A stretch of DNA of 64,000 nucleotides from Labilibaculum sp. Its GTDB lineage: Bacteria > Bacteroidota > Bacteroidia > Bacteroidales > Marinifilaceae. The notes under the pieces are model-generated. The model was not told the DNA's origin, ran no database searches, and saw only the letters and a list, made by a program, of their open reading frames with translations. Both the position numbers and the translations under genes were made by a program. Below, one piece after another: positions 1 through 64,000 of this stretch. Numbering within the stretch: position 1 is the stretch's first letter; every line of letters begins with the position of its first letter. The DNA is taken from contig JAEINT010000003.1 of assembly GCA_016342745.1 (NCBI GenBank), positions 124,001 through 188,000 of the forward strand, given 5' to 3'.

Positions 1-680
<680 letters not shown>

Positions 681-730
681 TTAAAAATTTGCCATTATGA
701 AATTGATAATTTTCCTTATTAGTATAAGTG

Positions 731-787
731 TAAAAATAGGTCGAAATATTTTATTCATCAGTCTGTTTTCGATGTAATATAAGGGGG
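731..787 (-). promoter_or_regulatory. Candidate C-tract operator and -7 box for the leftward GH2 gene
   Basis: Read on the minus strand: a run of five C (787-783), then a TAnnTTTG-like -7 box TATTTTTA at 738-731, 49 bp from the start of the C run. The middle half-site expected near 762 is poor here. The 49-bp geometry matches six other promoters in the window. Function is inferred from recurrence only. Confidence 0.5.
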
Positions 788-823
788 CATTTAAGGTTTA
801 TGCTTGGTTTTTAAAGTATATAT

Positions 824-879
824 CCCCCAAATACACGCGCTTTTATTCCTGTTAATTAGATTAATTCAGTGTAATATTG
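824..879 (+). promoter_or_regulatory. Candidate C-tract operator and -7 box for the GH16-sulfatase unit
   Basis: TATCCCCCAAAT has its C run at 824-828, a weaker half TATTCCTG has CC at 848-849, and the -7-like box TAATATTG is at 872-879, 48 bp from the C run. The start codon of the GH16 gene is 85 bp beyond the box. This is one of seven copies of the same layout. Confidence 0.55.
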
Positions 880-963
880 TTTAGTAATTGGAAGAACAAT
901 CTAATTTGATAAGCTGGTCTTCCGAACTAATGTTTTGTACTGTAAATTGAATATTTTAGATAT

Positions 964-2127
964 ATGAAGAAAGTTGTATTATTGTTATTATTGTGTTGTT
1001 CCATTGGACTACAATTAATGGCAGATCCACCGATTCCACCAAAGGGATTTAGATGGGTTCTCAATCAAGAATTCTCTGATGAATTTAATGGATCCGAATT
1101 GGATCAAAAGAAATGGAACAATTATTTCCCAGGTTGGGAGGGAAGACAGCCGGCAATGTTTATTCCAGAAGCCATATCCGTAAAAAATGGAAACCTAGAG
1201 ATAAAAAGTGGAGTGTTAGATAAGCCAGTTAAAGATTACACGATTTATGGTGGAGCGGTTTCTTCAAAATCATATGACGCTTACTACGGCTATTATGAGT
1301 GCAGGGCGAAAGCATCTAAAATAGCAATGTCAACTACTTTTTGGATGTCCAATGCGAAAGTCCCTTTCACAGATACGGAAGATGCTAGAGATTCTTATAG
1401 CCAGGAGCTGGATATTCAGGAATGCATTGGTGGTGGTACTGTACATGCAAAGTTTCGAAATGGTATGAATTCCAATACTCATTTTCGATATATAAAACCA
1501 GGTGATAAAAAAGAAACATTTATTTCAAGAGGTTCAGGTGCGATTTTGAATTCGGAAGTGTCGGATGAGTTTCATACTTATGGTGCGTGGTGGAAAAATG
1601 CCAACGAAGTACTTTACTACGCCGATAATCAGTTGTCTGATACGGTACTGGTTCGTACTGATATTTCATCCAAACCATTTGATCGCCCGATGAAATTGAA
1701 TATGGTAACTGAAACCTACAATTGGCAACCAGCTCCTTCTAAAGAGGATTTATTAAACGATGAAATTAATACTGCGTTTTACGATTGGGTAAGATCATAT
1801 GAATTGGTGAAAGTGGATCAAAAAGTGAAATCGACTTATGACGAGCCGATATTTACCGAAAATATAGAACTTACTGCATCTAGCAAAGCGAGTTCTTTAC
1901 TTGTTGATTTTACCTATAAAGCCAATCAAAACGAGAAAATTGAGTTCTCATTTTTAGATAAAGAGGGGAACGTTATACATCAAAAAAGGATGACTGTTTA
2001 CGCAGGATATGGTAGCAATTCACTTGAAATAAAAGTGGCAGATTTGAAAAACAATAAAAAACCATATCGAGTTCAAGCAAAATATGCTTCAAAATCAGAA
2101 TTGAAAACGGCAGAAGCTATTTTTTAA
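964..2127 (+). CDS. GH16 beta-porphyranase/beta-agarase-like endo-hydrolase
   Basis: A secreted 387-residue GH16 enzyme expected to cut beta-1,4 bonds in agar-type galactan. A signal peptide covers residues 1-20. The GH16 jelly roll runs from about 30 to 280 with the ExDxxE signature ELDIQE at 148-153 (nucleophile Glu148, assisting Asp150, acid/base Glu153). The segment WNNYFPGWEGRQP is shared with the second GH16 protein at 39211. The last 95 or so residues form a separate, probably beta-rich domain that I do not recognise; there is no T9SS sorting domain. It is followed 30 bp later by a sulfatase. Porphyranase rather than agarase is favoured by the two GH86 enzymes and the L-galactose operon nearby, but sequence alone does not settle it. 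Confidence 0.85.
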   Translation: MKKVVLLLLLCCSIGLQLMADPPIPPKGFRWVLNQEFSDEFNGSELDQKKWNNYFPGWEGRQPAMFIPEAISVKNGNLEIKSGVLDKPVKDYTIYGGAVSSKSYDAYYGYYECRAKASKIAMSTTFWMSNAKVPFTDTEDARDSYSQELDIQECIGGGTVHAKFRNGMNSNTHFRYIKPGDKKETFISRGSGAILNSEVSDEFHTYGAWWKNANEVLYYADNQLSDTVLVRTDISSKPFDRPMKLNMVTETYNWQPAPSKEDLLNDEINTAFYDWVRSYELVKVDQKVKSTYDEPIFTENIELTASSKASSLLVDFTYKANQNEKIEFSFLDKEGNVIHQKRMTVYAGYGSNSLEIKVADLKNNKKPYRVQAKYASKSELKTAEAIF

Positions 2128-2157
2128 ATATTTACGATTATTATTTTAATTATTAGG

Positions 2158-3951
2158 ATGATGAAAATATTATTAGGCAGTCTTTTAATGACTCTTTCAC
2201 TATTTGGTTGTCAGTCTAAAAAGGAGATTGTAAAACCAAATGTAATTTTAATTGTTACTGATGATCAAGGGTATGGCGATTTAGCTTGTCATGGGAACCC
2301 GATTATTAAAACACCAAATATTGATCAATTGCATGATGAAAGTGTTCGCTTGACGAACTTTCATAGTGGTACAACTTGTACGCCTACCCGTGGAGGCTTA
2401 ATGACTGGTCGAAATTCCAATAGAAATGGAACTTGGCATACCATTGGCGGATGTTCCTTATTGAACGAGAAAGAAACGACAATTGCTGATGTATTTTCTG
2501 AAAATGGATATACAACCGGAATGTTTGGTAAATGGCACTTGGGTGATATGTATCCATTTCGTCCAAATGATAGAGGATTCGATTCTGCTTTTTATCATGG
2601 TGGTGGTGGTGTAGGGCAAACACCAGATTATTGGAACAATGATTATTTCGACGATACCTATTTTAGAAATGGAACTCCAGAGAAAGCTGAAGGATATTGT
2701 ACTGATGTTTGGTTTAATGAAGCAGGTAAGTTTGTTAAAGAAAATAAAGACAAACCATTTTTCCTTTATGTGTCGTTAAATGCACCACACAGTCCTTTTA
2801 ATGTGCCTGAGAAGTATTACGATTTGTATGAAAATGCAAATCTTAAACCAACACAAAAGCGTTTTTATGGTATGATTACTGAGTTGGACGAGCAGTTGGG
2901 AAAATTCAGAAAAAAATTAGAAGAACAAGGAGTGTCTAAAAATACAATCTTGATTTTCATGACTGATAATGGAACTGCTGCTGGTTACTATTACGATAAA
3001 AAAACAGGTGAATATACAGGTTATAATGCAGGTATGAGAGGAACTAAGGGCAGTCATTATGATGGTGGACATAGAGTGCCATGCTTTATTAGCTGGCCTG
3101 ATGCAATGCCAGAAGAAGGACGAGATGTTAGTTCTTTAACTGCTCACGTGGATTTATTGCCAACATTAGTTGATTTATGCGATTTGAAACATACCTATCT
3201 ATCGGAAATGGATGGGATATCAGTAAAAGATATGATTTTGGATAAGCCTACTGAAACAGATTTTGAGAAAAGAATGTTGGTGACAGATACGCAACGTATT
3301 CAATGGCCTAAAAAAGGTAGAAATTCTTGTGTAATGACAACGCGCTGGCGTTTGGTAAATGGAGATGAACTGTACGATATTAATGATGATCCAGGACAGA
3401 AAGTTAATGTTGCCAAAGCATATCCTGATGTAGTTTCTGAAATGAATTCATTCTATAATAAGTGGTGGACAAGTACGGAAAAGGATTTTGAATTCTCTTT
3501 AATGAAATTAGGTTCGGATAAGGAAAATCCAATGCACTTAACTTGTCACGATATGCATAGCGAACAAAATATTCCTTGGAATCAGAACATGATTCGTAAT
3601 GGTATATCCTTTGATGAAGGAATTTTTGTAACGGAAGTTATGCAGCAAGGGAAGTATAAATTTACAATTTCCCGTTATCCACAAGAAAGTGGATTGGCTA
3701 TTGATGCTTCAGTTGAAGGAGAGAAAGCTACGGATTATACAGAATGGATTGCGCCAGGTAAATCACTTGATTTGAAAGATCCGGTAATTCGAATTAATGG
3801 TAAGAAATACTCGTGTGCATTAACTGATGATAATGCATCAGCAGAAGTTGTAGTTGAACTGTCGGCAGGGAAAATGGAGTTTGACGGTGGTTTTACCAAC
3901 AAGGATAATAAACATGAAATGGCTTATTATTTTGTTGTTGAGCGGTTATAG
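2158..3951 (+). CDS. S1 family sulfatase, lipoprotein
   Basis: A formylglycine-dependent sulfatase of 597 residues. The lipobox SLFGC gives an acylated Cys18, so a periplasmic or outer-membrane lipoprotein. The metal-binding start VTDDQGYGD is at 33-41, and the formylglycine motif CTPTR is at 74-78 with Cys74 the residue to be modified. GKWHLGD, TDNGTAAG and the acidic and His residues of the alkaline-phosphatase fold follow. About 150 C-terminal residues beyond the usual sulfatase end form an extension of unknown role. Two adjacent ATGs (2158 and 2161) are equally possible starts. It is co-transcribed with the GH16 gene and ends at a bidirectional terminator. A substrate such as L-galactose-6-sulfate is plausible but cannot be assigned by eye. 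Confidence 0.9.
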   Translation: MMKILLGSLLMTLSLFGCQSKKEIVKPNVILIVTDDQGYGDLACHGNPIIKTPNIDQLHDESVRLTNFHSGTTCTPTRGGLMTGRNSNRNGTWHTIGGCSLLNEKETTIADVFSENGYTTGMFGKWHLGDMYPFRPNDRGFDSAFYHGGGGVGQTPDYWNNDYFDDTYFRNGTPEKAEGYCTDVWFNEAGKFVKENKDKPFFLYVSLNAPHSPFNVPEKYYDLYENANLKPTQKRFYGMITELDEQLGKFRKKLEEQGVSKNTILIFMTDNGTAAGYYYDKKTGEYTGYNAGMRGTKGSHYDGGHRVPCFISWPDAMPEEGRDVSSLTAHVDLLPTLVDLCDLKHTYLSEMDGISVKDMILDKPTETDFEKRMLVTDTQRIQWPKKGRNSCVMTTRWRLVNGDELYDINDDPGQKVNVAKAYPDVVSEMNSFYNKWWTSTEKDFEFSLMKLGSDKENPMHLTCHDMHSEQNIPWNQNMIRNGISFDEGIFVTEVMQQGKYKFTISRYPQESGLAIDASVEGEKATDYTEWIAPGKSLDLKDPVIRINGKKYSCALTDDNASAEVVVELSAGKMEFDGGFTNKDNKHEMAYYFVVERL

Positions 3952-3971
3952 ACAATGAATTTAAAAGTTAA

Positions 3972-4006
3972 AAAACCCGAAATAGAGCGATACTATTTCG
4001 GGTTTT
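3972..4006. terminator. Bidirectional rho-independent terminator
   Basis: Perfect 14-bp stem (AAAACCCGAAATAG with its complement) and a 7-nt loop, flanked by A and T tracts, between the convergent sulfatase (ends 3951) and GH3 gene (ends 4019). Confidence 0.9.
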
Positions 4007-4018
4007 ATATTTTATTTT

Positions 4019-6394
4019 TTATTGATTTTTCGAGAAGAATACTGAACGCCCATTTTTAAGAATTTTGGCATCACCCTTTATATTAATTGTTCCGCTTAAA
4101 CGGATATCAGTGCAAGATGCTGCTAGCTTAAAATCATATTTTCCTGGTACTACAATCCATTGGTTATTTTTGTATTGAACCAATTGCTCAGGTGAAACAA
4201 GGAATTTTATGGATTTTTCTTCACCTGCTTTTAAATCTACACGCTGAAAACCTTTTAATTGTATTGGTTTCATACTTGAATTTTCATCGCTAGGAGAGAC
4301 ATACAACTGAACGATCTCAGTACCGTCCTTTTCACCCGTATTTTTCACTTTACAGGCTATTTCGAAACGATCATCTGTAATTTTAGTGCTAGAGTTCAAT
4401 TGCAAATCACTATAAGTATAATTGGTATATGACAAACCGTATCCGAAAGGATATTGAGGTTCTTCATTTGTGTATCCATTTTTGTAGTTCACCTCTGTTT
4501 TGTCTTCCGATTTAGGGTAAGTGATACACAATTTAGCAGACGGGTTAACTTTACCGATCATGATATCAGCAATTGCTTGTCCACCTTCTTCTCCAGGGAA
4601 CCAAGCTTGAACAATAGCAGCACAACCTTTTTCCAACTCATTTACTACTTGCGGACGACCACCGTACATAACCAAAATTACCGGTTTTCCAGTTGCAATT
4701 AATTTCTTTACGAAAGCTTCTTGTTCTCCTGGTAAACGAATTCCTTTTCTTTCACGCCCTTCACCGCACAAGTAAATGTTTTCTCCCATTACGGCGATAA
4801 TCACATCACTTTCCTTAGATATTTTAAGGGCATTATCAAGATCCGGTTGAGGTACATCTTTAATGGTTAGCATTTTTACTTTTGCCAAACGACTATCGCC
4901 TAATCCATCTTTTTTGATCATTGATTCTAAAGGTGCACTCCAATCGCAACCTCGTTCATGTGCAATGCTAACATCATCTCCAAGAACATTGTGTAAACCT
5001 TCGCTAAGACTAATTAGTTTAGGATTGTTAGGGTCGAAAGATTTACCCCACCAAAACGAAATCATCGATTGGTATGTGTAATCACCTAATAAACCATGCA
5101 CTGTAGCTGCATTTGGTCCAACCAAAGCAATCTTTTTTACATCCTTTTTAAGGGGTAGAATACCATTATTCTTTAATAAAACGATAGACTGACAAGCAGA
5201 TTCATAAGCCAATTTACGGTTTGCAGGAGGATCAAAATTTAATTCTCCATCAATACCAATTGCTGGATTTTCATCCAATAAGCCCAAACGAGCCTTCATG
5301 ATTAATGAGCGTTTTACTGCATCGTCAATTTTTTCTTGGCTTACCAATCCTTCTTTCAATGCTTCAGGTAAATATGGAAAAGCAATTGGTTTTGCAAGTT
5401 CAATATCTGTTCCAGCATTTAAAGCCATAACTGCAGCTTCCTTCGATGAAGATGCCAGTTTGTGTCCAGAATAGGTAAGGTTAATTGCGCCATAATCGCT
5501 CACGACAACACCGTCAAAACCCAACTTTTCTCGTAAAATTGTAGTTAGCATTTCTTTACTGGTCACTACAGCTTTACCTTTGAATCTACCGTAAGAAGGC
5601 ATTACACTTTTTACGTTTCCTTTTTTGATTACTACTTCGTGTGGCATCAAATATTCTTCATAAAATTCCTTAGGATTATTGTTTTGTGTTCCATATCCTG
5701 CAAAGTGTTTTGTTGTAGCGGCAACTCCATTACTGATGTCCTCTCCTTGCAATCCGTTTACAAACGCCAAACCCAAAGCAGAAGTCAAGTAGGCATCTTC
5801 ACCATAACTTTCTTCAATTCGTTCCCAATGAGCGGTGCGACTAAGGTCGAGCATAGGAGACAGGGCATAAGTTGCTCCAGCAGCTCTCATATTTCTTCTT
5901 GTAGAAGCTGAATTTTTGATAATTTGATCTTCATTCCATGAACAACCCATGCCAATTTGCTGTGGGAATGTTGTTGCTCCCTGAGTTGCAAATCCAGTGA
6001 TTGCTTCTTCGTGAAAAATAGCTGGAATTTTGGTTCTGGTTTCGGTCATTAGATAATGCTGAATCTCACGAACAAAGTCTCTTAACTCCGATGGACTCTT
6101 GGTCAAGGAAGATGAAAATTGACAGAAATGTCCTATTCCATGAGGAATGATTTCTCTGCATTTTTCAAGAGATAATTTGCCATCAATCATGAGGTCATTT
6201 GGCCGAATTCCTTCTATTTGTGCTAATTTTTCCTCCAGAGTCATTCGACTCATTATTACTTCAACTTTTGCATCGATTTCTTTATTTGAGAAAGAATTCG
6301 ATTTTTTAGGCTTACTGGAGTCTGAACCGCATCCAAAACAAATCAGTAGGATAAAAAGAATTGAAAATTGGAATCTTATGGATTTTAAAATCAT
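4019..6394 (-). CDS. GH3 beta-glycosidase, lipoprotein
   Basis: A full-length GH3 enzyme (791 residues), an exo-acting beta-glucosidase/beta-xylosidase type. The N-terminus resembles a lipoprotein signal (Cys22 in CFGCGSD). The TIM-barrel domain has the KHF motif at 229-231 and the nucleophile Asp300 in VVSDYGAI. The alpha/beta sandwich follows (about 400-620), then an FnIII-like C-terminal domain (about 680-791) introduced by PFGYGLSYT. It is the last gene of the six-gene leftward unit and starts 17 bp after the GH86 gene ends. A GH3 is not required for pure porphyran, so it may attack xylan or glucan side components of red-algal walls, or an unusual galactoside. Family certain, substrate unknown. 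Confidence 0.92.
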   Translation of the reverse strand: MILKSIRFQFSILFILLICFGCGSDSSKPKKSNSFSNKEIDAKVEVIMSRMTLEEKLAQIEGIRPNDLMIDGKLSLEKCREIIPHGIGHFCQFSSSLTKSPSELRDFVREIQHYLMTETRTKIPAIFHEEAITGFATQGATTFPQQIGMGCSWNEDQIIKNSASTRRNMRAAGATYALSPMLDLSRTAHWERIEESYGEDAYLTSALGLAFVNGLQGEDISNGVAATTKHFAGYGTQNNNPKEFYEEYLMPHEVVIKKGNVKSVMPSYGRFKGKAVVTSKEMLTTILREKLGFDGVVVSDYGAINLTYSGHKLASSSKEAAVMALNAGTDIELAKPIAFPYLPEALKEGLVSQEKIDDAVKRSLIMKARLGLLDENPAIGIDGELNFDPPANRKLAYESACQSIVLLKNNGILPLKKDVKKIALVGPNAATVHGLLGDYTYQSMISFWWGKSFDPNNPKLISLSEGLHNVLGDDVSIAHERGCDWSAPLESMIKKDGLGDSRLAKVKMLTIKDVPQPDLDNALKISKESDVIIAVMGENIYLCGEGRERKGIRLPGEQEAFVKKLIATGKPVILVMYGGRPQVVNELEKGCAAIVQAWFPGEEGGQAIADIMIGKVNPSAKLCITYPKSEDKTEVNYKNGYTNEEPQYPFGYGLSYTNYTYSDLQLNSSTKITDDRFEIACKVKNTGEKDGTEIVQLYVSPSDENSSMKPIQLKGFQRVDLKAGEEKSIKFLVSPEQLVQYKNNQWIVVPGKYDFKLAASCTDIRLSGTINIKGDAKILKNGRSVFFSKNQ

Positions 6395-6411
6395 ATCAAT
6401 ACTAGTAATTA

Positions 6412-8256
6412 TTATTTGATGTAATCAACATTGTTTAAAACACTTAATTTGACTGAACTAACTCGTCCTCCATTTCCATTAAATGAAATTTCGATAGTGT
6501 TATCCTCTTTCACAATTTCACTTGGAATATTTACTTCCATAACTCCAAAGAAGCCAGTCTTAGTTCTATCAGATTGATCATATCCTTTCCAGTCACTCGG
6601 GAATTTGATGTTTTTTCCATTAAATGCTAAGCTTGCATTAAGCGACTTATCTAATGGTCGGGCAATACCTATTTTTAAACTAGCTCTTTGAACATTTGAG
6701 TCTATTCCCTTAATGTTAAATTTGATCGCTCGTTGATCTTCTATTGGCAATAGATATTCATCAGCAAAGTAATTCCTGTTTTGAAGTGTTTCAGATTGAG
6801 TAATATTATCCTCAAATGTATACTCTAGAATTACTGCTTCGTCTTTCGCTAAACTTAGATGTTTTATCTTCGTGTCAAGTGATTTTATATCTAAATTAGG
6901 TTTACCTTCAGATAGGTATAGTCTTCTTATTTTTAGAGATTTGACCTTAGGTAGGTTAATGAAATTCAAATCGATATTTTTTTCATTATGCTCCAAGTTA
7001 CTTAAAGCAATAAATGCCTTGTTTTCATGGATAAAACTATGCGCTAAAATATCTGGATCTGAAACTTGAATGTCACTATATGAACCTTGAATATCTTTCC
7101 AAAACTCATAGAATTTGATAAGATGAGTCCATTCATATTTACCATTTACTTTTCGCATACTAACCCATGGATATGGATGATTTTCTGGTGTTTTGAACCA
7201 TTTCGCTTTAGCAGTAATGAATGAGACAACTTTTGCGATCTGATCAGGGCGATCCATAAACTGCATCATTTGATGATTGATTGACCTGATGTTTTTCCAA
7301 TCTCTAAGTTCACTATATGGAGATCCAATCCAATCTGGTCGTGTTATTCCATGTTCTGACATTAAAATAGGCTTTGTTTTCCCCCATTTAATTGTAGCAT
7401 ATGCATCAATTACATCCATTATGGCTTCCGCATTACTTCCAGATCTGAATGAATCACCTCCGGTTACATTTTTCCCATCATAAATGTGATAGGATAAAAA
7501 ATCCATTTCATCTCCGGCCAAGTCCATGAATAATTTCATTCGCTCGTTCCAATGTCTAAAATCCCATAATTCAAATGATGGCCATGCAGAGGCAAATCCA
7601 CCTATCATTACTTCCGGAACTTCCGTGTGTAATTTTTCTGCGAGACTTTTATGGAATCGACACATTTCTACGCGTACATCTTCTGAATCAATTCCTTTGA
7701 TATCCTTTGCATGAACAAATGGCTCATTCATTGGCTCATAGAACTTAGGAAAGGGTAATTCTCCATTAGAACTTTTACCGTATAAATTTTTAAACACACG
7801 TGCAATGTATTCCGCCTCCTGAGAATAGTCTGCATTTTTCCCTTTCCATTGAAAAGCATACCTACTATGTTTGTGAGTAGGATGAGATGTGAATATCATA
7901 CTTCGATCCAGTTCGATTGGAGTTTTCATCCATTGTAATGATTTTCTGCGTGAAGACTTAATTCGCTTCAGGTGATTAGCTTTTGAAGGAGTTTCATTAG
8001 CCATAAATTGTCCAACAGTTGGAGCACTGAAAGATCTTCCAAAACCAACACCTAATTCTTGCAGATATGCCAATTCTTCTGAATTAAAGCTTTTGGCTTG
8101 CGCGTGCATGTTGAAGAATTTTGATCTGTCAAGCTCGGCAACTTTTCCATACATTTTCTTTGTTTGAAGATCAATATCCACTTGTACTTGAGATATTGAT
8201 GAAAAACCAGTGAAAATGATTAGTCCAGAACAAACTAATATGTCTTTAATTTTCAT
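6412..8256 (-). CDS. GH86 beta-porphyranase/beta-agarase, no sorting domain
   Basis: GH86 endo-enzyme of 614 residues, expected to cleave the beta-D-galactose(1,4) linkage in porphyran or agarose. A signal peptide spans about 1-22. The family start AELDRSKFFNMH is at 40-51. The acid/base Glu178 lies in FYEPMNEPF and the nucleophile Glu301 in ILMSEHG, the usual GH86 spacing. Beta-sandwich domains occupy about 400-614, ending in a segment (RVSSVKLSVLNN) also found near the same place in the other GH86 protein at 29492. That paralogue has a T9SS sorting domain and this one does not, so this copy is probably periplasmic. Three bp separate it from the upstream GH2 gene, so co-translation is likely. 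Confidence 0.88.
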   Translation of the reverse strand: MKIKDILVCSGLIIFTGFSSISQVQVDIDLQTKKMYGKVAELDRSKFFNMHAQAKSFNSEELAYLQELGVGFGRSFSAPTVGQFMANETPSKANHLKRIKSSRRKSLQWMKTPIELDRSMIFTSHPTHKHSRYAFQWKGKNADYSQEAEYIARVFKNLYGKSSNGELPFPKFYEPMNEPFVHAKDIKGIDSEDVRVEMCRFHKSLAEKLHTEVPEVMIGGFASAWPSFELWDFRHWNERMKLFMDLAGDEMDFLSYHIYDGKNVTGGDSFRSGSNAEAIMDVIDAYATIKWGKTKPILMSEHGITRPDWIGSPYSELRDWKNIRSINHQMMQFMDRPDQIAKVVSFITAKAKWFKTPENHPYPWVSMRKVNGKYEWTHLIKFYEFWKDIQGSYSDIQVSDPDILAHSFIHENKAFIALSNLEHNEKNIDLNFINLPKVKSLKIRRLYLSEGKPNLDIKSLDTKIKHLSLAKDEAVILEYTFEDNITQSETLQNRNYFADEYLLPIEDQRAIKFNIKGIDSNVQRASLKIGIARPLDKSLNASLAFNGKNIKFPSDWKGYDQSDRTKTGFFGVMEVNIPSEIVKEDNTIEISFNGNGGRVSSVKLSVLNNVDYIK

Positions 8257-8258
8257 GT

Positions 8259-10709
8259 CTATTTTGATTCAAGTTGTAAATTGGAACTTTCAAGTCCTTT
8301 AGAATGAGCTGAGAATAAGATTTGACCTTTTTCTTTAGTCGATTTTATAATGACTAAACATTTGCCCTTAAATGCCTTTCGGTATGAAGCCTGAAATGGT
8401 TCATGGCTCATGTTGTTCCCATTTCCTACGCCTACAATCGTGGCTGGACCTTCAATTGAAAAATTAATTTTATTACTTGCGTTTGGAACGATATTTCCTT
8501 CAGCATCAAAAATTGTACATTCCACATATATTAAATCTTGACTATCTGATTTCATTTCTGTTCTTCGAACGCTTAGTGATATTTTCTTTTCTTTTCCAGC
8601 TGTCTTGAGTGTTTTTTCTGCAACTTTCTCACCGTTTAAATAAGAAATAGCCTTAAGCTCCCCAGCCTTGTATTTTACTTTCCATGTTTGATATTCAACA
8701 CCCTTTTTATCATTTGATTTTTTGCCTAAGGATTTTCCATCTTGAAATAGTTCAACTTCATCACCATTGGTAAATGCGAAAACATCAACAAGTTTACCTT
8801 CCATTCCACTTAAGTTCCAGTTTGGGAAAATATGAACCATTGGTTTATCACTCCATTGAGATTGGTAGAAATAATATCCATCTTTTGGGAAGCCGCATAA
8901 ATCAAGAGGAGCAAAGGAGGACGATCGCGCAGGCCATCCAAAAGGAATTACTTCTCCTAAATAATCAAATCCTGTCCAAATAAATTGTCCCATTACATGA
9001 GGTCGTTTTTTTACCGCTCTCCAAGCTTCCATGCCACTATCACCTGTAATACCTCTTTTCTCAGTCCATTCGTAGGCTTCTTGACTTTCGTATTGTAATG
9101 CATTCCACCATTGTTTTTTCGCATCATCGTATAAATAAGTTGATCTAGGGTAGAAAGATTGAGCTGATTCACATTCTGTTACAATTGCTAAGGCAGATGG
9201 AAATAATGATCTTTCTTTATCAAATCCTTCATCTTTGATATAGTTATAGCCCTTAATATCGCTATGAGATACGGCCGAATCATTTGGCCAACGATCCCAA
9301 CCATACCCATAAACACCATTAGTAACAGGACGATAGTCCAATTCATGAACAATCTCAGCAAGTCTTTTCGCAATTGGAGCTCCTTCATCACTCATCATTT
9401 GTTCAATTTCATTTCCAACGCTCCACATAATAACTGAAGGATGATTTCTATCTCGAAGCACGAAATCTTTTAAATCGATATCTGCCCATTTTTTGAATTC
9501 TTTGGCATAAAAATCTACCGGAATTCGAATCTTTTTCCCATTTTGAGTTGTGGCTGGAGATTTAGCTTGTTCCCATTCGTCGAACATTTCGTTCATTACC
9601 AAAAATCCCATTCTGTCACAAACATTCATAAATTCTTCTGAGAAAGGGTTATGTGCAGTCCGAACCGCATTACATCCCATTTCTCTTAAAATTTCTAACT
9701 GTCGCTCAATCGTTCGCTCATAAACTGCAGCTCCCAAAGGACCACCATCATGATGCAGACAAACACCTTTTAGTTTGATGTTTTTTCCATTTAACAAGAA
9801 TCCGTTTTGGGCATTAAATTCCAATTTTCGAATTCCTGTTTTATTAATCTCAGAATAGATTATTTTACCATCTTCAATAAGTTCCGTTTTAATTGAATAT
9901 AGGTTTGGAGTAGAAGGATTCCATAATGATGGACTTTCAATATTCAGTTCCGATTTAATGATTCTATTCTCTTTTGATAATAAAGTTTCTTGCAGATCAA
10001 TTGAATTGACTGCCTGGCCATCAGGATTAAAAGCTGAATGGCGTATTATAATGTTCTTTTTAGTATCGTAATCATTTTGAACCTTTGTTTCCAGTTTTAT
10101 TGTTGCACTTTCATCGTTATAATCATTCGCAACAATGTAATTTCCCCAAACAGGAACGTATAATTTATTTGTTGTAATGAGGTGTACATGACGATAGATT
10201 CCTGTACCACTATACCAACGAGAACCGGGTTGTGAGGAATTATCAATTTTCACACTTATAACATTGTTGCCACCAAATTTAATATACTTGGTAAGATCAT
10301 AATGGAATGCAATATAACCTAATGGCCTTTTGCCTAAGAAATGTCCATTTATCCAAACTTCAGAATTTCGATATGCACCATCGAAATAAATTACAAATCG
10401 TTTATCTGAATTGCTTTTGGATACCTTGAAAGATTTGCGATATGCACACTTTCCAGCAGGAAGCCATCCTCCTCGCGAAAATGAAGAATTCTCTTTACTA
10501 AATGGACCTTCAATGCTATAATCGTGTGGCAAATCTACAGTTTGCCAGGAAGTGTCATCAAAATCAGGATTTTCAGAATCTATCGCCTCACCTTTTGAGA
10601 ATTTCCAATTGAAATCGAATAATTCTTTGGTATTTGTAGGCTGATTTGCTTGGCAACTCGCCAGAAAAATGATTATCAATAATAGAATAGATATTTGTAG
10701 TTTTTGCAT
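8259..10709 (-). CDS. GH2 beta-galactosidase, lipoprotein
   Basis: An 816-residue GH2 enzyme with lipobox LASC (Cys19). The sugar-binding domain begins near 30 (LFDFNWKFSKG, VDLPHDYSIEGPF). The barrel carries the acid/base Glu434 in WSVGNEIEQ and the nucleophile Glu512 in IVTECES. A DUF4982-like beta domain and a further Ig-like domain complete the C-terminus (FIWTGFDYLGE; VPNASNKINFSIEGP). This is the shorter GalB-like GH2 architecture rather than the LacZ type at the left edge. It probably trims non-reducing beta-D-galactose from neoagaro/neoporphyran oligosaccharides in the periplasm. It sits between sulfatase and GH86 genes of the same leftward unit. Confidence 0.92.
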   Translation of the reverse strand: MQKLQISILLLIIIFLASCQANQPTNTKELFDFNWKFSKGEAIDSENPDFDDTSWQTVDLPHDYSIEGPFSKENSSFSRGGWLPAGKCAYRKSFKVSKSNSDKRFVIYFDGAYRNSEVWINGHFLGKRPLGYIAFHYDLTKYIKFGGNNVISVKIDNSSQPGSRWYSGTGIYRHVHLITTNKLYVPVWGNYIVANDYNDESATIKLETKVQNDYDTKKNIIIRHSAFNPDGQAVNSIDLQETLLSKENRIIKSELNIESPSLWNPSTPNLYSIKTELIEDGKIIYSEINKTGIRKLEFNAQNGFLLNGKNIKLKGVCLHHDGGPLGAAVYERTIERQLEILREMGCNAVRTAHNPFSEEFMNVCDRMGFLVMNEMFDEWEQAKSPATTQNGKKIRIPVDFYAKEFKKWADIDLKDFVLRDRNHPSVIMWSVGNEIEQMMSDEGAPIAKRLAEIVHELDYRPVTNGVYGYGWDRWPNDSAVSHSDIKGYNYIKDEGFDKERSLFPSALAIVTECESAQSFYPRSTYLYDDAKKQWWNALQYESQEAYEWTEKRGITGDSGMEAWRAVKKRPHVMGQFIWTGFDYLGEVIPFGWPARSSSFAPLDLCGFPKDGYYFYQSQWSDKPMVHIFPNWNLSGMEGKLVDVFAFTNGDEVELFQDGKSLGKKSNDKKGVEYQTWKVKYKAGELKAISYLNGEKVAEKTLKTAGKEKKISLSVRRTEMKSDSQDLIYVECTIFDAEGNIVPNASNKINFSIEGPATIVGVGNGNNMSHEPFQASYRKAFKGKCLVIIKSTKEKGQILFSAHSKGLESSNLQLESK

Positions 10710-10823
10710 CCTAGTTGGTTTTAGATCAAATGTTTAAGGTGTAGTTTTGAGCTTGTATACGATTTTTTGTAGAATTATTAGCTAGCAGATAAATAAAGCA
10801 GCCTATCCATGGTTATGAATAGG

Positions 10824-12701
10824 CTATCTGTAATGTGGTCTTTGTAAGTCATTTAAATATGACAAACGTTGTTTTACCAATTTGTTTTCTAAAACAGACT
10901 TTTGAATTTTATTCTCTTTAAGATCAAAAGAATACTTTTGTCGTCCACCTTGTAATAAAGTAACCGAGTTAAGAATTAACAATGCCTCGGCATTATCAGT
11001 AGATTCATAAAGTGCTTTACTAATTGCCTTTACAGGATTCTCTATTTTCGTTAACCCCAAGTATTCAGCAGCACGAACTCTATTGATTAGCTCAGGATCA
11101 TTCTTCGAAATATTTTTAGTTAATGCGATTAGCTTAGTATCCTTTTTATGAAATCCACTACAAACAATTAAAGCCCAGTATCTTTCCCATGGATCATTAG
11201 ACTTCAAGTACGATTTGATTTCACTTTCAACCGAATCAAAATCAGAAAGTGATAGGTTGGCGATGTGACGATAAGTACTAAGTTCCTTTTTGTGTGTTTG
11301 TCCAAAACTTGCAGGATCGCTAATTGCATTTTTAAGCAAGTAATGTTCTGGATAGAAAGATAGATCGGGCATGCTGTTTTCCCAATTTTCCAACTTTGCT
11401 CTTAGCTCCAATAATTTGTCTGAGTATTTTGAATCTGTAGCTAGATTATTTGTTTCAAATGGATCTTTTTCAATATCATATAAAGCCTCAGCTTGTTTTG
11501 GTTCAAAAAAGGCCGATTGTACAGTGTTTAATTTCTTAGCTTCGTATAACTCTCTCCATTCTTTATACGCCAACTGCTTGTACCTATAGTTGTTCATCAA
11601 GCCATCGAAATTGAATGGTTGGTAATTTCTGATGTATTTGAAATTCCCTTTTCTGACGGCTCTAACCATGTCATATTTTTCATCAAAACGATCCGCGTAA
11701 GAGTAGGTCTCATCTCTCGATTCCAAGTCTTCTTTGCTTACACCTTTACCAAGGAATGGTTTGCCATCCATATTCTTCGGCACTTCTATTCCTGCAAGGT
11801 TTAGTACAGTAGCTCCAAAATCAACAAAACTTACAAAGCCATTTGTTTTACTGCCTTTTTCTAGGTCAACAAGCTCTTTGTATTTTTCTGGAATATGTAC
11901 TACAAGTGGCACGTGCAAACCTGTTTCATACAAATATCCTTTACTTCCAGGTAAAACTCCACCGTGATCGCCATAATAGAAAATAAAGGTATTCTCTAAT
12001 AAGCCATCTTCCTTAAGTTTGCTTACAATATCGCCTACTTCTTGATCCATGTTTACGATTTCATCGCGATAGAGAGCATTTGAGTATTTGAATAGGTCGG
12101 TTTGAGGATGATTTGGCTGAACAAAGCATGAGTTCGGATCACACTTTGTCTTTTCTGTACGATACTGTTCTTCGGTAAAATGCAAGCGTCCTTCATGAGT
12201 TGTACCAATGTTTTGAACATGAAAAAATGGCTGACCATCTTTTCTATTTCTCCAACTGGCTTTCTTCGAAGAGTTATCCCAAACATTGTCTGCTTTAATG
12301 ATATTATAATCTTCTTTAGAATTGTTGGTTGTATAGTAACCTGCTTTTCGAAGATAGGCAGGAAACATTTCCATCGAATCCTGAAGGATAATGCATCCCA
12401 TTTTACGATGGTAATGCGAAGCCATTCTAGGACCATAACAGCTAGAAATAAGAGTTGATCGAGCGGCACTACAAACTGCAGCATTCGAAAATGCGCGATT
12501 GAATATTACACCGCTATTTGCTAGCTTTTCAATATTTGGAGTTTCAATTCCATTTTCGTCAAACAAGCTCATGTAATGTTTAGAGTTGTCTTCCGATACG
12601 ATCCACACAATATTAGGAGGAGTCGCTGTTTTGTTTGTGCTACACAAAGTCTGAATAGAGATCAATGCAAGAAGGGCAAGGCTTACAAAACGTAATTTCA
12701 T
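10824..12701 (-). CDS. S1 sulfatase with CSAAR motif and helical C-terminal extension
   Basis: A 625-residue S1 sulfatase. A signal peptide precedes about residue 21. The N-terminal metal site reads WIVSEDNSKHY, and the formylglycine motif is CSAAR at 77-81, an Ala at the usual Pro position but still compatible with C-x-A-x-R modification. The catalytic domain continues through YYGDHGGVLPGSKGYLYE and ends near 480. Residues about 490-610 are predicted helical and HEAT-like (RAAEYLGLTKIENP, STDNAEALLILNS), an uncommon addition. The closest general type is the N-sulfoglucosamine sulfohydrolase-like group, but in this locus an algal galactan sulfate is the more likely substrate. It is 114 bp upstream of the GH2 gene, with no terminator between them. 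Confidence 0.88.
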   Translation of the reverse strand: MKLRFVSLALLALISIQTLCSTNKTATPPNIVWIVSEDNSKHYMSLFDENGIETPNIEKLANSGVIFNRAFSNAAVCSAARSTLISSCYGPRMASHYHRKMGCIILQDSMEMFPAYLRKAGYYTTNNSKEDYNIIKADNVWDNSSKKASWRNRKDGQPFFHVQNIGTTHEGRLHFTEEQYRTEKTKCDPNSCFVQPNHPQTDLFKYSNALYRDEIVNMDQEVGDIVSKLKEDGLLENTFIFYYGDHGGVLPGSKGYLYETGLHVPLVVHIPEKYKELVDLEKGSKTNGFVSFVDFGATVLNLAGIEVPKNMDGKPFLGKGVSKEDLESRDETYSYADRFDEKYDMVRAVRKGNFKYIRNYQPFNFDGLMNNYRYKQLAYKEWRELYEAKKLNTVQSAFFEPKQAEALYDIEKDPFETNNLATDSKYSDKLLELRAKLENWENSMPDLSFYPEHYLLKNAISDPASFGQTHKKELSTYRHIANLSLSDFDSVESEIKSYLKSNDPWERYWALIVCSGFHKKDTKLIALTKNISKNDPELINRVRAAEYLGLTKIENPVKAISKALYESTDNAEALLILNSVTLLQGGRQKYSFDLKENKIQKSVLENKLVKQRLSYLNDLQRPHYR

Positions 12702-12714
12702 CTAATTGATTTTA

Positions 12715-14238
12715 CTAATTAAAATTTCCGGTTACTTCTTTATTTTTTCGAATCGTATTGTACTTTGTAAACATCGATTTAATACGATTTTGCTGTTTTT
12801 TAGAGTTGATCAGATTATTAACTTGTTTCTCTGTTGGATCCTTTTTAAGATTATACAAAGCGATTGGTTTTCTTTTTTGATCGGTTTTATCTTTTTTATC
12901 GACTTGTATAATTAGTTTCCAATCATTTTCAATTAAAATGACCTCTTTACCTGTGCCTCCTTGTAACATTAAAAAAGCATGGGAATCTGCATTTTTTTTA
13001 TTTTTAAGAATTGGCAGAAGATTGTAAGAATCCATTGCTTGATCTTTTGCAATTTCTTGTCCTGTTACGGAAGCAAGTGTTGCCATAATATCCAGACCCA
13101 AAATAGGTTCATTCGAAGTTTTGTTCCCTTTAAATTGTTCAGGCCAAACAGCAATAAATGGAACGCGGTGTCCACCTTCAAAAGCGGTATTTTTTCCGCC
13201 ACGATAAATATCGCTCGGACTATGACCAGAAGCCAAGGTTTGTTTATTGTTTAAGAGTCCGCCATTATCCGAAGTGAAAATAAAAATTGTGTTTTCGTAG
13301 ATTCCTTTCTCTTTTAAAGCCTCCACAAGCATTCCCATTTGTACATCAAGCTCCTTAATCATGTCCATATGTTTCGATGGAGTTGTTCCTGCAATTTTAA
13401 TTCCGTTTAACTCTTTCGATGGAGTGTGTGGTAAATGGACAGCCTGCGAGCAGTAATACATGAAAAAAGGCTTTTCTCTATTGGAATGATTGTTAATGTA
13501 ATCAACAGCCTTATTGGCTAAAAGTGGTCCCATGTTATGAGGATCCCAATTTGAATCACCTAAACCTTCCGATTTATCCAGTTTTACACCGATTTTAGTC
13601 ATGTTTTCTTGAGAAATATAGGTGATTTCTGAGCTGCTCTGTAAGGGCATCCATTTTTCATTCTCGTAAACAGCATAAGGAACATCTTGAATTCCTGCAG
13701 GGAAAGTTAGACTGTAATCAAATCCTTGCTGTTTTGGACCATTTCCGATTATTTTACTGATGTCTACATCTAATTCTGGCTTGTAGCGAGGACCTCTGTA
13801 AATTGTATTTTTATCATCTTTCTTAAGATAGTCTCCTCCCAAATGCCATTTACCTAAGAAAGCCGTGGAATATCCTGATTGCTTCATCAGTTTTCCTAAG
13901 GTCAACTGATCTGCTTTTATTGGTGATTCTTCGTAAGCTCCCCAAACTCCCCAAGGTTTAGGACTTCGATAACAACTATTGCCAGTCATAATCGCATATC
14001 GAGAAGGAGCACAAAGCGCTGCTGGCGAATGTGCATTTGTAAATACAACTCCTTCATTGGCTAGTTTATCAATATTTGGTGTTTCAAGAATGATATTGTT
14101 CGAGTGCATTCTTCGATAATGCGAGATGTCTCCAACACCTATATCATCAGCTAAAACAACAATTACGTTAGGGGGATTTATTGCAAACATACAAGTTGTA
14201 AATAATAGTAATCCTAAGGCCAGAGAATATTTTTTCAT
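12715..14238 (-). CDS. S1 family sulfatase
   Basis: A 507-residue S1 sulfatase. I place the start at the ATG at 14238, where a clean signal peptide begins (MKKYSLALGLLLF), rather than 20 codons upstream. The metal-binding segment VLADDIGVGD is at 28-37 and the formylglycine motif CAPSR at 76-80. FLGKWHLGGDY, FTSDNGG and GGKNTAFEGGHRVPF are the expected later motifs. It lies 111 bp downstream of the next sulfatase gene and 13 bp upstream of the CSAAR sulfatase, inside the six-gene leftward unit. Substrate not assignable by eye. Confidence 0.9.
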   Translation of the reverse strand: MKKYSLALGLLLFTTCMFAINPPNVIVVLADDIGVGDISHYRRMHSNNIILETPNIDKLANEGVVFTNAHSPAALCAPSRYAIMTGNSCYRSPKPWGVWGAYEESPIKADQLTLGKLMKQSGYSTAFLGKWHLGGDYLKKDDKNTIYRGPRYKPELDVDISKIIGNGPKQQGFDYSLTFPAGIQDVPYAVYENEKWMPLQSSSEITYISQENMTKIGVKLDKSEGLGDSNWDPHNMGPLLANKAVDYINNHSNREKPFFMYYCSQAVHLPHTPSKELNGIKIAGTTPSKHMDMIKELDVQMGMLVEALKEKGIYENTIFIFTSDNGGLLNNKQTLASGHSPSDIYRGGKNTAFEGGHRVPFIAVWPEQFKGNKTSNEPILGLDIMATLASVTGQEIAKDQAMDSYNLLPILKNKKNADSHAFLMLQGGTGKEVILIENDWKLIIQVDKKDKTDQKRKPIALYNLKKDPTEKQVNNLINSKKQQNRIKSMFTKYNTIRKNKEVTGNFN

Positions 14239-14349
14239 GTTATTATTTATTGATGAAAATTGCATTTTGTTTAAAAAATAATTCTTTCCAAGAAACAAAA
14301 GTGAAGAATATTCATTTGTTCCATGTTGAAAATATCATTAGAATTAGGA

Positions 14350-15753
14350 CTAATTGAATTTGCCTTCTCCTCTTGTTGCAGCATCAATATAGTTTTGACG
14401 CTTTTCCTCCTCTTTTGAAAGATTTTTGGCATGTGGATCTTGCCATAATGCAGGAACTGTTTCCTTGTTCCATTCTGCATATAATCCTTTTAATTCTTCC
14501 AGTTTTACAGGTAATTTCGAGCTTAAATTTGTATGCTCATAAGGATCATTTTTAATGTCAAACAAAAAGAATTCTTTTTTGTATCCTGACATTACCATTT
14601 TGTATTTGCCTTTGCGCACTGCATAACCCGCACCATCAGAATACCGCCAGAATAGTACCTTATGAGGTGCTTTTTTGTTTTCCCCTTTGATATAAGGTAA
14701 AAGATCTACGCCATCTAATTTTTCAGGATTTGGATGTTTTACTCCAGTTGCCTTTAGGATTGTTGGATAAATATCTAAGGCTGAAATTATTTCGGTGTAT
14801 TTCTTATATGACTTAATTTTACTAGGCCATGAAACAAGGAATGGAACATGAATTCCACCTTCGAATAACATTCCTTTGTGTCCACGATATGGTGAATTAC
14901 TAGCACCGTGTAAATGACCACCATTATCGCTATAAAAGAAGATTAATGTATTATTGAACTCACCAGTTTCTTTTAATTTTTGAATTACTTTTCCAATTCC
15001 AGCATCCATTCCAACAACCATAGCTGCATAACCAGCACGCTTACCATCTTCAATATGTTTAACCTTCTCAGTATATTCCTTGGTTGCTTGAATAGGAGCA
15101 TGAGGTGCGTTGTAAGCCAAATACATAAAGAAAGGTTTGTCTTCTTTATTGTATTCTTCAATATATTCTACTGCAGCATTGGTAAAATCATCCGTTAGGT
15201 ACGTCAATTCCGATCGAGGAACAATTTTACCGTTACGAAGAACTCCTGCTGTCGCTGGTTTTTTTCCTGTATCTCCCCAATAGCTCATTCCACCACCCCA
15301 GAATCCAAACCAATCGTCGAAGCCTCTTTTATTTGGCCAGAACTGCGTGGAGTCACCAAGATGCCACTTTCCAATAGCGCAAGTTCGGTAATCATTTTTT
15401 TGCAATAGCTCTGATAACATTAGCTCATTCAACGGAAGGCCATCATCTGCTTTAGCATCGGTGTAAGGCAAATTGTTTTCGTGCCCGAATCTTTGTTGGT
15501 AACGCCCTGTTAGCAATCCAGCTCTGCTTGGGCTACAGTATGGATGAGAAGCGTATCCTTGAGAAAAAACGACGCCGCTATTTGCTAGTTGATCTAAGTT
15601 CGGAGTTGGAATATCTGTACAACCATTAAATCCAACATCGCCAAATCCTTGATCATCGGAAAGTATTATTATCACGTTAGGTTTATCTTTTTTTTGAGTG
15701 AATCCACTTAAAAAAAGAAGGGATAATAGAATGGCAATTGTTATTTTTTTCAT
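14350..15753 (-). CDS. S1 family sulfatase, first gene of the leftward operon
   Basis: A compact 467-residue arylsulfatase-like S1 enzyme. A signal peptide covers about 1-20. The metal site reads IILSDDQGFGDVG at 29-41, and the formylglycine motif CSPSR is at 73-77. GKWHLGDS, YSDNGGHLHGA and GHKGMLFEGGIHVPF complete the fold. It lacks the C-terminal extensions of its neighbours. It is the promoter-proximal gene of the unit 15753-4019, 64 bp downstream of a perfect TAnnTTTG -7 box. Confidence 0.91.
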   Translation of the reverse strand: MKKITIAILLSLLFLSGFTQKKDKPNVIIILSDDQGFGDVGFNGCTDIPTPNLDQLANSGVVFSQGYASHPYCSPSRAGLLTGRYQQRFGHENNLPYTDAKADDGLPLNELMLSELLQKNDYRTCAIGKWHLGDSTQFWPNKRGFDDWFGFWGGGMSYWGDTGKKPATAGVLRNGKIVPRSELTYLTDDFTNAAVEYIEEYNKEDKPFFMYLAYNAPHAPIQATKEYTEKVKHIEDGKRAGYAAMVVGMDAGIGKVIQKLKETGEFNNTLIFFYSDNGGHLHGASNSPYRGHKGMLFEGGIHVPFLVSWPSKIKSYKKYTEIISALDIYPTILKATGVKHPNPEKLDGVDLLPYIKGENKKAPHKVLFWRYSDGAGYAVRKGKYKMVMSGYKKEFFLFDIKNDPYEHTNLSSKLPVKLEELKGLYAEWNKETVPALWQDPHAKNLSKEEEKRQNYIDAATRGEGKFN

Positions 15754-15816
15754 GTCAATACTGATTTAGTTTGTGTTCAGAGGCTTACTATATACACTGA
15801 GTATATTTGCCTAATA

Positions 15817-15873
15817 CAAAAATACAATTTCAGAGGCGGTCAATTGGAGGTATATTAGTTGAATATAGGGGGG
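15817..15873 (-). promoter_or_regulatory. C-tract operator with perfect -7 box, six-gene leftward operon
   Basis: Read on the minus strand: C6 at 15873-15868 followed by TATATTC; second half ACCTCC with its C residues at 15850-15846; -7 box TATTTTTG at 15824-15817, a perfect TAnnTTTG, 49 bp from the C run. The start codon of the first sulfatase is 64 bp further. This is the best single example of the layout. Confidence 0.65.
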
Positions 15874-16090
15874 CTGTATGCAAGTTTTAAATTGAGTTGG
15901 CATATTATTATCCATTCCCAAATAAATAGGATACGTTAGGTTTGGGTGGCTTGGTTAGATCTCTTGTAGTCAGTAGTTTGTGATGAGGTTTTGTTAGTGC
16001 TGTCAGTATCTTGATTTCAATCTAAAAAAGTTTTTGTCTAGTTTATATTAAGTGTTTTGTCTATCATTTTCTTAGTATAATTCTATTTCA

Positions 16091-16145
16091 CCCCTTTATG
16101 TAGAATAATTTCTCACTAATTTCTTCTATTAGTATGTTACTTTTA
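16091..16145 (+). promoter_or_regulatory. Candidate C-tract operator and -7 box, rightward sulfatase-GH43-GH29 operon
   Basis: TTTCACCCCTTTATG has its C run at 16091-16094. TTTCTCACTAAT repeats the TCAC core exactly 25 bp on (16088 against 16113). The -7-like box TACTTTTA is at 16138-16145, 47 bp from the C run. The start codon is 120 bp beyond the box. Confidence 0.5.
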
Positions 16146-16265
16146 ATGATTCGTAAACGAGTAGAGAAAGATCGCAATTATAATCGATAGAAATAGGATT
16201 TGCTGATGTGATTTAATGAATGAAAAAAGATCTCCTTTGCTTTTGCAGAAAATAAAAAAAGAATA

Positions 16266-17852
16266 ATGAAAACAATTATGATTGGCATCTTAGTGGCCAC
16301 ATTGGGCTTGATATCGGCTAGCTGTTCTCAAATAGATGAGAAGCAAAAGCCAAATATTATCTACATCATGTCGGATGATCACACCTCGCAGGCAATTGGA
16401 GCTTATGGTGGTCGTTTGGCAAAATTAAATCCAACTCCAAATTTGGATCATTTAGCTGATGATGGAATTGTTTTTACCAATGCATTTTGCACGAACTCTA
16501 TTTGTACTCCAAGTCGAGCATGCATTATTACAGGGCAATATTCTCAAACTAATGGTGTACTGGATTTAGATGGTGAATTAGCCGCTGATAAACAATATTT
16601 GCCAAAGGAGATGAGTAAATTAGGCTATTCTACAGCAATGATTGGGAAGTGGCATCTTCATGGTGAACCAACGGCATTTGATTATTATAAAGTCTTACCT
16701 GGTCAAGGAAAGTATTTTAACACTAAATTCCGTGAGAAAGGAAAAGGGGAATGGCCAAATAATATCGTGCAATACAAAGGGCATTCTACCGATATTATAA
16801 CGGATCAGTCAATAGAATACCTAAAAAATAGAGACAAGACGAAGCCTTTTTTCTTGATGCATCATTACAAAGCACCACATGATATGTTTGAGTATGCTCC
16901 AAGATATAAGGAGTATTTGGCAAATACAAAGATACCAGAACCCGAAAGTCTTTATCATCAGCCTAATTGGGGATCGGAAGGAACCAAAGGGAAGAATGAT
17001 AGTTTAATCAACTATATCGGGACATCTGTTTCGAAAAGGAATATGCATAGAAACTACGTTCAACACTACCAAAAGGATAGTATTTCTGGTGATGAAGCAA
17101 CAAGTATGGCCTATCAAACTTATTTAAAAGATTATCTGCGTTGTGTAAAAGGTGTTGATGATAATCTTGGGAGGTTATTTGATTATCTGAAGAAGGAAGG
17201 ATTGTGGGAAAATACGGTTATTATTTACACGGGAGATCAAGGAATGATGCTGGGAGAACATGATTTGCAAGATAAAAGATGGATGTATGACGAAAGTATG
17301 AGAATGCCTTTCATTGTGCATTACCCAAAAGGAATTAAGCCTAAAATGAAAAGCGACTTGCTTATAAATAACACGGATTATGCTCCAACAATGATCGAGT
17401 TGGCAGGAGGGAAAAAACCTGATTATATGCAAGGTGAGAGTTTTATAAACACTCTTCAAGGAAAAGGTGAAGATAGTTGGAGAGAGGCGACCTATTATCG
17501 TTATTGGATGCACATCATTCATCACTACGTACCGGCTCATTTTGGCCTTAGAACTAAAGATTACAAGTTGATTTTTTACTATGGGAAAATGTATCGCGAT
17601 ACCTCTGAGTTTAAGGATTTTTATTGGTCTTCTCAGTATGAGGGAATTGATAGAGAAACGCCTGCTAGTTGGGAATTTTACGATTTGAGAACAGATCCTC
17701 AAGAATTAAATAACAGATACAATGATCCTGAGTACAAGGAGATCATTTCCAAATTGAAGCTTGATTTGAAAATTCAAAGAGAGGAATTAAATGAAACAGA
17801 TAAGAATTTTCCAGAAATCAATGCAATAATTGATGCAAACTGGGACAAATAA
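16266..17852 (+). CDS. S1 family sulfatase, lipoprotein
   Basis: A 528-residue sulfatase with lipobox SASC (Cys20). The metal-binding segment IMSDDHTSQAIGAYGG is at 34-49; the DDH-type N-terminus and overall length resemble iduronate-2-sulfatase/choline-sulfatase-like S1 members. The formylglycine motif CTPSR is at 80-84. GKWHLHGEP, GDQGMMLGEHDLQDKRWMYDE and PFIVHYP are typical of that branch. First gene of the operon 16266-20736 and 26 bp upstream of a GH43 gene. Its branch differs from that of the neighbouring leftward sulfatases, so it probably removes sulfate at a different position. Confidence 0.9.
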   Translation: MKTIMIGILVATLGLISASCSQIDEKQKPNIIYIMSDDHTSQAIGAYGGRLAKLNPTPNLDHLADDGIVFTNAFCTNSICTPSRACIITGQYSQTNGVLDLDGELAADKQYLPKEMSKLGYSTAMIGKWHLHGEPTAFDYYKVLPGQGKYFNTKFREKGKGEWPNNIVQYKGHSTDIITDQSIEYLKNRDKTKPFFLMHHYKAPHDMFEYAPRYKEYLANTKIPEPESLYHQPNWGSEGTKGKNDSLINYIGTSVSKRNMHRNYVQHYQKDSISGDEATSMAYQTYLKDYLRCVKGVDDNLGRLFDYLKKEGLWENTVIIYTGDQGMMLGEHDLQDKRWMYDESMRMPFIVHYPKGIKPKMKSDLLINNTDYAPTMIELAGGKKPDYMQGESFINTLQGKGEDSWREATYYRYWMHIIHHYVPAHFGLRTKDYKLIFYYGKMYRDTSEFKDFYWSSQYEGIDRETPASWEFYDLRTDPQELNNRYNDPEYKEIISKLKLDLKIQREELNETDKNFPEINAIIDANWDK

Positions 17853-17878
17853 TTTACTACACCAGCATAAAATTAAAC

Positions 17879-19222
17879 ATGAAGAAATTAGGACTAAGCT
17901 TGTTAATGATTATACTTTTTGCAGCAAATTTTGCCATTGCAGATAATCCTTTGGTAAGACATATGTATACTGCAGATCCTACTGCAAGGGTAATGAATGG
18001 GAAGGTATTTGTATTTCCGTCAACAGATATTAAGTGCGAAGAAGGTAAAGGGAATAATGGATTTTGTATGCCAATTTATCATGTGTTCTCATCTGAAAAT
18101 CTTTTTGATTGGACTGACCACGGAGTGATCATTGATCAGGCTGATGTAAAATGGGGTGTTTTTGATGGATTTGGAATGTGGGCTCCTGACTGCATTGAAA
18201 AGGAAGGTAAATATTATTACTATTTCCCAGATATGCCAAAGGATACGACTGCATTTAGAAGAATTGGAGTAGCTGTTGCGGACAATCCAGAAGGTCCATA
18301 TACACTAGAGGATGATTACATGAAAGGTTTAGATGGCATCGATCCAAATGTGTTTATTGATACTGATGGTCAGGCATACCTATATTGGGGTGGTGGCGAA
18401 AAATTGTATGGTGCAAAATTGAAAGCTAATATGAAAGAATTGGCTTCAGAACCTGTTGTTATTAACGATTTACCTTCAAGGTATAAAGAAGGATCTTTTG
18501 TTTTCGAAAGAAATGGAATTTACTATTTCACTTTTCCACATTCTCCTCACGGAACGGAAGAATTGGCGTATGCAACAGGAGATAATCCTCTTGGACCATT
18601 TGAGTATCAAGGATTCTTTATGAAACGATGGACTAATGGATGTTGGACAAATCATCATTCAATAGTTGAATACAAAGGTCAATGGATGGTATTCTATCAC
18701 CATAAAGACATTAGTGATAATGAGCATTTACGCTCGATGTGTGCTGATAATTTGAATTTTAATGAAGATGGTAGCATTCAAGAAGTAATTCCAACTTTAC
18801 GTGGTATTGGAGTTTGTCCAGCAACTAATGAAATTCAGATTGATAGATATAGCAGAATTGGTGAAAAAGAGATTCAAGTGAACAGAATTGGAAGTGGACT
18901 TCCTGCTAATTGGCAGTTGGATTACATTACTAATGATTCATGGGTTGCTTACGATCGTGTAAATTTTGAAGATGGAAACTTAACTGAAGTTGAGATAAAT
19001 TGTGCTTCGGCAGCAAAAGGTGGAAGCGTTGAAGTTCGAATTGGAGGCGCTACAGGTAAACTATTGGCAGTTGTCAAAATTACAAATACTGGTGGGTGGA
19101 ATCAATGGAAGACATTCAATGTAAAATTAGACAAAAAGGTTTCTGGTATTCAAAATTTGGTATGTGTTTTTAAGGGCGAAGAGGGAAACTTGTTTAATGT
19201 TGATTGGATAAAATTTAAATAA
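17879..19222 (+). CDS. GH43 glycosidase with C-terminal CBM6
   Basis: A secreted 447-residue protein with a signal peptide (1-21), a five-bladed GH43 propeller (about 22-315) and a CBM6-type lectin domain (about 325-447, motif TGGWNQWKTFNV). Catalytic candidates are the base Asp33 (TADPTAR), the pKa modulator Asp155 (GIDPNVF) and the acid Glu204 (YKEGSF). GH43 members are arabinofuranosidases, xylosidases or galactosidases. In this locus an exo-galactosidase or a pentosidase acting on red-algal xylan are both possible. A clear paralogue of the same domain order lies on the opposite strand at 25863. It lies between a sulfatase (26 bp upstream) and GH29 (23 bp downstream), so is co-transcribed. 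Confidence 0.85.
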   Translation: MKKLGLSLLMIILFAANFAIADNPLVRHMYTADPTARVMNGKVFVFPSTDIKCEEGKGNNGFCMPIYHVFSSENLFDWTDHGVIIDQADVKWGVFDGFGMWAPDCIEKEGKYYYYFPDMPKDTTAFRRIGVAVADNPEGPYTLEDDYMKGLDGIDPNVFIDTDGQAYLYWGGGEKLYGAKLKANMKELASEPVVINDLPSRYKEGSFVFERNGIYYFTFPHSPHGTEELAYATGDNPLGPFEYQGFFMKRWTNGCWTNHHSIVEYKGQWMVFYHHKDISDNEHLRSMCADNLNFNEDGSIQEVIPTLRGIGVCPATNEIQIDRYSRIGEKEIQVNRIGSGLPANWQLDYITNDSWVAYDRVNFEDGNLTEVEINCASAAKGGSVEVRIGGATGKLLAVVKITNTGGWNQWKTFNVKLDKKVSGIQNLVCVFKGEEGNLFNVDWIKFK

Positions 19223-19245
19223 TAATTATTAATCGAATAATAATC

Positions 19246-20736
19246 ATGAACAAATTAATTTTACTTGCATTTAGCTTGGCTTTATTTTCTTGCAGTTCTA
19301 AACCAAAGCAGGAAAAAATCGTGAAGATCGATTATCAGCCTGAATGGGAATCTTTAAAGCAAAAAGAAGTGCCAGAATGGTATCAGGATACAAAATTCGG
19401 CATCTACTTTCATTGGGGACCATATTCTGTTCCTGCTCATGAAACAGAATGGTATGCCATTCACATGTACACAAAAGGACATCCAATTCGAAAACATCAC
19501 GAAGAAACTTATGGACCACTAGATGAATTTGGTTATAAGGATTTTATCCCAATGTTTACTGCAGATAAATTTGATGCTGATGAATGGGCTGAATTGTTCA
19601 AGAAATCGGGAGCACAATTTGCTGGTCCAGTAGCAGAACATGCAGATGGTTTTGCAATGTGGGATAGTGAACTAACAAAATGGGATGCAATGGATATGGG
19701 GCCAAAACGAGATGTTGTTGGTGAAATGGCCAAGGCAGTTCGCAAGCAAGGTATGAAGTTTATTGCCACTTATCACCGTCATTGGTTATATGCATGGTAC
19801 CCAACTTGGGATAAAGAGACAGATGCTTCTAATCCTGAATATGCAGGATTATATGGTCCATATGTTCCAGAAGGTTCATTCGTAATGGCTACTGGAGATT
19901 ATCCTAATCCTCCAGAAGATGCTTTTCATCAGGAGTGGCTTGATAGACTGAATGAATTGATGGATAAATATCAACCAGATATTATTTGGTTTGATAACAA
20001 AATGGATATTATTAAAGAAGAGTATCGTAAGCAATTTTTGGCAAATTATTATAATAAAGGACAGGAGTGGGGAAAAGAGGTAGTTTGCACCTACAAATTT
20101 GAAGATATGGTTGTTGGTTCGGCTGTACTGGATTTGGAAAGATCACGAATGAGTGAGAAGAAGGATTTTACATGGCTTACGGATGATTCTATTGATTGGA
20201 AAGCATGGTGCGATATCAGCGATCCAAAGTATAAGTCGACAAATCGTTTGATTGATTTCCTTGTTGATGTAGTTAGTAAAAATGGAGCTGTATTGTTGAA
20301 CATTACACCAAGAGCTAATGGTGAAATTCCAGAAGCAGTAAAAACTCGTTTATTGGAAATGGGAGATTGGTTCAATGTGAATAAAGAGGCAATTTATGGC
20401 ACTCGTACCTGGAAAGCTTATGGTGAAGGTCCACAAGAAATTGTAGAAGGACATTTAAGTGAAGACAAGAATGCAGACGCAGTTGCAGAGGATATTCGAT
20501 TCACAACAAAAGGTGGTAATTTGTATGCGATTGCATTGGATTGGCCTAAAGAAAAGATGGTAATCAGATCTTTTTCAAAGAAAGAAGGATTATTGACTAA
20601 TGAAATTGATAAAGTAAGTATGTTAGGTTCTAAGGAAAAATTGAATTGGAGAATGACAGAAGCTGGTTTAGAAGTTGAAATGCCAACAGAAAAACCATGT
20701 GAACATGCTTTTACTTTGAAGATAGAATTGAAATAG
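19246..20736 (+). CDS. GH29 alpha-L-fucosidase-fold enzyme, probable exo-alpha-L-galactosidase
   Basis: A GH29 lipoprotein (496 residues, lipobox LFSC, Cys16). The family start WYQDTKFGIYFHWGPYSVPA is at 45-64, and the nucleophile is Asp250 in DIIWFDNKM. An Ig-like C-terminal domain covers about 400-496. GH29 enzymes hydrolyse alpha-L-fucosides; L-galactose is 6-hydroxy-L-fucose, and GH29 members from porphyran loci have been reported as exo-alpha-L-galactosidases. With an L-galactose catabolic operon 20 kb away and no L-fuconate dehydratase in the window, alpha-L-galactosidase is my preferred call. The gene is followed by a strong terminator before the next GH2. Confidence 0.86.
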   Translation: MNKLILLAFSLALFSCSSKPKQEKIVKIDYQPEWESLKQKEVPEWYQDTKFGIYFHWGPYSVPAHETEWYAIHMYTKGHPIRKHHEETYGPLDEFGYKDFIPMFTADKFDADEWAELFKKSGAQFAGPVAEHADGFAMWDSELTKWDAMDMGPKRDVVGEMAKAVRKQGMKFIATYHRHWLYAWYPTWDKETDASNPEYAGLYGPYVPEGSFVMATGDYPNPPEDAFHQEWLDRLNELMDKYQPDIIWFDNKMDIIKEEYRKQFLANYYNKGQEWGKEVVCTYKFEDMVVGSAVLDLERSRMSEKKDFTWLTDDSIDWKAWCDISDPKYKSTNRLIDFLVDVVSKNGAVLLNITPRANGEIPEAVKTRLLEMGDWFNVNKEAIYGTRTWKAYGEGPQEIVEGHLSEDKNADAVAEDIRFTTKGGNLYAIALDWPKEKMVIRSFSKKEGLLTNEIDKVSMLGSKEKLNWRMTEAGLEVEMPTEKPCEHAFTLKIELK

Positions 20737-20751
20737 AAATAACTTAAAGGG

Positions 20752-20784
20752 AAGAGCTTACAATATTTTGTAAGCTCTTTTTTT
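20752..20784 (+). terminator. Rho-independent terminator after GH29
   Basis: Perfect 12-bp stem AAGAGCTTACAA with its complement, 4-nt loop, then T7. It lies only 42 bp before the next gene (GH2, 20826) on the same strand, with no recognisable promoter between them. Confidence 0.88.
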
Positions 20785-20825
20785 GGCTTAAACTCAGATG
20801 AGTTAATTCAAAATCAAGGAGCAAA

Positions 20826-23348
20826 ATGAATAAATACGTCTATTTTATTATTGTATGTCTTTTGTTTGGATGTAATCGTCCGAAAAAAGAGGTTAGAACA
20901 AGTTTAGATTTTAATTTTGATTGGAAGTTTAATCTGGGAAATGTTGAAAAGGCCCAAAAAACTGGATTGAATGATTCTTCTTGGCGTGACGTTCGCTTAC
21001 CACACGATTGGAGTGTAGAGCATTCGTTTACACAAAAAAATACCGGAGGTGCAACCGCATTTTTGCCAGGAGGAATTGGTTGGTATCGAAAAACATTTAT
21101 GATGCCAAATGAAGCTGTAGATAAAAATACAAGAATAGAATTCGATGGTGTTTATACCAATTCAGAGGTATGGATTAATGGCCAATACTTAGGTAAAAGA
21201 CCATTTGGTTATGCTCCTTTTGCCTACGATTTAACTCCTTATTTGAATTATGGTGATACAAAGAATTTGATTGCTGTGAAGGTCGATCGATCGGCATATT
21301 TGGATTCCCGTTGGTATCCAGGTTCAGGGATTTATCGAAATGTTAAGTTGGTAACTTGCGGGAAGGTGCATATCCCTCAGTGGGGAACTCAAATTACCAC
21401 ATCTGAAGTTTCATTAGCGAAAGCGAAGCTTAGTATTATTACTGATGTAAATAATGATTTAGAGGAAGACAAGTCGATTATTTTGAAAACAAGGATCTTA
21501 TTTCAGGATAAGGAGATTGGTTTTGAGGAAACTAGATTGATTGTTAAAGCAAATAGGCTTCAGAAAGTAAATCAAAATATTGAATTGTTGACACCTAAGC
21601 TTTGGGATACAAAAAATCCGAACTTGTATCGACTTGTTTCAGAATTGTTTGTTGAGAATGAAAAGCTTGACGAGGCTTCAAGCACTTTTGGTATTAGAAG
21701 CTTTCATTTTGATAAGGATTTAGGCTTTTTCCTAAATGGAAAGAACATGCTTTTAAAAGGTGTTTGTTTGCATCACGATGGTGGTTTGGTTGGTGCAGCT
21801 GTTCCAAGAGGAGTATGGGAACGTCGTTTAAAAGCCTTAAAAGAGGCTGGTTGTAATGCAATTCGCACCGCTCATAATCCAGCATCTTCTGAGTTTTTGG
21901 ACATTTGCGATGAGATGGGTTTTTTGGTTCAGGAAGAAGCCTTTGATGAGTGGCAAAACCCAAAAGACAAGCGAAATAACTACAATCAGGAAACAGAAGA
22001 GGATATTACCAAAGGTTATACGCATAGTTTCGAAGAATGGGCAGAGCGAGACATCAAGGATATGGTGAAGCGTGATCGAAACCATCCGTCAATTATCATG
22101 TGGAGTATTGGGAACGAAATAGAGTGGACTTTCCCTAATTATGGAGCTGCAACGGGATATTGGGGAAGTAATAAAGTGGGAGATGTAAACTATTATTGGG
22201 ATGAACCTCCTTTGTCTTTAGAGAAGGTGAAGTCTAATTTCAAGAATCATCCTAAACAAAAATATCATGTAGCAGAGACTGCTCACAAATTATCGAAATG
22301 GGTTAAAGAGGTTGATTTATCAAGACCTGTAACCGCAAATTTGGTGATTCCTACAGTGAGTAATTTTTCGGGTTATGCAGATGCTTTAGATATTGTGGGT
22401 TTGTCGTATCGACAAGCTGTGTATGACTATTGCAAAAAGAATTATCCTGATAAAGTATTTTTAGGAACAGAGAATTGGACCCGATGGCACGATTGGAAAC
22501 CAGTTGTTGAGAAGAAATTTATTGCTGGTATTTTTCTTTGGACGGGAATCAATTATATGGGTGAATCGAGAGCTTGGCCGAAAAAAGGTAGTGGTAGTGG
22601 TTTGCTCGATTTTGCGGGCTTCAAAAAGCCATCTTATCAAATGTTCAAAGCGCTTTGGAATGATGAGCCTCACGTTTACATTGCTACTCAGTTATTGTCT
22701 AAATCGCCATATAAGTGGGATGCTAAACAAAATTTATTAGTAGAGAAAGAAAAAGATTGGGCAAGTCATCAAAAATGGGGATGGCAAGATATGAATGAGC
22801 ATTGGAATTATTCGCATGGAGATAGTATTGCCGTAGAAGTATATACCAATCAAGAGAAGATAGAATTATTTTTAAATGATAAATCTGTAGGTATTCAATC
22901 TTTATTGGATAATGAAGATCACATTGTAAAATTCATCTTACCTTATCAAGAAGGGAAACTTACAGCCAAAGCTGTCGATGGACAAGCGACTTATTGCTTG
23001 CAAACAGCTAAAGAAGTTCAAAGCCTCTCGCTTGTCGCTGATCAAGAAAAAATAAAAGCTAATGCTTATGATGTAGTTCATTATACGTTACAGTTAACTG
23101 ATGAAAATGGGATTCCAGTGAAAAATCAGGAGATGGAAGTTGAGTTTGAAATTACAGGACCAGCTCGATTACTTGGTGTTGATAATGGTTCGCCATCGAA
23201 TATTCAAGATTATCAGTCAAATAAGATTAAAACATCGGGCGGCAAATGTTTACTAATACTACAATCTACCTTCAAAATTGGGAAAATTACAGTGAAAGCC
23301 AAAACAAAAGAATTGACTAGTTCTGAGTTAGAAGTGTTAGTTAATTAA
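20826..23348 (+). CDS. GH2 beta-galactosidase, lipoprotein
   Basis: An 840-residue GH2 enzyme with lipobox LFGC (Cys16). The sugar-binding domain starts near 27 (DFNFDWKFNLG, RLPHDWSVEHSF). The acid/base is Glu431 in WSIGNEIEW and the nucleophile Glu549 in FLGTENW. A roughly 50-residue insert after the acid/base strand (about 435-485) is absent from the paralogue at 8259. DUF4982-like and Ig-like domains follow to the end. A good ribosome-binding-like AAGGAG precedes the ATG. It is separated from GH29 by a terminator but 41 bp from the downstream SGNH esterase, so those two form a pair. Likely beta-D-galactosidase on galactan oligosaccharides. Confidence 0.9.
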   Translation: MNKYVYFIIVCLLFGCNRPKKEVRTSLDFNFDWKFNLGNVEKAQKTGLNDSSWRDVRLPHDWSVEHSFTQKNTGGATAFLPGGIGWYRKTFMMPNEAVDKNTRIEFDGVYTNSEVWINGQYLGKRPFGYAPFAYDLTPYLNYGDTKNLIAVKVDRSAYLDSRWYPGSGIYRNVKLVTCGKVHIPQWGTQITTSEVSLAKAKLSIITDVNNDLEEDKSIILKTRILFQDKEIGFEETRLIVKANRLQKVNQNIELLTPKLWDTKNPNLYRLVSELFVENEKLDEASSTFGIRSFHFDKDLGFFLNGKNMLLKGVCLHHDGGLVGAAVPRGVWERRLKALKEAGCNAIRTAHNPASSEFLDICDEMGFLVQEEAFDEWQNPKDKRNNYNQETEEDITKGYTHSFEEWAERDIKDMVKRDRNHPSIIMWSIGNEIEWTFPNYGAATGYWGSNKVGDVNYYWDEPPLSLEKVKSNFKNHPKQKYHVAETAHKLSKWVKEVDLSRPVTANLVIPTVSNFSGYADALDIVGLSYRQAVYDYCKKNYPDKVFLGTENWTRWHDWKPVVEKKFIAGIFLWTGINYMGESRAWPKKGSGSGLLDFAGFKKPSYQMFKALWNDEPHVYIATQLLSKSPYKWDAKQNLLVEKEKDWASHQKWGWQDMNEHWNYSHGDSIAVEVYTNQEKIELFLNDKSVGIQSLLDNEDHIVKFILPYQEGKLTAKAVDGQATYCLQTAKEVQSLSLVADQEKIKANAYDVVHYTLQLTDENGIPVKNQEMEVEFEITGPARLLGVDNGSPSNIQDYQSNKIKTSGGKCLLILQSTFKIGKITVKAKTKELTSSELEVLVN

Positions 23349-23388
23349 AGAGATAAGGGAATGATTTTAACCTAAACAAACTAAAGTA

Positions 23389-24816
23389 ATGAATCAATTT
23401 CGTAGATTTTTATTTCAAATATCATTGCTAGTAGGCCTATTGGCCGCAAGTAATAGTTCTTGGGGACAAATTAAATTACCTGCAGTTATTGGCAGTAATA
23501 TGGTTTTGCAACAACAGTCGAATGCACCTATTTGGGGTTGGGCAAATAAGAACCAAAAAATACAACTTAGTGCCAGTTGGACCAACGAAAGTTTTGAGGT
23601 GAAAGCTAACAAATTCGGAAAATGGATGATTACTATTCCTACTCCTGAAGCTGGCGGACCTTATTCGCTAACGATCTCTGCTGATAAAAAGATTGTTTTA
23701 TCGAACGTAATGATAGGAGAGGTTTGGTTGTGCTCTGGGCAATCGAATATGGAAATGCCTTTTAAGGGTTTTAACAACCAGCCAGTTTACGGATCGAATG
23801 ATTATATCGCGGCAGGAAATAATTCATCCATTCGCTTATTTAACATGAAGAATGCTTTTGCGGAATCTCCTCAAGAAGATTGTAAGGGCGCATGGGCAGT
23901 GTCTTCGCCTGAAGACGTAGCCAATTTTAGTGCGGTAGCATATAGTTTTGCGAAGTATCTACAAGATAAATTAGGTGTTCCGATTGGTGTAATAAATAGT
24001 ACTTGGGGTGGTACTCGTGTTGAAGCATGGATGAACAAAGAAACGTTAAGCGAGTTTGGTGCTGATATGACAGTATTGGGAACTGATAAAATGAAATTTC
24101 AATCGCCAACGGTTTTGTATAATGCCATGATTAATCCGATTATTCCTTATGGAATAAAAGGTGCTATTTGGTATCAAGGAGAATCCAATTCAAATCAACC
24201 AAAAGAGTATACTGATTTGTTTGCAGCCATGATTAAGAGTTGGAGAGGTTTATGGAATCAGGGTGATTTCCCATTTTACTATGTGCAAATTTGTCCTATG
24301 CAGAATTATGACAAGACAGAAGGAAAAAATACTGCAGAAATAAGAGAAGCGCAGCTACAAACAATGAAATATGTGCCAAACACAGGAATGGTTTCGACTT
24401 TGGATATTGGGCATCAATGGATGATCCATCCTCCTGAAAAAATCACAATTGGAAAGCGTTTGGCTTATTGGGCATTGGCTAAAGATTATGGGTTTAAGGG
24501 AATTCAATATGGTGGCCCTGTATATAAATCAATAAAAATTGAAGAGAACAAGGCTTACTTGAAATTTGATAATGCACCATTGGGTTTAAGCAATATGGGA
24601 AAAGAATTGAACGACTTTTTAATTGCTGGAGAAGATAAAGTATTCTATCCTGCCAAAGCGCTAATCGTATTAAGGAAAGGATTGGTTGTTTGGAGTGATG
24701 AGGTAAAGAATCCGATTGCTGTGCGTTACGGATGGTCAAATTGGGTCGTAGGGAGCTTGTTCGATACGGCAGGTAATCCTGCTTCCTCATTCAAAACAGA
24801 TGATTGGGAAAAATAA
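23389..24816 (+). CDS. SGNH-fold sialate-O-acetylesterase-like (SASA) carbohydrate esterase
   Basis: A secreted 475-residue esterase of the sialate 9-O-acetylesterase-like SASA group. A signal peptide ends near 26. A small beta domain comes first (VIGSNMVLQQQS), then the SGNH core with nucleophile Ser119 in CSGQSNMEMP. Block III is WYQGESN, and the acidic/His end of the triad is probably in MIHPPEK. In polysaccharide loci these proteins remove O-acetyl groups from xylan, pectin or other glycans; sialic acid need not be involved. It ends at a bidirectional terminator facing the alpha/beta-hydrolase gene. The actual ester is unknown. Confidence 0.85.
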   Translation: MNQFRRFLFQISLLVGLLAASNSSWGQIKLPAVIGSNMVLQQQSNAPIWGWANKNQKIQLSASWTNESFEVKANKFGKWMITIPTPEAGGPYSLTISADKKIVLSNVMIGEVWLCSGQSNMEMPFKGFNNQPVYGSNDYIAAGNNSSIRLFNMKNAFAESPQEDCKGAWAVSSPEDVANFSAVAYSFAKYLQDKLGVPIGVINSTWGGTRVEAWMNKETLSEFGADMTVLGTDKMKFQSPTVLYNAMINPIIPYGIKGAIWYQGESNSNQPKEYTDLFAAMIKSWRGLWNQGDFPFYYVQICPMQNYDKTEGKNTAEIREAQLQTMKYVPNTGMVSTLDIGHQWMIHPPEKITIGKRLAYWALAKDYGFKGIQYGGPVYKSIKIEENKAYLKFDNAPLGLSNMGKELNDFLIAGEDKVFYPAKALIVLRKGLVVWSDEVKNPIAVRYGWSNWVVGSLFDTAGNPASSFKTDDWEK

Positions 24817-24832
24817 TAGTTTCAACGAAACT

Positions 24833-24869
24833 AAAAAGGGAATTGCCGATTTTAGCAATTCCCTTTTTT
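24833..24869. terminator. Bidirectional terminator between convergent esterase genes
   Basis: Perfect 14-bp stem (AAAAAGGGAATTGC with its complement), 8-nt loop, A tract on one side and T6 on the other. It serves both the SGNH esterase (+) and the alpha/beta hydrolase (-). Confidence 0.9.
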
Positions 24870-24888
24870 ATTGTTTAAAATTAAGAGT

Positions 24889-25809
24889 CTATTCTTCTAA
24901 ATTATTAATCCAAGTGCAGAACAAATCAGTCCATGAATTAACATGCCCTTGTTTGTGTCCAAACGAAAAGCCATGACCTCCTTTTGGGTAAATGTGCATT
25001 TCGGTGCATACGCTATTTTTAATTAGCGAACTATACATTAACATACTGTTTTGAACTGGCACGGCTTTGTCATCCGATGCATGAATCAAAAAAGTAGGTG
25101 GTGTGTCTTTAGTTACTTGTAATTCATTGGAGAATTTGTCAACCAATTCCACATCGGCATTCATTCCTAGTAAATGTTTCTTTGATCCATTATGAGTTAC
25201 ACCATTTTGCATGCTAATTACCGGATAAATAAGAGCCATAAAGTCAGGTCTAGCACTTTCTTGGTCGATACGATCGCTCGGAGTATACATTACTTCATTG
25301 AAATGAGTTCCAAGTGTTGAAGCTAAATGTCCTCCGGCCGAAAAGCCCATTACACCTATTTGACTTTTATGAATGTTGTATTTCTTTGCATTGTAGCGAA
25401 TCGTTCTTAATGCTCGAATGGCATCTTGTAAAGGAGCTTTGTAGCTTTCAATCACCGATTTTGAATCTGGCAAGCGATATTTTAATACAAAAGCTGCAAT
25501 TCCTTTCGAATTCAACCATTTTGCGATATCAGTTCCTTCCCAATCGTAAGCCAAAATACCATAACCACCACCCGGACAAATAAGTACAGCTTGACCTGTT
25601 GCATTATTTCTAGCAGGCAAAAACACTTCAATTGTTGGGTTTTGGACCTTTGATATTCTGATGATTCCGGTTGATTCCACAAGCTCAACCTCATCAGTAA
25701 TTTGTTGATTTGGAACTTGATTTGGCCAAAGAGGAACAATAGTTTCTTGGCTAAACGAAGTCGCGACCGATATCAGCATAATAAATGAAAGGATAATTGA
25801 TTTTTTCAT
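24889..25809 (-). CDS. Secreted alpha/beta-hydrolase esterase
   Basis: A 306-residue alpha/beta-hydrolase of the acetyl-xylan-esterase-like/BD-FAE-like group. A signal peptide covers 1-20. The oxyanion motif is PGGGYG, the nucleophile Ser157 lies in GFSAGGHLAS, the acid is in HASDDKAVP and the His in PKGGHGFSFGH. It lies 53 bp downstream of the GH43-CBM6 gene on the same strand and is probably co-transcribed. It could remove acetyl or feruloyl-type esters. Esters are not a feature of textbook porphyran, which makes its presence here notable. Family sure, substrate open. Confidence 0.85.
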   Translation of the reverse strand: MKKSIILSFIMLISVATSFSQETIVPLWPNQVPNQQITDEVELVESTGIIRISKVQNPTIEVFLPARNNATGQAVLICPGGGYGILAYDWEGTDIAKWLNSKGIAAFVLKYRLPDSKSVIESYKAPLQDAIRALRTIRYNAKKYNIHKSQIGVMGFSAGGHLASTLGTHFNEVMYTPSDRIDQESARPDFMALIYPVISMQNGVTHNGSKKHLLGMNADVELVDKFSNELQVTKDTPPTFLIHASDDKAVPVQNSMLMYSSLIKNSVCTEMHIYPKGGHGFSFGHKQGHVNSWTDLFCTWINNLEE

Positions 25810-25862
25810 ACTAGAATAATAGCTTTTTTATGACTTGCTAAAATACAGATAAAATCTTAATC

Positions 25863-27212
25863 TTATTTAAGTAATAACCAATTCAAATTAACCGATTTGG
25901 TATTACCCCAATCAGATTTAAAGACAACAACTAGGTTATGCGTTCCTGTAATCGGCTCTTTAAGTTCTGTTTCTATAGTTTCCCATGCGTTCCATCCACC
26001 AGTATAGTTTATAGGGAATTCTGCAATTAATTTACCTTTTGGATTGTTCAATCTTATTTCGAAACTACCATTTCTTTGACCGCTTGCTATACGAGCTTGG
26101 ATTTTTTTTGCTCCATCAAATTTTACTCGATCAAATCTCACAGAACTCATCATTTTAGCATCACAAACCATCCATCCGTTAGGTTCGTTACCACCAACAA
26201 AAGCTGTTTTTGCACCTGATATTTCGTTGTAACGATCAACCTGAATTGTATCATTTACCTGAGGAGTACCAATTCCACGAAGCGTAGGCTTAACCTTTTT
26301 AATGGTCCCATCTTTTTTGAACGTCATGTAATCTGCTCTCATCGAACGTAGCTTGTTGTATCCGCTAATATCCCACGAATGGTAAAATAAAATCCATTGA
26401 TCATTGTACATAACAACAGAATGATGATTGGTACCATTGTAAATATTGTCCATTATTTTCCCTTGGTAAGTATAAGGTCCCATTGGTTTATCACTGGTAG
26501 CATAGCCAATTGTATATCCTTCATCTGGAAAAACATGAGCAAAAGTTAAATAGTAAATGCCATCTTTCTTAAATGGGAACGATCCTTCCTTATATCCAGC
26601 AGGCAATCCATGAATTAGAATAGGTTTGGCCGCTACTTCTTTCATGTTGTCTTTAAGGGGTGCAGCATACAATTCGTGCCCACCACCAAAGAATAAGTAA
26701 GCTTTATTGTCATCGTCCAATAGTAGTCCAGGATCAATTCCAGTAACATCTTTTATGAAACTTTTTTCCCACTTAAATGGTCCTGTTGGATTATCAGAAA
26801 CCCCAACGCCAATTCTTCTAAAAGCTCTATCATTTTTTGGTTTCGCTGGGTAGTAATAATAGTATTTTCCATCTTTTTCAATACAATCTGGAGCCCACAT
26901 AGCGTAAGTGTCTTTTTCACCCCAAGGCACATCATTTTCTTTCAATACCCAACCATGATCTTTCCAAGTGGAGCCATTCTCTAGAGAAAAGGCATGATAA
27001 CCTGGCATGCAAAAGCGTGGAAATTCTGCTTCTCGTCCATTAGGAGGATAGGTATCGCTTGATGGAAATACATATAATTTCCCATTAAAAACACGAGCCG
27101 TAGGATCGGCAGTAAACATGTGCGTAACAAGTGGGTTTTGTGAATACCCAAGAGAGTATTGCATTGCCAATAGTAAAAAGAGAATACCTCTTAACAGGAT
27201 AGATTTGTTCAT
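25863..27212 (-). CDS. GH43 glycosidase with C-terminal CBM6
   Basis: A paralogue of the protein at 17879, 449 residues from the ATG at 27212, chosen because a signal peptide (MNKSILLRGILFLLLAMQ) starts there; an ATG 9 codons upstream gives a poor leader. The propeller carries Asp36 (TADPTAR), Asp160 (GIDPGLL) and Glu209 (YKEGSF), the three GH43 acidic residues. The CBM6 covers about 325-449 (TGGWNAWETIE). Conservation with the paralogue is strong across both domains, so the pair arose by duplication and then moved to separate operons. First gene of a two-gene leftward unit with an alpha/beta esterase. Confidence 0.85.
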   Translation of the reverse strand: MNKSILLRGILFLLLAMQYSLGYSQNPLVTHMFTADPTARVFNGKLYVFPSSDTYPPNGREAEFPRFCMPGYHAFSLENGSTWKDHGWVLKENDVPWGEKDTYAMWAPDCIEKDGKYYYYYPAKPKNDRAFRRIGVGVSDNPTGPFKWEKSFIKDVTGIDPGLLLDDDNKAYLFFGGGHELYAAPLKDNMKEVAAKPILIHGLPAGYKEGSFPFKKDGIYYLTFAHVFPDEGYTIGYATSDKPMGPYTYQGKIMDNIYNGTNHHSVVMYNDQWILFYHSWDISGYNKLRSMRADYMTFKKDGTIKKVKPTLRGIGTPQVNDTIQVDRYNEISGAKTAFVGGNEPNGWMVCDAKMMSSVRFDRVKFDGAKKIQARIASGQRNGSFEIRLNNPKGKLIAEFPINYTGGWNAWETIETELKEPITGTHNLVVVFKSDWGNTKSVNLNWLLLK

Positions 27213-27266
27213 CAGTTGATCATTTAAAGTATAGCTCAAATGTAAAGTTAAAACTTTATACGCATA

Positions 27267-27271
27267 GGGGG
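27267..27271 (-). promoter_or_regulatory. C-tract motif upstream of GH43, atypical spacing
   Basis: On the minus strand this reads TATATTCCCCCTATGCG, very like the C-tract half of the other promoters. But the position 49 bp downstream (near 27222) has no TAnnTTTG box and lies only 10 bp from the start codon. A weak TACTTTAA sits at 27231-27224. So either a different promoter geometry or a non-functional copy. Confidence 0.35.
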
Positions 27272-27450
27272 AATATAATTGATTATCTGTGGTGTATTTC
27301 TATATTGGACTTGTATTTGGCACTTTAGAAACCAATGGAATTGCTTCTTTTTATAAAATTTGATTTGATATTTGTGAATTTTTCTTACTCTGTAGGGGTA
27401 ATTGTTATTTACAAGAAGTGATACTACTAAGTAAATAGAATTGTTAATTT

Positions 27451-27508
27451 CCCCCTATAATCATTTGGAATTATTCCCCATAATATTGACGAAAAATAAG
27501 TCTATTTG
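27451..27508 (+). promoter_or_regulatory. Paired C-tract operator and -7 box upstream of sulfatase
   Basis: Two clear halves: TTTCCCCCTATAAT (C run from 27451) and TATTCCCCATAATAT (C run from 27476), exactly 25 bp apart. The -7-like box TCTATTTG is at 27501-27508, 50 bp from the first C run. The clearest direct repeat of the set. Confidence 0.6.
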
Positions 27509-27590
27509 TAGTGTAACTTTCATTTATTGATTTGTAGACTGGAGAAAAGGACTGCTTGAGTTGATGATGATACTAACTTGTTATTTTAGA

Positions 27591-29276
27591 ATGAGAAGTA
27601 AATATTTTTTAAGTATAGCCTTAGGATTAGCAACAATTTTTAGTGCAAATGCTAAATCTATAAAAAAGGAAACAAAACCGAATGTAATTTTTATCCTTAC
27701 GGATGATCAGCAATTTGATTTGTTAGGATGTAATGGGAATGAATTACTTCAGACACCACATTTTGATAAGATGGCTGAACAAGGCGTAAGATTTACGAAT
27801 GCCCATGTTACCAGTGCAATTTGTACACCAAGTCGAGTTTCAATGTTATTAAGTCAGTTTGAACGTAAGCATGGCGTCAATTTTAATTCAGGAACAAGTG
27901 TTTCTCCTGAAGCTTGGAAAGAATCATATCCAGTAGTGTTAAAGGAAAGCGGATATTATACGGGATACATTGGAAAAAATCATTCTCCGATAGGAGAGGG
28001 AGGATATCAAAGTGGATTAATGGATAAATCATTTGATTATTGGTATTCGGGTCACGGACACCTTTCTTTTTATCCTAAGAAAAGACATAAAATATTTAAA
28101 GGAGCTAAAAATGATACTCAGGTTGAGATTATTAATGAGGGAATAGAGGATTTTTTGAATAATAATGAATATCGTTTGGATGGAGCAGTTCATTTTTTGG
28201 AGTCGAGACCAGAAGATCAACCATTCTGTTTAAGTATTTGTTTTAATTTACCACATGGTGCTAGTACAAGCACAATGAAGCAATTGGAAAGTGATTCAAT
28301 TATTTACCGTGAATTGTATCGTGATCTTGATATTCCTTTAGTTCCAAATTATATTGCTAAAAAAGATATCATAACGCCAAAATTACCTTCGGATTTATTG
28401 AGATCAGAAGATCGTCAAGTTGGTTATAATTATACCGATACACCAGAAGATGTAAAAGAAAGAGAAATAAGGCAAATGCAAGCCATGACAGGAATTGATG
28501 GTTTGTTAGGGAAATTGAGAGCTAATTTAAAGAAACAAGGTTTAGATAAAAACACAATCATTATTTATACTTCTGATCATGGTTTGTTCATGGGACAGCA
28601 AGGCTTAGGAGGAAAAGCTTTGTGCTACGAACAATGTACACATGTTCCAATGATTGTTTATAATCCAATGACATCGCGAAAAGCGAGAGGTAGAGTTGTT
28701 AATGAATTGATTCAAACAATTGATATTGCACCAACCATTTTGTCTTATGCTGGTGTAGATACTCCTAAAAGTTATCAAGGAAAAAATATTTCTGGTATCG
28801 TAGATGCTTCGAATGAAAAGGTGAGAGATTTCTTGTACACAGAAAATTTATGGTCTACTCAATTTGGAAATCCTCGATGCGAATCCGTTCAAAATAAAGA
28901 ATGGAAATACATCCGTTATTATAAGAATGAGAATCTCTCGGCAAGTGTGAAAATTGCAACAGCAAAAGAGTTAGGTATCAAACTAAATAAAATGCTGTAT
29001 GCGGTTCACGATCCGGATATTGCTTTGTATCGGTCATTTGCAGAGGGGCCTTTAAAAGGTGAGCAGCCTGTTTACGAAGAGCTTTACAATTTAAAAAATG
29101 ATCCTCAGGAACTAACTAATTTAATTGAGAACTCACAACATACCGATAAACTAGAGATGCTTAGAGAGCAGTGGGAAATTTTAATTAAAGAGGCTAGAGG
29201 AACAGGTAAACCTAAAGTTGTAAGATATACTGCGGACAGTATGATGGAGGAATATGGTTTTGTTAAGGATGAATAA
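27591..29276 (+). CDS. S1 family sulfatase
   Basis: A 561-residue S1 sulfatase. The start is put at the ATG at 27591 because the signal peptide MRSKYFLSIALGL begins there; an in-frame TTG and two ATGs upstream give only a non-signal extension. The metal site is FILTDDQQFDLLG at 34-46, and the formylglycine motif CTPSR is at 78-82. The usual GKWHLG is replaced by GKNHSP, a change in the residues lining the sulfate pocket. YTSDHGLFMGQQGLGGKALCYEQ and the C-terminal NLKNDPQELTNL are typical. Transcribed alone between its own C-tract promoter and a terminator at 29329. Confidence 0.88.
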   Translation: MRSKYFLSIALGLATIFSANAKSIKKETKPNVIFILTDDQQFDLLGCNGNELLQTPHFDKMAEQGVRFTNAHVTSAICTPSRVSMLLSQFERKHGVNFNSGTSVSPEAWKESYPVVLKESGYYTGYIGKNHSPIGEGGYQSGLMDKSFDYWYSGHGHLSFYPKKRHKIFKGAKNDTQVEIINEGIEDFLNNNEYRLDGAVHFLESRPEDQPFCLSICFNLPHGASTSTMKQLESDSIIYRELYRDLDIPLVPNYIAKKDIITPKLPSDLLRSEDRQVGYNYTDTPEDVKEREIRQMQAMTGIDGLLGKLRANLKKQGLDKNTIIIYTSDHGLFMGQQGLGGKALCYEQCTHVPMIVYNPMTSRKARGRVVNELIQTIDIAPTILSYAGVDTPKSYQGKNISGIVDASNEKVRDFLYTENLWSTQFGNPRCESVQNKEWKYIRYYKNENLSASVKIATAKELGIKLNKMLYAVHDPDIALYRSFAEGPLKGEQPVYEELYNLKNDPQELTNLIENSQHTDKLEMLREQWEILIKEARGTGKPKVVRYTADSMMEEYGFVKDE

Positions 29277-29328
29277 GAACATTCAAAATATTAGATGATT
29301 TTTCATAGTTGTAGTTAGATAAATTGGT

Positions 29329-29362
29329 AGCCGCTTCTTAATTTTAAGAGGCGGTTTTTTTT
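29329..29362 (+). terminator. Rho-independent terminator after sulfatase
   Basis: A 10-bp GC-rich stem (GCCGCTTCTT with AAGAGGCGGT, two G-T wobbles) and short AATTTT loop, followed by T8. It isolates the sulfatase from the GH86 gene downstream. Confidence 0.85.
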
Positions 29363-29413
29363 ATCCTTTAGATTACTGAAAGGGTGGAGGTTTAGGATTC
29401 TTATATTTAAAAT

Positions 29414-29471
29414 CCCCCCGTATTTAATTGGCTTTTCTTTCCACGATATTATTTTTTTTTCGACCTCTTTG
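29414..29471 (+). promoter_or_regulatory. Candidate C-tract operator and TTTG box upstream of GH86
   Basis: C6 at 29414-29419 in AATCCCCCCGTATTT, a degenerate half CCACGATATT at 29441-29450 (25 bp from CCCCGTATTT), and CCTCTTTG at 29464-29471, where only the TTTG half of the -7 box is kept. Overall spacing 50 bp, as at the other sites. Confidence 0.45.
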
Positions 29472-29491
29472 TGTAATCGAAAACGATTTAA

Positions 29492-31636
29492 ATGAAACCT
29501 ATGAAAAGAATTTTTACTCTTTGTACTCTTTTAGCTTTGTTTGTTTGCATTACTTCAAGTAATGCACAAAATAAAATTACGGTAGATCCATCTATGCAGC
29601 GCTATATTGGTGATGTATCCGAGATTGATAGAAGCAAATTTTTTAATTTGCATGGAGGATGGGCCGATGAGAATATGACAGATGATGAGTACAGCCACTT
29701 TACAGGTGAGTTGAATGCTAACTTTGGGCGAGGATTTTGGGGACCTTTTGCATGGGCAAAAAACAATGCAGGTGGAGTAATGGGTGTTTATCCAGAGGAT
29801 GAGCAAACCATTCTAGAAAAGGGAAATAGCAATAAAAATTATTCACAATCAAGACCTTATTACTATAGAAAAACGAATAGACATATTGTTACAGCACATC
29901 CTAAGTCGGTTGTAAGATGGAGTATAGATACGGATAAAGCCGCAATATGGGCTGCTGAATATTTTAAGCATTTTTATACCGATGAGGATCGTCCGATGTG
30001 GTACGAGCCAATGAATGAGCCATTTGTTCATGCAGGAGATGCAGATTTTTCAGCAGAACAATCTGATGATGCTAAAATGCGTCAAAGAATGGCTGAATGG
30101 TTTGGAGCGATTGGTAAAAAATTCGATGAAACACCAGAATTGGAAAATGTAAATGTAATTGGTTATTCAAGCGCATGGCCATCTGTAGAGTTATGGGATT
30201 TTGGACATTGGGATTCAAGAATGAAAATGTTTATGGATGTTGCAGGCGATCACATGGATGCTTTTTCAACTCACTTATATGATGGAATTAATGTGACAGG
30301 TGGAGATAATAAGAGATCTGGTTCTAATTCTGAAGCTATTCTTGATTTAATTGAAACCTATAGCTATGCAAAGTGGGGCGTTGTTAAACCTCATGCAATA
30401 TCAGAATTTGGAGGAATTGAGAAAGGTTATCCAGATGGTTATAGTGATCTGAAAAATGTACAATCAGTAAAAGCTATAAACCATATCATATTTAATTTGC
30501 TTGATAGAGAAAATGATTTGCAAATTGCAATACCATTTATTACACCAAAAGCTCTTTGGCATATTAATGCAGACAATAACTATGAACCATACGGTGCGGT
30601 ATTATGGCGTCCAAGTGTTACTGGTGTTCCAGTTGATTCTAATACAGAATGGGTGTATACTCCGAGAGTACATTTCTATGAATTATGGCAAGATGTAAAA
30701 GGGAAAAGAGTTTTTGTGTCTTCGGAAGATCCGGATATTCAGAGTCATGCTTTTGTTGATGAGAATAGGTTGTATTTGGCATTGAGTAATTTAGAAGAGT
30801 CTTCAAGCACTGTAGATTTGGAATCATTTGAAGAATTGAATGATTTGACTTCCGTACGAATTAAGAGTTTGAAAATTTGGGATGATAAAGATCCTGAATA
30901 CACAGATAAAACCCAGAATACTGCTCCAACGAGCATAAAATTAATTGCTGATGAAACAGTTGTTTTGGAATACTCCTTCAATAAGAATATCGTTTTTACG
31001 AATGCAATTCGTTCGAAAAAGTATTATACAAGTGAGCATTTGAAAAAAATAACGGGAGCATTAACATTTCATATTAACGGTGTTGATGTTGGTGATAATG
31101 GCGGAACAGCAAGTATTCGAATGTCAATAGGAAGAAAGCACAATCGCTCAAAAAGACCAACTGTTCGTATTAATGGTAATGCGCTTACTCCTCCTTCAGA
31201 TTGGGCTGGATACGATCAGGCTAATCGCGATGATTTCTTTGGTATGATCGAAATTCCAGTTCCAATTGAATATGTAAAGGAAGATAATGAAGTGTCTATT
31301 CAGTTTTCTGATTCCGATGGCCGTGTAAGTTCGGTGATAATGCAGGTTAATTTACACGATAACAGATTGGCTGTTGGAATAAAAGATGCAAAAGAATATG
31401 GAGTTAAGGTGTATCCAACTTTAATTACAGAAGGATGGATGAAAGTAATGATGATTGAAAATACTTTTAGAACACTAGAGCTTGTTTCGATGAATGGGAA
31501 AGTTATAAAATCAGAAAATATAAACAGAGGGCAATCGGAAATACATATTTCTGATATGCCAACAAGAAAAGGTCTTTATATTTTCAGATTAATAGGTGAA
31601 AGTGCTGTTTATACTCAAAAGATTATTGTGAATTAG
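29492..31636 (+). CDS. GH86 beta-porphyranase/beta-agarase with T9SS sorting domain
   Basis: A 714-residue GH86 enzyme. A signal peptide ends near SSNAQ26. The family start SEIDRSKFFNLHGGW is at 43-57. The acid/base is Glu176 in YEPMNEPFVH and the nucleophile Glu305 in HAISEFGG. Two beta-sandwich domains follow. Residues about 640-714 are a type A T9SS C-terminal domain (VKVYPTLITEGW, ELVSMNGKVIKSE, KGLYIFRLIGE). So this copy should be exported to the cell surface or medium, unlike the paralogue at 6412, making it the best candidate for the initial depolymerisation step. It forms a single-gene unit ending at the terminator at 31677. Confidence 0.9.
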   Translation: MKPMKRIFTLCTLLALFVCITSSNAQNKITVDPSMQRYIGDVSEIDRSKFFNLHGGWADENMTDDEYSHFTGELNANFGRGFWGPFAWAKNNAGGVMGVYPEDEQTILEKGNSNKNYSQSRPYYYRKTNRHIVTAHPKSVVRWSIDTDKAAIWAAEYFKHFYTDEDRPMWYEPMNEPFVHAGDADFSAEQSDDAKMRQRMAEWFGAIGKKFDETPELENVNVIGYSSAWPSVELWDFGHWDSRMKMFMDVAGDHMDAFSTHLYDGINVTGGDNKRSGSNSEAILDLIETYSYAKWGVVKPHAISEFGGIEKGYPDGYSDLKNVQSVKAINHIIFNLLDRENDLQIAIPFITPKALWHINADNNYEPYGAVLWRPSVTGVPVDSNTEWVYTPRVHFYELWQDVKGKRVFVSSEDPDIQSHAFVDENRLYLALSNLEESSSTVDLESFEELNDLTSVRIKSLKIWDDKDPEYTDKTQNTAPTSIKLIADETVVLEYSFNKNIVFTNAIRSKKYYTSEHLKKITGALTFHINGVDVGDNGGTASIRMSIGRKHNRSKRPTVRINGNALTPPSDWAGYDQANRDDFFGMIEIPVPIEYVKEDNEVSIQFSDSDGRVSSVIMQVNLHDNRLAVGIKDAKEYGVKVYPTLITEGWMKVMMIENTFRTLELVSMNGKVIKSENINRGQSEIHISDMPTRKGLYIFRLIGESAVYTQKIIVN

Positions 31637-31676
31637 AGTTAGTTGGTTAAAGACTTATTTTGGTGAGTCTGAAATT

Positions 31677-31709
31677 AAAACCCCACGTCTTCGACCGCGT
31701 GGGGTTTTT
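31677..31709. terminator. Bidirectional terminator GH86/CE2
   Basis: An 11-bp perfect stem AAAACCCCACG with its complement, 10-nt loop, T5. It lies between the convergent GH86 (+) and SGNH esterase (-) genes. Confidence 0.9.
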
Positions 31710-31723
31710 ATATGCAAGATTTT

Positions 31724-32812
31724 TTACCAACCAATAGTTTCTTCTATGTGTTGGATCAATGCTTCACCCATTCGTTTTTGATCTGCAATTTGAGGATGCC
31801 CTTTGCTTTTTTTGTAAGGCATGAAAAAGCTTGAGATTTTATCATCCTTTAAAGTATTAACAGCTTCTTTTACGTAACCAGGCCATAAAGAACCCTCTTG
31901 AGTTACATCCATATTACCTAGCATGCAAATAATATTAGCATTTGGATAATGTCTTCTAATTTTGCTTACGAAATTAGCGTATGATTTTACAATGTATTCT
32001 TTGTTTGGTGTATTGTTGGTAAATCTTCTTTTATACTCTTCATGTTCTGGATAATTTACAATCCATGAATCGTTTTGAAACAAGTTAACAATTACCACAT
32101 CAACAGGATTTGAGTTAAAATCCCACTTCGAATTACTATCTGTTGGATCGTGACGATAATACAAGTCGGGCATAATTTGGTTGAACCAACTCACCATGAT
32201 TCCAATTCCGCCTCTAGCAATGCAAGAATATTGAGCATCAAAATGTCGAGCTGTTACCGAAGCGTATGTATTGTAATTATTGGAGTAGATGCTATCCCAA
32301 CGATCTTGTTCAGTTGGATCATCGGTTCCGTGACCCGCAGTTATAGAATTGCCATAAAATTCAATACTTCGTTTCTTTATTGCTGAAGCAGGCAAAAGTT
32401 TTGCATCTCCTTTAATGCTAAATCCATAAAATTGAGTTTTTCCAAAGGTCCATTCTGTTCTTCTAAATAGTTGAATGTTGTGTTTTCCTTTGGGTAGATT
32501 TTTGGCTAAAATATATTCCTTTCTTAGGGTGTCAATGCGTAAAATTGTGTCCATTACACCATCAATAAGCACATTATAATAATTGTCGCGCAGATTATTT
32601 TTTAAACTTGCTCGTAGCTCTTGGCCTTCAAAGTTAATTTCAACCGAAGCTCCCGACCAGCACAATTCAGTGGCTGAAGAATCTGAAAGAGTAATGGTTC
32701 TTCCCATATAACTTAATGCCTCGGAATTTGGGGAGACTGTAATGTTTTCCGTGCTCGTATTGCACGAAATCAGAATTTGTGCGAAGAGTAGAATTCCAAT
32801 AAAGTACTTCAT
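31724..32812 (-). CDS. CE2-like SGNH acetylesterase, lipoprotein
   Basis: A 362-residue esterase with lipobox LISC (Cys17). An N-terminal beta-sandwich (about 25-130, MGRTITLSDSSATELCWSG) is followed by an SGNH hydrolase domain whose nucleophile Ser lies in IEFYGNSITAGHG; the catalytic Asp/His end is in KSKGHPQIADQ. This two-domain order is that of CE2 acetylxylan/oligosaccharide esterases, which deacetylate 6-O positions. It is monocistronic, and no C-tract promoter element was found in the 320 bp upstream, so its regulation may differ from that of the locus. Substrate not determined. Confidence 0.83.
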   Translation of the reverse strand: MKYFIGILLFAQILISCNTSTENITVSPNSEALSYMGRTITLSDSSATELCWSGASVEINFEGQELRASLKNNLRDNYYNVLIDGVMDTILRIDTLRKEYILAKNLPKGKHNIQLFRRTEWTFGKTQFYGFSIKGDAKLLPASAIKKRSIEFYGNSITAGHGTDDPTEQDRWDSIYSNNYNTYASVTARHFDAQYSCIARGGIGIMVSWFNQIMPDLYYRHDPTDSNSKWDFNSNPVDVVIVNLFQNDSWIVNYPEHEEYKRRFTNNTPNKEYIVKSYANFVSKIRRHYPNANIICMLGNMDVTQEGSLWPGYVKEAVNTLKDDKISSFFMPYKKSKGHPQIADQKRMGEALIQHIEETIGW

Positions 32813-33133
32813 AATGTGTTTATTTTTTATGAATTAAGATGAAACTAGATTTTAAATTTATTTGCAATTTCTATTTTTTTCATGACAATATCTAAGCTTT
32901 AATCCAGTAATTATATGTTGATTACATTGAGCAGGAATGAGACAGGTAAGCTTTTGTTGTCAGATAATGAGTGTGTTGAGTGCATTGTAGGGATTTGTGT
33001 GTTATTTACCCCCCTCTTTTGTTGTTAATCTATCCCAATAAGCAGTATAAGCTTATGTAATTTTGAATTGAAGGAGAGGAGTTAAGGAAATACTTATTCC
33101 AAGCATGGAAAAAAACCTATATAATAAAATTTT
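32813..33133. other. Divergent intergenic region CE2/DUF5060 operon
   Basis: 321 bp with no credible gene. The right third carries the C-tract promoter at 33009-33065. The left part, in front of the CE2 gene, is AT-rich and shows no C run or clear TAnnTTTG box on the minus strand. Confidence 0.5.
33009..33065 (+). promoter_or_regulatory. Paired C-tract operator with perfect -7 box, five-gene operon
   Basis: C6 at 33009-33014 (TTTACCCCCCTCTT), second half CTATCCCAATA with CCC at 33034-33036, exactly 25 bp on, and a perfect TAnnTTTG box TAATTTTG at 33058-33065, 49 bp from the first C. The start codon is 69 bp beyond the box. Confidence 0.65.
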
Positions 33134-34765
33134 ATGTCGTCAGTAAGGAAATTGTTATTGATCGTATTTTGCATTAGTGTTTTTACAATATCTAAGGCAG
33201 AGATTAAAAAAGAAAAATACACTAAGAGTTTAATTGCGATTCAAAAATGGGAAGTTGTGGATATTTCCTTTAAAGCAAAGAGTAAACTTAAAAATCCTTT
33301 TGTTGTAGATTTTTCGGCCAAGTTTATTAGTCCGCAAGGTAAGGAGCAAATTGTTCCCGGATTTTATAATGGAGAAAATGAGTGGCTAATTCGTTTTTCA
33401 ACTGCTGAAGCTGGAAAATGGTCTTATACTACAAGTTCTGAGATAAAAGCATTAAATGCTAAAAAAGGAGTGTTGCTTATTGATGAGAAGGGAAGAGAGG
33501 GACAAAAAGGTGGAATCGTTTTGAATCCAGAAAAACCAAGAAGCTTTTTTTATGAGAGCGGGAAATCTTATTTCTTAACTGCATTTGAGTGTGATTGGCT
33601 TTACGCCTTGGATTACCATAATGAAGATGGTTTACCAAAAACAGAGCATTTATTGGATTTATTAAATGAGAATGGTTTCAATCAGGTAGTGATGAATGTT
33701 TTTTCATATGATGTAAGTTGGAATAAAGATGAAAAGTTAGCAAAGCATCCGGAACATGAATATGGTGGTCCAAAAGATATTTTTCCATTCTTAGGAAATA
33801 ATGATAATCCTGATTATTCTGCTCTAAATGTTGAATTTTTTAAAAAGTTAGATCGTACCATCGAGTTGATGAATGAGAAAGATATTGTTTCTCATTTAAT
33901 GATTTATGTTTGGAACAAGTTGGTCGCCTGGCCTGAAATGTATTCTGATGCCGACAACATGTATTACGATTATGTGGTGAAACGATACGGAGCCTTTCCA
34001 AATGTAATGTGGGATGTGTCCAAAGAAGCATTGTATTACGGTAGAGCTGATGATGCTTATATTTTGGAGCGAATTAAAAGGTTACGAGAAGGAAATGCGT
34101 TTAATCGATTGGTAACAGTTCATGATTATGGATTCTGTAAGCGTCATCCTGAATCTGTTGATTTTATTTCTCGTCAGGATTGGACTTTTTCTTTGTATCA
34201 CAACATGCTTGATGATTACAAGAATTACAAAACGAAGCCGGTTTTCAATATCGAGCACGGTGGTTACGAAGAGTCGCCATATGAAGTATTTGTAGGAAGT
34301 TATATCAACCCGGAAGTTTGCTTGAGAAGAAATTACCAATGCGTGTTTGCTGGTGTATATTCAACTTATTATTGGCAGGCTGCCAGTTGGAATGTGGTAA
34401 TTCATAATCCTTATGAACAAGCGGAAGATTTTATCAAACCAAAGTTCGAGTATTTCAAACACATGACCAATTTGTTTTCAAAATTCGATTTCAGCAAGTT
34501 TAAACCAACACCTTGGCGCAATCAGGCAGGATATTGCTTAAAAAGTGACGATACTTACCTGTTTTATGTGCCGAATGAAACCTATCAATTTAGAGCGGAA
34601 TTTCTCTTCCATGAATATGAATCAGTAGAGTTTCAATGGATGAATACATTAACAGGAGAATACAGCCAAAACATGGTGATAAATAAAAAACAAGATTTTG
34701 AATCACCATGGTACAACAATGCCGATGCTGTTCTAATAATCAAACCACAAAACAAGAAGAACTAA
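33134..34765 (+). CDS. DUF5060-domain putative glycoside hydrolase
   Basis: A secreted 543-residue protein. A signal peptide ends near KA22. Residues about 30-115 form a DUF5060-like beta-sandwich (EVVDISFKAKSK, WLIRFSTAEAGKWSY). A (beta/alpha)8 domain of the DUF4038/GH140-like kind follows (about 130-460), with candidate acid/base Glu298 in VMWDVSKEAL and candidate nucleophile Glu374 in FNIEHGGYEE, the beta-4/beta-7 pattern of clan A. A short beta domain ends the protein. I cannot assign a numbered GH family or substrate. It heads the operon 33134-40080 and its stop codon overlaps the next start (TAATG at 34763-34767), so it is translationally coupled to a sulfatase. Confidence 0.75.
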   Translation: MSSVRKLLLIVFCISVFTISKAEIKKEKYTKSLIAIQKWEVVDISFKAKSKLKNPFVVDFSAKFISPQGKEQIVPGFYNGENEWLIRFSTAEAGKWSYTTSSEIKALNAKKGVLLIDEKGREGQKGGIVLNPEKPRSFFYESGKSYFLTAFECDWLYALDYHNEDGLPKTEHLLDLLNENGFNQVVMNVFSYDVSWNKDEKLAKHPEHEYGGPKDIFPFLGNNDNPDYSALNVEFFKKLDRTIELMNEKDIVSHLMIYVWNKLVAWPEMYSDADNMYYDYVVKRYGAFPNVMWDVSKEALYYGRADDAYILERIKRLREGNAFNRLVTVHDYGFCKRHPESVDFISRQDWTFSLYHNMLDDYKNYKTKPVFNIEHGGYEESPYEVFVGSYINPEVCLRRNYQCVFAGVYSTYYWQAASWNVVIHNPYEQAEDFIKPKFEYFKHMTNLFSKFDFSKFKPTPWRNQAGYCLKSDDTYLFYVPNETYQFRAEFLFHEYESVEFQWMNTLTGEYSQNMVINKKQDFESPWYNNADAVLIIKPQNKKN

Positions 34766-36306
34766 TGAAACGATACCAAATTATATTTTTATGCTTGCTT
34801 TTAGCTGCTAATTTATTTCCTGTTGCAGGATGTAATGCAGAAAAGAAGACAGAAGGTGATCAACCCAATATTGTTGTCATTTATGTTGATGACTTGGGTT
34901 ATGGAGACCTTTCATGTACCGGAGCAACGAGAGTGAAAACGCCAAATGTTGATAAATTGGCCAAAGGAGGTGTATTGTTTACCGATTCGCATTGTTCATC
35001 GGCAACTTGTACACCTTCGCGATACTCATTACTAACCGGAAGTTACGCATTTAGACAAAATGCTGCTGTGTTGCAGGGAGATGCTCCTTTGTTGATTAAA
35101 CCAGGAACACCAACCTTGCCAGCAATGCTGCAAAAGAAAGGATACAAAACTGCGGTAATTGGAAAATGGCACTTAGGATTGGGAGATGGTAGTTTGGATT
35201 GGAATAAGGATGTGAAACCCGGTCCACTTGAGATAGGCTTCGATTATTCTTTTTTAATCCCGGCAACAGGAGATCGAGTTCCTTGTGTACTCGTTGAAAA
35301 TCATACGGTTTTAGGTTTGGATCAGAGCGATCCGATTAAAGTAAGCTATGACGGAAAAATAGGAACAGATCCTACAGGAATAGAAAATCCGGATTTATTG
35401 CGTTACGGAGCAGATCAACAGCATGGCAAAACAATTGTGAATGGTGTTAGCCGAATTGGTTACATGACGGGTGGTAACTCGGCACGATGGAGAGATGAGA
35501 CTGTTCCTTATCAAATGTTACACAAGGCAAGAAATTTTATTGATGAAAATGAGGATGGACCATTCTTCATGTATATTGCATTTCATGATATTCACGTACC
35601 ACGTTTGCCCGATCATCAGTTTCAGGGAGCTACGGAAATGGGACCAAGAGGAGATGCAATTGTTCAGATGGATTACATTACAGGACAGTTGGTAGATTAT
35701 CTGGAATCAAAAGGAATATTAGAGAATACTTTGATCGTTTTCTCTTCAGATAACGGGCCTGTATTGACTGATGGATATGATGATCAGGCAATGGAATTAT
35801 TGGGAGATCACAAACCGGGAGGAATTTACCGAGGTGGAAAATACTCTTGTTATGAAGCCGGCACACGAGTTCCAACAATTACTCATTGGCCAAAACGTAT
35901 TAAGGCAGGGCAAACGAATAACGCTCTGGTATCTCATGTTGATTTGTATGCATCTATTGCCTCTTTACTTAATTATGAATTGGACGAAACAGAAGCACCA
36001 GATAGCTTCAATACGATTTCTGCTTTTTTAGGTGAAGACTCAAATGGCCGGGAAAGTGTAATTGAGGAAGCTTATGCTTTATCAATCCGCCACGGAAAAT
36101 GGAAATACATTGAACCTTCAACACGTGTTGCAGATTGGATTACTAATGATAAAAACATTGAAGCAGGTTTAATGAATGAAGCACAGTTGTTCGATTTAGA
36201 AAAAGATCCTCAAGAGAAAAATAATATTGCAAAAGGCAACAAAAAAATAGTGAATAAACTTGATGCTAAAATTAAGAAAATCAGGAGCGAAAGCAGAAGT
36301 AGATAG
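34765..36306 (+). CDS. S1 family sulfatase, lipoprotein
   Basis: A 513-residue sulfatase. The start is the ATG at 34765 within TAATG, overlapping the previous stop by one base; the reading frame remains open upstream but that part overlaps the DUF5060 gene. The lipobox VAGC places Cys23 as the anchor. The metal site IYVDDLGYGDLS is at 39-50 and the formylglycine motif CTPSR at 82-86. GKWHLGLGD, SSDNGPVLTDG and GGKYSCYEAGTRVPT complete it. Its closest relative in the window by motif order is the sulfatase at 12715. Coupled translation with the DUF5060 enzyme suggests successive steps on one oligosaccharide. Confidence 0.9.
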   Translation: MKRYQIIFLCLLLAANLFPVAGCNAEKKTEGDQPNIVVIYVDDLGYGDLSCTGATRVKTPNVDKLAKGGVLFTDSHCSSATCTPSRYSLLTGSYAFRQNAAVLQGDAPLLIKPGTPTLPAMLQKKGYKTAVIGKWHLGLGDGSLDWNKDVKPGPLEIGFDYSFLIPATGDRVPCVLVENHTVLGLDQSDPIKVSYDGKIGTDPTGIENPDLLRYGADQQHGKTIVNGVSRIGYMTGGNSARWRDETVPYQMLHKARNFIDENEDGPFFMYIAFHDIHVPRLPDHQFQGATEMGPRGDAIVQMDYITGQLVDYLESKGILENTLIVFSSDNGPVLTDGYDDQAMELLGDHKPGGIYRGGKYSCYEAGTRVPTITHWPKRIKAGQTNNALVSHVDLYASIASLLNYELDETEAPDSFNTISAFLGEDSNGRESVIEEAYALSIRHGKWKYIEPSTRVADWITNDKNIEAGLMNEAQLFDLEKDPQEKNNIAKGNKKIVNKLDAKIKKIRSESRSR

Positions 36307-36378
36307 TAAGATTTTACATTAAGAAGAAACTCAAAATATGAAATTAATCGTTGATTAAATCAACAAAAAATCAAAAAC

Positions 36379-37059
36379 ATGAAACTAAAGCTTGGTATAA
36401 TAGGATTGTTAGTGTGTTTGGCATTTACAAATGCTCAGGGCCAAGAGGCAATATTAAAAGGTAAGGTAATTACCTTTAAAGGCTATCCTGTGGCTAACGC
36501 AACTGTAGCCGCTTCAAAAAGTAAGCAAACTACCACGACTGATTCTCTAGGATATTACAGCATATCATGTAGGGCTAAAAAGGATAATATTAAAATTAAA
36601 GTTGCGGGGTTTGTTGGTCAAAATTTCCGATACCGGGGCGAGAAAGAACATGCCGTTAACTTAATTTATATTCATAACGAAAGCTCCTATTATAATGTAA
36701 TTAAGAATAAAACAATGACCAAGGAGAAGCTTGATTATTGTATTGAAAACTTGTTGCATGAAAACAACAATTTCGATAGAATGGCCAACATCTTCCAAAT
36801 TATTCAGTTTGTACATTCTACTGCGAAAATTGAAACGATTAATGGTGTTAAAACAGTAGTTCTTAATTCAAGAGGGCCTAATTCTATTCATGCAGGGCAA
36901 CAGGCTTTGCTTGTTGTAGATGGGATTGTAACTGAAGATATAGGTTCGGTGAGTCCAAAACAAGTAAAATCTGTTGAGGTACTTATTGGGAATGAAGCTT
37001 CAGAATACGGAGTCAGAGCCGCTAATGGTGTTATCAAAATTAAATTAAAAGATAATTAA
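36379..37059 (+). CDS. Orphan SusC-like N-terminal plus plug-domain protein (no barrel)
   Basis: A 226-residue secreted protein. A signal peptide ends near NAQGQ22. Residues about 25-100 form a CarboxypepD_reg-like beta-sandwich (AILKGKVITFKGYPVANATVAAS). Residues about 145-226 match the TonB-dependent receptor plug of SusC proteins (ALLVVDGIVTEDIGSVSPK, SVEVLIGNEASEYGVRAANG). The gene then stops; no beta-barrel follows in any frame and the GH97 gene starts 6 bp later. So this is not a truncated SusC with its remainder downstream, but a self-contained small protein inside the operon. A role as periplasmic adaptor or TonB-interacting accessory is speculation. Confidence 0.8.
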   Translation: MKLKLGIIGLLVCLAFTNAQGQEAILKGKVITFKGYPVANATVAASKSKQTTTTDSLGYYSISCRAKKDNIKIKVAGFVGQNFRYRGEKEHAVNLIYIHNESSYYNVIKNKTMTKEKLDYCIENLLHENNNFDRMANIFQIIQFVHSTAKIETINGVKTVVLNSRGPNSIHAGQQALLVVDGIVTEDIGSVSPKQVKSVEVLIGNEASEYGVRAANGVIKIKLKDN

Positions 37060-37065
37060 TAATCG

Positions 37066-39165
37066 ATGAAGAAATTATTGTATTTATTGTTATTTATATT
37101 CGTAGTTAGTTGTGCTACCGATAAAAAATATGCTAGTTCTTTGGAATCACCAAACGAACAAAATAGGTTTGAGTTTGACTTGAATGAATCAGGACAATTG
37201 TTCTTTACAGTGAATCATGGTGATTTGCAATTCATAACTAAATCGGCATTGGGCTTCGAGTTAAAAACGAAATCTTTAAAGCAGGGGTTTGAAATTTTAG
37301 CTTCGGAGACAAGAACCAGCGATAGTGAATGGACCACAGTATGGGGACAGCGCGAGAAGGTTCGTGATCATTATAATGAGTTAACTCTTCATTTGAAGCA
37401 ATCGAAAACTGGATTGTTACTTGATGTTGTTGCGAGGGCTTACGATGATGGTGTTGCATTTCGATATGTTTTTCCAAAACAAAATAACTTGTCTGATTTT
37501 ATTATCATGGATGAGTTAACGGAGTTTACTTTTGCAGATGATTACAAAGCTTGGTGGAATTTTGCTGATTACGACAACTACGAGAAAGTGTATTACAATT
37601 CTCCAATTAGTGCTGTTGGTGATTCATTAAATTTCGAAAGACGTCCAGATAAAGAGGAGAGAGCCAATATGGCCAATACTCCAACTACGATAGAGGTGAA
37701 TGATAAATTGGTGATTAGTATTCATGAAGCCGATTTAACAGATTATGCAGGAATGAATTTGTTAAATACGCACAATGGAGTACAATTAAAAGCTCATTTA
37801 ACACCATGGAAGAATGGTGATTTAGTGAGAGCAAAGGCACCTTTTCAAACTCCTTGGAGAACCATTCAGATTTCAGATAATGCAGGCGGTTTGGTTGAAT
37901 CAGATTTAATCATAAATTTGAATCCACCAGTGGCTTATGAGAATACCGATTGGATTGAAACCTACAAGTACATTGGTATTTGGTGGGAATTGCATATCGG
38001 GAAAACTGCTTGGGCGGAAAAAACACAGTTTGGCAAGTCAATTTCTCATCCGCATGGTGCAACTACCGAAAATGCAAAAAAACATATTGATTTTGCTGCT
38101 AAGCATGGAATTCCAGATGTTCTGATTGAAGGTTGGGATAAAGGTTGGGATAATATGGAAGGTTCTTGGACTGGATATGGAATATTTGACTGGAAAACCT
38201 CAACTGACGATTTTGACATAAAAGAAGTATGTCGATATGGTAAAGAAAAAGGTGTTCGCATGATGATGTATCACGAGACTATTTCTGATATCGATCATTA
38301 CGAGCCTGCAATGGATGAATTGTATAAAATGTGTAGCGATTTAGGTATTAAAACTGTGAAAATGGGATACACGGGTGATGTAAATTACGATTACGACACC
38401 AAAACATACAAACAACATCATCATGGGCAATATATGGTTCGCCATTACAAAAAAATGGTGCAAACTGCGGCCAAATACGAATTGATGATTGTAAATCATG
38501 AACCAATCAAGTTTACAGGAGAACAGCGTACTTATCCAAATTTAATGGCACGTGAAGGTGTGCGCGGACAGGAGTATAATGCGTGGAGCAAGGGTAATTC
38601 TCCTGAGCATGGTGTTGTGCTTCCATTTACAAGAATTCTTGGGGGACCGATTGATTATACTCCAGGTATTTTTGACATGATTCTTCCTGCGAAATCATGG
38701 AGTGAAGATGATTTTCGGGTAAGATCTACTATTTGCAAACAGTTGGCCTATTACCTAACCATGTATAGTCCGATGCCGATGGCTGCCGATTTACCGGAAA
38801 ACTACGAAGGAGTTCCTGCATTTCAGTTTATTAAAGATGTACCAACCGACTGGAGCAACTCTAAGGTATTGCATGCGAAAATTGGTGATTACTATACTGT
38901 AGTTCGACAGGAAAGAGGAACCGACAACTGGTATTTGGGAAGTATTACCGATGAGAATGCCAGAGTGTTGAGCACTGATTTATCATTTCTTGCAAAAGGG
39001 AAAAAATACGAAGCCACAATTTATGCTGATGGCAAAGGCGCGGATTGGAAAACAAATTCGGAAGTTGTAGAAATTAAGAAGATGCAGGTGACCTCTGAAA
39101 GTAAAATGGATTTGGTTTTAGCAGCAGGAGGAGGTCAGGCAATAGAGTTCAAGCTGATCAAATAA
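37066..39165 (+). CDS. GH97 alpha-glycosidase, lipoprotein
   Basis: A full-length GH97 enzyme (699 residues, lipobox VVSC, Cys16). The N-terminal beta-super-sandwich (about 30-290) is followed by the barrel starting near VLIEGWDKGWDN. NHE (Glu479) and RGQEYN (Glu503) are 24 residues apart, as are the two essential Glu of the inverting member SusB. The strand GIKTVKMGY lacks an Asp where retaining alpha-galactosidase members carry their nucleophile, so I favour an inverting enzyme. Possible substrates are floridean-starch fragments or alpha-galactosides such as floridoside. It is preceded by the orphan plug protein (6 bp gap) and followed by GH16. Confidence 0.87.
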   Translation: MKKLLYLLLFIFVVSCATDKKYASSLESPNEQNRFEFDLNESGQLFFTVNHGDLQFITKSALGFELKTKSLKQGFEILASETRTSDSEWTTVWGQREKVRDHYNELTLHLKQSKTGLLLDVVARAYDDGVAFRYVFPKQNNLSDFIIMDELTEFTFADDYKAWWNFADYDNYEKVYYNSPISAVGDSLNFERRPDKEERANMANTPTTIEVNDKLVISIHEADLTDYAGMNLLNTHNGVQLKAHLTPWKNGDLVRAKAPFQTPWRTIQISDNAGGLVESDLIINLNPPVAYENTDWIETYKYIGIWWELHIGKTAWAEKTQFGKSISHPHGATTENAKKHIDFAAKHGIPDVLIEGWDKGWDNMEGSWTGYGIFDWKTSTDDFDIKEVCRYGKEKGVRMMMYHETISDIDHYEPAMDELYKMCSDLGIKTVKMGYTGDVNYDYDTKTYKQHHHGQYMVRHYKKMVQTAAKYELMIVNHEPIKFTGEQRTYPNLMAREGVRGQEYNAWSKGNSPEHGVVLPFTRILGGPIDYTPGIFDMILPAKSWSEDDFRVRSTICKQLAYYLTMYSPMPMAADLPENYEGVPAFQFIKDVPTDWSNSKVLHAKIGDYYTVVRQERGTDNWYLGSITDENARVLSTDLSFLAKGKKYEATIYADGKGADWKTNSEVVEIKKMQVTSESKMDLVLAAGGGQAIEFKLIK

Positions 39166-39210
39166 AATTACTGCACCTCGAGAGGGGAATAATAACCTTA
39201 AATTACGCTC

Positions 39211-40080
39211 ATGAAATTAAAATTAGTAACATTATTAATATTGGTATTCGCAATTGGAGGTTCTGTTTTTTCTCAGAATTTAACGATTCCGCCAAAGAAC
39301 TATGTCGATTCGGTGAATTTAGAACATGCACCGGCAAGAACGAATGCAGACTACCCACTTTCCGATCAATCCAATTCTAAAGATTGGAAGAAATTGGAAA
39401 AATATTCAGACGAATTCAATGCAAATCAAATAAATGAAACACTTTGGTATCCTAATAATCCAGGTTGGAAAGGCAGACAACCAACTTATTTTCATGGATC
39501 GAATGTGAGTTTGGAAAATGGAAATGTAGTATTTCGTGTAAACAAACATGGAGATGAAAAACTTCCAGAAGGTTTTACCCATTCTACAGGTTTTATTAAA
39601 AGTAAAAATAAATTTCTGTATGGATATTTCGAGGCAGAAGTGAAATTGATGGATGCTCCTTGGGTTTCCGGGTTTTGGATGACTAATGTGGGTAAAGACT
39701 GGTGGACAGAGATAGACATTTGTGAAAATGCACCTGGCTTGTCATACAATCGTCACGATTTGAATTCTAATATTCATGTTTTTAAAACACCAAAAGACAA
39801 AGGAGATATTAAGAAGCATTTTTCGAGAACTAAGAAGTTTTATTTTCCTGAAGAATTGCAGGCCAATTTTCATACGTGGGGATTAGAATGGACACCTGAA
39901 TATATTCGCTTTTATATTGATGGTATTTTATTTAGGGAAGCAGAAAATACACATTGGCATCAACCACTGGAAGTCAACTTTAATTGCGAATCGAATAAAT
40001 GGTTTGGTGCATTGCCAGATGATAATAGATTAGATGGTGAATACAAGGTAAATTACTTTAGAGTTTGGGAAGAGAAGTAA
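39211..40080 (+). CDS. GH16 beta-porphyranase/beta-agarase-like enzyme
   Basis: A 289-residue single-domain GH16 enzyme. A signal peptide ends near FSQ22. The catalytic signature is EIDICE at 167-172 (nucleophile Glu167, Asp169, acid/base Glu172). WYPNNPGWKGRQPTYF is shared with the GH16 protein at 964, and WWTEIDICENAPG with agarase/porphyranase-type members. It lacks the C-terminal domain of the first copy. It is the last gene of the five-gene operon, ahead of a terminator at 40166. Expected to cut beta-1,4 links in agar-type galactan; which repeat it prefers cannot be read from the sequence. Confidence 0.85.
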   Translation: MKLKLVTLLILVFAIGGSVFSQNLTIPPKNYVDSVNLEHAPARTNADYPLSDQSNSKDWKKLEKYSDEFNANQINETLWYPNNPGWKGRQPTYFHGSNVSLENGNVVFRVNKHGDEKLPEGFTHSTGFIKSKNKFLYGYFEAEVKLMDAPWVSGFWMTNVGKDWWTEIDICENAPGLSYNRHDLNSNIHVFKTPKDKGDIKKHFSRTKKFYFPEELQANFHTWGLEWTPEYIRFYIDGILFREAENTHWHQPLEVNFNCESNKWFGALPDDNRLDGEYKVNYFRVWEEK

Positions 40081-40165
40081 ATACATTGTGCAACAATTTT
40101 GTAAAATTACATTGAAAAAATAAATGAAACACTGTTGAAATGGTGATTCTATTATTATTATAGAT

Positions 40166-40202
40166 AATCCAGTGAGGGGGGCTTCACTGGATTTTTTTTT
40201 TT
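40166..40202 (+). terminator. Rho-independent terminator closing the galactan locus
   Basis: A perfect 10-bp stem AATCCAGTGA with its complement, a G-rich loop (GGGGGGCT), then T11. Marks the boundary between the polysaccharide locus and the LacI/L-galactose region. Confidence 0.9.
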
Positions 40203-40318
40203 AAAAGAACGCTTATTATCAGACACATAAAGAAGATCGTTTGAATGCTATGGAGAGTGATTTTAAGTATGATGTTAATTTATCACATTATAAATAATAA
40301 TTAAATTAGATAATGTTA

Positions 40319-40326
40319 TACTTTTG
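40319..40326 (+). promoter_or_regulatory. -7 box of the lacI-family gene
   Basis: TACTTTTG is a perfect TAnnTTTG box 21 bp before the regulator's ATG. No TTTG -33 element is evident and no C run is present, so this promoter is outside the C-tract group. Confidence 0.45.
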
Positions 40327-40347
40327 TGTTTGCAATAGCATTAGAAT

Positions 40348-41370
40348 ATGGAAAGAAAAAAAGTAACTCTACAAGATATAGCAAAGGCTTTGAATATAAC
40401 TCCTTCTGCAGTATCAAAAGCCTTAAGTGATCACCCTCGAATGAGTCAAAAGACGAAAGATGCGGTGAATAAGATGGCTGAAGAGTTAAATTACAAGCCT
40501 AATCAAATTGCCGCTGCTTTGCGAAGTGGGCAAAGTAAATTGATTGGTGTTATTGTTCCTGCAGCAAATATTTCTTTCTTCTCTTCTGTAATTCGCGGTA
40601 TTGAAGAAACGGTAAACAAAGCTGGCTATAGTGTAATCCTTACACAATCCGATGATTCCGTAAAAAAAGAAAAGGATATTATTAATACTTTATTGGCAAC
40701 AAGAGTCGATGGTGTAATTGCTGCTCTTGGTCTCAAAACCAAAAAATATCAACATTTCGAAAAATTAAAAGAGGAGAATGTGCCTTTGGTTTTCTTTGAT
40801 AGAATTATTAAAGATTTCGGTGTAAGTACTGTTGAGGTTGATGATTACAAGGGAGCCTACAATGCTGTTAGTCACTTGATAGAACAGGGGTGTAAGCGAA
40901 TTGCTCATTTGGCTGGACATTCTCATATGGAACTATATAAGAATAGACTAAAGGGATACAAATCAGCCTTACGTGATGCTTCTTTGCCAGTTGAAAAAGA
41001 ACTAATTATTCAAAGCGATTTGCATTTAGAAGATGGACGAAATGGTATGCTTCAACTGTTAGAAATGAAGGACAGACCCGATGGGATTTTTTGTTCGAGT
41101 GATTATACGGCTGTAGGGGCTTTACAAATTGCACGAGAACAGAATATTATTGTTCCAGATGAGGTTATGATTTTTGGTTTTAGTAACGAACCTTTTACTT
41201 CTTACTTAGATCCAGGAATTAGTTCTGTTGACCAGTCTAGTATTATCATGGGGCACACAGCAGGAGAATTGGTTCTTGAACATATAAAGTCCACAAATTC
41301 AGATTTTACAGCAAAAAATATCGTTCTAAACCCAACCTTGATTATTCGAAATTCATCGAAAAATTTTTAA
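40348..41370 (+). CDS. LacI-family transcriptional regulator
   Basis: A 340-residue LacI/GalR-family protein. The N-terminal helix-turn-helix is VTLQDIAKALNITPSAVSKAL at 6-26 in short form; the hinge LNYKPNQIAAALRSGQS follows, then the periplasmic-binding-protein-like effector domain (LIGVIVPA onward). It sits directly upstream of the L-galactose/hexuronate operon. Three GTTCAATC-type palindromes lie between its stop and the first operon gene, which makes them its probable targets and it the probable local repressor. The effector could be KDG, KDPG, tagaturonate or L-galactonate; the sequence does not say. A HTH with no C-tract operator in front of it suggests regulation separate from the glycosidase genes. 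Confidence 0.92.
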   Translation: MERKKVTLQDIAKALNITPSAVSKALSDHPRMSQKTKDAVNKMAEELNYKPNQIAAALRSGQSKLIGVIVPAANISFFSSVIRGIEETVNKAGYSVILTQSDDSVKKEKDIINTLLATRVDGVIAALGLKTKKYQHFEKLKEENVPLVFFDRIIKDFGVSTVEVDDYKGAYNAVSHLIEQGCKRIAHLAGHSHMELYKNRLKGYKSALRDASLPVEKELIIQSDLHLEDGRNGMLQLLEMKDRPDGIFCSSDYTAVGALQIAREQNIIVPDEVMIFGFSNEPFTSYLDPGISSVDQSSIIMGHTAGELVLEHIKSTNSDFTAKNIVLNPTLIIRNSSKNF

Positions 41371-41396
41371 TTGATCTAATTTTTTTCTTACTTTGT

Positions 41397-41412
41397 GTTC
41401 AATCGTTTGAAC
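41397..41412. promoter_or_regulatory. Candidate LacI-family operator O1
   Basis: GTTCAATCGTTTGAAC: two inverted halves around a central CG with one mismatched pair, as expected for LacI-family sites. It starts 27 bp after the regulator's stop codon. Confidence 0.65.
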
Positions 41413-41501
41413 AGTTTGGTGAATTAATTCATCTTGGCTAAAAAAACTTGGTAGTAATTGTCGCTTAATTATCTATTTGTTTGATATTTTTTTACTGATT
41501 T

Positions 41502-41517
41502 GTTCAATCGATTGAAT
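41502..41517. promoter_or_regulatory. Candidate LacI-family operator O2
   Basis: GTTCAATCGATTGAAT, with a perfect 14-bp palindromic core TTCAATCGATTGAA (41503-41516) centred on CG. 105 bp from O1, about ten helical turns. Confidence 0.7.
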
Positions 41518-41585
41518 TATTAATAATATTACATATCCAATTATAAAATTTGTTTTAAGCTTAATTACATTTTTTTTCAAGTGTA

Positions 41586-41601
41586 GTTCAATCGATAGAA
41601 C
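41586..41601. promoter_or_regulatory. Candidate LacI-family operator O3 at the start codon
   Basis: GTTCAATCGATAGAAC, one mismatched pair, 84 bp from O2 (eight helical turns). It ends 6 bp before the first possible start codon of the dehydratase gene, a position suited to blocking transcription elongation. Confidence 0.65.
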
Positions 41602-41607
41602 AAGCCA

Positions 41608-43266
41608 ATGCTTATGAAAGAGAAGTTGATAAAAATTAGTCAGAAAGATAATTTACTGGTTGCTTTGGTAGATATTGCTGCAGGTGAAACCGTAACTTAT
41701 CAGAATGAAGAATACCTAGTAAAAAATGGTGTTCAGGTGAAGCACAAAATTGCAGAACTAGATTTTAACGAAGGTGATGTAATTGTAATGTATGGTCTTC
41801 CGGTTGGTAAAGCACTCAAGTTTATTGGTAAAGGAGAGGTAATTACAACTGATAATATTGTGCATCACACAGGTGGATTTAGTAATACAGCATCTGAATA
41901 TACTTGGACTGCGCCTGATGTAAGCGAGTTTGAAAATAGAACTTTTAAAGGATACAAACGCAAAGATGGCAAAGTAGGAACTGCAAACCATTGGTTAGTA
42001 ATTCCATTGGTGTTTTGTCAGAATCGTAACATAAAAGTACTTCAGGAAGAATTGGAATCTCAATTAGGCTATAAGCATGAGACTTCTCACAAAATCAACC
42101 TAGATGTATTAAAAGAAGCATCTGCAAAAGGAGCTAGTGCTGAAGAAATTCTAAAAATGGATGTTTTGAACTTGAACAGTGAAAAACAATTTTCTCCATT
42201 TTTTCCAAATGTTGATGGCATTCGCTTCCTAACTCACGAAGGTGGATGCGGTGGCACAAGAGAAGATGCAATTGTGTTAAGCAAGCTTTTAGCGGGTTAT
42301 ATCGCTAATTCGAATGTTGCTGGGGCAACAATTATCGGATTGGGTTGCCAGAATGCAGAAGTGAAATATATAAATAGCTTTTTAGAAGAGTTTGGTGTGT
42401 TAGGAAAGAAGCCTGTTCATATTTTGGAACAGCAACAAAGTACTTCGGAGCGTGATTTTATTGCGGAAGCAATTAAGTTGACTTATGCTGGCTTAATGGA
42501 AGCAAACGAATACAAAAGAGAAGATACACCGCTTAGTGAATTGTTAATTGGCCTTGAATGTGGCGGATCTGATGGTTTTTCAGGTATTTCTTCAAATCCA
42601 TTATTGGGTTATGTGAGCGATATGATCGTGACTTTAGGTGGAGGTGCAATTCTTTCTGAATTCCCGGAATTGAATGGAGTAGAGCAGAATATTGTTGACC
42701 GTTGTGTAAATCCAGAAGATGCAGAAAAGTTCTCAGATTTAATCAAAACTTACGCTAAGCGTGCTGTTGAAGCAGGTTCTGGCTTCGAAGCGAATCCTTC
42801 TCCAGGAAATATTAAAGATGGTTTGATTACAGATGCAATGAAATCTGCAGGAGCAGCTTTAAAAGGCGGTGCTTCTCCAGTTGTTGATGTGTTAGATTAT
42901 ACCGAAGTGGTAAGCAAAAAAGGATTGAGTCTACTTTGCACACCAGGTAACGATGTTGAATCAACAACTGGTCTTGCATCATCAGGAGCAAATGTAATTT
43001 TGTTTAGTACAGGATTGGGTACGCCAACCGGTAACCCAGCTGTTCCCGTTGTTAAGGTTTCTAGTAATACTATGCTTGCCGATAAAATGGGTGATATCAT
43101 CGATTTTAATGCCGGTACCATTGTAACAGGCGAACATTCTATTCGTGAAAAAGCAATTGAATTGTTAGAGCAAATTATTAGAGTCGCATCTGGTGAAGAA
43201 TTGGTAAAAGCAGAAGAGCTTCGTCAGTTTGACTTCATTCCTTGGAAACGTGGAGTTTCTTTATAA
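41608..43266 (+). CDS. uxaA: Altronate dehydratase
   Basis: UxaA-family D-altronate dehydratase (552 residues), which converts D-altronate to 2-keto-3-deoxy-D-gluconate (KDG). An N-terminal SAF-like domain (about 5-90) is followed by the large UxaA/GarD domain starting at FKGYKRKDGKVGTANHW. Cys-containing catalytic motifs THEGGCGGT and GLECGGSDGFSG are present. Two in-frame starts, 41608 and 41614, are possible; the second (MKEKLIKIS) is closer to the usual length. First gene of the nine-gene operon and directly behind operator O3. No uronate isomerase (uxaC) is present, so the operon does not look built for galacturonate. Confidence 0.92.
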   Translation: MLMKEKLIKISQKDNLLVALVDIAAGETVTYQNEEYLVKNGVQVKHKIAELDFNEGDVIVMYGLPVGKALKFIGKGEVITTDNIVHHTGGFSNTASEYTWTAPDVSEFENRTFKGYKRKDGKVGTANHWLVIPLVFCQNRNIKVLQEELESQLGYKHETSHKINLDVLKEASAKGASAEEILKMDVLNLNSEKQFSPFFPNVDGIRFLTHEGGCGGTREDAIVLSKLLAGYIANSNVAGATIIGLGCQNAEVKYINSFLEEFGVLGKKPVHILEQQQSTSERDFIAEAIKLTYAGLMEANEYKREDTPLSELLIGLECGGSDGFSGISSNPLLGYVSDMIVTLGGGAILSEFPELNGVEQNIVDRCVNPEDAEKFSDLIKTYAKRAVEAGSGFEANPSPGNIKDGLITDAMKSAGAALKGGASPVVDVLDYTEVVSKKGLSLLCTPGNDVESTTGLASSGANVILFSTGLGTPTGNPAVPVVKVSSNTMLADKMGDIIDFNAGTIVTGEHSIREKAIELLEQIIRVASGEELVKAEELRQFDFIPWKRGVSL

Positions 43267-43303
43267 TAAATCAGAAATTGAATAGTAAGAATAATAGATC
43301 GTA

Positions 43304-44755
43304 ATGATGAAATTAAATAGAACTAATAACGACGTTGCCATTGCTTCACTTCCAACTAAAGTGTTACAGTTTGGCGAAGGAAATTTTTTAAGAGCTTTTG
43401 TTGATTGGATGATTGATACCATGAACAAAAAGCAAAATTTTGAAGCTGGTATTAAAGTAGTTCAGCCTATCGATCGTGGTATGGTTGACATGTTGAATGA
43501 TCAAGATGGATTGTACACACTTTATCTTCGTGGAATTCAAAATGGTGAAGCAAAAAGTGAACACACTCTTATTGATGCTATTCAGGGAGGTATTAATCCT
43601 TATACTCAGAATGATGAGTACATGGCTCAGGCCGAAGAGGACAGTCTTCGTTTTGTGATTTCGAATACAACAGAGGCAGGTATTGCTTTCGATGCAAATG
43701 ACAAATTGGAAGACAAGCCTCAGAATTCTTATCCTGGAAAATTAACTGCTTTTCTTTATCGTCGTTTTACTCATTTTAAAGGTGAAGCTGCTAAAGGTTT
43801 AATCATTATTCCATGTGAATTGATTGATGCCAATGCAGATCGATTGAAAGAAATCGTATTAAAATATGCTGAGCTTTGGAAGTTAGATGCTGATTTTGTG
43901 AAGTGGATCAATGAAGCAAACTACTTCTGCAATACTTTGGTTGACCGTATTGTTCCTGGTTATCCAAAAGATAGAATACCAGAAATTAAAGAAGAATTAG
44001 GATACGAAGATAACTTGGTTGTTGAAGGTGAATTTTTCCACTTATGGGTAATTCAAGCTCCAGAGCAAGTTCAAAAAGAATTTCCAGCTCCAGCAGCAGG
44101 TTTAAATGTGATTTTTACGGATGATATTACTCCGTACAAGAAACGTAAGGTGAGAATTTTGAATGGTTTGCATACCATTTTAGTTCCTGTAGCTTACTTA
44201 TATGGAATTGATGCAGTTAGACAAGCCGTTGAGGATGAAGTTTGTGGGCGTTTTCTTAAAAAAGCATTGGAAGAAGAAATCATTCCATCTTTAAATATGG
44301 ATAAGCAAGAGTTAGAAACTTTTGCAGCTGACGTTTTAGATCGCTTTAGAAATCCTTACATCCACCATTTATTATTGTCAATTTCATTGAATTCATTCTC
44401 GAAATTCGAAACTCGTGTATTGCCAACTTTATTGGCTTATCAGGAGCAAAATAATGAAATTCCTCAGCGTTTGAGCTTTGCATTAGCAGCAATGTTGTAC
44501 TTCTATCGTGGAAAACGTAACCTGGAAGAAATTCCTGTAAACGATTCTCAAGATGTGATGGACTTAATGAAAACAGAATGGGCTGCAATGAAGTCTGAAT
44601 TAGAATTTGGTTCTCTTGTGAAGAATGTTTTGGCATACGATAAAGTATGGAAAAGAGACTTGAATGAAGTTCCTGGATTGTGCGAAGCAGTTACAGAATC
44701 ACTTCAGTCAATTCACGAAAAAGGAATGAATAAGGCAATTGAATCAATGTTGTAA
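43304..44755 (+). CDS. uxaB: Tagaturonate reductase (altronate oxidoreductase)
   Basis: A 483-residue member of the mannitol dehydrogenase family, D-altronate:NAD 3-oxidoreductase, reducing D-tagaturonate to D-altronate. The Rossmann start is VLQFGEGNFLRAFVDW (20-35), and the catalytic-domain motif KKRKVRILNGLHTILVPVAY has the family's conserved Lys and His residues. It lies 37 bp behind uxaA. In this operon it accepts the tagaturonate produced by the zinc dehydrogenase encoded at the far end. Start could be 43304 or the adjacent ATG at 43307. Confidence 0.92.
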   Translation: MMKLNRTNNDVAIASLPTKVLQFGEGNFLRAFVDWMIDTMNKKQNFEAGIKVVQPIDRGMVDMLNDQDGLYTLYLRGIQNGEAKSEHTLIDAIQGGINPYTQNDEYMAQAEEDSLRFVISNTTEAGIAFDANDKLEDKPQNSYPGKLTAFLYRRFTHFKGEAAKGLIIIPCELIDANADRLKEIVLKYAELWKLDADFVKWINEANYFCNTLVDRIVPGYPKDRIPEIKEELGYEDNLVVEGEFFHLWVIQAPEQVQKEFPAPAAGLNVIFTDDITPYKKRKVRILNGLHTILVPVAYLYGIDAVRQAVEDEVCGRFLKKALEEEIIPSLNMDKQELETFAADVLDRFRNPYIHHLLLSISLNSFSKFETRVLPTLLAYQEQNNEIPQRLSFALAAMLYFYRGKRNLEEIPVNDSQDVMDLMKTEWAAMKSELEFGSLVKNVLAYDKVWKRDLNEVPGLCEAVTESLQSIHEKGMNKAIESML

Positions 44756-44777
44756 TAGTTGATAAAAGATATTTAAG

Positions 44778-45818
44778 ATGAATAAGAAAGTAGTATGTTT
44801 TGGTGAGATAATGTTACGTTTATCAACTCCAGGTTATGAGCGTTTTAGTCAAGTTTCGGAATTTAAAGCTACCTATGGTGGTGGTGAGGCAAATGTTGCT
44901 GTATCCTTGGCTAATTACGGTTTGCAACCTGATTTTGTAACTCGCTTGCCTAAAAATGATATTGCACGTGCTTGCGAAATGGATTTGAAGCAGTATGGTG
45001 TATCAACTGATAATATTGTTTACGGTGGAGATCGTTTGGGAATCTATTTTTTAGAAACCGGAGCAGTTACTCGTGGTAGTAAAGTTGTTTACGATAGAGC
45101 TAATTCGGCAATTTCTGAAATCGAATCAGGTATGATCGATTGGGATCAGGTATTCGAAGGTGCAACATGGTTTCACTGGACAGGTATTACGCCAGCTATT
45201 TCTCAAGGAGCTGCTGATGTTTGTTTAGAAGCAATTAAGAAAGCAAACGAAAAAGGAATTACTGTTTCTTGTGATTTGAATTTCCGTAAGAATCTTTGGA
45301 AGTATGGTAAAACAGCAGGAGAAGTTATGCCAGAATTAGTTGCAGGAACAGATATCATTTTGGGTAATGAAGAAGATGCTGCTATGGTTTTAGGAATCCA
45401 TCCTGATGGTTTGGATGTAACTTCTGGACACGTAACTGCTGAGGCTTATCTTTCGGTTTCTGAGAAAATCATGAAGGAATACCCACGGTGCAAAAAAGTA
45501 ATTACTACGCTACGTGGTTCTATCAATGCAAACCACAATTCATGGGCAGGTGTTCTTTATGATGGTAAAACTTTGTTCAAGTCAAATAATACCTACCAAA
45601 TTACGCACATTGTTGATCGTGTTGGTGGTGGTGATTCATTTATGGGTGGGTTAATCTACGGATTATTAACCTATGCTGATGAGGATCAGAAAGCATTGAA
45701 TTTTGCTGTTGCAGCATCATGTTTAAAGCACACCGTTTTTGGCGATTACAATCAGGTAAGCGTTGAAGAAGTTGAGAAGTTAATGGATGGTGACGCATCA
45801 GGACGTGTTTCAAGATAA
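44778..45818 (+). CDS. kdgK: 2-keto-3-deoxygluconate (KDG) kinase
   Basis: A PfkB-family sugar kinase of 346 residues. The substrate-side motif is TYGGGEANVAVSLANYG (32-48) and the ATP-side signature DRVGGGDSFMGGLIYG with catalytic Asp286. The family covers several sugar kinases; KDG kinase is preferred because the gene lies between altronate dehydratase/tagaturonate reductase and KDPG aldolase. It phosphorylates KDG to KDPG in the cytoplasm. 22 bp separate it from uxaB. Confidence 0.9.
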   Translation: MNKKVVCFGEIMLRLSTPGYERFSQVSEFKATYGGGEANVAVSLANYGLQPDFVTRLPKNDIARACEMDLKQYGVSTDNIVYGGDRLGIYFLETGAVTRGSKVVYDRANSAISEIESGMIDWDQVFEGATWFHWTGITPAISQGAADVCLEAIKKANEKGITVSCDLNFRKNLWKYGKTAGEVMPELVAGTDIILGNEEDAAMVLGIHPDGLDVTSGHVTAEAYLSVSEKIMKEYPRCKKVITTLRGSINANHNSWAGVLYDGKTLFKSNNTYQITHIVDRVGGGDSFMGGLIYGLLTYADEDQKALNFAVAASCLKHTVFGDYNQVSVEEVEKLMDGDASGRVSR

Positions 45819-45844
45819 TACTGAATTATAAATGATGAATTAAT

Positions 45845-45908
45845 AGTTATGAATTGGAAAAATCGAATGCTCTTGTCAATAAAGCAAGGCAACTCATAAT
45901 TCATAACT
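45845..45908 (+). repeat. Inverted repeat in the kdgK-aldolase gap
   Basis: AGTTATGAATT (45845-45855) and AATTCATAACT (45898-45908) form an 11-bp perfect stem with a 42-nt loop within the longest intra-operon gap (113 bp). There is no T tract, so it is not a terminator. Related TCATAATT and ATGAATTA words surround it. It could be an mRNA-processing or stabilising structure, or the remnant of a small repeat. Confidence 0.5.
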
Positions 45909-45931
45909 TATATCTCATAATTAGAATAGAA

Positions 45932-46606
45932 ATGGCTCGATTTTCAAGAATTGAAGTAGCAATAAAAATGAAAGAAACAGGAATGGTTCCTGTATTCTTT
46001 CATTCAGATATAGAAGTTTGCAAACAAGTTGTAATGGCTTGTTACAAAGGAGGAGCAAGATTGTTCGAATTTGTGAATCGTGGTGATTTTGCACACGAAG
46101 TTTTTGGCGATTTAAACAAATGGGCAGCCAAAGAATGTCCCGAAATGATTTTAGGAGCTGGTTCGGTAATTGACGCTGGAACTACTTCATTATATATTCA
46201 GTTGGGTTCAAATTTTATTGTTTCTCCAATTTTAAATGCTGAAATGGCTAAGGTTTGTAACCGAAGAAAAGTTGCATGGTCGCCAGGTTGTGGTTCTTTA
46301 ACCGAAATATCGTATGCAGAAGAATTGGGTGCTGAGGTAGTAAAGATTTTTCCAGGTGCACAAGTTGGAGGTCCTGAGTTTGTAAAAGCTGTGAAGGGTC
46401 CTTTTCCTTGGTCATCAATTATGCCAACTGGAGGAGTTAAACCTGAAAGAGAAAACCTGACTCAATGGTTCAATGCAGGTGTTCATTGTGTAGGAATGGG
46501 ATCGCAGTTAATGATAAAAAATACAGATGGTACATTCAACTACAAAGCTATTGAAGAGGCAACAGAAAATGCGATTTCAATTATAAAAGAAATTAGAAAT
46601 CAGTAA
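45932..46606 (+). CDS. eda: KDPG aldolase (bifunctional KDPG/KHG aldolase family)
   Basis: A class I aldolase of 224 residues, cleaving KDPG to pyruvate and glyceraldehyde-3-phosphate. The start is put at the ATG at 45932 (MARFSRIEVAIKMKE), where family similarity begins; an in-frame TTG 26 codons upstream would only translate the inverted repeat. The Schiff-base Lys138 lies in VVKIFPGAQVGG, and the conserved Glu/Arg pair is in RLFEFVNRG. SPGCGSLTEI and MPTGGVKPE are the phosphate-site segments. It completes the lower pathway and is followed 12 bp later by the lactonase. Confidence 0.92.
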   Translation: MARFSRIEVAIKMKETGMVPVFFHSDIEVCKQVVMACYKGGARLFEFVNRGDFAHEVFGDLNKWAAKECPEMILGAGSVIDAGTTSLYIQLGSNFIVSPILNAEMAKVCNRRKVAWSPGCGSLTEISYAEELGAEVVKIFPGAQVGGPEFVKAVKGPFPWSSIMPTGGVKPERENLTQWFNAGVHCVGMGSQLMIKNTDGTFNYKAIEEATENAISIIKEIRNQ

Positions 46607-46618
46607 GAATATAAGCTT

Positions 46619-47461
46619 ATGAAAGTACAAAAAATTGACTCCCATCAGCATTTCTGGAATTACTGTCCTGAAAAACATAGCTGGATATCGGATGAAATGG
46701 CTGTTCTTCAAAATGATTTTGCACCTAAGGATTTGCAAATCAATTTGAAGGCTATTGATTTTGATGGATGCGTTGCTGTACAAGCAGATCAAACCGAAGC
46801 AGAAACCGATTTTTTAATTGGTTTAGCAGAGAATAACCAATTCATAAAAGGAGTTGTAGGTTGGATTGATTTGAGAGCAGATAATTTACGCGAAAGATTA
46901 GAATATTATAGCAAGTTTCCTGTCTTAAAAGGATTTCGTCACGTTGTTCAGGATGAGCAGGATGATAATTTCATATTAGGGGAGAAATTTTGCAATGGCA
47001 TCGCCTTATTAGAAGAGTTCGGCTTTACTTACGACATTCTAATTTTTGCAAAACACTTGAAGCCAAGTGCTGAGTTTGCAGCTAAATTTCCAAATCAGAA
47101 GTTTGTATTGGATCACATTGCGAAGCCTGAAATTAAAGATCAAAAGATGGATGATTGGGCTGATGGGATTCGCAAAATTGCTGCTTTGCCAAATGTTTCT
47201 TGCAAGTTATCCGGAATCGTTACCGAAGCAGATTGGGCAAATTGGACAAAAGAAGACATAAATCCCTATTTGGATGTTGTGTTGGAAGCTTTTGGTCCTG
47301 ATCGATTAATGATCGGATCGGATTGGCCAGTTTGTACTTTGGCTGGATCTTACCAGAAGGTAATGAATTTGATTATCAGAAAAATTAAGAAATATACTAC
47401 CGCAGAACAGGAAGCTATTCTTGGAGGTAATGCAATTGAATTTTATCAACTAAAAAAATAA
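46619..47461 (+). CDS. Amidohydrolase-family sugar lactonase (L-galactono/L-fucono-lactonase type)
   Basis: A 280-residue COG3618 amidohydrolase-2 protein. The metal-site start is IDSHQHFW (6-13); FVLDHIAKPEI and MIGSDWPVC contain the later His and the catalytic Asp. Members hydrolyse L-fucono-, L-rhamnono- and L-galactono-lactones. Here it is placed between KDPG aldolase and an aldose dehydrogenase, and should open the lactone that enzyme makes to L-galactonate. A homologous step is known in the L-galactose pathway of a Bacteroides species. 6 bp to the next gene, so tightly coupled. Confidence 0.87.
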   Translation: MKVQKIDSHQHFWNYCPEKHSWISDEMAVLQNDFAPKDLQINLKAIDFDGCVAVQADQTEAETDFLIGLAENNQFIKGVVGWIDLRADNLRERLEYYSKFPVLKGFRHVVQDEQDDNFILGEKFCNGIALLEEFGFTYDILIFAKHLKPSAEFAAKFPNQKFVLDHIAKPEIKDQKMDDWADGIRKIAALPNVSCKLSGIVTEADWANWTKEDINPYLDVVLEAFGPDRLMIGSDWPVCTLAGSYQKVMNLIIRKIKKYTTAEQEAILGGNAIEFYQLKK

Positions 47462-47467
47462 AACAAA

Positions 47468-48430
47468 ATGAATACAAAACCGACATATATTAAAGGAGAT
47501 TATAAGAATAGTAATTTTTTCTCAGGTCAGAGCCGCCTAGTTTGCGGATGTTCTGGTTTGGGTGGTGTATGGAGTCCTGTTGAAGAAAAAGATGCTTTGG
47601 AAGCAATGATGTATGCTTTGGAAAGAGGTGTTCGTGTTTTTGACACAGCTCCATCTTACAACATGTCTCAAACTTACCTGGGAAAAGCATTACGTCAGTG
47701 GACAGGTGAAAAACCATTTATTAGTACGAAAGTTGGTCGTTTAAGAGCTGAAAAAGCTGATGATTGCATCGTAGACTATTCTCCAGAGACAATGAAAAGA
47801 AGTGTTCATGAGAGTCTTGAGGTTTTAGGTATTGATAGAATTGATCTGTTATTTTTACATGAGCCACATTTGGTTCCAGTTGAAAAAATGGATGAGATTA
47901 TGGATTGTTTACAGTCTTTCAAGAAAGAAGGAATTGTTGGTATGTTAGGAATTGGAGGAAACCCAATTGATCGTTTTTACCCACACATGATCAAAGATAA
48001 TTTTGATGTATTGTCTGGATTTTTGAAAATGGATGCTTGTAACCTAGCTGGTTTCGAAAAAGATATTCCTCAAATCCGTGAAGAAAATATTGCATACTAT
48101 GCAGCTTCTGCTTTGCACATGGGCTTATTAGGAAGACGTTTGGATATGTATAACGAAGACAGACCAAACAATGAGTGGATCACGAATTTGGATGTTGACA
48201 CTGCAATGAAAACAAACGAGATTGCGAAGAAACACAACATACCATTGTCAAGATTGGCATTGCGTTACTTATTCTCTATGGAAGAGGCTGATCGTGTAGT
48301 TGTTGGTCCTCATACAAAAGCTCAATTGGCTGATTTACTTGATGCTTGGGACGAAGGAGTATTGAGCGAAGAAATCTTTAACGAGATTACTGATAATGTA
48401 GTTGCTTCGCGTAACGTACTTGTTAAATAA
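47468..48430 (+). CDS. Aldo/keto reductase, L-galactose (D-threo-aldose) 1-dehydrogenase type
   Basis: A 320-residue NAD(P)-dependent aldo/keto reductase. The tetrad is visible: Asp and Tyr in FDTAPSYNMS, Lys in ISTKVGR and His in LFLHEPH. The overall pattern (SRLVCGCSGLGGVW start) matches the L-fucose/L-galactose dehydrogenase branch. Role: oxidise L-galactose at C1 to the lactone. Genetic context, next to lactonase, permease and mutarotase, decides between L-galactose and L-fucose: downstream enzymes (UxaB, UxaA) need the hydroxylated C6 that L-fucose lacks. Confidence 0.87.
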   Translation: MNTKPTYIKGDYKNSNFFSGQSRLVCGCSGLGGVWSPVEEKDALEAMMYALERGVRVFDTAPSYNMSQTYLGKALRQWTGEKPFISTKVGRLRAEKADDCIVDYSPETMKRSVHESLEVLGIDRIDLLFLHEPHLVPVEKMDEIMDCLQSFKKEGIVGMLGIGGNPIDRFYPHMIKDNFDVLSGFLKMDACNLAGFEKDIPQIREENIAYYAASALHMGLLGRRLDMYNEDRPNNEWITNLDVDTAMKTNEIAKKHNIPLSRLALRYLFSMEEADRVVVGPHTKAQLADLLDAWDEGVLSEEIFNEITDNVVASRNVLVK

Positions 48431-48486
48431 GCAAGCATTAGGATAAGTAGAGAGAATTAACCGAATTTAAACCTAAAAATACAACA

Positions 48487-49896
48487 GTGAGCACAAAAGA
48501 TAAAGTAGTTTCGAGGGCAGTATTAATCCCGTTTGTTTTAATAACATTCTGTTTTGCACTTTGGGGATTTGCCAATGATATTACCAACCCAATGGTAGAA
48601 GCTTTTTCCCGAATTTTTAACATGGGAGCAAGTGGAGGTACTTGGGTACAAGTAGTTTTTTACGGTGGATATGGAGCAATGGCTTTTCCAGCAGCTTTAT
48701 TCATCAGAAAGTACACTTATAAGGCAGGTATTCTTGTCGGATTAGGATTATATGCAACAGGTGGATTGTTATTTCTTCCAGCAAGTGCTTTAGGAATGTA
48801 TTATCCATTTTTGATTGCTTATTTCGTAATGACTTGTGGTTTGTCATTCTTGGAAACCAGTGCAAATCCATACATTCTATCTATGGGAGCTGACTCTACA
48901 GCTACTCGTCGTTTAAATTTAGCACAGGCTTTTAATCCAATGGGTTCTTTAACAGGAATGTTTATTGCGACTACAGTGATTCAGGCTCGTCTTGATCCTC
49001 GTGGTGCTGAAGCAAGAACTGCCTTATCTCCAGCAGAATTTGAAGCGGTAAAAATGAGTGACCTTAGTATTTTAAGTACTCCTTATATTGCTATTGGATT
49101 GGTGATTATTGCCATGTTTATTATTATTGCATTAGCCAAAATGCCTAAGAATGAAGATGCGGATCATAGCTTGAATCTATTTGGAACTTTATCTAAGTTG
49201 CTTAAAATCAAAAAGTATCGTGAAGGAGTTGTCGCTCAGATGTTTTATGTTGGAGCACAGATTATGTGTTGGACATTCATCGTTCAGTACGGTCAGCGTA
49301 TTTTCGTTAAAGGTGGTTTAACGCCTCAAGATCTTGAATCGGGTTGGTTAAGTATTGTTAACTCATTAGGATTTCTTTCCGATAGTGTAAGAGATATTAT
49401 TGTTTCAGGAAAAGGAGCTAATGGACTAACCGAAGGAGCTGCTGCACACATTGCTCAGTTGTATAACATTCTGGCGATGTTCTTTTTCTTAGTTGCTCGT
49501 TTCGTATGTACTTTCATGTTAAAATATATCAAACCAGGAAGATTGCTACAGTATTTAGCGATTGGTGGAGTTGTTTTAGCAACAGGAACAATCATGTTGC
49601 AAGGAATCTCTGGATTGTATTGTCTAATTGGTGTTTCAGCTTGTATGTCACTAATGTTTCCAACCATTTATGGTATTGCTTTAGAAGGAATGGGCGATGA
49701 TGCCAAATTTGGAGCTGCAGGATTAATCATGTCAATTGTTGGTGGTACTTTCTTACCAAAAATTCAGGCTGCTATTATCGATATGGAAACTGTTTTCGAT
49801 ATGCCAGCAGTTAACTTCTCATTTATTTTACCACTAATCTGTTTTGTTTTAATCGCTTTTTACGGATACAGAACAGTGAAAATTCACATGGCTTAA
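48487..49896 (+). CDS. FucP-type MFS sugar:H+ symporter
   Basis: A 469-residue major-facilitator permease with about 12 hydrophobic segments, of the FucP/GGP family. Signatures are FALWGFANDITNPMV near the N-terminus (the FucP substrate-site region) and FLETSANPYIL with the conserved Glu. The start is GTG at 48487, giving MSTKDKVV; no ATG gives a better N-terminus. Probably brings L-galactose (an L-fucose analogue) across the inner membrane. 56 bp behind the dehydrogenase, 10 bp ahead of the mutarotase. Confidence 0.9.
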   Translation: MSTKDKVVSRAVLIPFVLITFCFALWGFANDITNPMVEAFSRIFNMGASGGTWVQVVFYGGYGAMAFPAALFIRKYTYKAGILVGLGLYATGGLLFLPASALGMYYPFLIAYFVMTCGLSFLETSANPYILSMGADSTATRRLNLAQAFNPMGSLTGMFIATTVIQARLDPRGAEARTALSPAEFEAVKMSDLSILSTPYIAIGLVIIAMFIIIALAKMPKNEDADHSLNLFGTLSKLLKIKKYREGVVAQMFYVGAQIMCWTFIVQYGQRIFVKGGLTPQDLESGWLSIVNSLGFLSDSVRDIIVSGKGANGLTEGAAAHIAQLYNILAMFFFLVARFVCTFMLKYIKPGRLLQYLAIGGVVLATGTIMLQGISGLYCLIGVSACMSLMFPTIYGIALEGMGDDAKFGAAGLIMSIVGGTFLPKIQAAIIDMETVFDMPAVNFSFILPLICFVLIAFYGYRTVKIHMA

Positions 49897-49906
49897 TTTA
49901 AAGGAA

Positions 49907-50266
49907 ATGTCGAATACAAATAACTATAAAAGATATTGTAAATCACTTTGTTTGAAAAATGATGACAAACTGATTAAAGAATACAAAGAGGTTCATGCAG
50001 CTGGTGCTGCATGGCCTGAAATTACTCAAGGAATGTTAGATGTTGGTATCATTGATATGGAAATCTACATTGTTAAAAACCAATTGTTCATGATTATGGA
50101 CACACTTGCTGATTTTGATCACGACAAAGCAATGACTGAATTGGCTACCAAGCCACGTCAATCAGAGTGGGAAGCTTATGTTGCTCGTTTTCAGAATACA
50201 TCAGCAGATGCCAGTGCAGATGAAAAATGGCAGTTAATGGAACGTATTTATAAATTAGGACTTTAA
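49907..50266 (+). CDS. L-rhamnose mutarotase-family (RhaM-like) sugar mutarotase
   Basis: A 119-residue alpha/beta-barrel dimeric mutarotase, close to the usual 104-110 residues. Family residues are in CLKNDDKLIKEYKEVH, WPEITQGMLDVGI and the C-terminal WEAYVARFQ. It interconverts alpha and beta anomers of an L-sugar, supplying the anomer used by the 1-dehydrogenase. In this operon the sugar is most likely L-galactose or L-fucose rather than rhamnose. A good AAAGGA precedes the ATG. Confidence 0.87.
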   Translation: MSNTNNYKRYCKSLCLKNDDKLIKEYKEVHAAGAAWPEITQGMLDVGIIDMEIYIVKNQLFMIMDTLADFDHDKAMTELATKPRQSEWEAYVARFQNTSADASADEKWQLMERIYKLGL

Positions 50267-50277
50267 AAAATATAAAA

Positions 50278-51294
50278 ATGAAGCAATTAGTATGTTTAGA
50301 ACCAGGTAAGTTCGAGATGCAAGATCAATCTCAACCTGAAAGAAAAGAGGGGAATGCTTTATTAAAAATAAAGAGAATAGGTATTTGTGGAACCGATTTA
50401 CATGCTTTTGAAGGAACACAGCCATTTTTTTCTTACCCAAGAGTACTTGGACACGAATTAGCTGGAGATATCGTTGATATTGCAGCTAACGATAAAGGTT
50501 TCGAAAAAGGTGAAGCTGTTACTTTTATTCCCTATTTTCCTTGTGGAGATTGTGTTGCTTGTAGAGCTAGTAAGCCAAACTGTTGTACTACTATCGAAGT
50601 TGCCGGAGTTCATATTGATGGCGGAATGGGAGAGTATATGAATGTACCTGAATATGCTTTGATTCATGGTCAGGGAATGAGTTACGACGAGTTGGCTATG
50701 GTTGAGCCAATGGCTGTTGGTGCGCATTCAATTCGCATTACAGAAATCAAAAAAGATGAATTTGTTTTGGTAACAGGTGCTGGTCCAATTGGATTAGGAG
50801 CTATGGCTTTTGCAAAGATTCAAGGAGCTAAAGTAATTGCTTTGGATGTTCAAGATAATCGTCTTGAGTTCGCAAAAGAACACTTTGGTGTTGATTATAC
50901 AGTTAATGCACTAAACAATCCTTTAGAAGCTATTAAAGAGATTACTGGTGGCGATATGGTAACTGCTATCATCGATGCTACTGGAAACAAAAGAGCTATT
51001 GAAGGTAATCTAAACTTCCTTGCTCATAGTGGAAGAATCACTATGGTAGGATTACAGTTGGATACTTTTAGTTTCTCACATCCTGAATTTCACAAAAGAG
51101 AAACCACTCTAAGAAGTAGTAGAAATGCGACTCGTGAGGATTTCGATCACGTAGTGGATTCGATGAAAGCTGGTAAGGTAAATGTAAATTCTTTAATTAC
51201 GCACAGAGCGAAATTTGAGAATATGATTGAAGATTTTAAAACGTGGCTTGATCCTAAGACAGGTGTTGTGAAAGCCGTTGTTTCTCTAGACTAG
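50278..51294 (+). CDS. Zinc-dependent dehydrogenase, probable L-galactonate 5-dehydrogenase
   Basis: A 338-residue medium-chain alcohol dehydrogenase. The catalytic zinc site is ICGTDLH (Cys and Asp) plus LGHELAG (His-Glu). The structural zinc cluster CGDCVACRASKPNCC has four Cys. The Rossmann motif is VTGAGPIGLGAMAF. Members near threonine/sorbitol dehydrogenase include L-galactonate oxidoreductase, which forms D-tagaturonate. Given UxaB in the same operon, that reaction is the simplest reading and closes the pathway. Last gene before the terminator at 51339. Confidence 0.87.
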   Translation: MKQLVCLEPGKFEMQDQSQPERKEGNALLKIKRIGICGTDLHAFEGTQPFFSYPRVLGHELAGDIVDIAANDKGFEKGEAVTFIPYFPCGDCVACRASKPNCCTTIEVAGVHIDGGMGEYMNVPEYALIHGQGMSYDELAMVEPMAVGAHSIRITEIKKDEFVLVTGAGPIGLGAMAFAKIQGAKVIALDVQDNRLEFAKEHFGVDYTVNALNNPLEAIKEITGGDMVTAIIDATGNKRAIEGNLNFLAHSGRITMVGLQLDTFSFSHPEFHKRETTLRSSRNATREDFDHVVDSMKAGKVNVNSLITHRAKFENMIEDFKTWLDPKTGVVKAVVSLD

Positions 51295-51338
51295 ATTTGT
51301 TGATGTAAATCTATAGTTGCGTATATAATAGTAGATTG

Positions 51339-51366
51339 AAGGCTGTCCATTTGGACAGCCTTTTTT
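51339..51366. terminator. Terminator of the L-galactose operon
   Basis: A 10-bp stem AAGGCTGTCC with its complement (ATTT loop) and T6. Also placed to stop the convergent M64 gene. Confidence 0.9.
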
Positions 51367-51372
51367 GTATTT

Positions 51373-52782
51373 CTATTTCGAATACTGATCGATAATTAGT
51401 TTGATTGCTCGTTGACAAGCGGGGCAAAATTCATCGTGACGAGTGAACATGATACAGTTGGAAGCACTTCGGTACAAACCTTTTGATTTGTATTGAGCTC
51501 CTTCAAAAGCACCAACTTTACCACTGTGTTCCATATTTGCCAATAGTTCATCATCCCAACTTCTTTTCTTGATAAAGAAATCTTCCATTACTTTTTCATC
51601 CACCTTAGCTTTGCGCATTTCTACACGCTTTTTTTGAACAGCTATGCTATGTTTGTCATACTTCTCTTTTTCCCAAGGAGTTGGGATTGGAGTTTCTGGT
51701 GTAACAATATCTTTCCACTTAATGGTTTCAGGATCAGTGTTAGCTGTAACGTTTAATTCCCAAGGCTCTAGGTGTTCAGCATCCATTTCATAAGCTGTCG
51801 CAGATGTGTAATACTCATCGGCTAAATCAGCAAAGTGATGACCGAATTCGTGAACAAATAAGTACTCTTGGAAAGCATTATCAACTGCCGCAGTAATGTA
51901 TAAATTGTAAATTCCGCCACCACCATAAATGGAGTCATTCATTAAAATAGCAGTAAATTCGTAAGGTACAGCTGCAGCAGCATTACGAATTGTTTTGTTA
52001 TCGTAACCAAGTGCATAACGTTCCGAATCAAAAGCTCCGTAGGTTACAGAAAGTGCCGAACGTGTATGAATATCCTGATGAGGATGATTTACACCAGAAT
52101 CTGGAGATGGAGTTTCTACTGCTCTAATCGAGAATTTATCTTTAAAAGAAGCATATGGTTCTGTATTCAAAAGAACCTTAGCAAAGCGTTCAGCATCTTT
52201 TTTGAATTTTGCCATGTCTTTTTTAGCATATCCTTCGCCTAAAACAACAATGTCAACTTGTTTTTCAGGTTTGCCATTCACAACAATATCTAAGGTGTTG
52301 TAATGATTTTTCACAGGAGTTGAAAAGGAACGATGATGTTTAGGATCTACTTTGTAGGTCCATACAGGATCGAAGCCATTTCTGATATTTCGTTTCGATA
52401 TAATTACATTTACTTCTGCTTTTGGCCAAGGAAAACGTAAGGACTCATGAAAACTTCCCCATTCTGCTTTTGCTTCAGGTGTTGTTTCCCATTCTCCGTA
52501 AATACTCGCAAATCCTCTTGAGTAAAGTGTTGTTCCTGTTTTAATATCTTTTACTTCAAAAAAGTACTTTCCCAATCGCAATTCATCAATAAGAACAGTT
52601 TTGCTTCCTGCCCACTCGCCATCGTTTACCATTTGATCGAAAGCAAAGTGTTCTTCTCCAGAATTACCAACATGATTGTAATCCAATCGCATGCATGCTG
52701 ATGTAAAATATTCAGCATATTGTGCATTTGCTATGGCCGAAATGCCAATGAGTACAAAGGTAAATAGTAAAATCTTTTTCAT
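51373..52782 (-). CDS. IgA peptidase M64-family metallopeptidase
   Basis: A secreted 469-residue M64 peptidase. A signal peptide covers 1-20. An N-terminal domain of about 150 residues (YAEYFTSACMRLDYNHVGN) precedes the catalytic domain; zinc motif HEFGH at 311-315, followed by ADLADEYY. VLGEGYAKKDMAKF at the start of the domain is typical. The family was named for a clostridial IgA protease, but Bacteroidota members are common and mostly uncharacterised, so no IgA activity should be assumed. Single gene, convergent with the L-galactose operon. Confidence 0.88.
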   Translation of the reverse strand: MKKILLFTFVLIGISAIANAQYAEYFTSACMRLDYNHVGNSGEEHFAFDQMVNDGEWAGSKTVLIDELRLGKYFFEVKDIKTGTTLYSRGFASIYGEWETTPEAKAEWGSFHESLRFPWPKAEVNVIISKRNIRNGFDPVWTYKVDPKHHRSFSTPVKNHYNTLDIVVNGKPEKQVDIVVLGEGYAKKDMAKFKKDAERFAKVLLNTEPYASFKDKFSIRAVETPSPDSGVNHPHQDIHTRSALSVTYGAFDSERYALGYDNKTIRNAAAAVPYEFTAILMNDSIYGGGGIYNLYITAAVDNAFQEYLFVHEFGHHFADLADEYYTSATAYEMDAEHLEPWELNVTANTDPETIKWKDIVTPETPIPTPWEKEKYDKHSIAVQKKRVEMRKAKVDEKVMEDFFIKKRSWDDELLANMEHSGKVGAFEGAQYKSKGLYRSASNCIMFTRHDEFCPACQRAIKLIIDQYSK

Positions 52783-52968
52783 AGTGTAAGTGTTTTCTTA
52801 GAGTTTTGTTGAGCGTACAAGATAAGGAATATCTGATATTGGAAAGATGCTATTCGTCATATCCGGATAGAGAAAATTAATACTGATTTGTGCAAAAGCT
52901 TTTTCATAGATTAAGGGCAGCTTTCGATAATTTCTGTATTTTTAGCTTTTTAGTAAATTTAATCTTTT

Positions 52969-53646
52969 ATGATAGGAACACTCGTAAATGTTATAGCAAT
53001 AATAATAGGTGGTAGTATAGGCCTTTTGTTTCGTACAAAGATTCCAGAACGAATGTTTAAGATTGTTTTTCAGGCAATTGGAGTTTTTACTTTGTATCTT
53101 GGTGTGAGCATGGCTTTAAAGGCTAACGAACTTTTATTAATGGTATTCAGCCTTGTCGTTGGATCCTTAATTGGAGAAGGATTACGTTTAGAAGAACGAG
53201 TTGAAAACTTGAGCGAACTATTAAAAAGGAAGATTGGTAGTAAGGAAGATAAATTTTCGACTGGTTTCGTAACGGCTTTTATGCTTTTCTGTTTGGGAAC
53301 TTTAACCATTTTAGGAAGTATTGAAGAAGGAATGGGAAAGGAGCCAACTTTATTAATGACTAAATCTGTAATGGATGGATTTTCAGCCATTGCATTAGCA
53401 GCAGTGATGGGCGTTGGTGTAATTTTTTCAGTTATTCCATTGCTGATTTATCAAGGAGGTTTAACTTTGTTAGCTGCCTTGTTTGGTGAAGTGATTCCAG
53501 AAGTAATTATTAATGAGATAGCTGGAGTTGGAGGAATATTAATTATAGGTTTGGGAATAAGTATTCTTGAAATAAAAAAGATAAAAGTCTTAAATATGCT
53601 TCCAGCACTTTTGATTGAAGTACTATTGTGCTATATCTTTTTGTAA
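52969..53646 (+). CDS. DUF554 integral membrane protein
   Basis: A 225-residue membrane protein of the DUF554 (YdfK-like) family: MIGTLVNVIAIIIGGSIGLLF start, seven or so hydrophobic segments, GTLTILGSIEEGMG and SVIPLLIYQGGLTLLA as conserved blocks. No known function. Monocistronic or leading the kinase-RapZ gene 46 bp downstream. Confidence 0.85.
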   Translation: MIGTLVNVIAIIIGGSIGLLFRTKIPERMFKIVFQAIGVFTLYLGVSMALKANELLLMVFSLVVGSLIGEGLRLEERVENLSELLKRKIGSKEDKFSTGFVTAFMLFCLGTLTILGSIEEGMGKEPTLLMTKSVMDGFSAIALAAVMGVGVIFSVIPLLIYQGGLTLLAALFGEVIPEVIINEIAGVGGILIIGLGISILEIKKIKVLNMLPALLIEVLLCYIFL

Positions 53647-53692
53647 ATTTGATGATCAGTAAAAAAAATAGGAACCTTAAAATATATTAGAT

Positions 53693-55132
53693 TTGAAAGA
53701 GGAAACAAAAAATGCTCTAATTCAACTATTTGAAGAGTGGGCAGACGACAAAGTTGTGGAGACAGAAATCTTACCACAATCAGGTTCTTATCGTGAATAC
53801 ATTCGATTAATTGGAGAGAAAAGAACTGTTTTGGGTGCGTATAACGCCGATAAAAAAGAGAATAATGCATTTATCAGTTTCAGCAAGCATTTCGCATCGA
53901 AAGGTTTATCTGTTCCTGAAATATATCATGAAAATGCAGAACAAGATATTTACCTTTTGCAGGATTTAGGAAATACAACCTTATTCGATTACATCTTACA
54001 CCTACGAATTGGTGAAGGATTTGCGACCGATTTGGTTTTGATTTACAAGAAAATCATTACTCAATTGGTTCGTTTTCAGACGGAGGGAAGTGACGGTTTA
54101 GATTATAGTGCCTGTTATCCTAGAGATAGTTTCGATAAACAATCAATGATTTGGGATTTACATTACTTCAAATATTATTTTCTGAAATTGGCTAAAATTC
54201 CTTTTGATGAACAATTGTTGGAAGACGATTTTCAGAAATTTTCAGATTATTTATTAGATGCTCCACGAGATTACTTTTTGTATCGCGATTTTCAATCAAG
54301 AAATATCATGTTGGTAAACGGTGAACCTTGGTTTATCGATTATCAGGGAGGAAGAAAAGGGGCGCTACAATACGATTTAGCTTCTTTATTATACGATGCA
54401 AAGGCAGATTTGCCACAAGAGGTTCGCGACGAATTATTTGATTTCTATTTGCAAGAGATTCAGAAAGTTCAGGATGTAGATCCGAAAGCATTTGGATCAT
54501 TTTTCCAAGGCTACGTTCTGGTAAGAATCATGCAAGCAATGGGAGCGTACGGTTTTAGAGGTTTCTACGAAAGAAAAGAACATTTCTTAAAGTCGATTCC
54601 ATTTGCCTTACGCAATTTGGAAACCATATTGAATCGTATGGATATTCCTGTTGAATTGCCGGAATTGGTAAAAGCACTAAAATCTGTTATTGATTCTGAT
54701 TTTTTAAAAGAAGTTGGGAAAGAAGAGAAGCCAAAATTACATGTTGAAATAAATAGCTTTTCGTACCGTAGAGGGATTCCTTTGGATAAAACGACTAACG
54801 GTGGAGGATTTGTTTTCGATTGTAGAGCAATTCACAATCCAGGAAGGTATCAGGAATATGTTGAAATGACAGGGAAAGATCAGCCAGTAATTGACTTTTT
54901 TAAAGTAAAGAGCGAAATGGATGAGTTTTTAACTTCGGTTTTTTCTATTGTTGATATGAGTGTAGATAAATATATCGCACGAAATTTTGCCAATTTACAG
55001 GTGAGCTTTGGTTGTACTGGAGGAAGACATCGATCCGTATTTTCAGCAGATAGTTTAGCAAAACATCTACAAGAGAAATTCGATGTGAATATCAGTTTAA
55101 GACATATTGAAAGAGAAATAGAAGGAAGTTAA
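53693..55132 (+). CDS. AmgK-like kinase fused to a RapZ C-terminal domain
   Basis: A 479-residue fusion from a TTG start (MKEETKNALIQ); no ATG start is available before the conserved region. Residues 1-320 are an aminoglycoside-phosphotransferase-fold kinase with the catalytic loop YRDFQSRNIML (Asp199, Asn204) and metal Asp216 in FIDYQGG, like the amino-sugar kinase AmgK. Residues about 348-479 match the C-terminal domain of RapZ, including FGCTGGRHRSV (439-449). The N-terminal P-loop ATPase of RapZ is absent. RapZ in enterobacteria senses glucosamine-6-phosphate through this domain. With a MurU-like gene just downstream, cell-wall amino-sugar recycling coupled to sugar-phosphate sensing is a reasonable inference. 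Confidence 0.85.
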   Translation: MKEETKNALIQLFEEWADDKVVETEILPQSGSYREYIRLIGEKRTVLGAYNADKKENNAFISFSKHFASKGLSVPEIYHENAEQDIYLLQDLGNTTLFDYILHLRIGEGFATDLVLIYKKIITQLVRFQTEGSDGLDYSACYPRDSFDKQSMIWDLHYFKYYFLKLAKIPFDEQLLEDDFQKFSDYLLDAPRDYFLYRDFQSRNIMLVNGEPWFIDYQGGRKGALQYDLASLLYDAKADLPQEVRDELFDFYLQEIQKVQDVDPKAFGSFFQGYVLVRIMQAMGAYGFRGFYERKEHFLKSIPFALRNLETILNRMDIPVELPELVKALKSVIDSDFLKEVGKEEKPKLHVEINSFSYRRGIPLDKTTNGGGFVFDCRAIHNPGRYQEYVEMTGKDQPVIDFFKVKSEMDEFLTSVFSIVDMSVDKYIARNFANLQVSFGCTGGRHRSVFSADSLAKHLQEKFDVNISLRHIEREIEGS

Positions 55133-55134
55133 TT

Positions 55135-55275
55135 ATGGCCAAGAAACGTTGTAAATTGTCTCCTGAGGAGTACGCAGAAAAAATTTGCAATGCGGAGAAT
55201 TTTATCTGCAAAAAATGCAATCGTGTCGCAAAAAATGTAAAACGATTGTGCGATGCAAAAAAGAAAAAGCAATAA
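55135..55275 (+). CDS. Small Cys-rich basic protein (46 aa)
   Basis: A short gene that starts 2 bp after the kinase-RapZ stop codon. The product has 46 residues: MAKKRCKLSPEEYAEKI at the front, Cys at 6, 18, 25, 28 and 39 including CKKC (25-28), and a Lys-rich tail. The Cys spacing suggests a small zinc-binding fold. The tight junction, unbroken frame and ATG-TAA boundaries support a real gene. Function unknown; translational coupling to the fusion kinase is likely. Confidence 0.6.
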   Translation: MAKKRCKLSPEEYAEKICNAENFICKKCNRVAKNVKRLCDAKKKKQ

Positions 55276-55359
55276 GAAAATCCAGTAATGTGTTTACTAA
55301 TAGTGATTTAATGTGGTTTTCACAGTTCACTGATAACCGTTCACTGAAAACTGATATAG

Positions 55360-56082
55360 ATGTTAAACGCCATGATATTTGCTGCAGGTTTAGGGACTCG
55401 CCTTAAACCTTTCACCAATAACAAGCCTAAGGCTTTGGTTGAATTAGCAGGAAAACCTCTTTTGGAAAGAGCCATTTTAAAATTGATTGAATTAAAGGTC
55501 GATCGTATTGTAATCAACGTACATCATTATGCCGATTTAATCGAAGATTTTCTTCGTAAGAACAATAATTTTGGTGTTGATATTCGAATCTCAGATGAGA
55601 GGGAAGAACTTTTGGATACTGGTGGAGGATTAAAAAAAGCAGCTGACTTATTTATTCCGAATGCTCCCGTATTAATCTATAATGTTGATGTGTTATCTTC
55701 TTTAGATTTGAATGAACTGATTGATCAACATACAAAAAGCGATGCTTTAGTGAGTATGGTAATGCGCGAGAGAACGAGCAGTCGATATTTGTATTTTAAT
55801 ACTAAAAATCAGCTTACAGGCTGGAAGAATTGCAAGACTGGAGAAATAAAAGAAGCAAGAGATGACATGAATAAATCCCAGCCAATGGCATTTAGTGGAA
55901 TCCATCTAATTGACCCAAATCTTTTCTCATTAATAACAGAGAATGGGAAGTTCTCGATTATTGATTTGTATTTGCGATTGGCAAAAGAAGAGAAAATTCT
56001 GGCCTTTAAGGATTGTTCAGAAATATGGACAGATCTCGGAAAACCTGAGGATTTAGCTTGGGCACAAGAGCATCTTAAATAA
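55360..56082 (+). CDS. MurU-like sugar-phosphate nucleotidyltransferase
   Basis: A 240-residue nucleotidyltransferase of the GT-A-like NTP_transferase family. The nucleotide motif is MIFAAGLGTRLKPFTNNKPKAL near the N-terminus (positions 5-26, with the GxGTRxxPxT and KPKAL elements), and the metal Asp is in LIYNVDVLSS. The length (about 240) fits MurU-type UDP-MurNAc pyrophosphorylases rather than longer GlmU or RfbA proteins. With an AmgK-like kinase two genes upstream it recreates the AmgK-MurU pair of anhydromuropeptide recycling. MurU is my best guess but related mannose- or glucose-1-phosphate transferases cannot be excluded. Confidence 0.8.
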   Translation: MLNAMIFAAGLGTRLKPFTNNKPKALVELAGKPLLERAILKLIELKVDRIVINVHHYADLIEDFLRKNNNFGVDIRISDEREELLDTGGGLKKAADLFIPNAPVLIYNVDVLSSLDLNELIDQHTKSDALVSMVMRERTSSRYLYFNTKNQLTGWKNCKTGEIKEARDDMNKSQPMAFSGIHLIDPNLFSLITENGKFSIIDLYLRLAKEEKILAFKDCSEIWTDLGKPEDLAWAQEHLK

Positions 56083-56182
56083 TTTACTTATTTTTGGACA
56101 CAACAATTAAAATGGCATTATCTACAAGTTAATGTACAGATGAATTACTTGTTGTGACAGATCAAAACTAAAAACGAAATTC

Positions 56183-56860
56183 ATGTTAGAATGGTTAATT
56201 AACCTTGATAAAGAATTGTTATTGTTACTAAATGGGCAACAACATTATTTTTGGGATTATTTAATGAGGCTAATTTCTGAAAAGGAAATGTGGTATGTGT
56301 TTTATGTTGTGCTTATTGGTTGTATTTTAAACACTTATGGCTGGAGAAAAGGCGGTTTGATTCTTATCAGTTTAGTTTTGGTAATCGTAGTAAGCGATCA
56401 AATAGCTTCTGGAATTTTTAAACCACTGTTTAAAAGGTTTAGACCATCAAGAGATCCAGATTTTAGTCATATGGTTAATTTGGTACAAGGATATACAGGA
56501 GGTAAATATGGTTTTGTTTCCTCGCATGCAGCAAATTCATTTGGATTAGCTGTGCTTGCCAGCTTGATTTTAAAGAATAGAATTACCAGTGTTTTTCTGA
56601 TATTTTGGGCAATAATTGTTTCTTACTCTCGAATTTATTTGGGTGTTCACTATCCTGGAGATATTCTTGTTGGCTCTTTAATTGGAATTGGAATGGCGTA
56701 TTTGGGCTATTTTTTACTGCAAAAGTATTTTAAATCAAGTTTGATTAAAAAACCAGTAGAACGAACCCACCCAATGGGCAGAATTTATCAAATTAGTTTG
56801 ATAGGAACCTTGCAATTTGTAATGATGGCTTTCTCTGTCTACTTTTGTTTTAATCGTTAA
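56183..56860 (+). CDS. PAP2-family membrane phosphatase
   Basis: A 225-residue membrane protein with five to six hydrophobic segments and the three PAP2 motifs: KRFRPSRDP, SSHAANSFG and SRIYLGVHYPGD (catalytic His and Asp). It is of the undecaprenyl-pyrophosphate or lipid phosphate phosphatase type. A role in recycling the cell-wall lipid carrier suits its neighbourhood, but it may act on other lipid phosphates. Confidence 0.88.
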   Translation: MLEWLINLDKELLLLLNGQQHYFWDYLMRLISEKEMWYVFYVVLIGCILNTYGWRKGGLILISLVLVIVVSDQIASGIFKPLFKRFRPSRDPDFSHMVNLVQGYTGGKYGFVSSHAANSFGLAVLASLILKNRITSVFLIFWAIIVSYSRIYLGVHYPGDILVGSLIGIGMAYLGYFLLQKYFKSSLIKKPVERTHPMGRIYQISLIGTLQFVMMAFSVYFCFNR

Positions 56861-56928
56861 TCAATCGATATTTGTGATACGATCAGGAAAAATATTAATA
56901 AAAACTATTTCATAAATATATTATAAGG

Positions 56929-57558
56929 ATGAATCTAAAACCAATTATTTACGCTGCTGTTCGAGTAGTATTGTATGCTATTCCTGTTGTGGCTTCTGCA
57001 TTAGTTATCAAAAGCGATGCAGGAATTCTTGTCGATGGTATTAAGTTTGGAGAAGGATCTTCAACAGAGTGGATGCAACAATTGTTTTTGTTGCTAACTA
57101 GTTTAACTTTTATATTGGCTGGTATTCGTTCGAAATCACATAAGGCAATATCTTACCTTTTTGGAGGTGGTGCTTTGGTTGCTCTAATCAGAGAGTTAGA
57201 TGTTTATTTCGATCAGATTTACCATGGTGCTTGGTTTCCTTTTGCAATAGCTGTACTGGCAATTGCTATTTTTCTTGCTTATCGTCAGAAAAAGCAAATT
57301 TGGGAGAATTTGGAAGAGTTTTTCACAACACCGGCATTTGGAACTTTTATTGCTGGTTTTCTGAGTGTATTTGTTTTCTCTCGTTTGTTTGGAACCAAAA
57401 AAGTTTGGAGAGCTTTATTTGATGTTGAGAAATTAGAGCCAGTACAACGTTGGGTAAAAAATGCTGTGGAAGAAGGAAGTGAATTGTTCGGTTATACCTT
57501 ACTGTTTATAGCTGCAGTCGAGTTTTTTGTTTATGTTTCGAGAAAATTGAAGCAGTAA
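56929..57558 (+). CDS. Integral membrane protein of unknown function
   Basis: A 209-residue protein with about five hydrophobic segments and no domain I recognise. Conserved-looking polar residues occur inside the membrane part (RELDVYFDQIYHG) and at the end (EEGSELFGYTLLF). Followed by a terminator. Confidence 0.7.
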   Translation: MNLKPIIYAAVRVVLYAIPVVASALVIKSDAGILVDGIKFGEGSSTEWMQQLFLLLTSLTFILAGIRSKSHKAISYLFGGGALVALIRELDVYFDQIYHGAWFPFAIAVLAIAIFLAYRQKKQIWENLEEFFTTPAFGTFIAGFLSVFVFSRLFGTKKVWRALFDVEKLEPVQRWVKNAVEEGSELFGYTLLFIAAVEFFVYVSRKLKQ

Positions 57559-57577
57559 ATGCTTAAGATATATGAAT

Positions 57578-57609
57578 AAAAAAAGGCATCCAACAGGATG
57601 CCTTTTTTT
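57578..57609. terminator. Bidirectional terminator between membrane protein and mnmA
   Basis: A 14-bp perfect stem AAAAAAAGGCATCC with its complement and AACA loop; A tract and T tract on the two sides. Confidence 0.92.
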
Positions 57610-57627
57610 ATTTATATGTTTTTGAGA

Positions 57628-58800
57628 TTAGTCAATCACTCCCGAACCAATTAATTCTCCTTCATCATACCAAGCGGCAAATTGTCCGGAAACTACAGCT
57701 CTTTGTGGTTCATCAAAAAGAATATACAATCCTTCATTTTTGAAATAAATTGTTCCTTTTTGTAAGGGTTGTCTGTATCTAATTCTAATATCATATCTTC
57801 TTTCACATTCTTCGGTAGGTATTAAATCTTCACGAACCCAGTGAATTTCTTTCTTTGGAATAAACAAAGCTTTTCTTTCAAGTAAAGGATGTCCATGCCC
57901 CATGCCAACGTAAATAATGTTTTTCACAACATCAGTACCAATTACAAATAGTGGTTCTTTTTTACCTCCAACATTTAATCCTCTTCGCTGACCTACAGTA
58001 AAAAAGTGTGCGCCATTGTGCTCTCCAATAACATTTCCATGTTCTGGTTTAAATTCATAAGGCATTGATATAGCTTCCAATGAATCTGATTTCGGAACTA
58101 TTTCATCTGCTTTTTCAGGCATGATTTCAATGATCTTACCCTTCTTTGCTTTTAGCTTTTGCTGTAGGAAAACAGGTAAATCTACTTTTCCAACAAAACA
58201 AATGCCTTGTGAGTCTTTTTTCTCAGCAGAAGCCATTTTTTCACGGCGAGCAATTTCTCTTACTTCAGGCTTTATAATGTGACCAATTGGAAACATCGCC
58301 TTTGAAAGTTGTTTCTGCGAAAGTTGGCAAAGGAAATAACTCTGATCTTTATTGTTATCCTCGCCAGCAATTAATCGATAAATTTCTTTACCATCTTTTA
58401 CAATGGTTTCCTTTTGGCAGTAATGTCCTGTGGCTACATAATCAGCACCAAGCTCTACTGCTTTTTCTAGAAATACATCAAATTTAATTTCACGATTACA
58501 AAGAACATCTGGGTTTGGTGTGCGACCTTTTTCATATTCCGAAAACATGTAGTCAATCACTTTTGCACGATATTCTACGCTTAAATCCACAAAATGAAAT
58601 GGGATTCCTAGTTTTTTAGCTACCATTTGAGCAAATAATACATCTTCTTCAAATGGGCATTCTTCAGATTTTAAACCAACGGTATCGTTCCAGTTCTGCA
58701 TAAAAAGTGCTTCGACTTCATACCCTTGCTCAATTAATATATGAGCAGCAACACTAGAGTCTACTCCTCCCGATAATCCGATTACAACTTTCTTCTTCAT
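57628..58800 (-). CDS. mnmA: tRNA 2-thiouridylase MnmA
   Basis: tRNA-specific 2-thiouridylase (390 residues from the ATG at 58800; an ATG 10 codons upstream is less likely). The PP-loop [10 protein letters not shown] is at 10-19. The catalytic Cys101 lies in [12 protein letters not shown] and the second catalytic Cys in [17 protein letters not shown] and YFLCQLSQ are family blocks. It catalyses 2-thiolation of U34 in Lys, Glu and Gln tRNAs. Housekeeping; monocistronic. Confidence 0.95.
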
Positions 58801-59006
58801 TACTAATTTCTCCTTCTTTTCAGATTGCAAAAGTATTCAAATTTTGGCTTAGTGCCAATTGTCCCTGACGAATTGGGAATAATTTAACATGTAAAGTTAC
58901 TTATGTATTTTTTTAGAATCGAAAAATGACTTAACTTCGATAATGTTTTATGTAGGGTGATTTTATTATGCCACCCTAAATCATTAGTTTATTAAATACA
59001 AAAAAA

Positions 59007-59891
59007 ATGAAAAAACTTAGTTTTACATTGCTACTTTCTTTTGTAGCTATATTTGTTTCCGCACAGGAAAAACAGGATACCTCATACTGGAAAAAAGGAG
59101 GTATGGCTTCTATCACATTTTCACAAACATCATTAACGAATTGGTCAGGTGGTGGTGATAATGCCGTTTCAACAAATGCTATTTTAGATGTTTTTGCAAA
59201 TTTTAACAAAGGGAAAAATAGTTGGGAGAATGTAATGAAACTTGAATACGGCTTGGTGAAGCAAGGCGATGAAGGTGTTCGAAAAAGTATCGATAAAATT
59301 GATTTTACATCGAAATATGGATATAAAAATGGTGGACATTGGTTCTACACAGCCTTATTTGATTTTAAAACACAGTTTGCTAAAGGTTATAATTATAGTA
59401 GTACCGATGGTGTTGATGATGTAAAAGTTTCTAACTTTTTGGCTCCAGCTTACATGACTTTCTCTGTGGGTATGGATTACAAACCAAATGATATTTTTTC
59501 AGCTTACATTTCACCTTTAACTAGTAAAATGACTGTTGTTAATGATGATGATTTATCGGATGCAGGTGCTTTTGGTGTTGATGCAGGTGATAAATTCAGA
59601 GGTGAGTTTGGTGCTTTTACAAAATTGGCTGTGAATAAGGATATCATGAAAAATGTGAATTTTAAATCTACTTTAGATTTATTTTCTAATTATTCTGAGA
59701 ACTTTGGAAATGTTGATGTTACTTGGGATGTAATGATAAACATGAAAATTAATAGTGTTCTTACCGCCACAATCAATACTTCATTGGTTTACGATGATGA
59801 TGTTGATTATATTGATGATGAAGGAATGAACAAAGGACCAAAAATTCAGTTTAAGGAAATTGTAGGACTTGGATTAGCTTATAAATTCTAA
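59007..59891 (+). CDS. DUF3078 outer-membrane-type protein
   Basis: A 294-residue protein with a signal peptide (1-19) and alternating beta-strand pattern ending in GLGLAYKF, as in small outer-membrane barrels. The N-terminal SYWKKGGMASITFSQTSLTNWSGGGDN is the DUF3078 signature. Function unknown. Followed by a terminator shared with the convergent lipoprotein. Confidence 0.85.
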   Translation: MKKLSFTLLLSFVAIFVSAQEKQDTSYWKKGGMASITFSQTSLTNWSGGGDNAVSTNAILDVFANFNKGKNSWENVMKLEYGLVKQGDEGVRKSIDKIDFTSKYGYKNGGHWFYTALFDFKTQFAKGYNYSSTDGVDDVKVSNFLAPAYMTFSVGMDYKPNDIFSAYISPLTSKMTVVNDDDLSDAGAFGVDAGDKFRGEFGAFTKLAVNKDIMKNVNFKSTLDLFSNYSENFGNVDVTWDVMINMKINSVLTATINTSLVYDDDVDYIDDEGMNKGPKIQFKEIVGLGLAYKF

Positions 59892-59929
59892 TTGAATTTT
59901 TGAACTAGTAAAGCAATCCTAGATATTAT

Positions 59930-59967
59930 AAAAGGGAAGAATCAATTATTTGATTCTTCCCTTTTTT
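59930..59967. terminator. Bidirectional terminator DUF3078/lipoprotein
   Basis: A 16-bp perfect stem AAAAGGGAAGAATCAA with its complement, TTAT loop, T7. Its T tract touches the stop codon of the lipoprotein gene. Confidence 0.92.
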
Positions 59968-60365
59968 TATCTTCTAACCAGAGATATTCCTGTTTTTTCT
60001 TCTACAAATAGAAAGTAATTGTAAAGTTTATAATTGATATCAAATCCATAATCTTCAAAAGGATCATAACTTATGTAATTCTCGAAATAAGGATGACCTT
60101 GAAGGTGCTTTTGGTTCCATTCTGTCACGTAAATATGATTCCAATTTTTATAATAGGTATTGGAATGTGCCGTGGCGATAGAACTTCTAGTAGCCAACCA
60201 TGATTCAAAACCAATATCTAGAATTAGTAGCTCATATTCAGTACTGTCTTCTGCCAGTATTTCAGAATTGGTATCATTAATAGGAATCGGTTTTTTAAAT
60301 GCTGATTGAGTAGCACAGCCATACAGAAATAAGCTTGTTATGGCGAAAAAAAGAATCTTTTTCAT
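59967..60365 (-). CDS. Small lipoprotein of unknown function
   Basis: A 132-residue protein from the ATG at 60365; lipobox LYGC (Cys17). No recognised domain. Contains many aromatic residues (YYKNWNHIYVTEWNQ). Its 3' end touches the terminator stem. Confidence 0.65.
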   Translation of the reverse strand: MKKILFFAITSLFLYGCATQSAFKKPIPINDTNSEILAEDSTEYELLILDIGFESWLATRSSIATAHSNTYYKNWNHIYVTEWNQKHLQGHPYFENYISYDPFEDYGFDINYKLYNYFLFVEEKTGISLVRR

Positions 60366-60482
60366 GATCAAACAAATTTATAAATTGAACTTTGCCTTTG
60401 CAGTCTTGTATGAATTAAATGATAAGAGTTTGTAATAGAGAAACGTTTAGGTAATGAAAAGGTTACAGGTTGGACCATAAAA

Positions 60483-60514
60483 AAAACGGACCGGTTATGT
60501 TACCGGTCCGTTTT
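60483..60514 (-). terminator. Terminator downstream of the subtilase gene
   Basis: A GC-rich stem ACGGACCGGT with its complement (loop TATGTT); on the minus strand it is followed by a run of U from the A8 at 60479-60486. Confidence 0.9.
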
Positions 60515-60532
60515 AATTCTGATTAATTGATT

Positions 60533-63500
60533 TTATAATTTAATTAATTTTTTAGAGATGATTTCTTCTCCATCTTCGATTGAAATAAAATACATTCCAG
60601 ATGGAAGATTAGAAACATCAATTCGGTTATCCTCTTGGTCAAGAGTTAAAATTCGAATTGTCTTTCCTGTTAAAGAGCTAATTCTAACTTTTGATTGAAT
60701 ATTACCTTGAATATAAAGACTTACATAATCTTTAGCCGGATTTGGATACAATTTCAACTCTTCGATTGGAGGAGTTTGACTAAGTGGACTTGTAAATCCA
60801 AAAGATGAAGATTTTGTAGCCATAGCAGGAGCAGAATTACTGATGTTGATCGTGTAATCTTCTACTTCTCCCTGACTGAAAATATCACATGCTGTTCTAG
60901 CTGCTCTTCTGTGTTTAAGAATAACCCTCATTCTTGTTTGACCTAAAGCGGCACCAGCAGGAACTGAAACATTTGAGCTGGAAATTCCAGAGCTTGCTGA
61001 ATAGCCAGAAACGACTAATTCATTGCTTGTGAATTCACCATCGCGGTTAAAATCAATATAGATTTTCCAGTTAGTTGTATAGGTTCTCGATTTGTAAGCT
61101 GAAGAGAAATTTAAAATGTAACTATTTCCTGGAGCTACGTTTGCTACCATTCCAGTATAATCACCATAACCTCCATCATCTCCAGAAGGATTGCTCATAT
61201 CTGCAAATTCTACTAAATCGATATATTCATAACGAGTTGCCTTACCATAAGAATCACAATAGTCTGGAGTTGATGCTTCGGCAAGAGTAGTTAAAGATTG
61301 TAAAGCCGAATAATCACTAGAACCACTTGTATTACTTGCTAGTACTTGGAATTCATAAGTAGTTTCAGCCATAGCTGTATTGTAACTTAAATCCGTTGCT
61401 GAAGTAGTAAAAGTTTCCCAATTTCCGCCTTGTTCTCTAATTTGAACATCGTAGTTGTTTGCGAACTCTACACTGTTCCATGAAATTGTGAAAGAGTTGG
61501 ATGTAATGTCAGAAGCAAGAACTCCTGTTGGTATAGCAGGAACAGGAATGTCTTCAGTAGTAAGTAATCCTACTGCAGAATAAGCTCCCGATCCTATGCT
61601 ATTATTAGATCTTACTCTAAATTCATAGTTAGTGGAAGCCAAAGCTGAGCTGAAATCATAAGTTGTTGCACTTGTGTTTACGCTAGACCAGTTACCACCT
61701 TCTTCACGAATATCAAGATCGTAATTATCTGCATCAGCTGCTACATCCCAAGAAATTGTGAACGAATTGTATGTAATATTAGATGCCATCACATTAGCAG
61801 GAGCATCTGGTGGCGTTGGAGCTTCTAAAGTAGTTGCACTTATAGCAACAGAATAACTACTTGACCCAACATCATTATTTGCTCTTACTTGAAATTCGTA
61901 TGTTGTTTCTGCATCTAGTCCAGTAAAATCATAAGTTGTTGCACTTACGTTTACAGCAGTCCATGTACCACCACTAACTCTCATGTTTACGTCATAGTCA
62001 TCAGCATCAGTCGTTGCATCCCATGAAATGGTTAAAGAGTTATAAGTGATGTTAGATGCCATTACATTTGTTGGCACTTCTGGTGCAGTAGGTCCTACAA
62101 GAGTTGTTGCACTGGAAATGTTAGAGTAATCACTTGAACCAATTCCATTATTTGCTCTAACTTGAAATTCATATGTAGTTTCTGCATCAAGTCCACTGTA
62201 ATCGTAACTAGTAGCAAGAGTATTAATAGTTGTCCAAGATCCACCGCTAGCTCTTACATTTACATCATAATCTTCTGTGTCGGCCATTGCATCCCAACTG
62301 ATTGTGAAGGAATTGAATGTAATGCTTGAAGCAATGATATTAGTTGGTACTTCAGGAGCTGTAGGAGCAACTAATGTAGTTGCACTAACAAGAGATGAAT
62401 TAGCACTTGCACCAATGCTATTATTAGCTCGTACTTGAAATTCATAAGTTGTTTCAGCATCAAGACCTGTATAATCATAACTTGTTGTAGCTAAATTAAC
62501 AGTAGTCCAAGAACCGCCAGCAGGTCTAACATCAAGATCGTAATCATTAGCATCAGTTACAGCATCCCAAGTTACCGTTAAGGAGTTATAAGTAATGTTG
62601 GATGCACTAAGATTTACTGGAGCATCAGGAGCAGTTGGTGCAGCAAGGGTAGTTGCACTAGCAAGGTCTGAATTCGCACTTGCACCAATGCTATTATTAG
62701 CTCGTACTTGAAATTCATATGTTGTTTCTGCATCAAGTCCTGAATAATCATAGCTTGTAGTAGTTAAAGCAACAGTAGTCCAAGAACCACCAGAAGGTCT
62801 AACATCAAGATCGTAATCGTCAGCATCCGCAACTGCATCCCAGGTTATTGTTATTGAGTTATAAGTAATGTTGGATGCGCTAAGATTAACTGGAGCATCA
62901 GGCACAGTTGGAGCTGCTTCTGTAATAACTGAAGCCATTGCCGAATAACCACTTGAACCAGCATCATTATTTGCTCTAACTTGAAATTCATAAGTTGTTT
63001 CTGCTGTTGCACCAGAATAGTCATAAGTTAATTCTGAAGTGTTAATGGTTTGCCAAGTTCCTCCTTCTTCACGAACCTGAAGATCATAAGAGGTAGCACC
63101 ACTTACTGCAGTCCAACCTACTGTAAAACTAGTTTGTGTTACATTTGTAGCAGTTAAGCCAGAAGGAACAGAAGGTAAGTTATCATCGCTAAGTGCTTTG
63201 AATGCATTTAATCGACCACTACCTAATTTTCCTGCATATCGAGAATCGTTAAGATCATCTATTGGGTCAGTATTATCAACAAGTTTATTCCAAAGTTCTG
63301 TAGGTGTAATATTACCCGCATATTTAGAAATAACTAATGCAGCAACTCCTGAAACATGTGGGCAAGCCATAGATGTTCCTTGCATAACTCCATAGTTATC
63401 ATTAGGATATGTGCTATGGATAGCAGTTGGATCTTCATTGGTAGTTTCTAATTCTCCACCTGGAGCTGCAATATCAACCCAAGTTCCATAATTGGAATAA

Positions 63501-64000
63501 TAAGATCTTTCATCATTCTTATTGGTAGCAGCTACAGATAATACATTATCATAATAAGCTGGATAATATCTACTTTCTGAGTTGTCGTTACCTGCGGCAA
63601 AAATAACAATACCACCGTTCATTGGAGCATTAGGTCCACCAGCATTGGCAATAAAGTAATCGATACCATCTAATACAGCTTGATCGTATTGGTAAGGATA
63701 GCTATAACTCCAACTGTTTTGAGAAATAACAGCACCATTATCAGCAGCATAAGAATAAGCCTCAGCAAAACCGCCTGTTGATGCACTAAATACATTACAT
63801 GACATTAAGCGAACACCATCATTGTTTCCGCTTCCTCCTGCGATACCACTAACACCAACACCATTGTTAGATACAGCAGCAACAGTTCCAGCAACGTGTG
63901 TTCCATGATCACCAACATAAATATCACCAGTATCATCTCCAAAGTTGTACCCGTAAATATCATCAACGTAACCATTGTTGTCATCATCGATTCCATTTCC
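60533..64000 (-). CDS. Secreted subtilase (S8) with seven FnIII repeats, GEVED and T9SS domains (5' end outside window)
   Basis: 1155 visible residues, open at the right edge. The first visible residues GNGIDDDNNGYVDDIYG lead into the catalytic-His block GDHGTHVAGTVAA; the catalytic Ser is in QGTSMACPHVSG. The catalytic-Asp block and signal peptide lie outside the window. After the protease come seven tandem fibronectin III domains (about 90 residues each), a GEVED domain (CDSYGK to QGEVEDYTI), and a T9SS type A sorting domain (LKLYPNPAKDYVSLY, LPSGMYFISIEDG). Expected to be exported by T9SS to the surface or medium as a protein-degrading enzyme. The ATG at 63805 is an internal Met, not the start. 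Confidence 0.93.
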   Translation of the reverse strand, partial: GNGIDDDNNGYVDDIYGYNFGDDTGDIYVGDHGTHVAGTVAAVSNNGVGVSGIAGGSGNNDGVRLMSCNVFSASTGGFAEAYSYAADNGAVISQNSWSYSYPYQYDQAVLDGIDYFIANAGGPNAPMNGGIVIFAAGNDNSESRYYPAYYDNVLSVAATNKNDERSYYSNYGTWVDIAAPGGELETTNEDPTAIHSTYPNDNYGVMQGTSMACPHVSGVAALVISKYAGNITPTELWNKLVDNTDPIDDLNDSRYAGKLGSGRLNAFKALSDDNLPSVPSGLTATNVTQTSFTVGWTAVSGATSYDLQVREEGGTWQTINTSELTYDYSGATAETTYEFQVRANNDAGSSGYSAMASVITEAAPTVPDAPVNLSASNITYNSITITWDAVADADDYDLDVRPSGGSWTTVALTTTSYDYSGLDAETTYEFQVRANNSIGASANSDLASATTLAAPTAPDAPVNLSASNITYNSLTVTWDAVTDANDYDLDVRPAGGSWTTVNLATTSYDYTGLDAETTYEFQVRANNSIGASANSSLVSATTLVAPTAPEVPTNIIASSITFNSFTISWDAMADTEDYDVNVRASGGSWTTINTLATSYDYSGLDAETTYEFQVRANNGIGSSDYSNISSATTLVGPTAPEVPTNVMASNITYNSLTISWDATTDADDYDVNMRVSGGTWTAVNVSATTYDFTGLDAETTYEFQVRANNDVGSSSYSVAISATTLEAPTPPDAPANVMASNITYNSFTISWDVAADADNYDLDIREEGGNWSSVNTSATTYDFSSALASTNYEFRVRSNNSIGSGAYSAVGLLTTEDIPVPAIPTGVLASDITSNSFTISWNSVEFANNYDVQIREQGGNWETFTTSATDLSYNTAMAETTYEFQVLASNTSGSSDYSALQSLTTLAEASTPDYCDSYGKATRYEYIDLVEFADMSNPSGDDGGYGDYTGMVANVAPGNSYILNFSSAYKSRTYTTNWKIYIDFNRDGEFTSNELVVSGYSASSGISSSNVSVPAGAALGQTRMRVILKHRRAARTACDIFSQGEVEDYTINISNSAPAMATKSSSFGFTSPLSQTPPIEELKLYPNPAKDYVSLYIQGNIQSKVRISSLTGKTIRILTLDQEDNRIDVSNLPSGMYFISIEDGEEIISKKLIKL
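61284..63178 (-). repeat. Seven tandem FnIII-coding repeats of about 271 bp
   Basis: Repeat units within the subtilase gene. Units 2-6 are most alike, sharing NITYNS, DAETTYEFQVRANN and SATTL segments with long stretches of near-identical DNA; units 1 and 7 are more diverged. The pattern suggests expansion by unequal recombination, with an old edge on each side. Confidence 0.85.

Follow-up and report, generated by a model that had tools for sequence, protein, structure and literature searches.

A gene joining an AmgK-like kinase to the RapZ C-terminal domain in Bacteroidota, and its candidate role in MurNAc salvage

The locus described here raises the question of what the C-terminal domain of RapZ (RapZ_C) does when it is attached to a sugar kinase. 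In Escherichia coli, the RapZ C-terminal domain binds glucosamine-6-phosphate (GlcN6P), with a KD of 10 nM measured by SPR, and serves as a sensor, and the RNA-binding part of RapZ is described as restricted to the Enterobacteriaceae (PMC7073468), so the job of the domain outside that group is unclear. In the stretch of Labilibaculum sp. DNA analysed here (64,000 nucleotides, hereafter the window), one gene joins an AmgK-like kinase to RapZ_C and is followed by a small cysteine-containing protein and a MurU-like enzyme (Table 1). The first-pass annotation had read these genes as a unit in which a recycling kinase is controlled by, or feeds, an amino-sugar-phosphate sensor, without the RNA-based GlmZ circuit.

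Table 1. Coordinates of the features of the locus, in window positions
Feature	Position	Strand	Basis or remark
Kinase–RapZ_C fusion gene	53693..55132	+	479 aa, TTG start; ORF list, profile matches, AlphaFold model, aligned relatives
AmgK-like kinase domain, residues 17–312	53741..54628	+	NF045759 E 1.7e-18; 3csv
R198-D-F-Q-S-R-N204	54284..54304	+	R198, D199, F200, Q201, R203 and N204 invariant in a 21-row alignment
RapZ C-terminal domain, residues 350–472	54740..55108	+	PF22740 E 1.5e-32; domain model against 5o5s
C441-T-G-G-R-H-R-S448, CX5R(S) loop	55013..55036	+	Corresponds to E. coli RapZ C247–S254
46-aa zinc-ribbon-like protein, four conserved Cys	55135..55275	+	Begins 2 bases past the fusion stop
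MurU-like nucleotidyltransferase, 240 aa	55360..56082	+	NF045697 E 3.2e-37; 4y7t, 8hhd

The fusion gene and its MurU-like neighbour

The AmgK profile NF045759 aligned to the N-terminal part of the fusion over positions 15–305 of its 324, covering the whole kinase, with a score of 66.8 bits that is below the equivalog cut-off of 550 bits; we therefore call the kinase AmgK-like only. Its R198–N204 motif is what we take to be the catalytic loop of APH-type kinases. The Pfam RapZ_C family scored 112.8 bits, passing its cut-off of 27, and the RapZ profile PRK05416 covered residues 310–471 only (104.6 against 244 bits, below its whole-protein cut-off), with no match of the fusion to the P-loop half of RapZ in that profile. 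A phmmer search against solved structures returned E. coli RapZ (residues 309–471) and 3csv, a protein of Silicibacter that bears the label aminoglycoside phosphotransferase, which was the sole kinase among these sequence matches and also the top row by fold. The annotated replacement of the P-loop half by an AmgK-like kinase is thus borne out by the profile matches. Because a profile search found RapZ_C once in the genome of the window, there is no classical RapZ beside the fusion.

The AlphaFold model of the fusion had a mean pLDDT of 91.0 and a pTM of 0.70. The 50 matches that Foldseek listed for the whole model were kinase-like, with RapZ absent from them, and the C-terminal domain was therefore modelled alone (pLDDT 93.4). 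This domain model matched the C-terminal domain of E. coli RapZ (5o5s) with Z 20.3 and an rmsd of 1.5 over 123 residues; RapZ structures gave Z values of 19–21, compared with 7.0 for the best non-RapZ row. The weaker fold matches were phosphofructokinase-like, and the rows listed for the domain model contained no tyrosine phosphatases.

Twenty relatives with 40–57% identity were aligned with the fusion. The nearest named genome among the best 80 of 588 relatives, that of Labilibaculum filiforme, has the same fusion (89% identity, with a TTG at the same start position). Behind it come a copy of the small protein, at 70% identity over 44 residues, and a match to MurU, so the fusion is not an assembly artefact.

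The third gene is the MurU-like enzyme that had been placed behind the fusion. Its best families are the two MurU models, NF045697 (128.2 bits against a cut-off of 370) and NF045761 (E 1.2e-35; 123.4 bits against 250), both below their equivalog cut-offs, and both lead the best non-MurU family, at 91.4 bits, by over 30 bits. One of its solved relatives, 8hhd, is labelled MurNAc alpha-1-phosphate uridylyltransferase. DUF554 (upstream) and PAP2 (downstream) were dropped as members of the unit because both occur in one locus (L025) only among 23 class loci, and 60 further loci held DUF554 in 2 cases and PAP2 in 0. A 750-aa frame in another genome (G553) was checked for MurU as a third fused part; what it carries in place of MurU is an N-terminal B3/4 domain. 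Between window positions 50000 and 60000, no RNA element reached the Rfam gathering threshold.

Conservation of the unit

Of the genomes sampled, 24 of 295 in the class, 36 of 296 in the phylum and 98 of 119 in the order of the window carry RapZ_C (the samples overlap), as do 6 of 14 control genomes drawn from several phyla. The AmgK profile matched 23 of the 295 class genomes, all of them within the 24 with RapZ_C; in the remaining one (G172) a contig end truncates the gene. We fetched 83 loci, comprising all 23 class matches (window excluded), all 19 phylum matches outside the class and 41 order matches, the last including six short-frame loci and the three longest. Kinase and RapZ_C were fused in 71 of them and separate neighbours in 9, and 3 had no adjacent kinase: one is cut by a contig end, and G443 and G526, which belong to other classes, carry both genes far apart and unlinked. 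MurU lay within 1.5 kb in 56 of the 83 loci and was present in 93 of 98 order genomes with RapZ_C, compared with 6 of 21 without. These counts support the unit of kinase, RapZ_C and MurU that the first-pass annotation had proposed. With kinase and RapZ_C fused or adjacent in 80 of the 83 fetched loci, the outcome it had named as a refutation, that the two domains are unrelated neighbours in most genomes, does not hold.

A scan of named genomes, in which the best 80 of 588 relatives were kept, gave 79 in-frame fusions and 53 loci with MurU within 1.5 kb, shares that are biased because the seed patterns include a portion of the CTGGxHRS loop described below and because full-length matches rank higher. 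The named relatives among these 80 are Bacteroidota, and other groups (Ignavibacteria, Calditrichota, Acidobacteria, Elusimicrobia, Deferribacteres and Delongbacteria) appear as metagenome-assembled genomes only. The gene set is conserved, mainly in Bacteroidota. In a kinase tree made by a quick method, kinase-only rows were scattered among the fusions with weak support, an arrangement that fits repeated loss of RapZ_C and, given the weak support, is also compatible with one origin.

Family resemblance and genome context together indicate that the locus is very probably a MurNAc salvage unit. It resembles the AmgK–MurU–MupP route of Pseudomonas and Caulobacter in having a kinase and then MurU (PMC5371407, PMC13046382), and many fusion genomes share with Caulobacter the presence of AnmK without MurQ (PMC13046382); it differs in that the unit has no MupP gene and its kinase bears a RapZ C-domain, which is no HAD phosphatase. 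Within Bacteroidota, Tannerella forsythia makes MurNAc-6P with the 6-kinase MurK, and an AmgK/MurU branch has been proposed there beside MurK/MurQ (PMC7670621); as far as that account describes the branch, it makes no mention of RapZ. We found the fusion in Parabacteroides chinchillae, of the same family, Tannerellaceae. Our literature search, which covered one library, returned no description of an AmgK–RapZ_C fusion or of a link between RapZ_C and AmgK/MurU.

The RapZ_C pocket and its CX5R loop

The sulphate/malonate pocket of E. coli RapZ, the proposed GlcN6P site, is formed by H190, T248, G249, H252 and R253, with C247 near (PMC9841335). The C247A and C247S variants are inactive in vivo, but GlmZ binding was lost as well in the pocket and C247 variants that were tested (PMC9841335); lost function there need not be lost catalysis. 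The resemblance of the pocket to the loop found in Cys-dependent tyrosine phosphatases has been noted, with the suggestion that RapZ might hydrolyse GlcN6P (Khan & Gorke 2020, PMC7199280), and the homologue YvcJ is credited with NTPase and phosphatase activities (PMC7525490, citing earlier work). A phosphatase role for RapZ is therefore already in print as a hypothesis.

We aligned the window and the fetched loci to E. coli RapZ. The C-T-G-G-x-H-R-S loop (C247, T248, G249, G250, H252, R253 and S254 in E. coli) is kept in the window and in 83 of 83 loci, and in the window it follows the CX5R(S/T) pattern of Cys-dependent phosphatases (C441-TGGRH-R447-S448). Among the best 80 of 588 relatives the loop is kept in 79 named loci, a share subject to the bias of that scan; in L211, H replaces the loop Arg. 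Four of the five E. coli pocket residues are retained in the window. The exception is H190, replaced by G384, a position that is G in 80 of the 83 rows with a letter there, Y in 2 and H in 1. Five inserted, glycine-rich residues (TNGGG in the window) stand directly ahead of a conserved VFDCR. The E. coli RNA-binding residues R238, K270 and K281–K283 correspond to F432, V465 and I476-E477-G478; all 83 rows that have a letter at the R238 position show F, Y or W there, the K270 position is hydrophobic in nearly all rows and the K281–K283 positions are variable. None of the aligned relatives has a basic residue at 238 or 270. This fits the annotated absence of a GlmZ circuit. The fusion thus shares with the RapZ/YvcJ/HpaP family a C-domain of RapZ fold with the CTGGxHRS pocket, and differs from it in the sugar kinase that stands for the P-loop half and in the glycine-rich insertion, and from E. 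coli RapZ in the RNA-binding residues and H190.

These features bear on several accounts of RapZ_C. We propose that the domain would be a Cys-dependent phosphatase of MurNAc-6P acting before the fused kinase, a reading to which we give a probability of about 0.45; it draws on the kept loop and its published likeness to the Cys-phosphatase loop, on the partnership with the kinase (71 fused and 9 adjacent of 83 loci) and on the genome pattern described below. Against it count the RapZ fold overall, with no tyrosine phosphatase among the matches listed, and the L211 substitution. Fusion to, or adjacency with, the kinase fits a hand-over between consecutive enzymes and equally fits a sensor. That the domain instead senses an amino-sugar phosphate (GlcN6P or MurNAc-6P) without catalysis, switching the fused kinase on or off, is unlikely but deserves serious weight: GlcN6P binding by the E. 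coli domain (PMC7073468), the four retained pocket residues and the sense of attaching a sensor to the entry enzyme of the pathway speak for it, whereas the loss of H190, with the glycine-rich insertion near it in sequence, speaks against it, and a sensor does not in itself require the invariant loop Cys. Least probable, in our judgement, is that RapZ_C only aids folding or oligomerization of the kinase, or that the kinase takes a different sugar in place of MurNAc and the unit yields some other nucleotide sugar. The E. coli domain is a homodimer in solution (PMC5737377), and both enzymes fall below the AmgK and MurU equivalog cut-offs, as this account would allow; however, a scaffold would not need the invariant CX5R loop, RapZ_C also occurs as a separate gene and is unlinked in two genomes, and the MurU models lead for the third gene.

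The genome pattern of AnmK, MurQ and RapZ_C

AnmK makes MurNAc-6P from anhydroMurNAc, and MurQ consumes it. We tallied both genes in the order and in a class subset of 70 genomes, consisting of the 24 with RapZ_C and 46 drawn from the 271 without it (two chosen because they are of the same order, the rest taken at even steps). A MurQ call meant E below 1e-80; weaker matches were mostly frames near 615 aa and were taken as other SIS-domain proteins.

In the order, RapZ_C was present in 69 of the 73 genomes that have AnmK and lack MurQ. It also occurred in 6 of 8 genomes that carry both genes, in 10 of 16 that carry MurQ without AnmK and in 13 of 22 that carry neither. Set against the other order genomes together (29 of 46), the enrichment in AnmK-positive, MurQ-negative genomes has a Fisher p of 2.7e-5, ignoring relatedness. 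RapZ_C was likewise found in 11 of 12 such genomes of the class subset, where MurQ was present in 9 of 24 RapZ_C genomes versus 42 of 46 others (Fisher p 3.5e-6, relatedness ignored); among the four class genomes lacking both RapZ_C and MurQ, two are 70–74% complete and one is of 1.2 Mb. The corresponding MurQ contrast in the order (16 of 98 with RapZ_C versus 8 of 21 without; p 0.035, relatedness ignored) is weak alone. AnmK by itself does not track RapZ_C in the class, because it tends rather to be rarer with RapZ_C (17 of 24 versus 43 of 46; Fisher p 0.026, relatedness ignored).

Of the 21 order genomes without RapZ_C, 9 were searched for the kinase. Four of these 9 (G651, G552, G571 and G653, all listed at 99% completeness) have a kinase gene of 330–378 aa and MurU, and lack RapZ_C, AnmK and MurQ. 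Among order genomes with the kinase and a readable 3′ end, AnmK was present in 75 of 98 with RapZ_C versus 0 of 4 without (p 0.004, relatedness ignored). G559, which has AnmK and no RapZ_C, was left out of the kinase-only cases because its contig ends inside the kinase gene; counting it gives 1 of 5 (p 0.016), and it was counted as RapZ_C-negative in the order tallies of AnmK and MurQ. The remaining four (G606, G652, G567 and G630), RapZ_C-negative and AnmK-positive, had no kinase match.

This AnmK pattern is what would be expected, short of proof, if RapZ_C handled AnmK-made MurNAc-6P. The kept loop, the tie to AnmK-positive, MurQ-negative genomes and the lack of AnmK in all four kinase-only genomes are the grounds on which we propose a MurNAc-6P phosphatase, to which can be added Caulobacter, where AnmK, AmgK and MurU occur without MurQ and MupP is reported (PMC13046382). 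A sensor predicts neither the tie nor the absence of RapZ_C from the four AnmK-less genomes, and more of the data are accounted for by a phosphatase, with the sensor as a fair competitor. Of the first-pass interpretation, the unit and the absence of a GlmZ circuit accordingly stand, and the GlcN6P sensor role is a less well supported possibility, given the G at the H190 position and a genome pattern that points more to MurNAc-6P. Several observations run the other way. RapZ_C is present in 23 order genomes without AnmK, which also favours a sensor; 16 of the 98 order genomes with RapZ_C have MurQ, among them the genome of the window, which holds AnmK, MurQ and the fusion together; AnmK tends to be rarer with RapZ_C in the class; and the kinase-only contrast comes from four genomes.

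In the proposed route, AnmK or a MurNAc 6-kinase would supply MurNAc-6P, a MurK-like 6-kinase perhaps being the source in genomes that lack AnmK. The CX5R loop of RapZ_C would remove the 6-phosphate in a Cys-dependent reaction, taking the step that MupP performs in its own route, and the freed MurNAc would be handed to the fused kinase. The kinase domain would then phosphorylate MurNAc (perhaps also GlcNAc) at C1, and the MurU-like enzyme would convert the resulting MurNAc-1-P to UDP-MurNAc. A related account keeps the phosphatase and changes its substrate to GlcNAc-6P, GlcN6P or a kinase-inhibiting product, such that sugar pools would be edited or balanced and no MurNAc fed to the kinase. GlcN6P binding by the E. 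coli domain (PMC7073468) and the span of the AmgK family name over GlcNAc and MurNAc would suit it; the AnmK/MurQ link points to MurNAc-6P instead, and we consider this account improbable.

If RapZ_C is a MurNAc-6P phosphatase, its likeness to MupP would be one of function and not of family, because MupP of Pseudomonas is a HAD phosphatase and RapZ_C has the RapZ fold. The unit places the RapZ C-domain, without the P-loop half, in a named pathway with a named candidate substrate; it may fill the absent MurNAc-6P step in Bacteroidota that have AnmK and lack MurQ, and a widespread, poorly understood domain would gain a concrete enzymatic role. Tentatively, we extend this to the family: the RapZ C-domain might at root be a sugar-phosphate phosphatase, retained here as a MurNAc-6P phosphatase fused to the downstream kinase, a MupP replacement of another fold, and the RNA-binding sensor of E. 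coli would then be a derived, repurposed form.

A small cysteine protein beside the unit

The small protein between the fusion and the MurU-like gene looks like a zinc ribbon. When the window is aligned with five relatives (six rows), C6, C25, C28 and C39 are invariant, as are M1, K3, A32 and L38. Searches of Pfam and NCBIfam up to E 1 gave no match for the protein itself, and one relative has a weak A2L zinc ribbon match (E 0.005, below the cut-off). The 23 class loci gave no convincing match (best E 0.04); the 60 further loci then supplied five relatives, plus a sixth that shares a frame with MurU, which overturned the view that it is a chance open reading frame. At L176 the small protein reads in frame into MurU but its start is unclear, so no fusion is claimed.

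The small protein would be a further partner of the unit. Relatives lie just behind the fusion in seven named loci (L197, L198, L199, L204, L206, L208 and L209) among the best 80 of 588 relatives. A profile built from the six rows matched 29 of 119 order genomes, 20 of them within 500 bases of RapZ_C or MurU, or 14 of 23 when the six genomes that supplied the profile rows are set aside, confirming that the tiny cysteine protein of the first-pass annotation is real.

Domain arrangements of RapZ_C

In one genome (G553), a single protein carries a B3/4 domain N-terminal to the kinase and RapZ_C, and the next open reading frame is MurU-like, overlapping the end of the fusion gene by 7 bases. RapZ_C is also found as an orphan gene in two genomes (stretch L139 of G443 and stretch L140 of G526), each of which encodes the kinase elsewhere. 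Both orphans also contain the glycine-rich insertion of the fused forms.

Small Cys protein and MurU-like frames

The small Cys proteins form a family with four conserved cysteines, and the gene lies apart from those of the kinase and MurU in 9 of 29 genomes.

Coordinates of small Cys proteins and the three-domain fusion, local to each stretch
Feature	Stretch	Position	Strand	Remark
Small four-Cys protein	window	55135-55275		four conserved Cys
Small four-Cys protein	L172	3792-3938		four conserved Cys
Small four-Cys protein	L181	4449-4577		four conserved Cys
Small four-Cys protein	L149	3900-4019		four conserved Cys
B3/4-kinase-RapZ_C, 736 aa	L141 (G553)	4073-6283	minus	PF03483 match

A 563-aa open frame in another genome contains a MurU-like match (G605:C39:26859-27488) and is perhaps another fusion. 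Two frames share the MurU gene of stretch L028 (1794-2779), a split that is a frameshift or assembly error.

MurQ and AnmK

In the window's genome, MurQ and AnmK lie about 21 kb apart (G000:C58:118183-118950 and 139879-140970). Its AnmK match is unusually strong, with E 1e-140; across the 69 further genomes covered by this search, no match was better than 3e-94.
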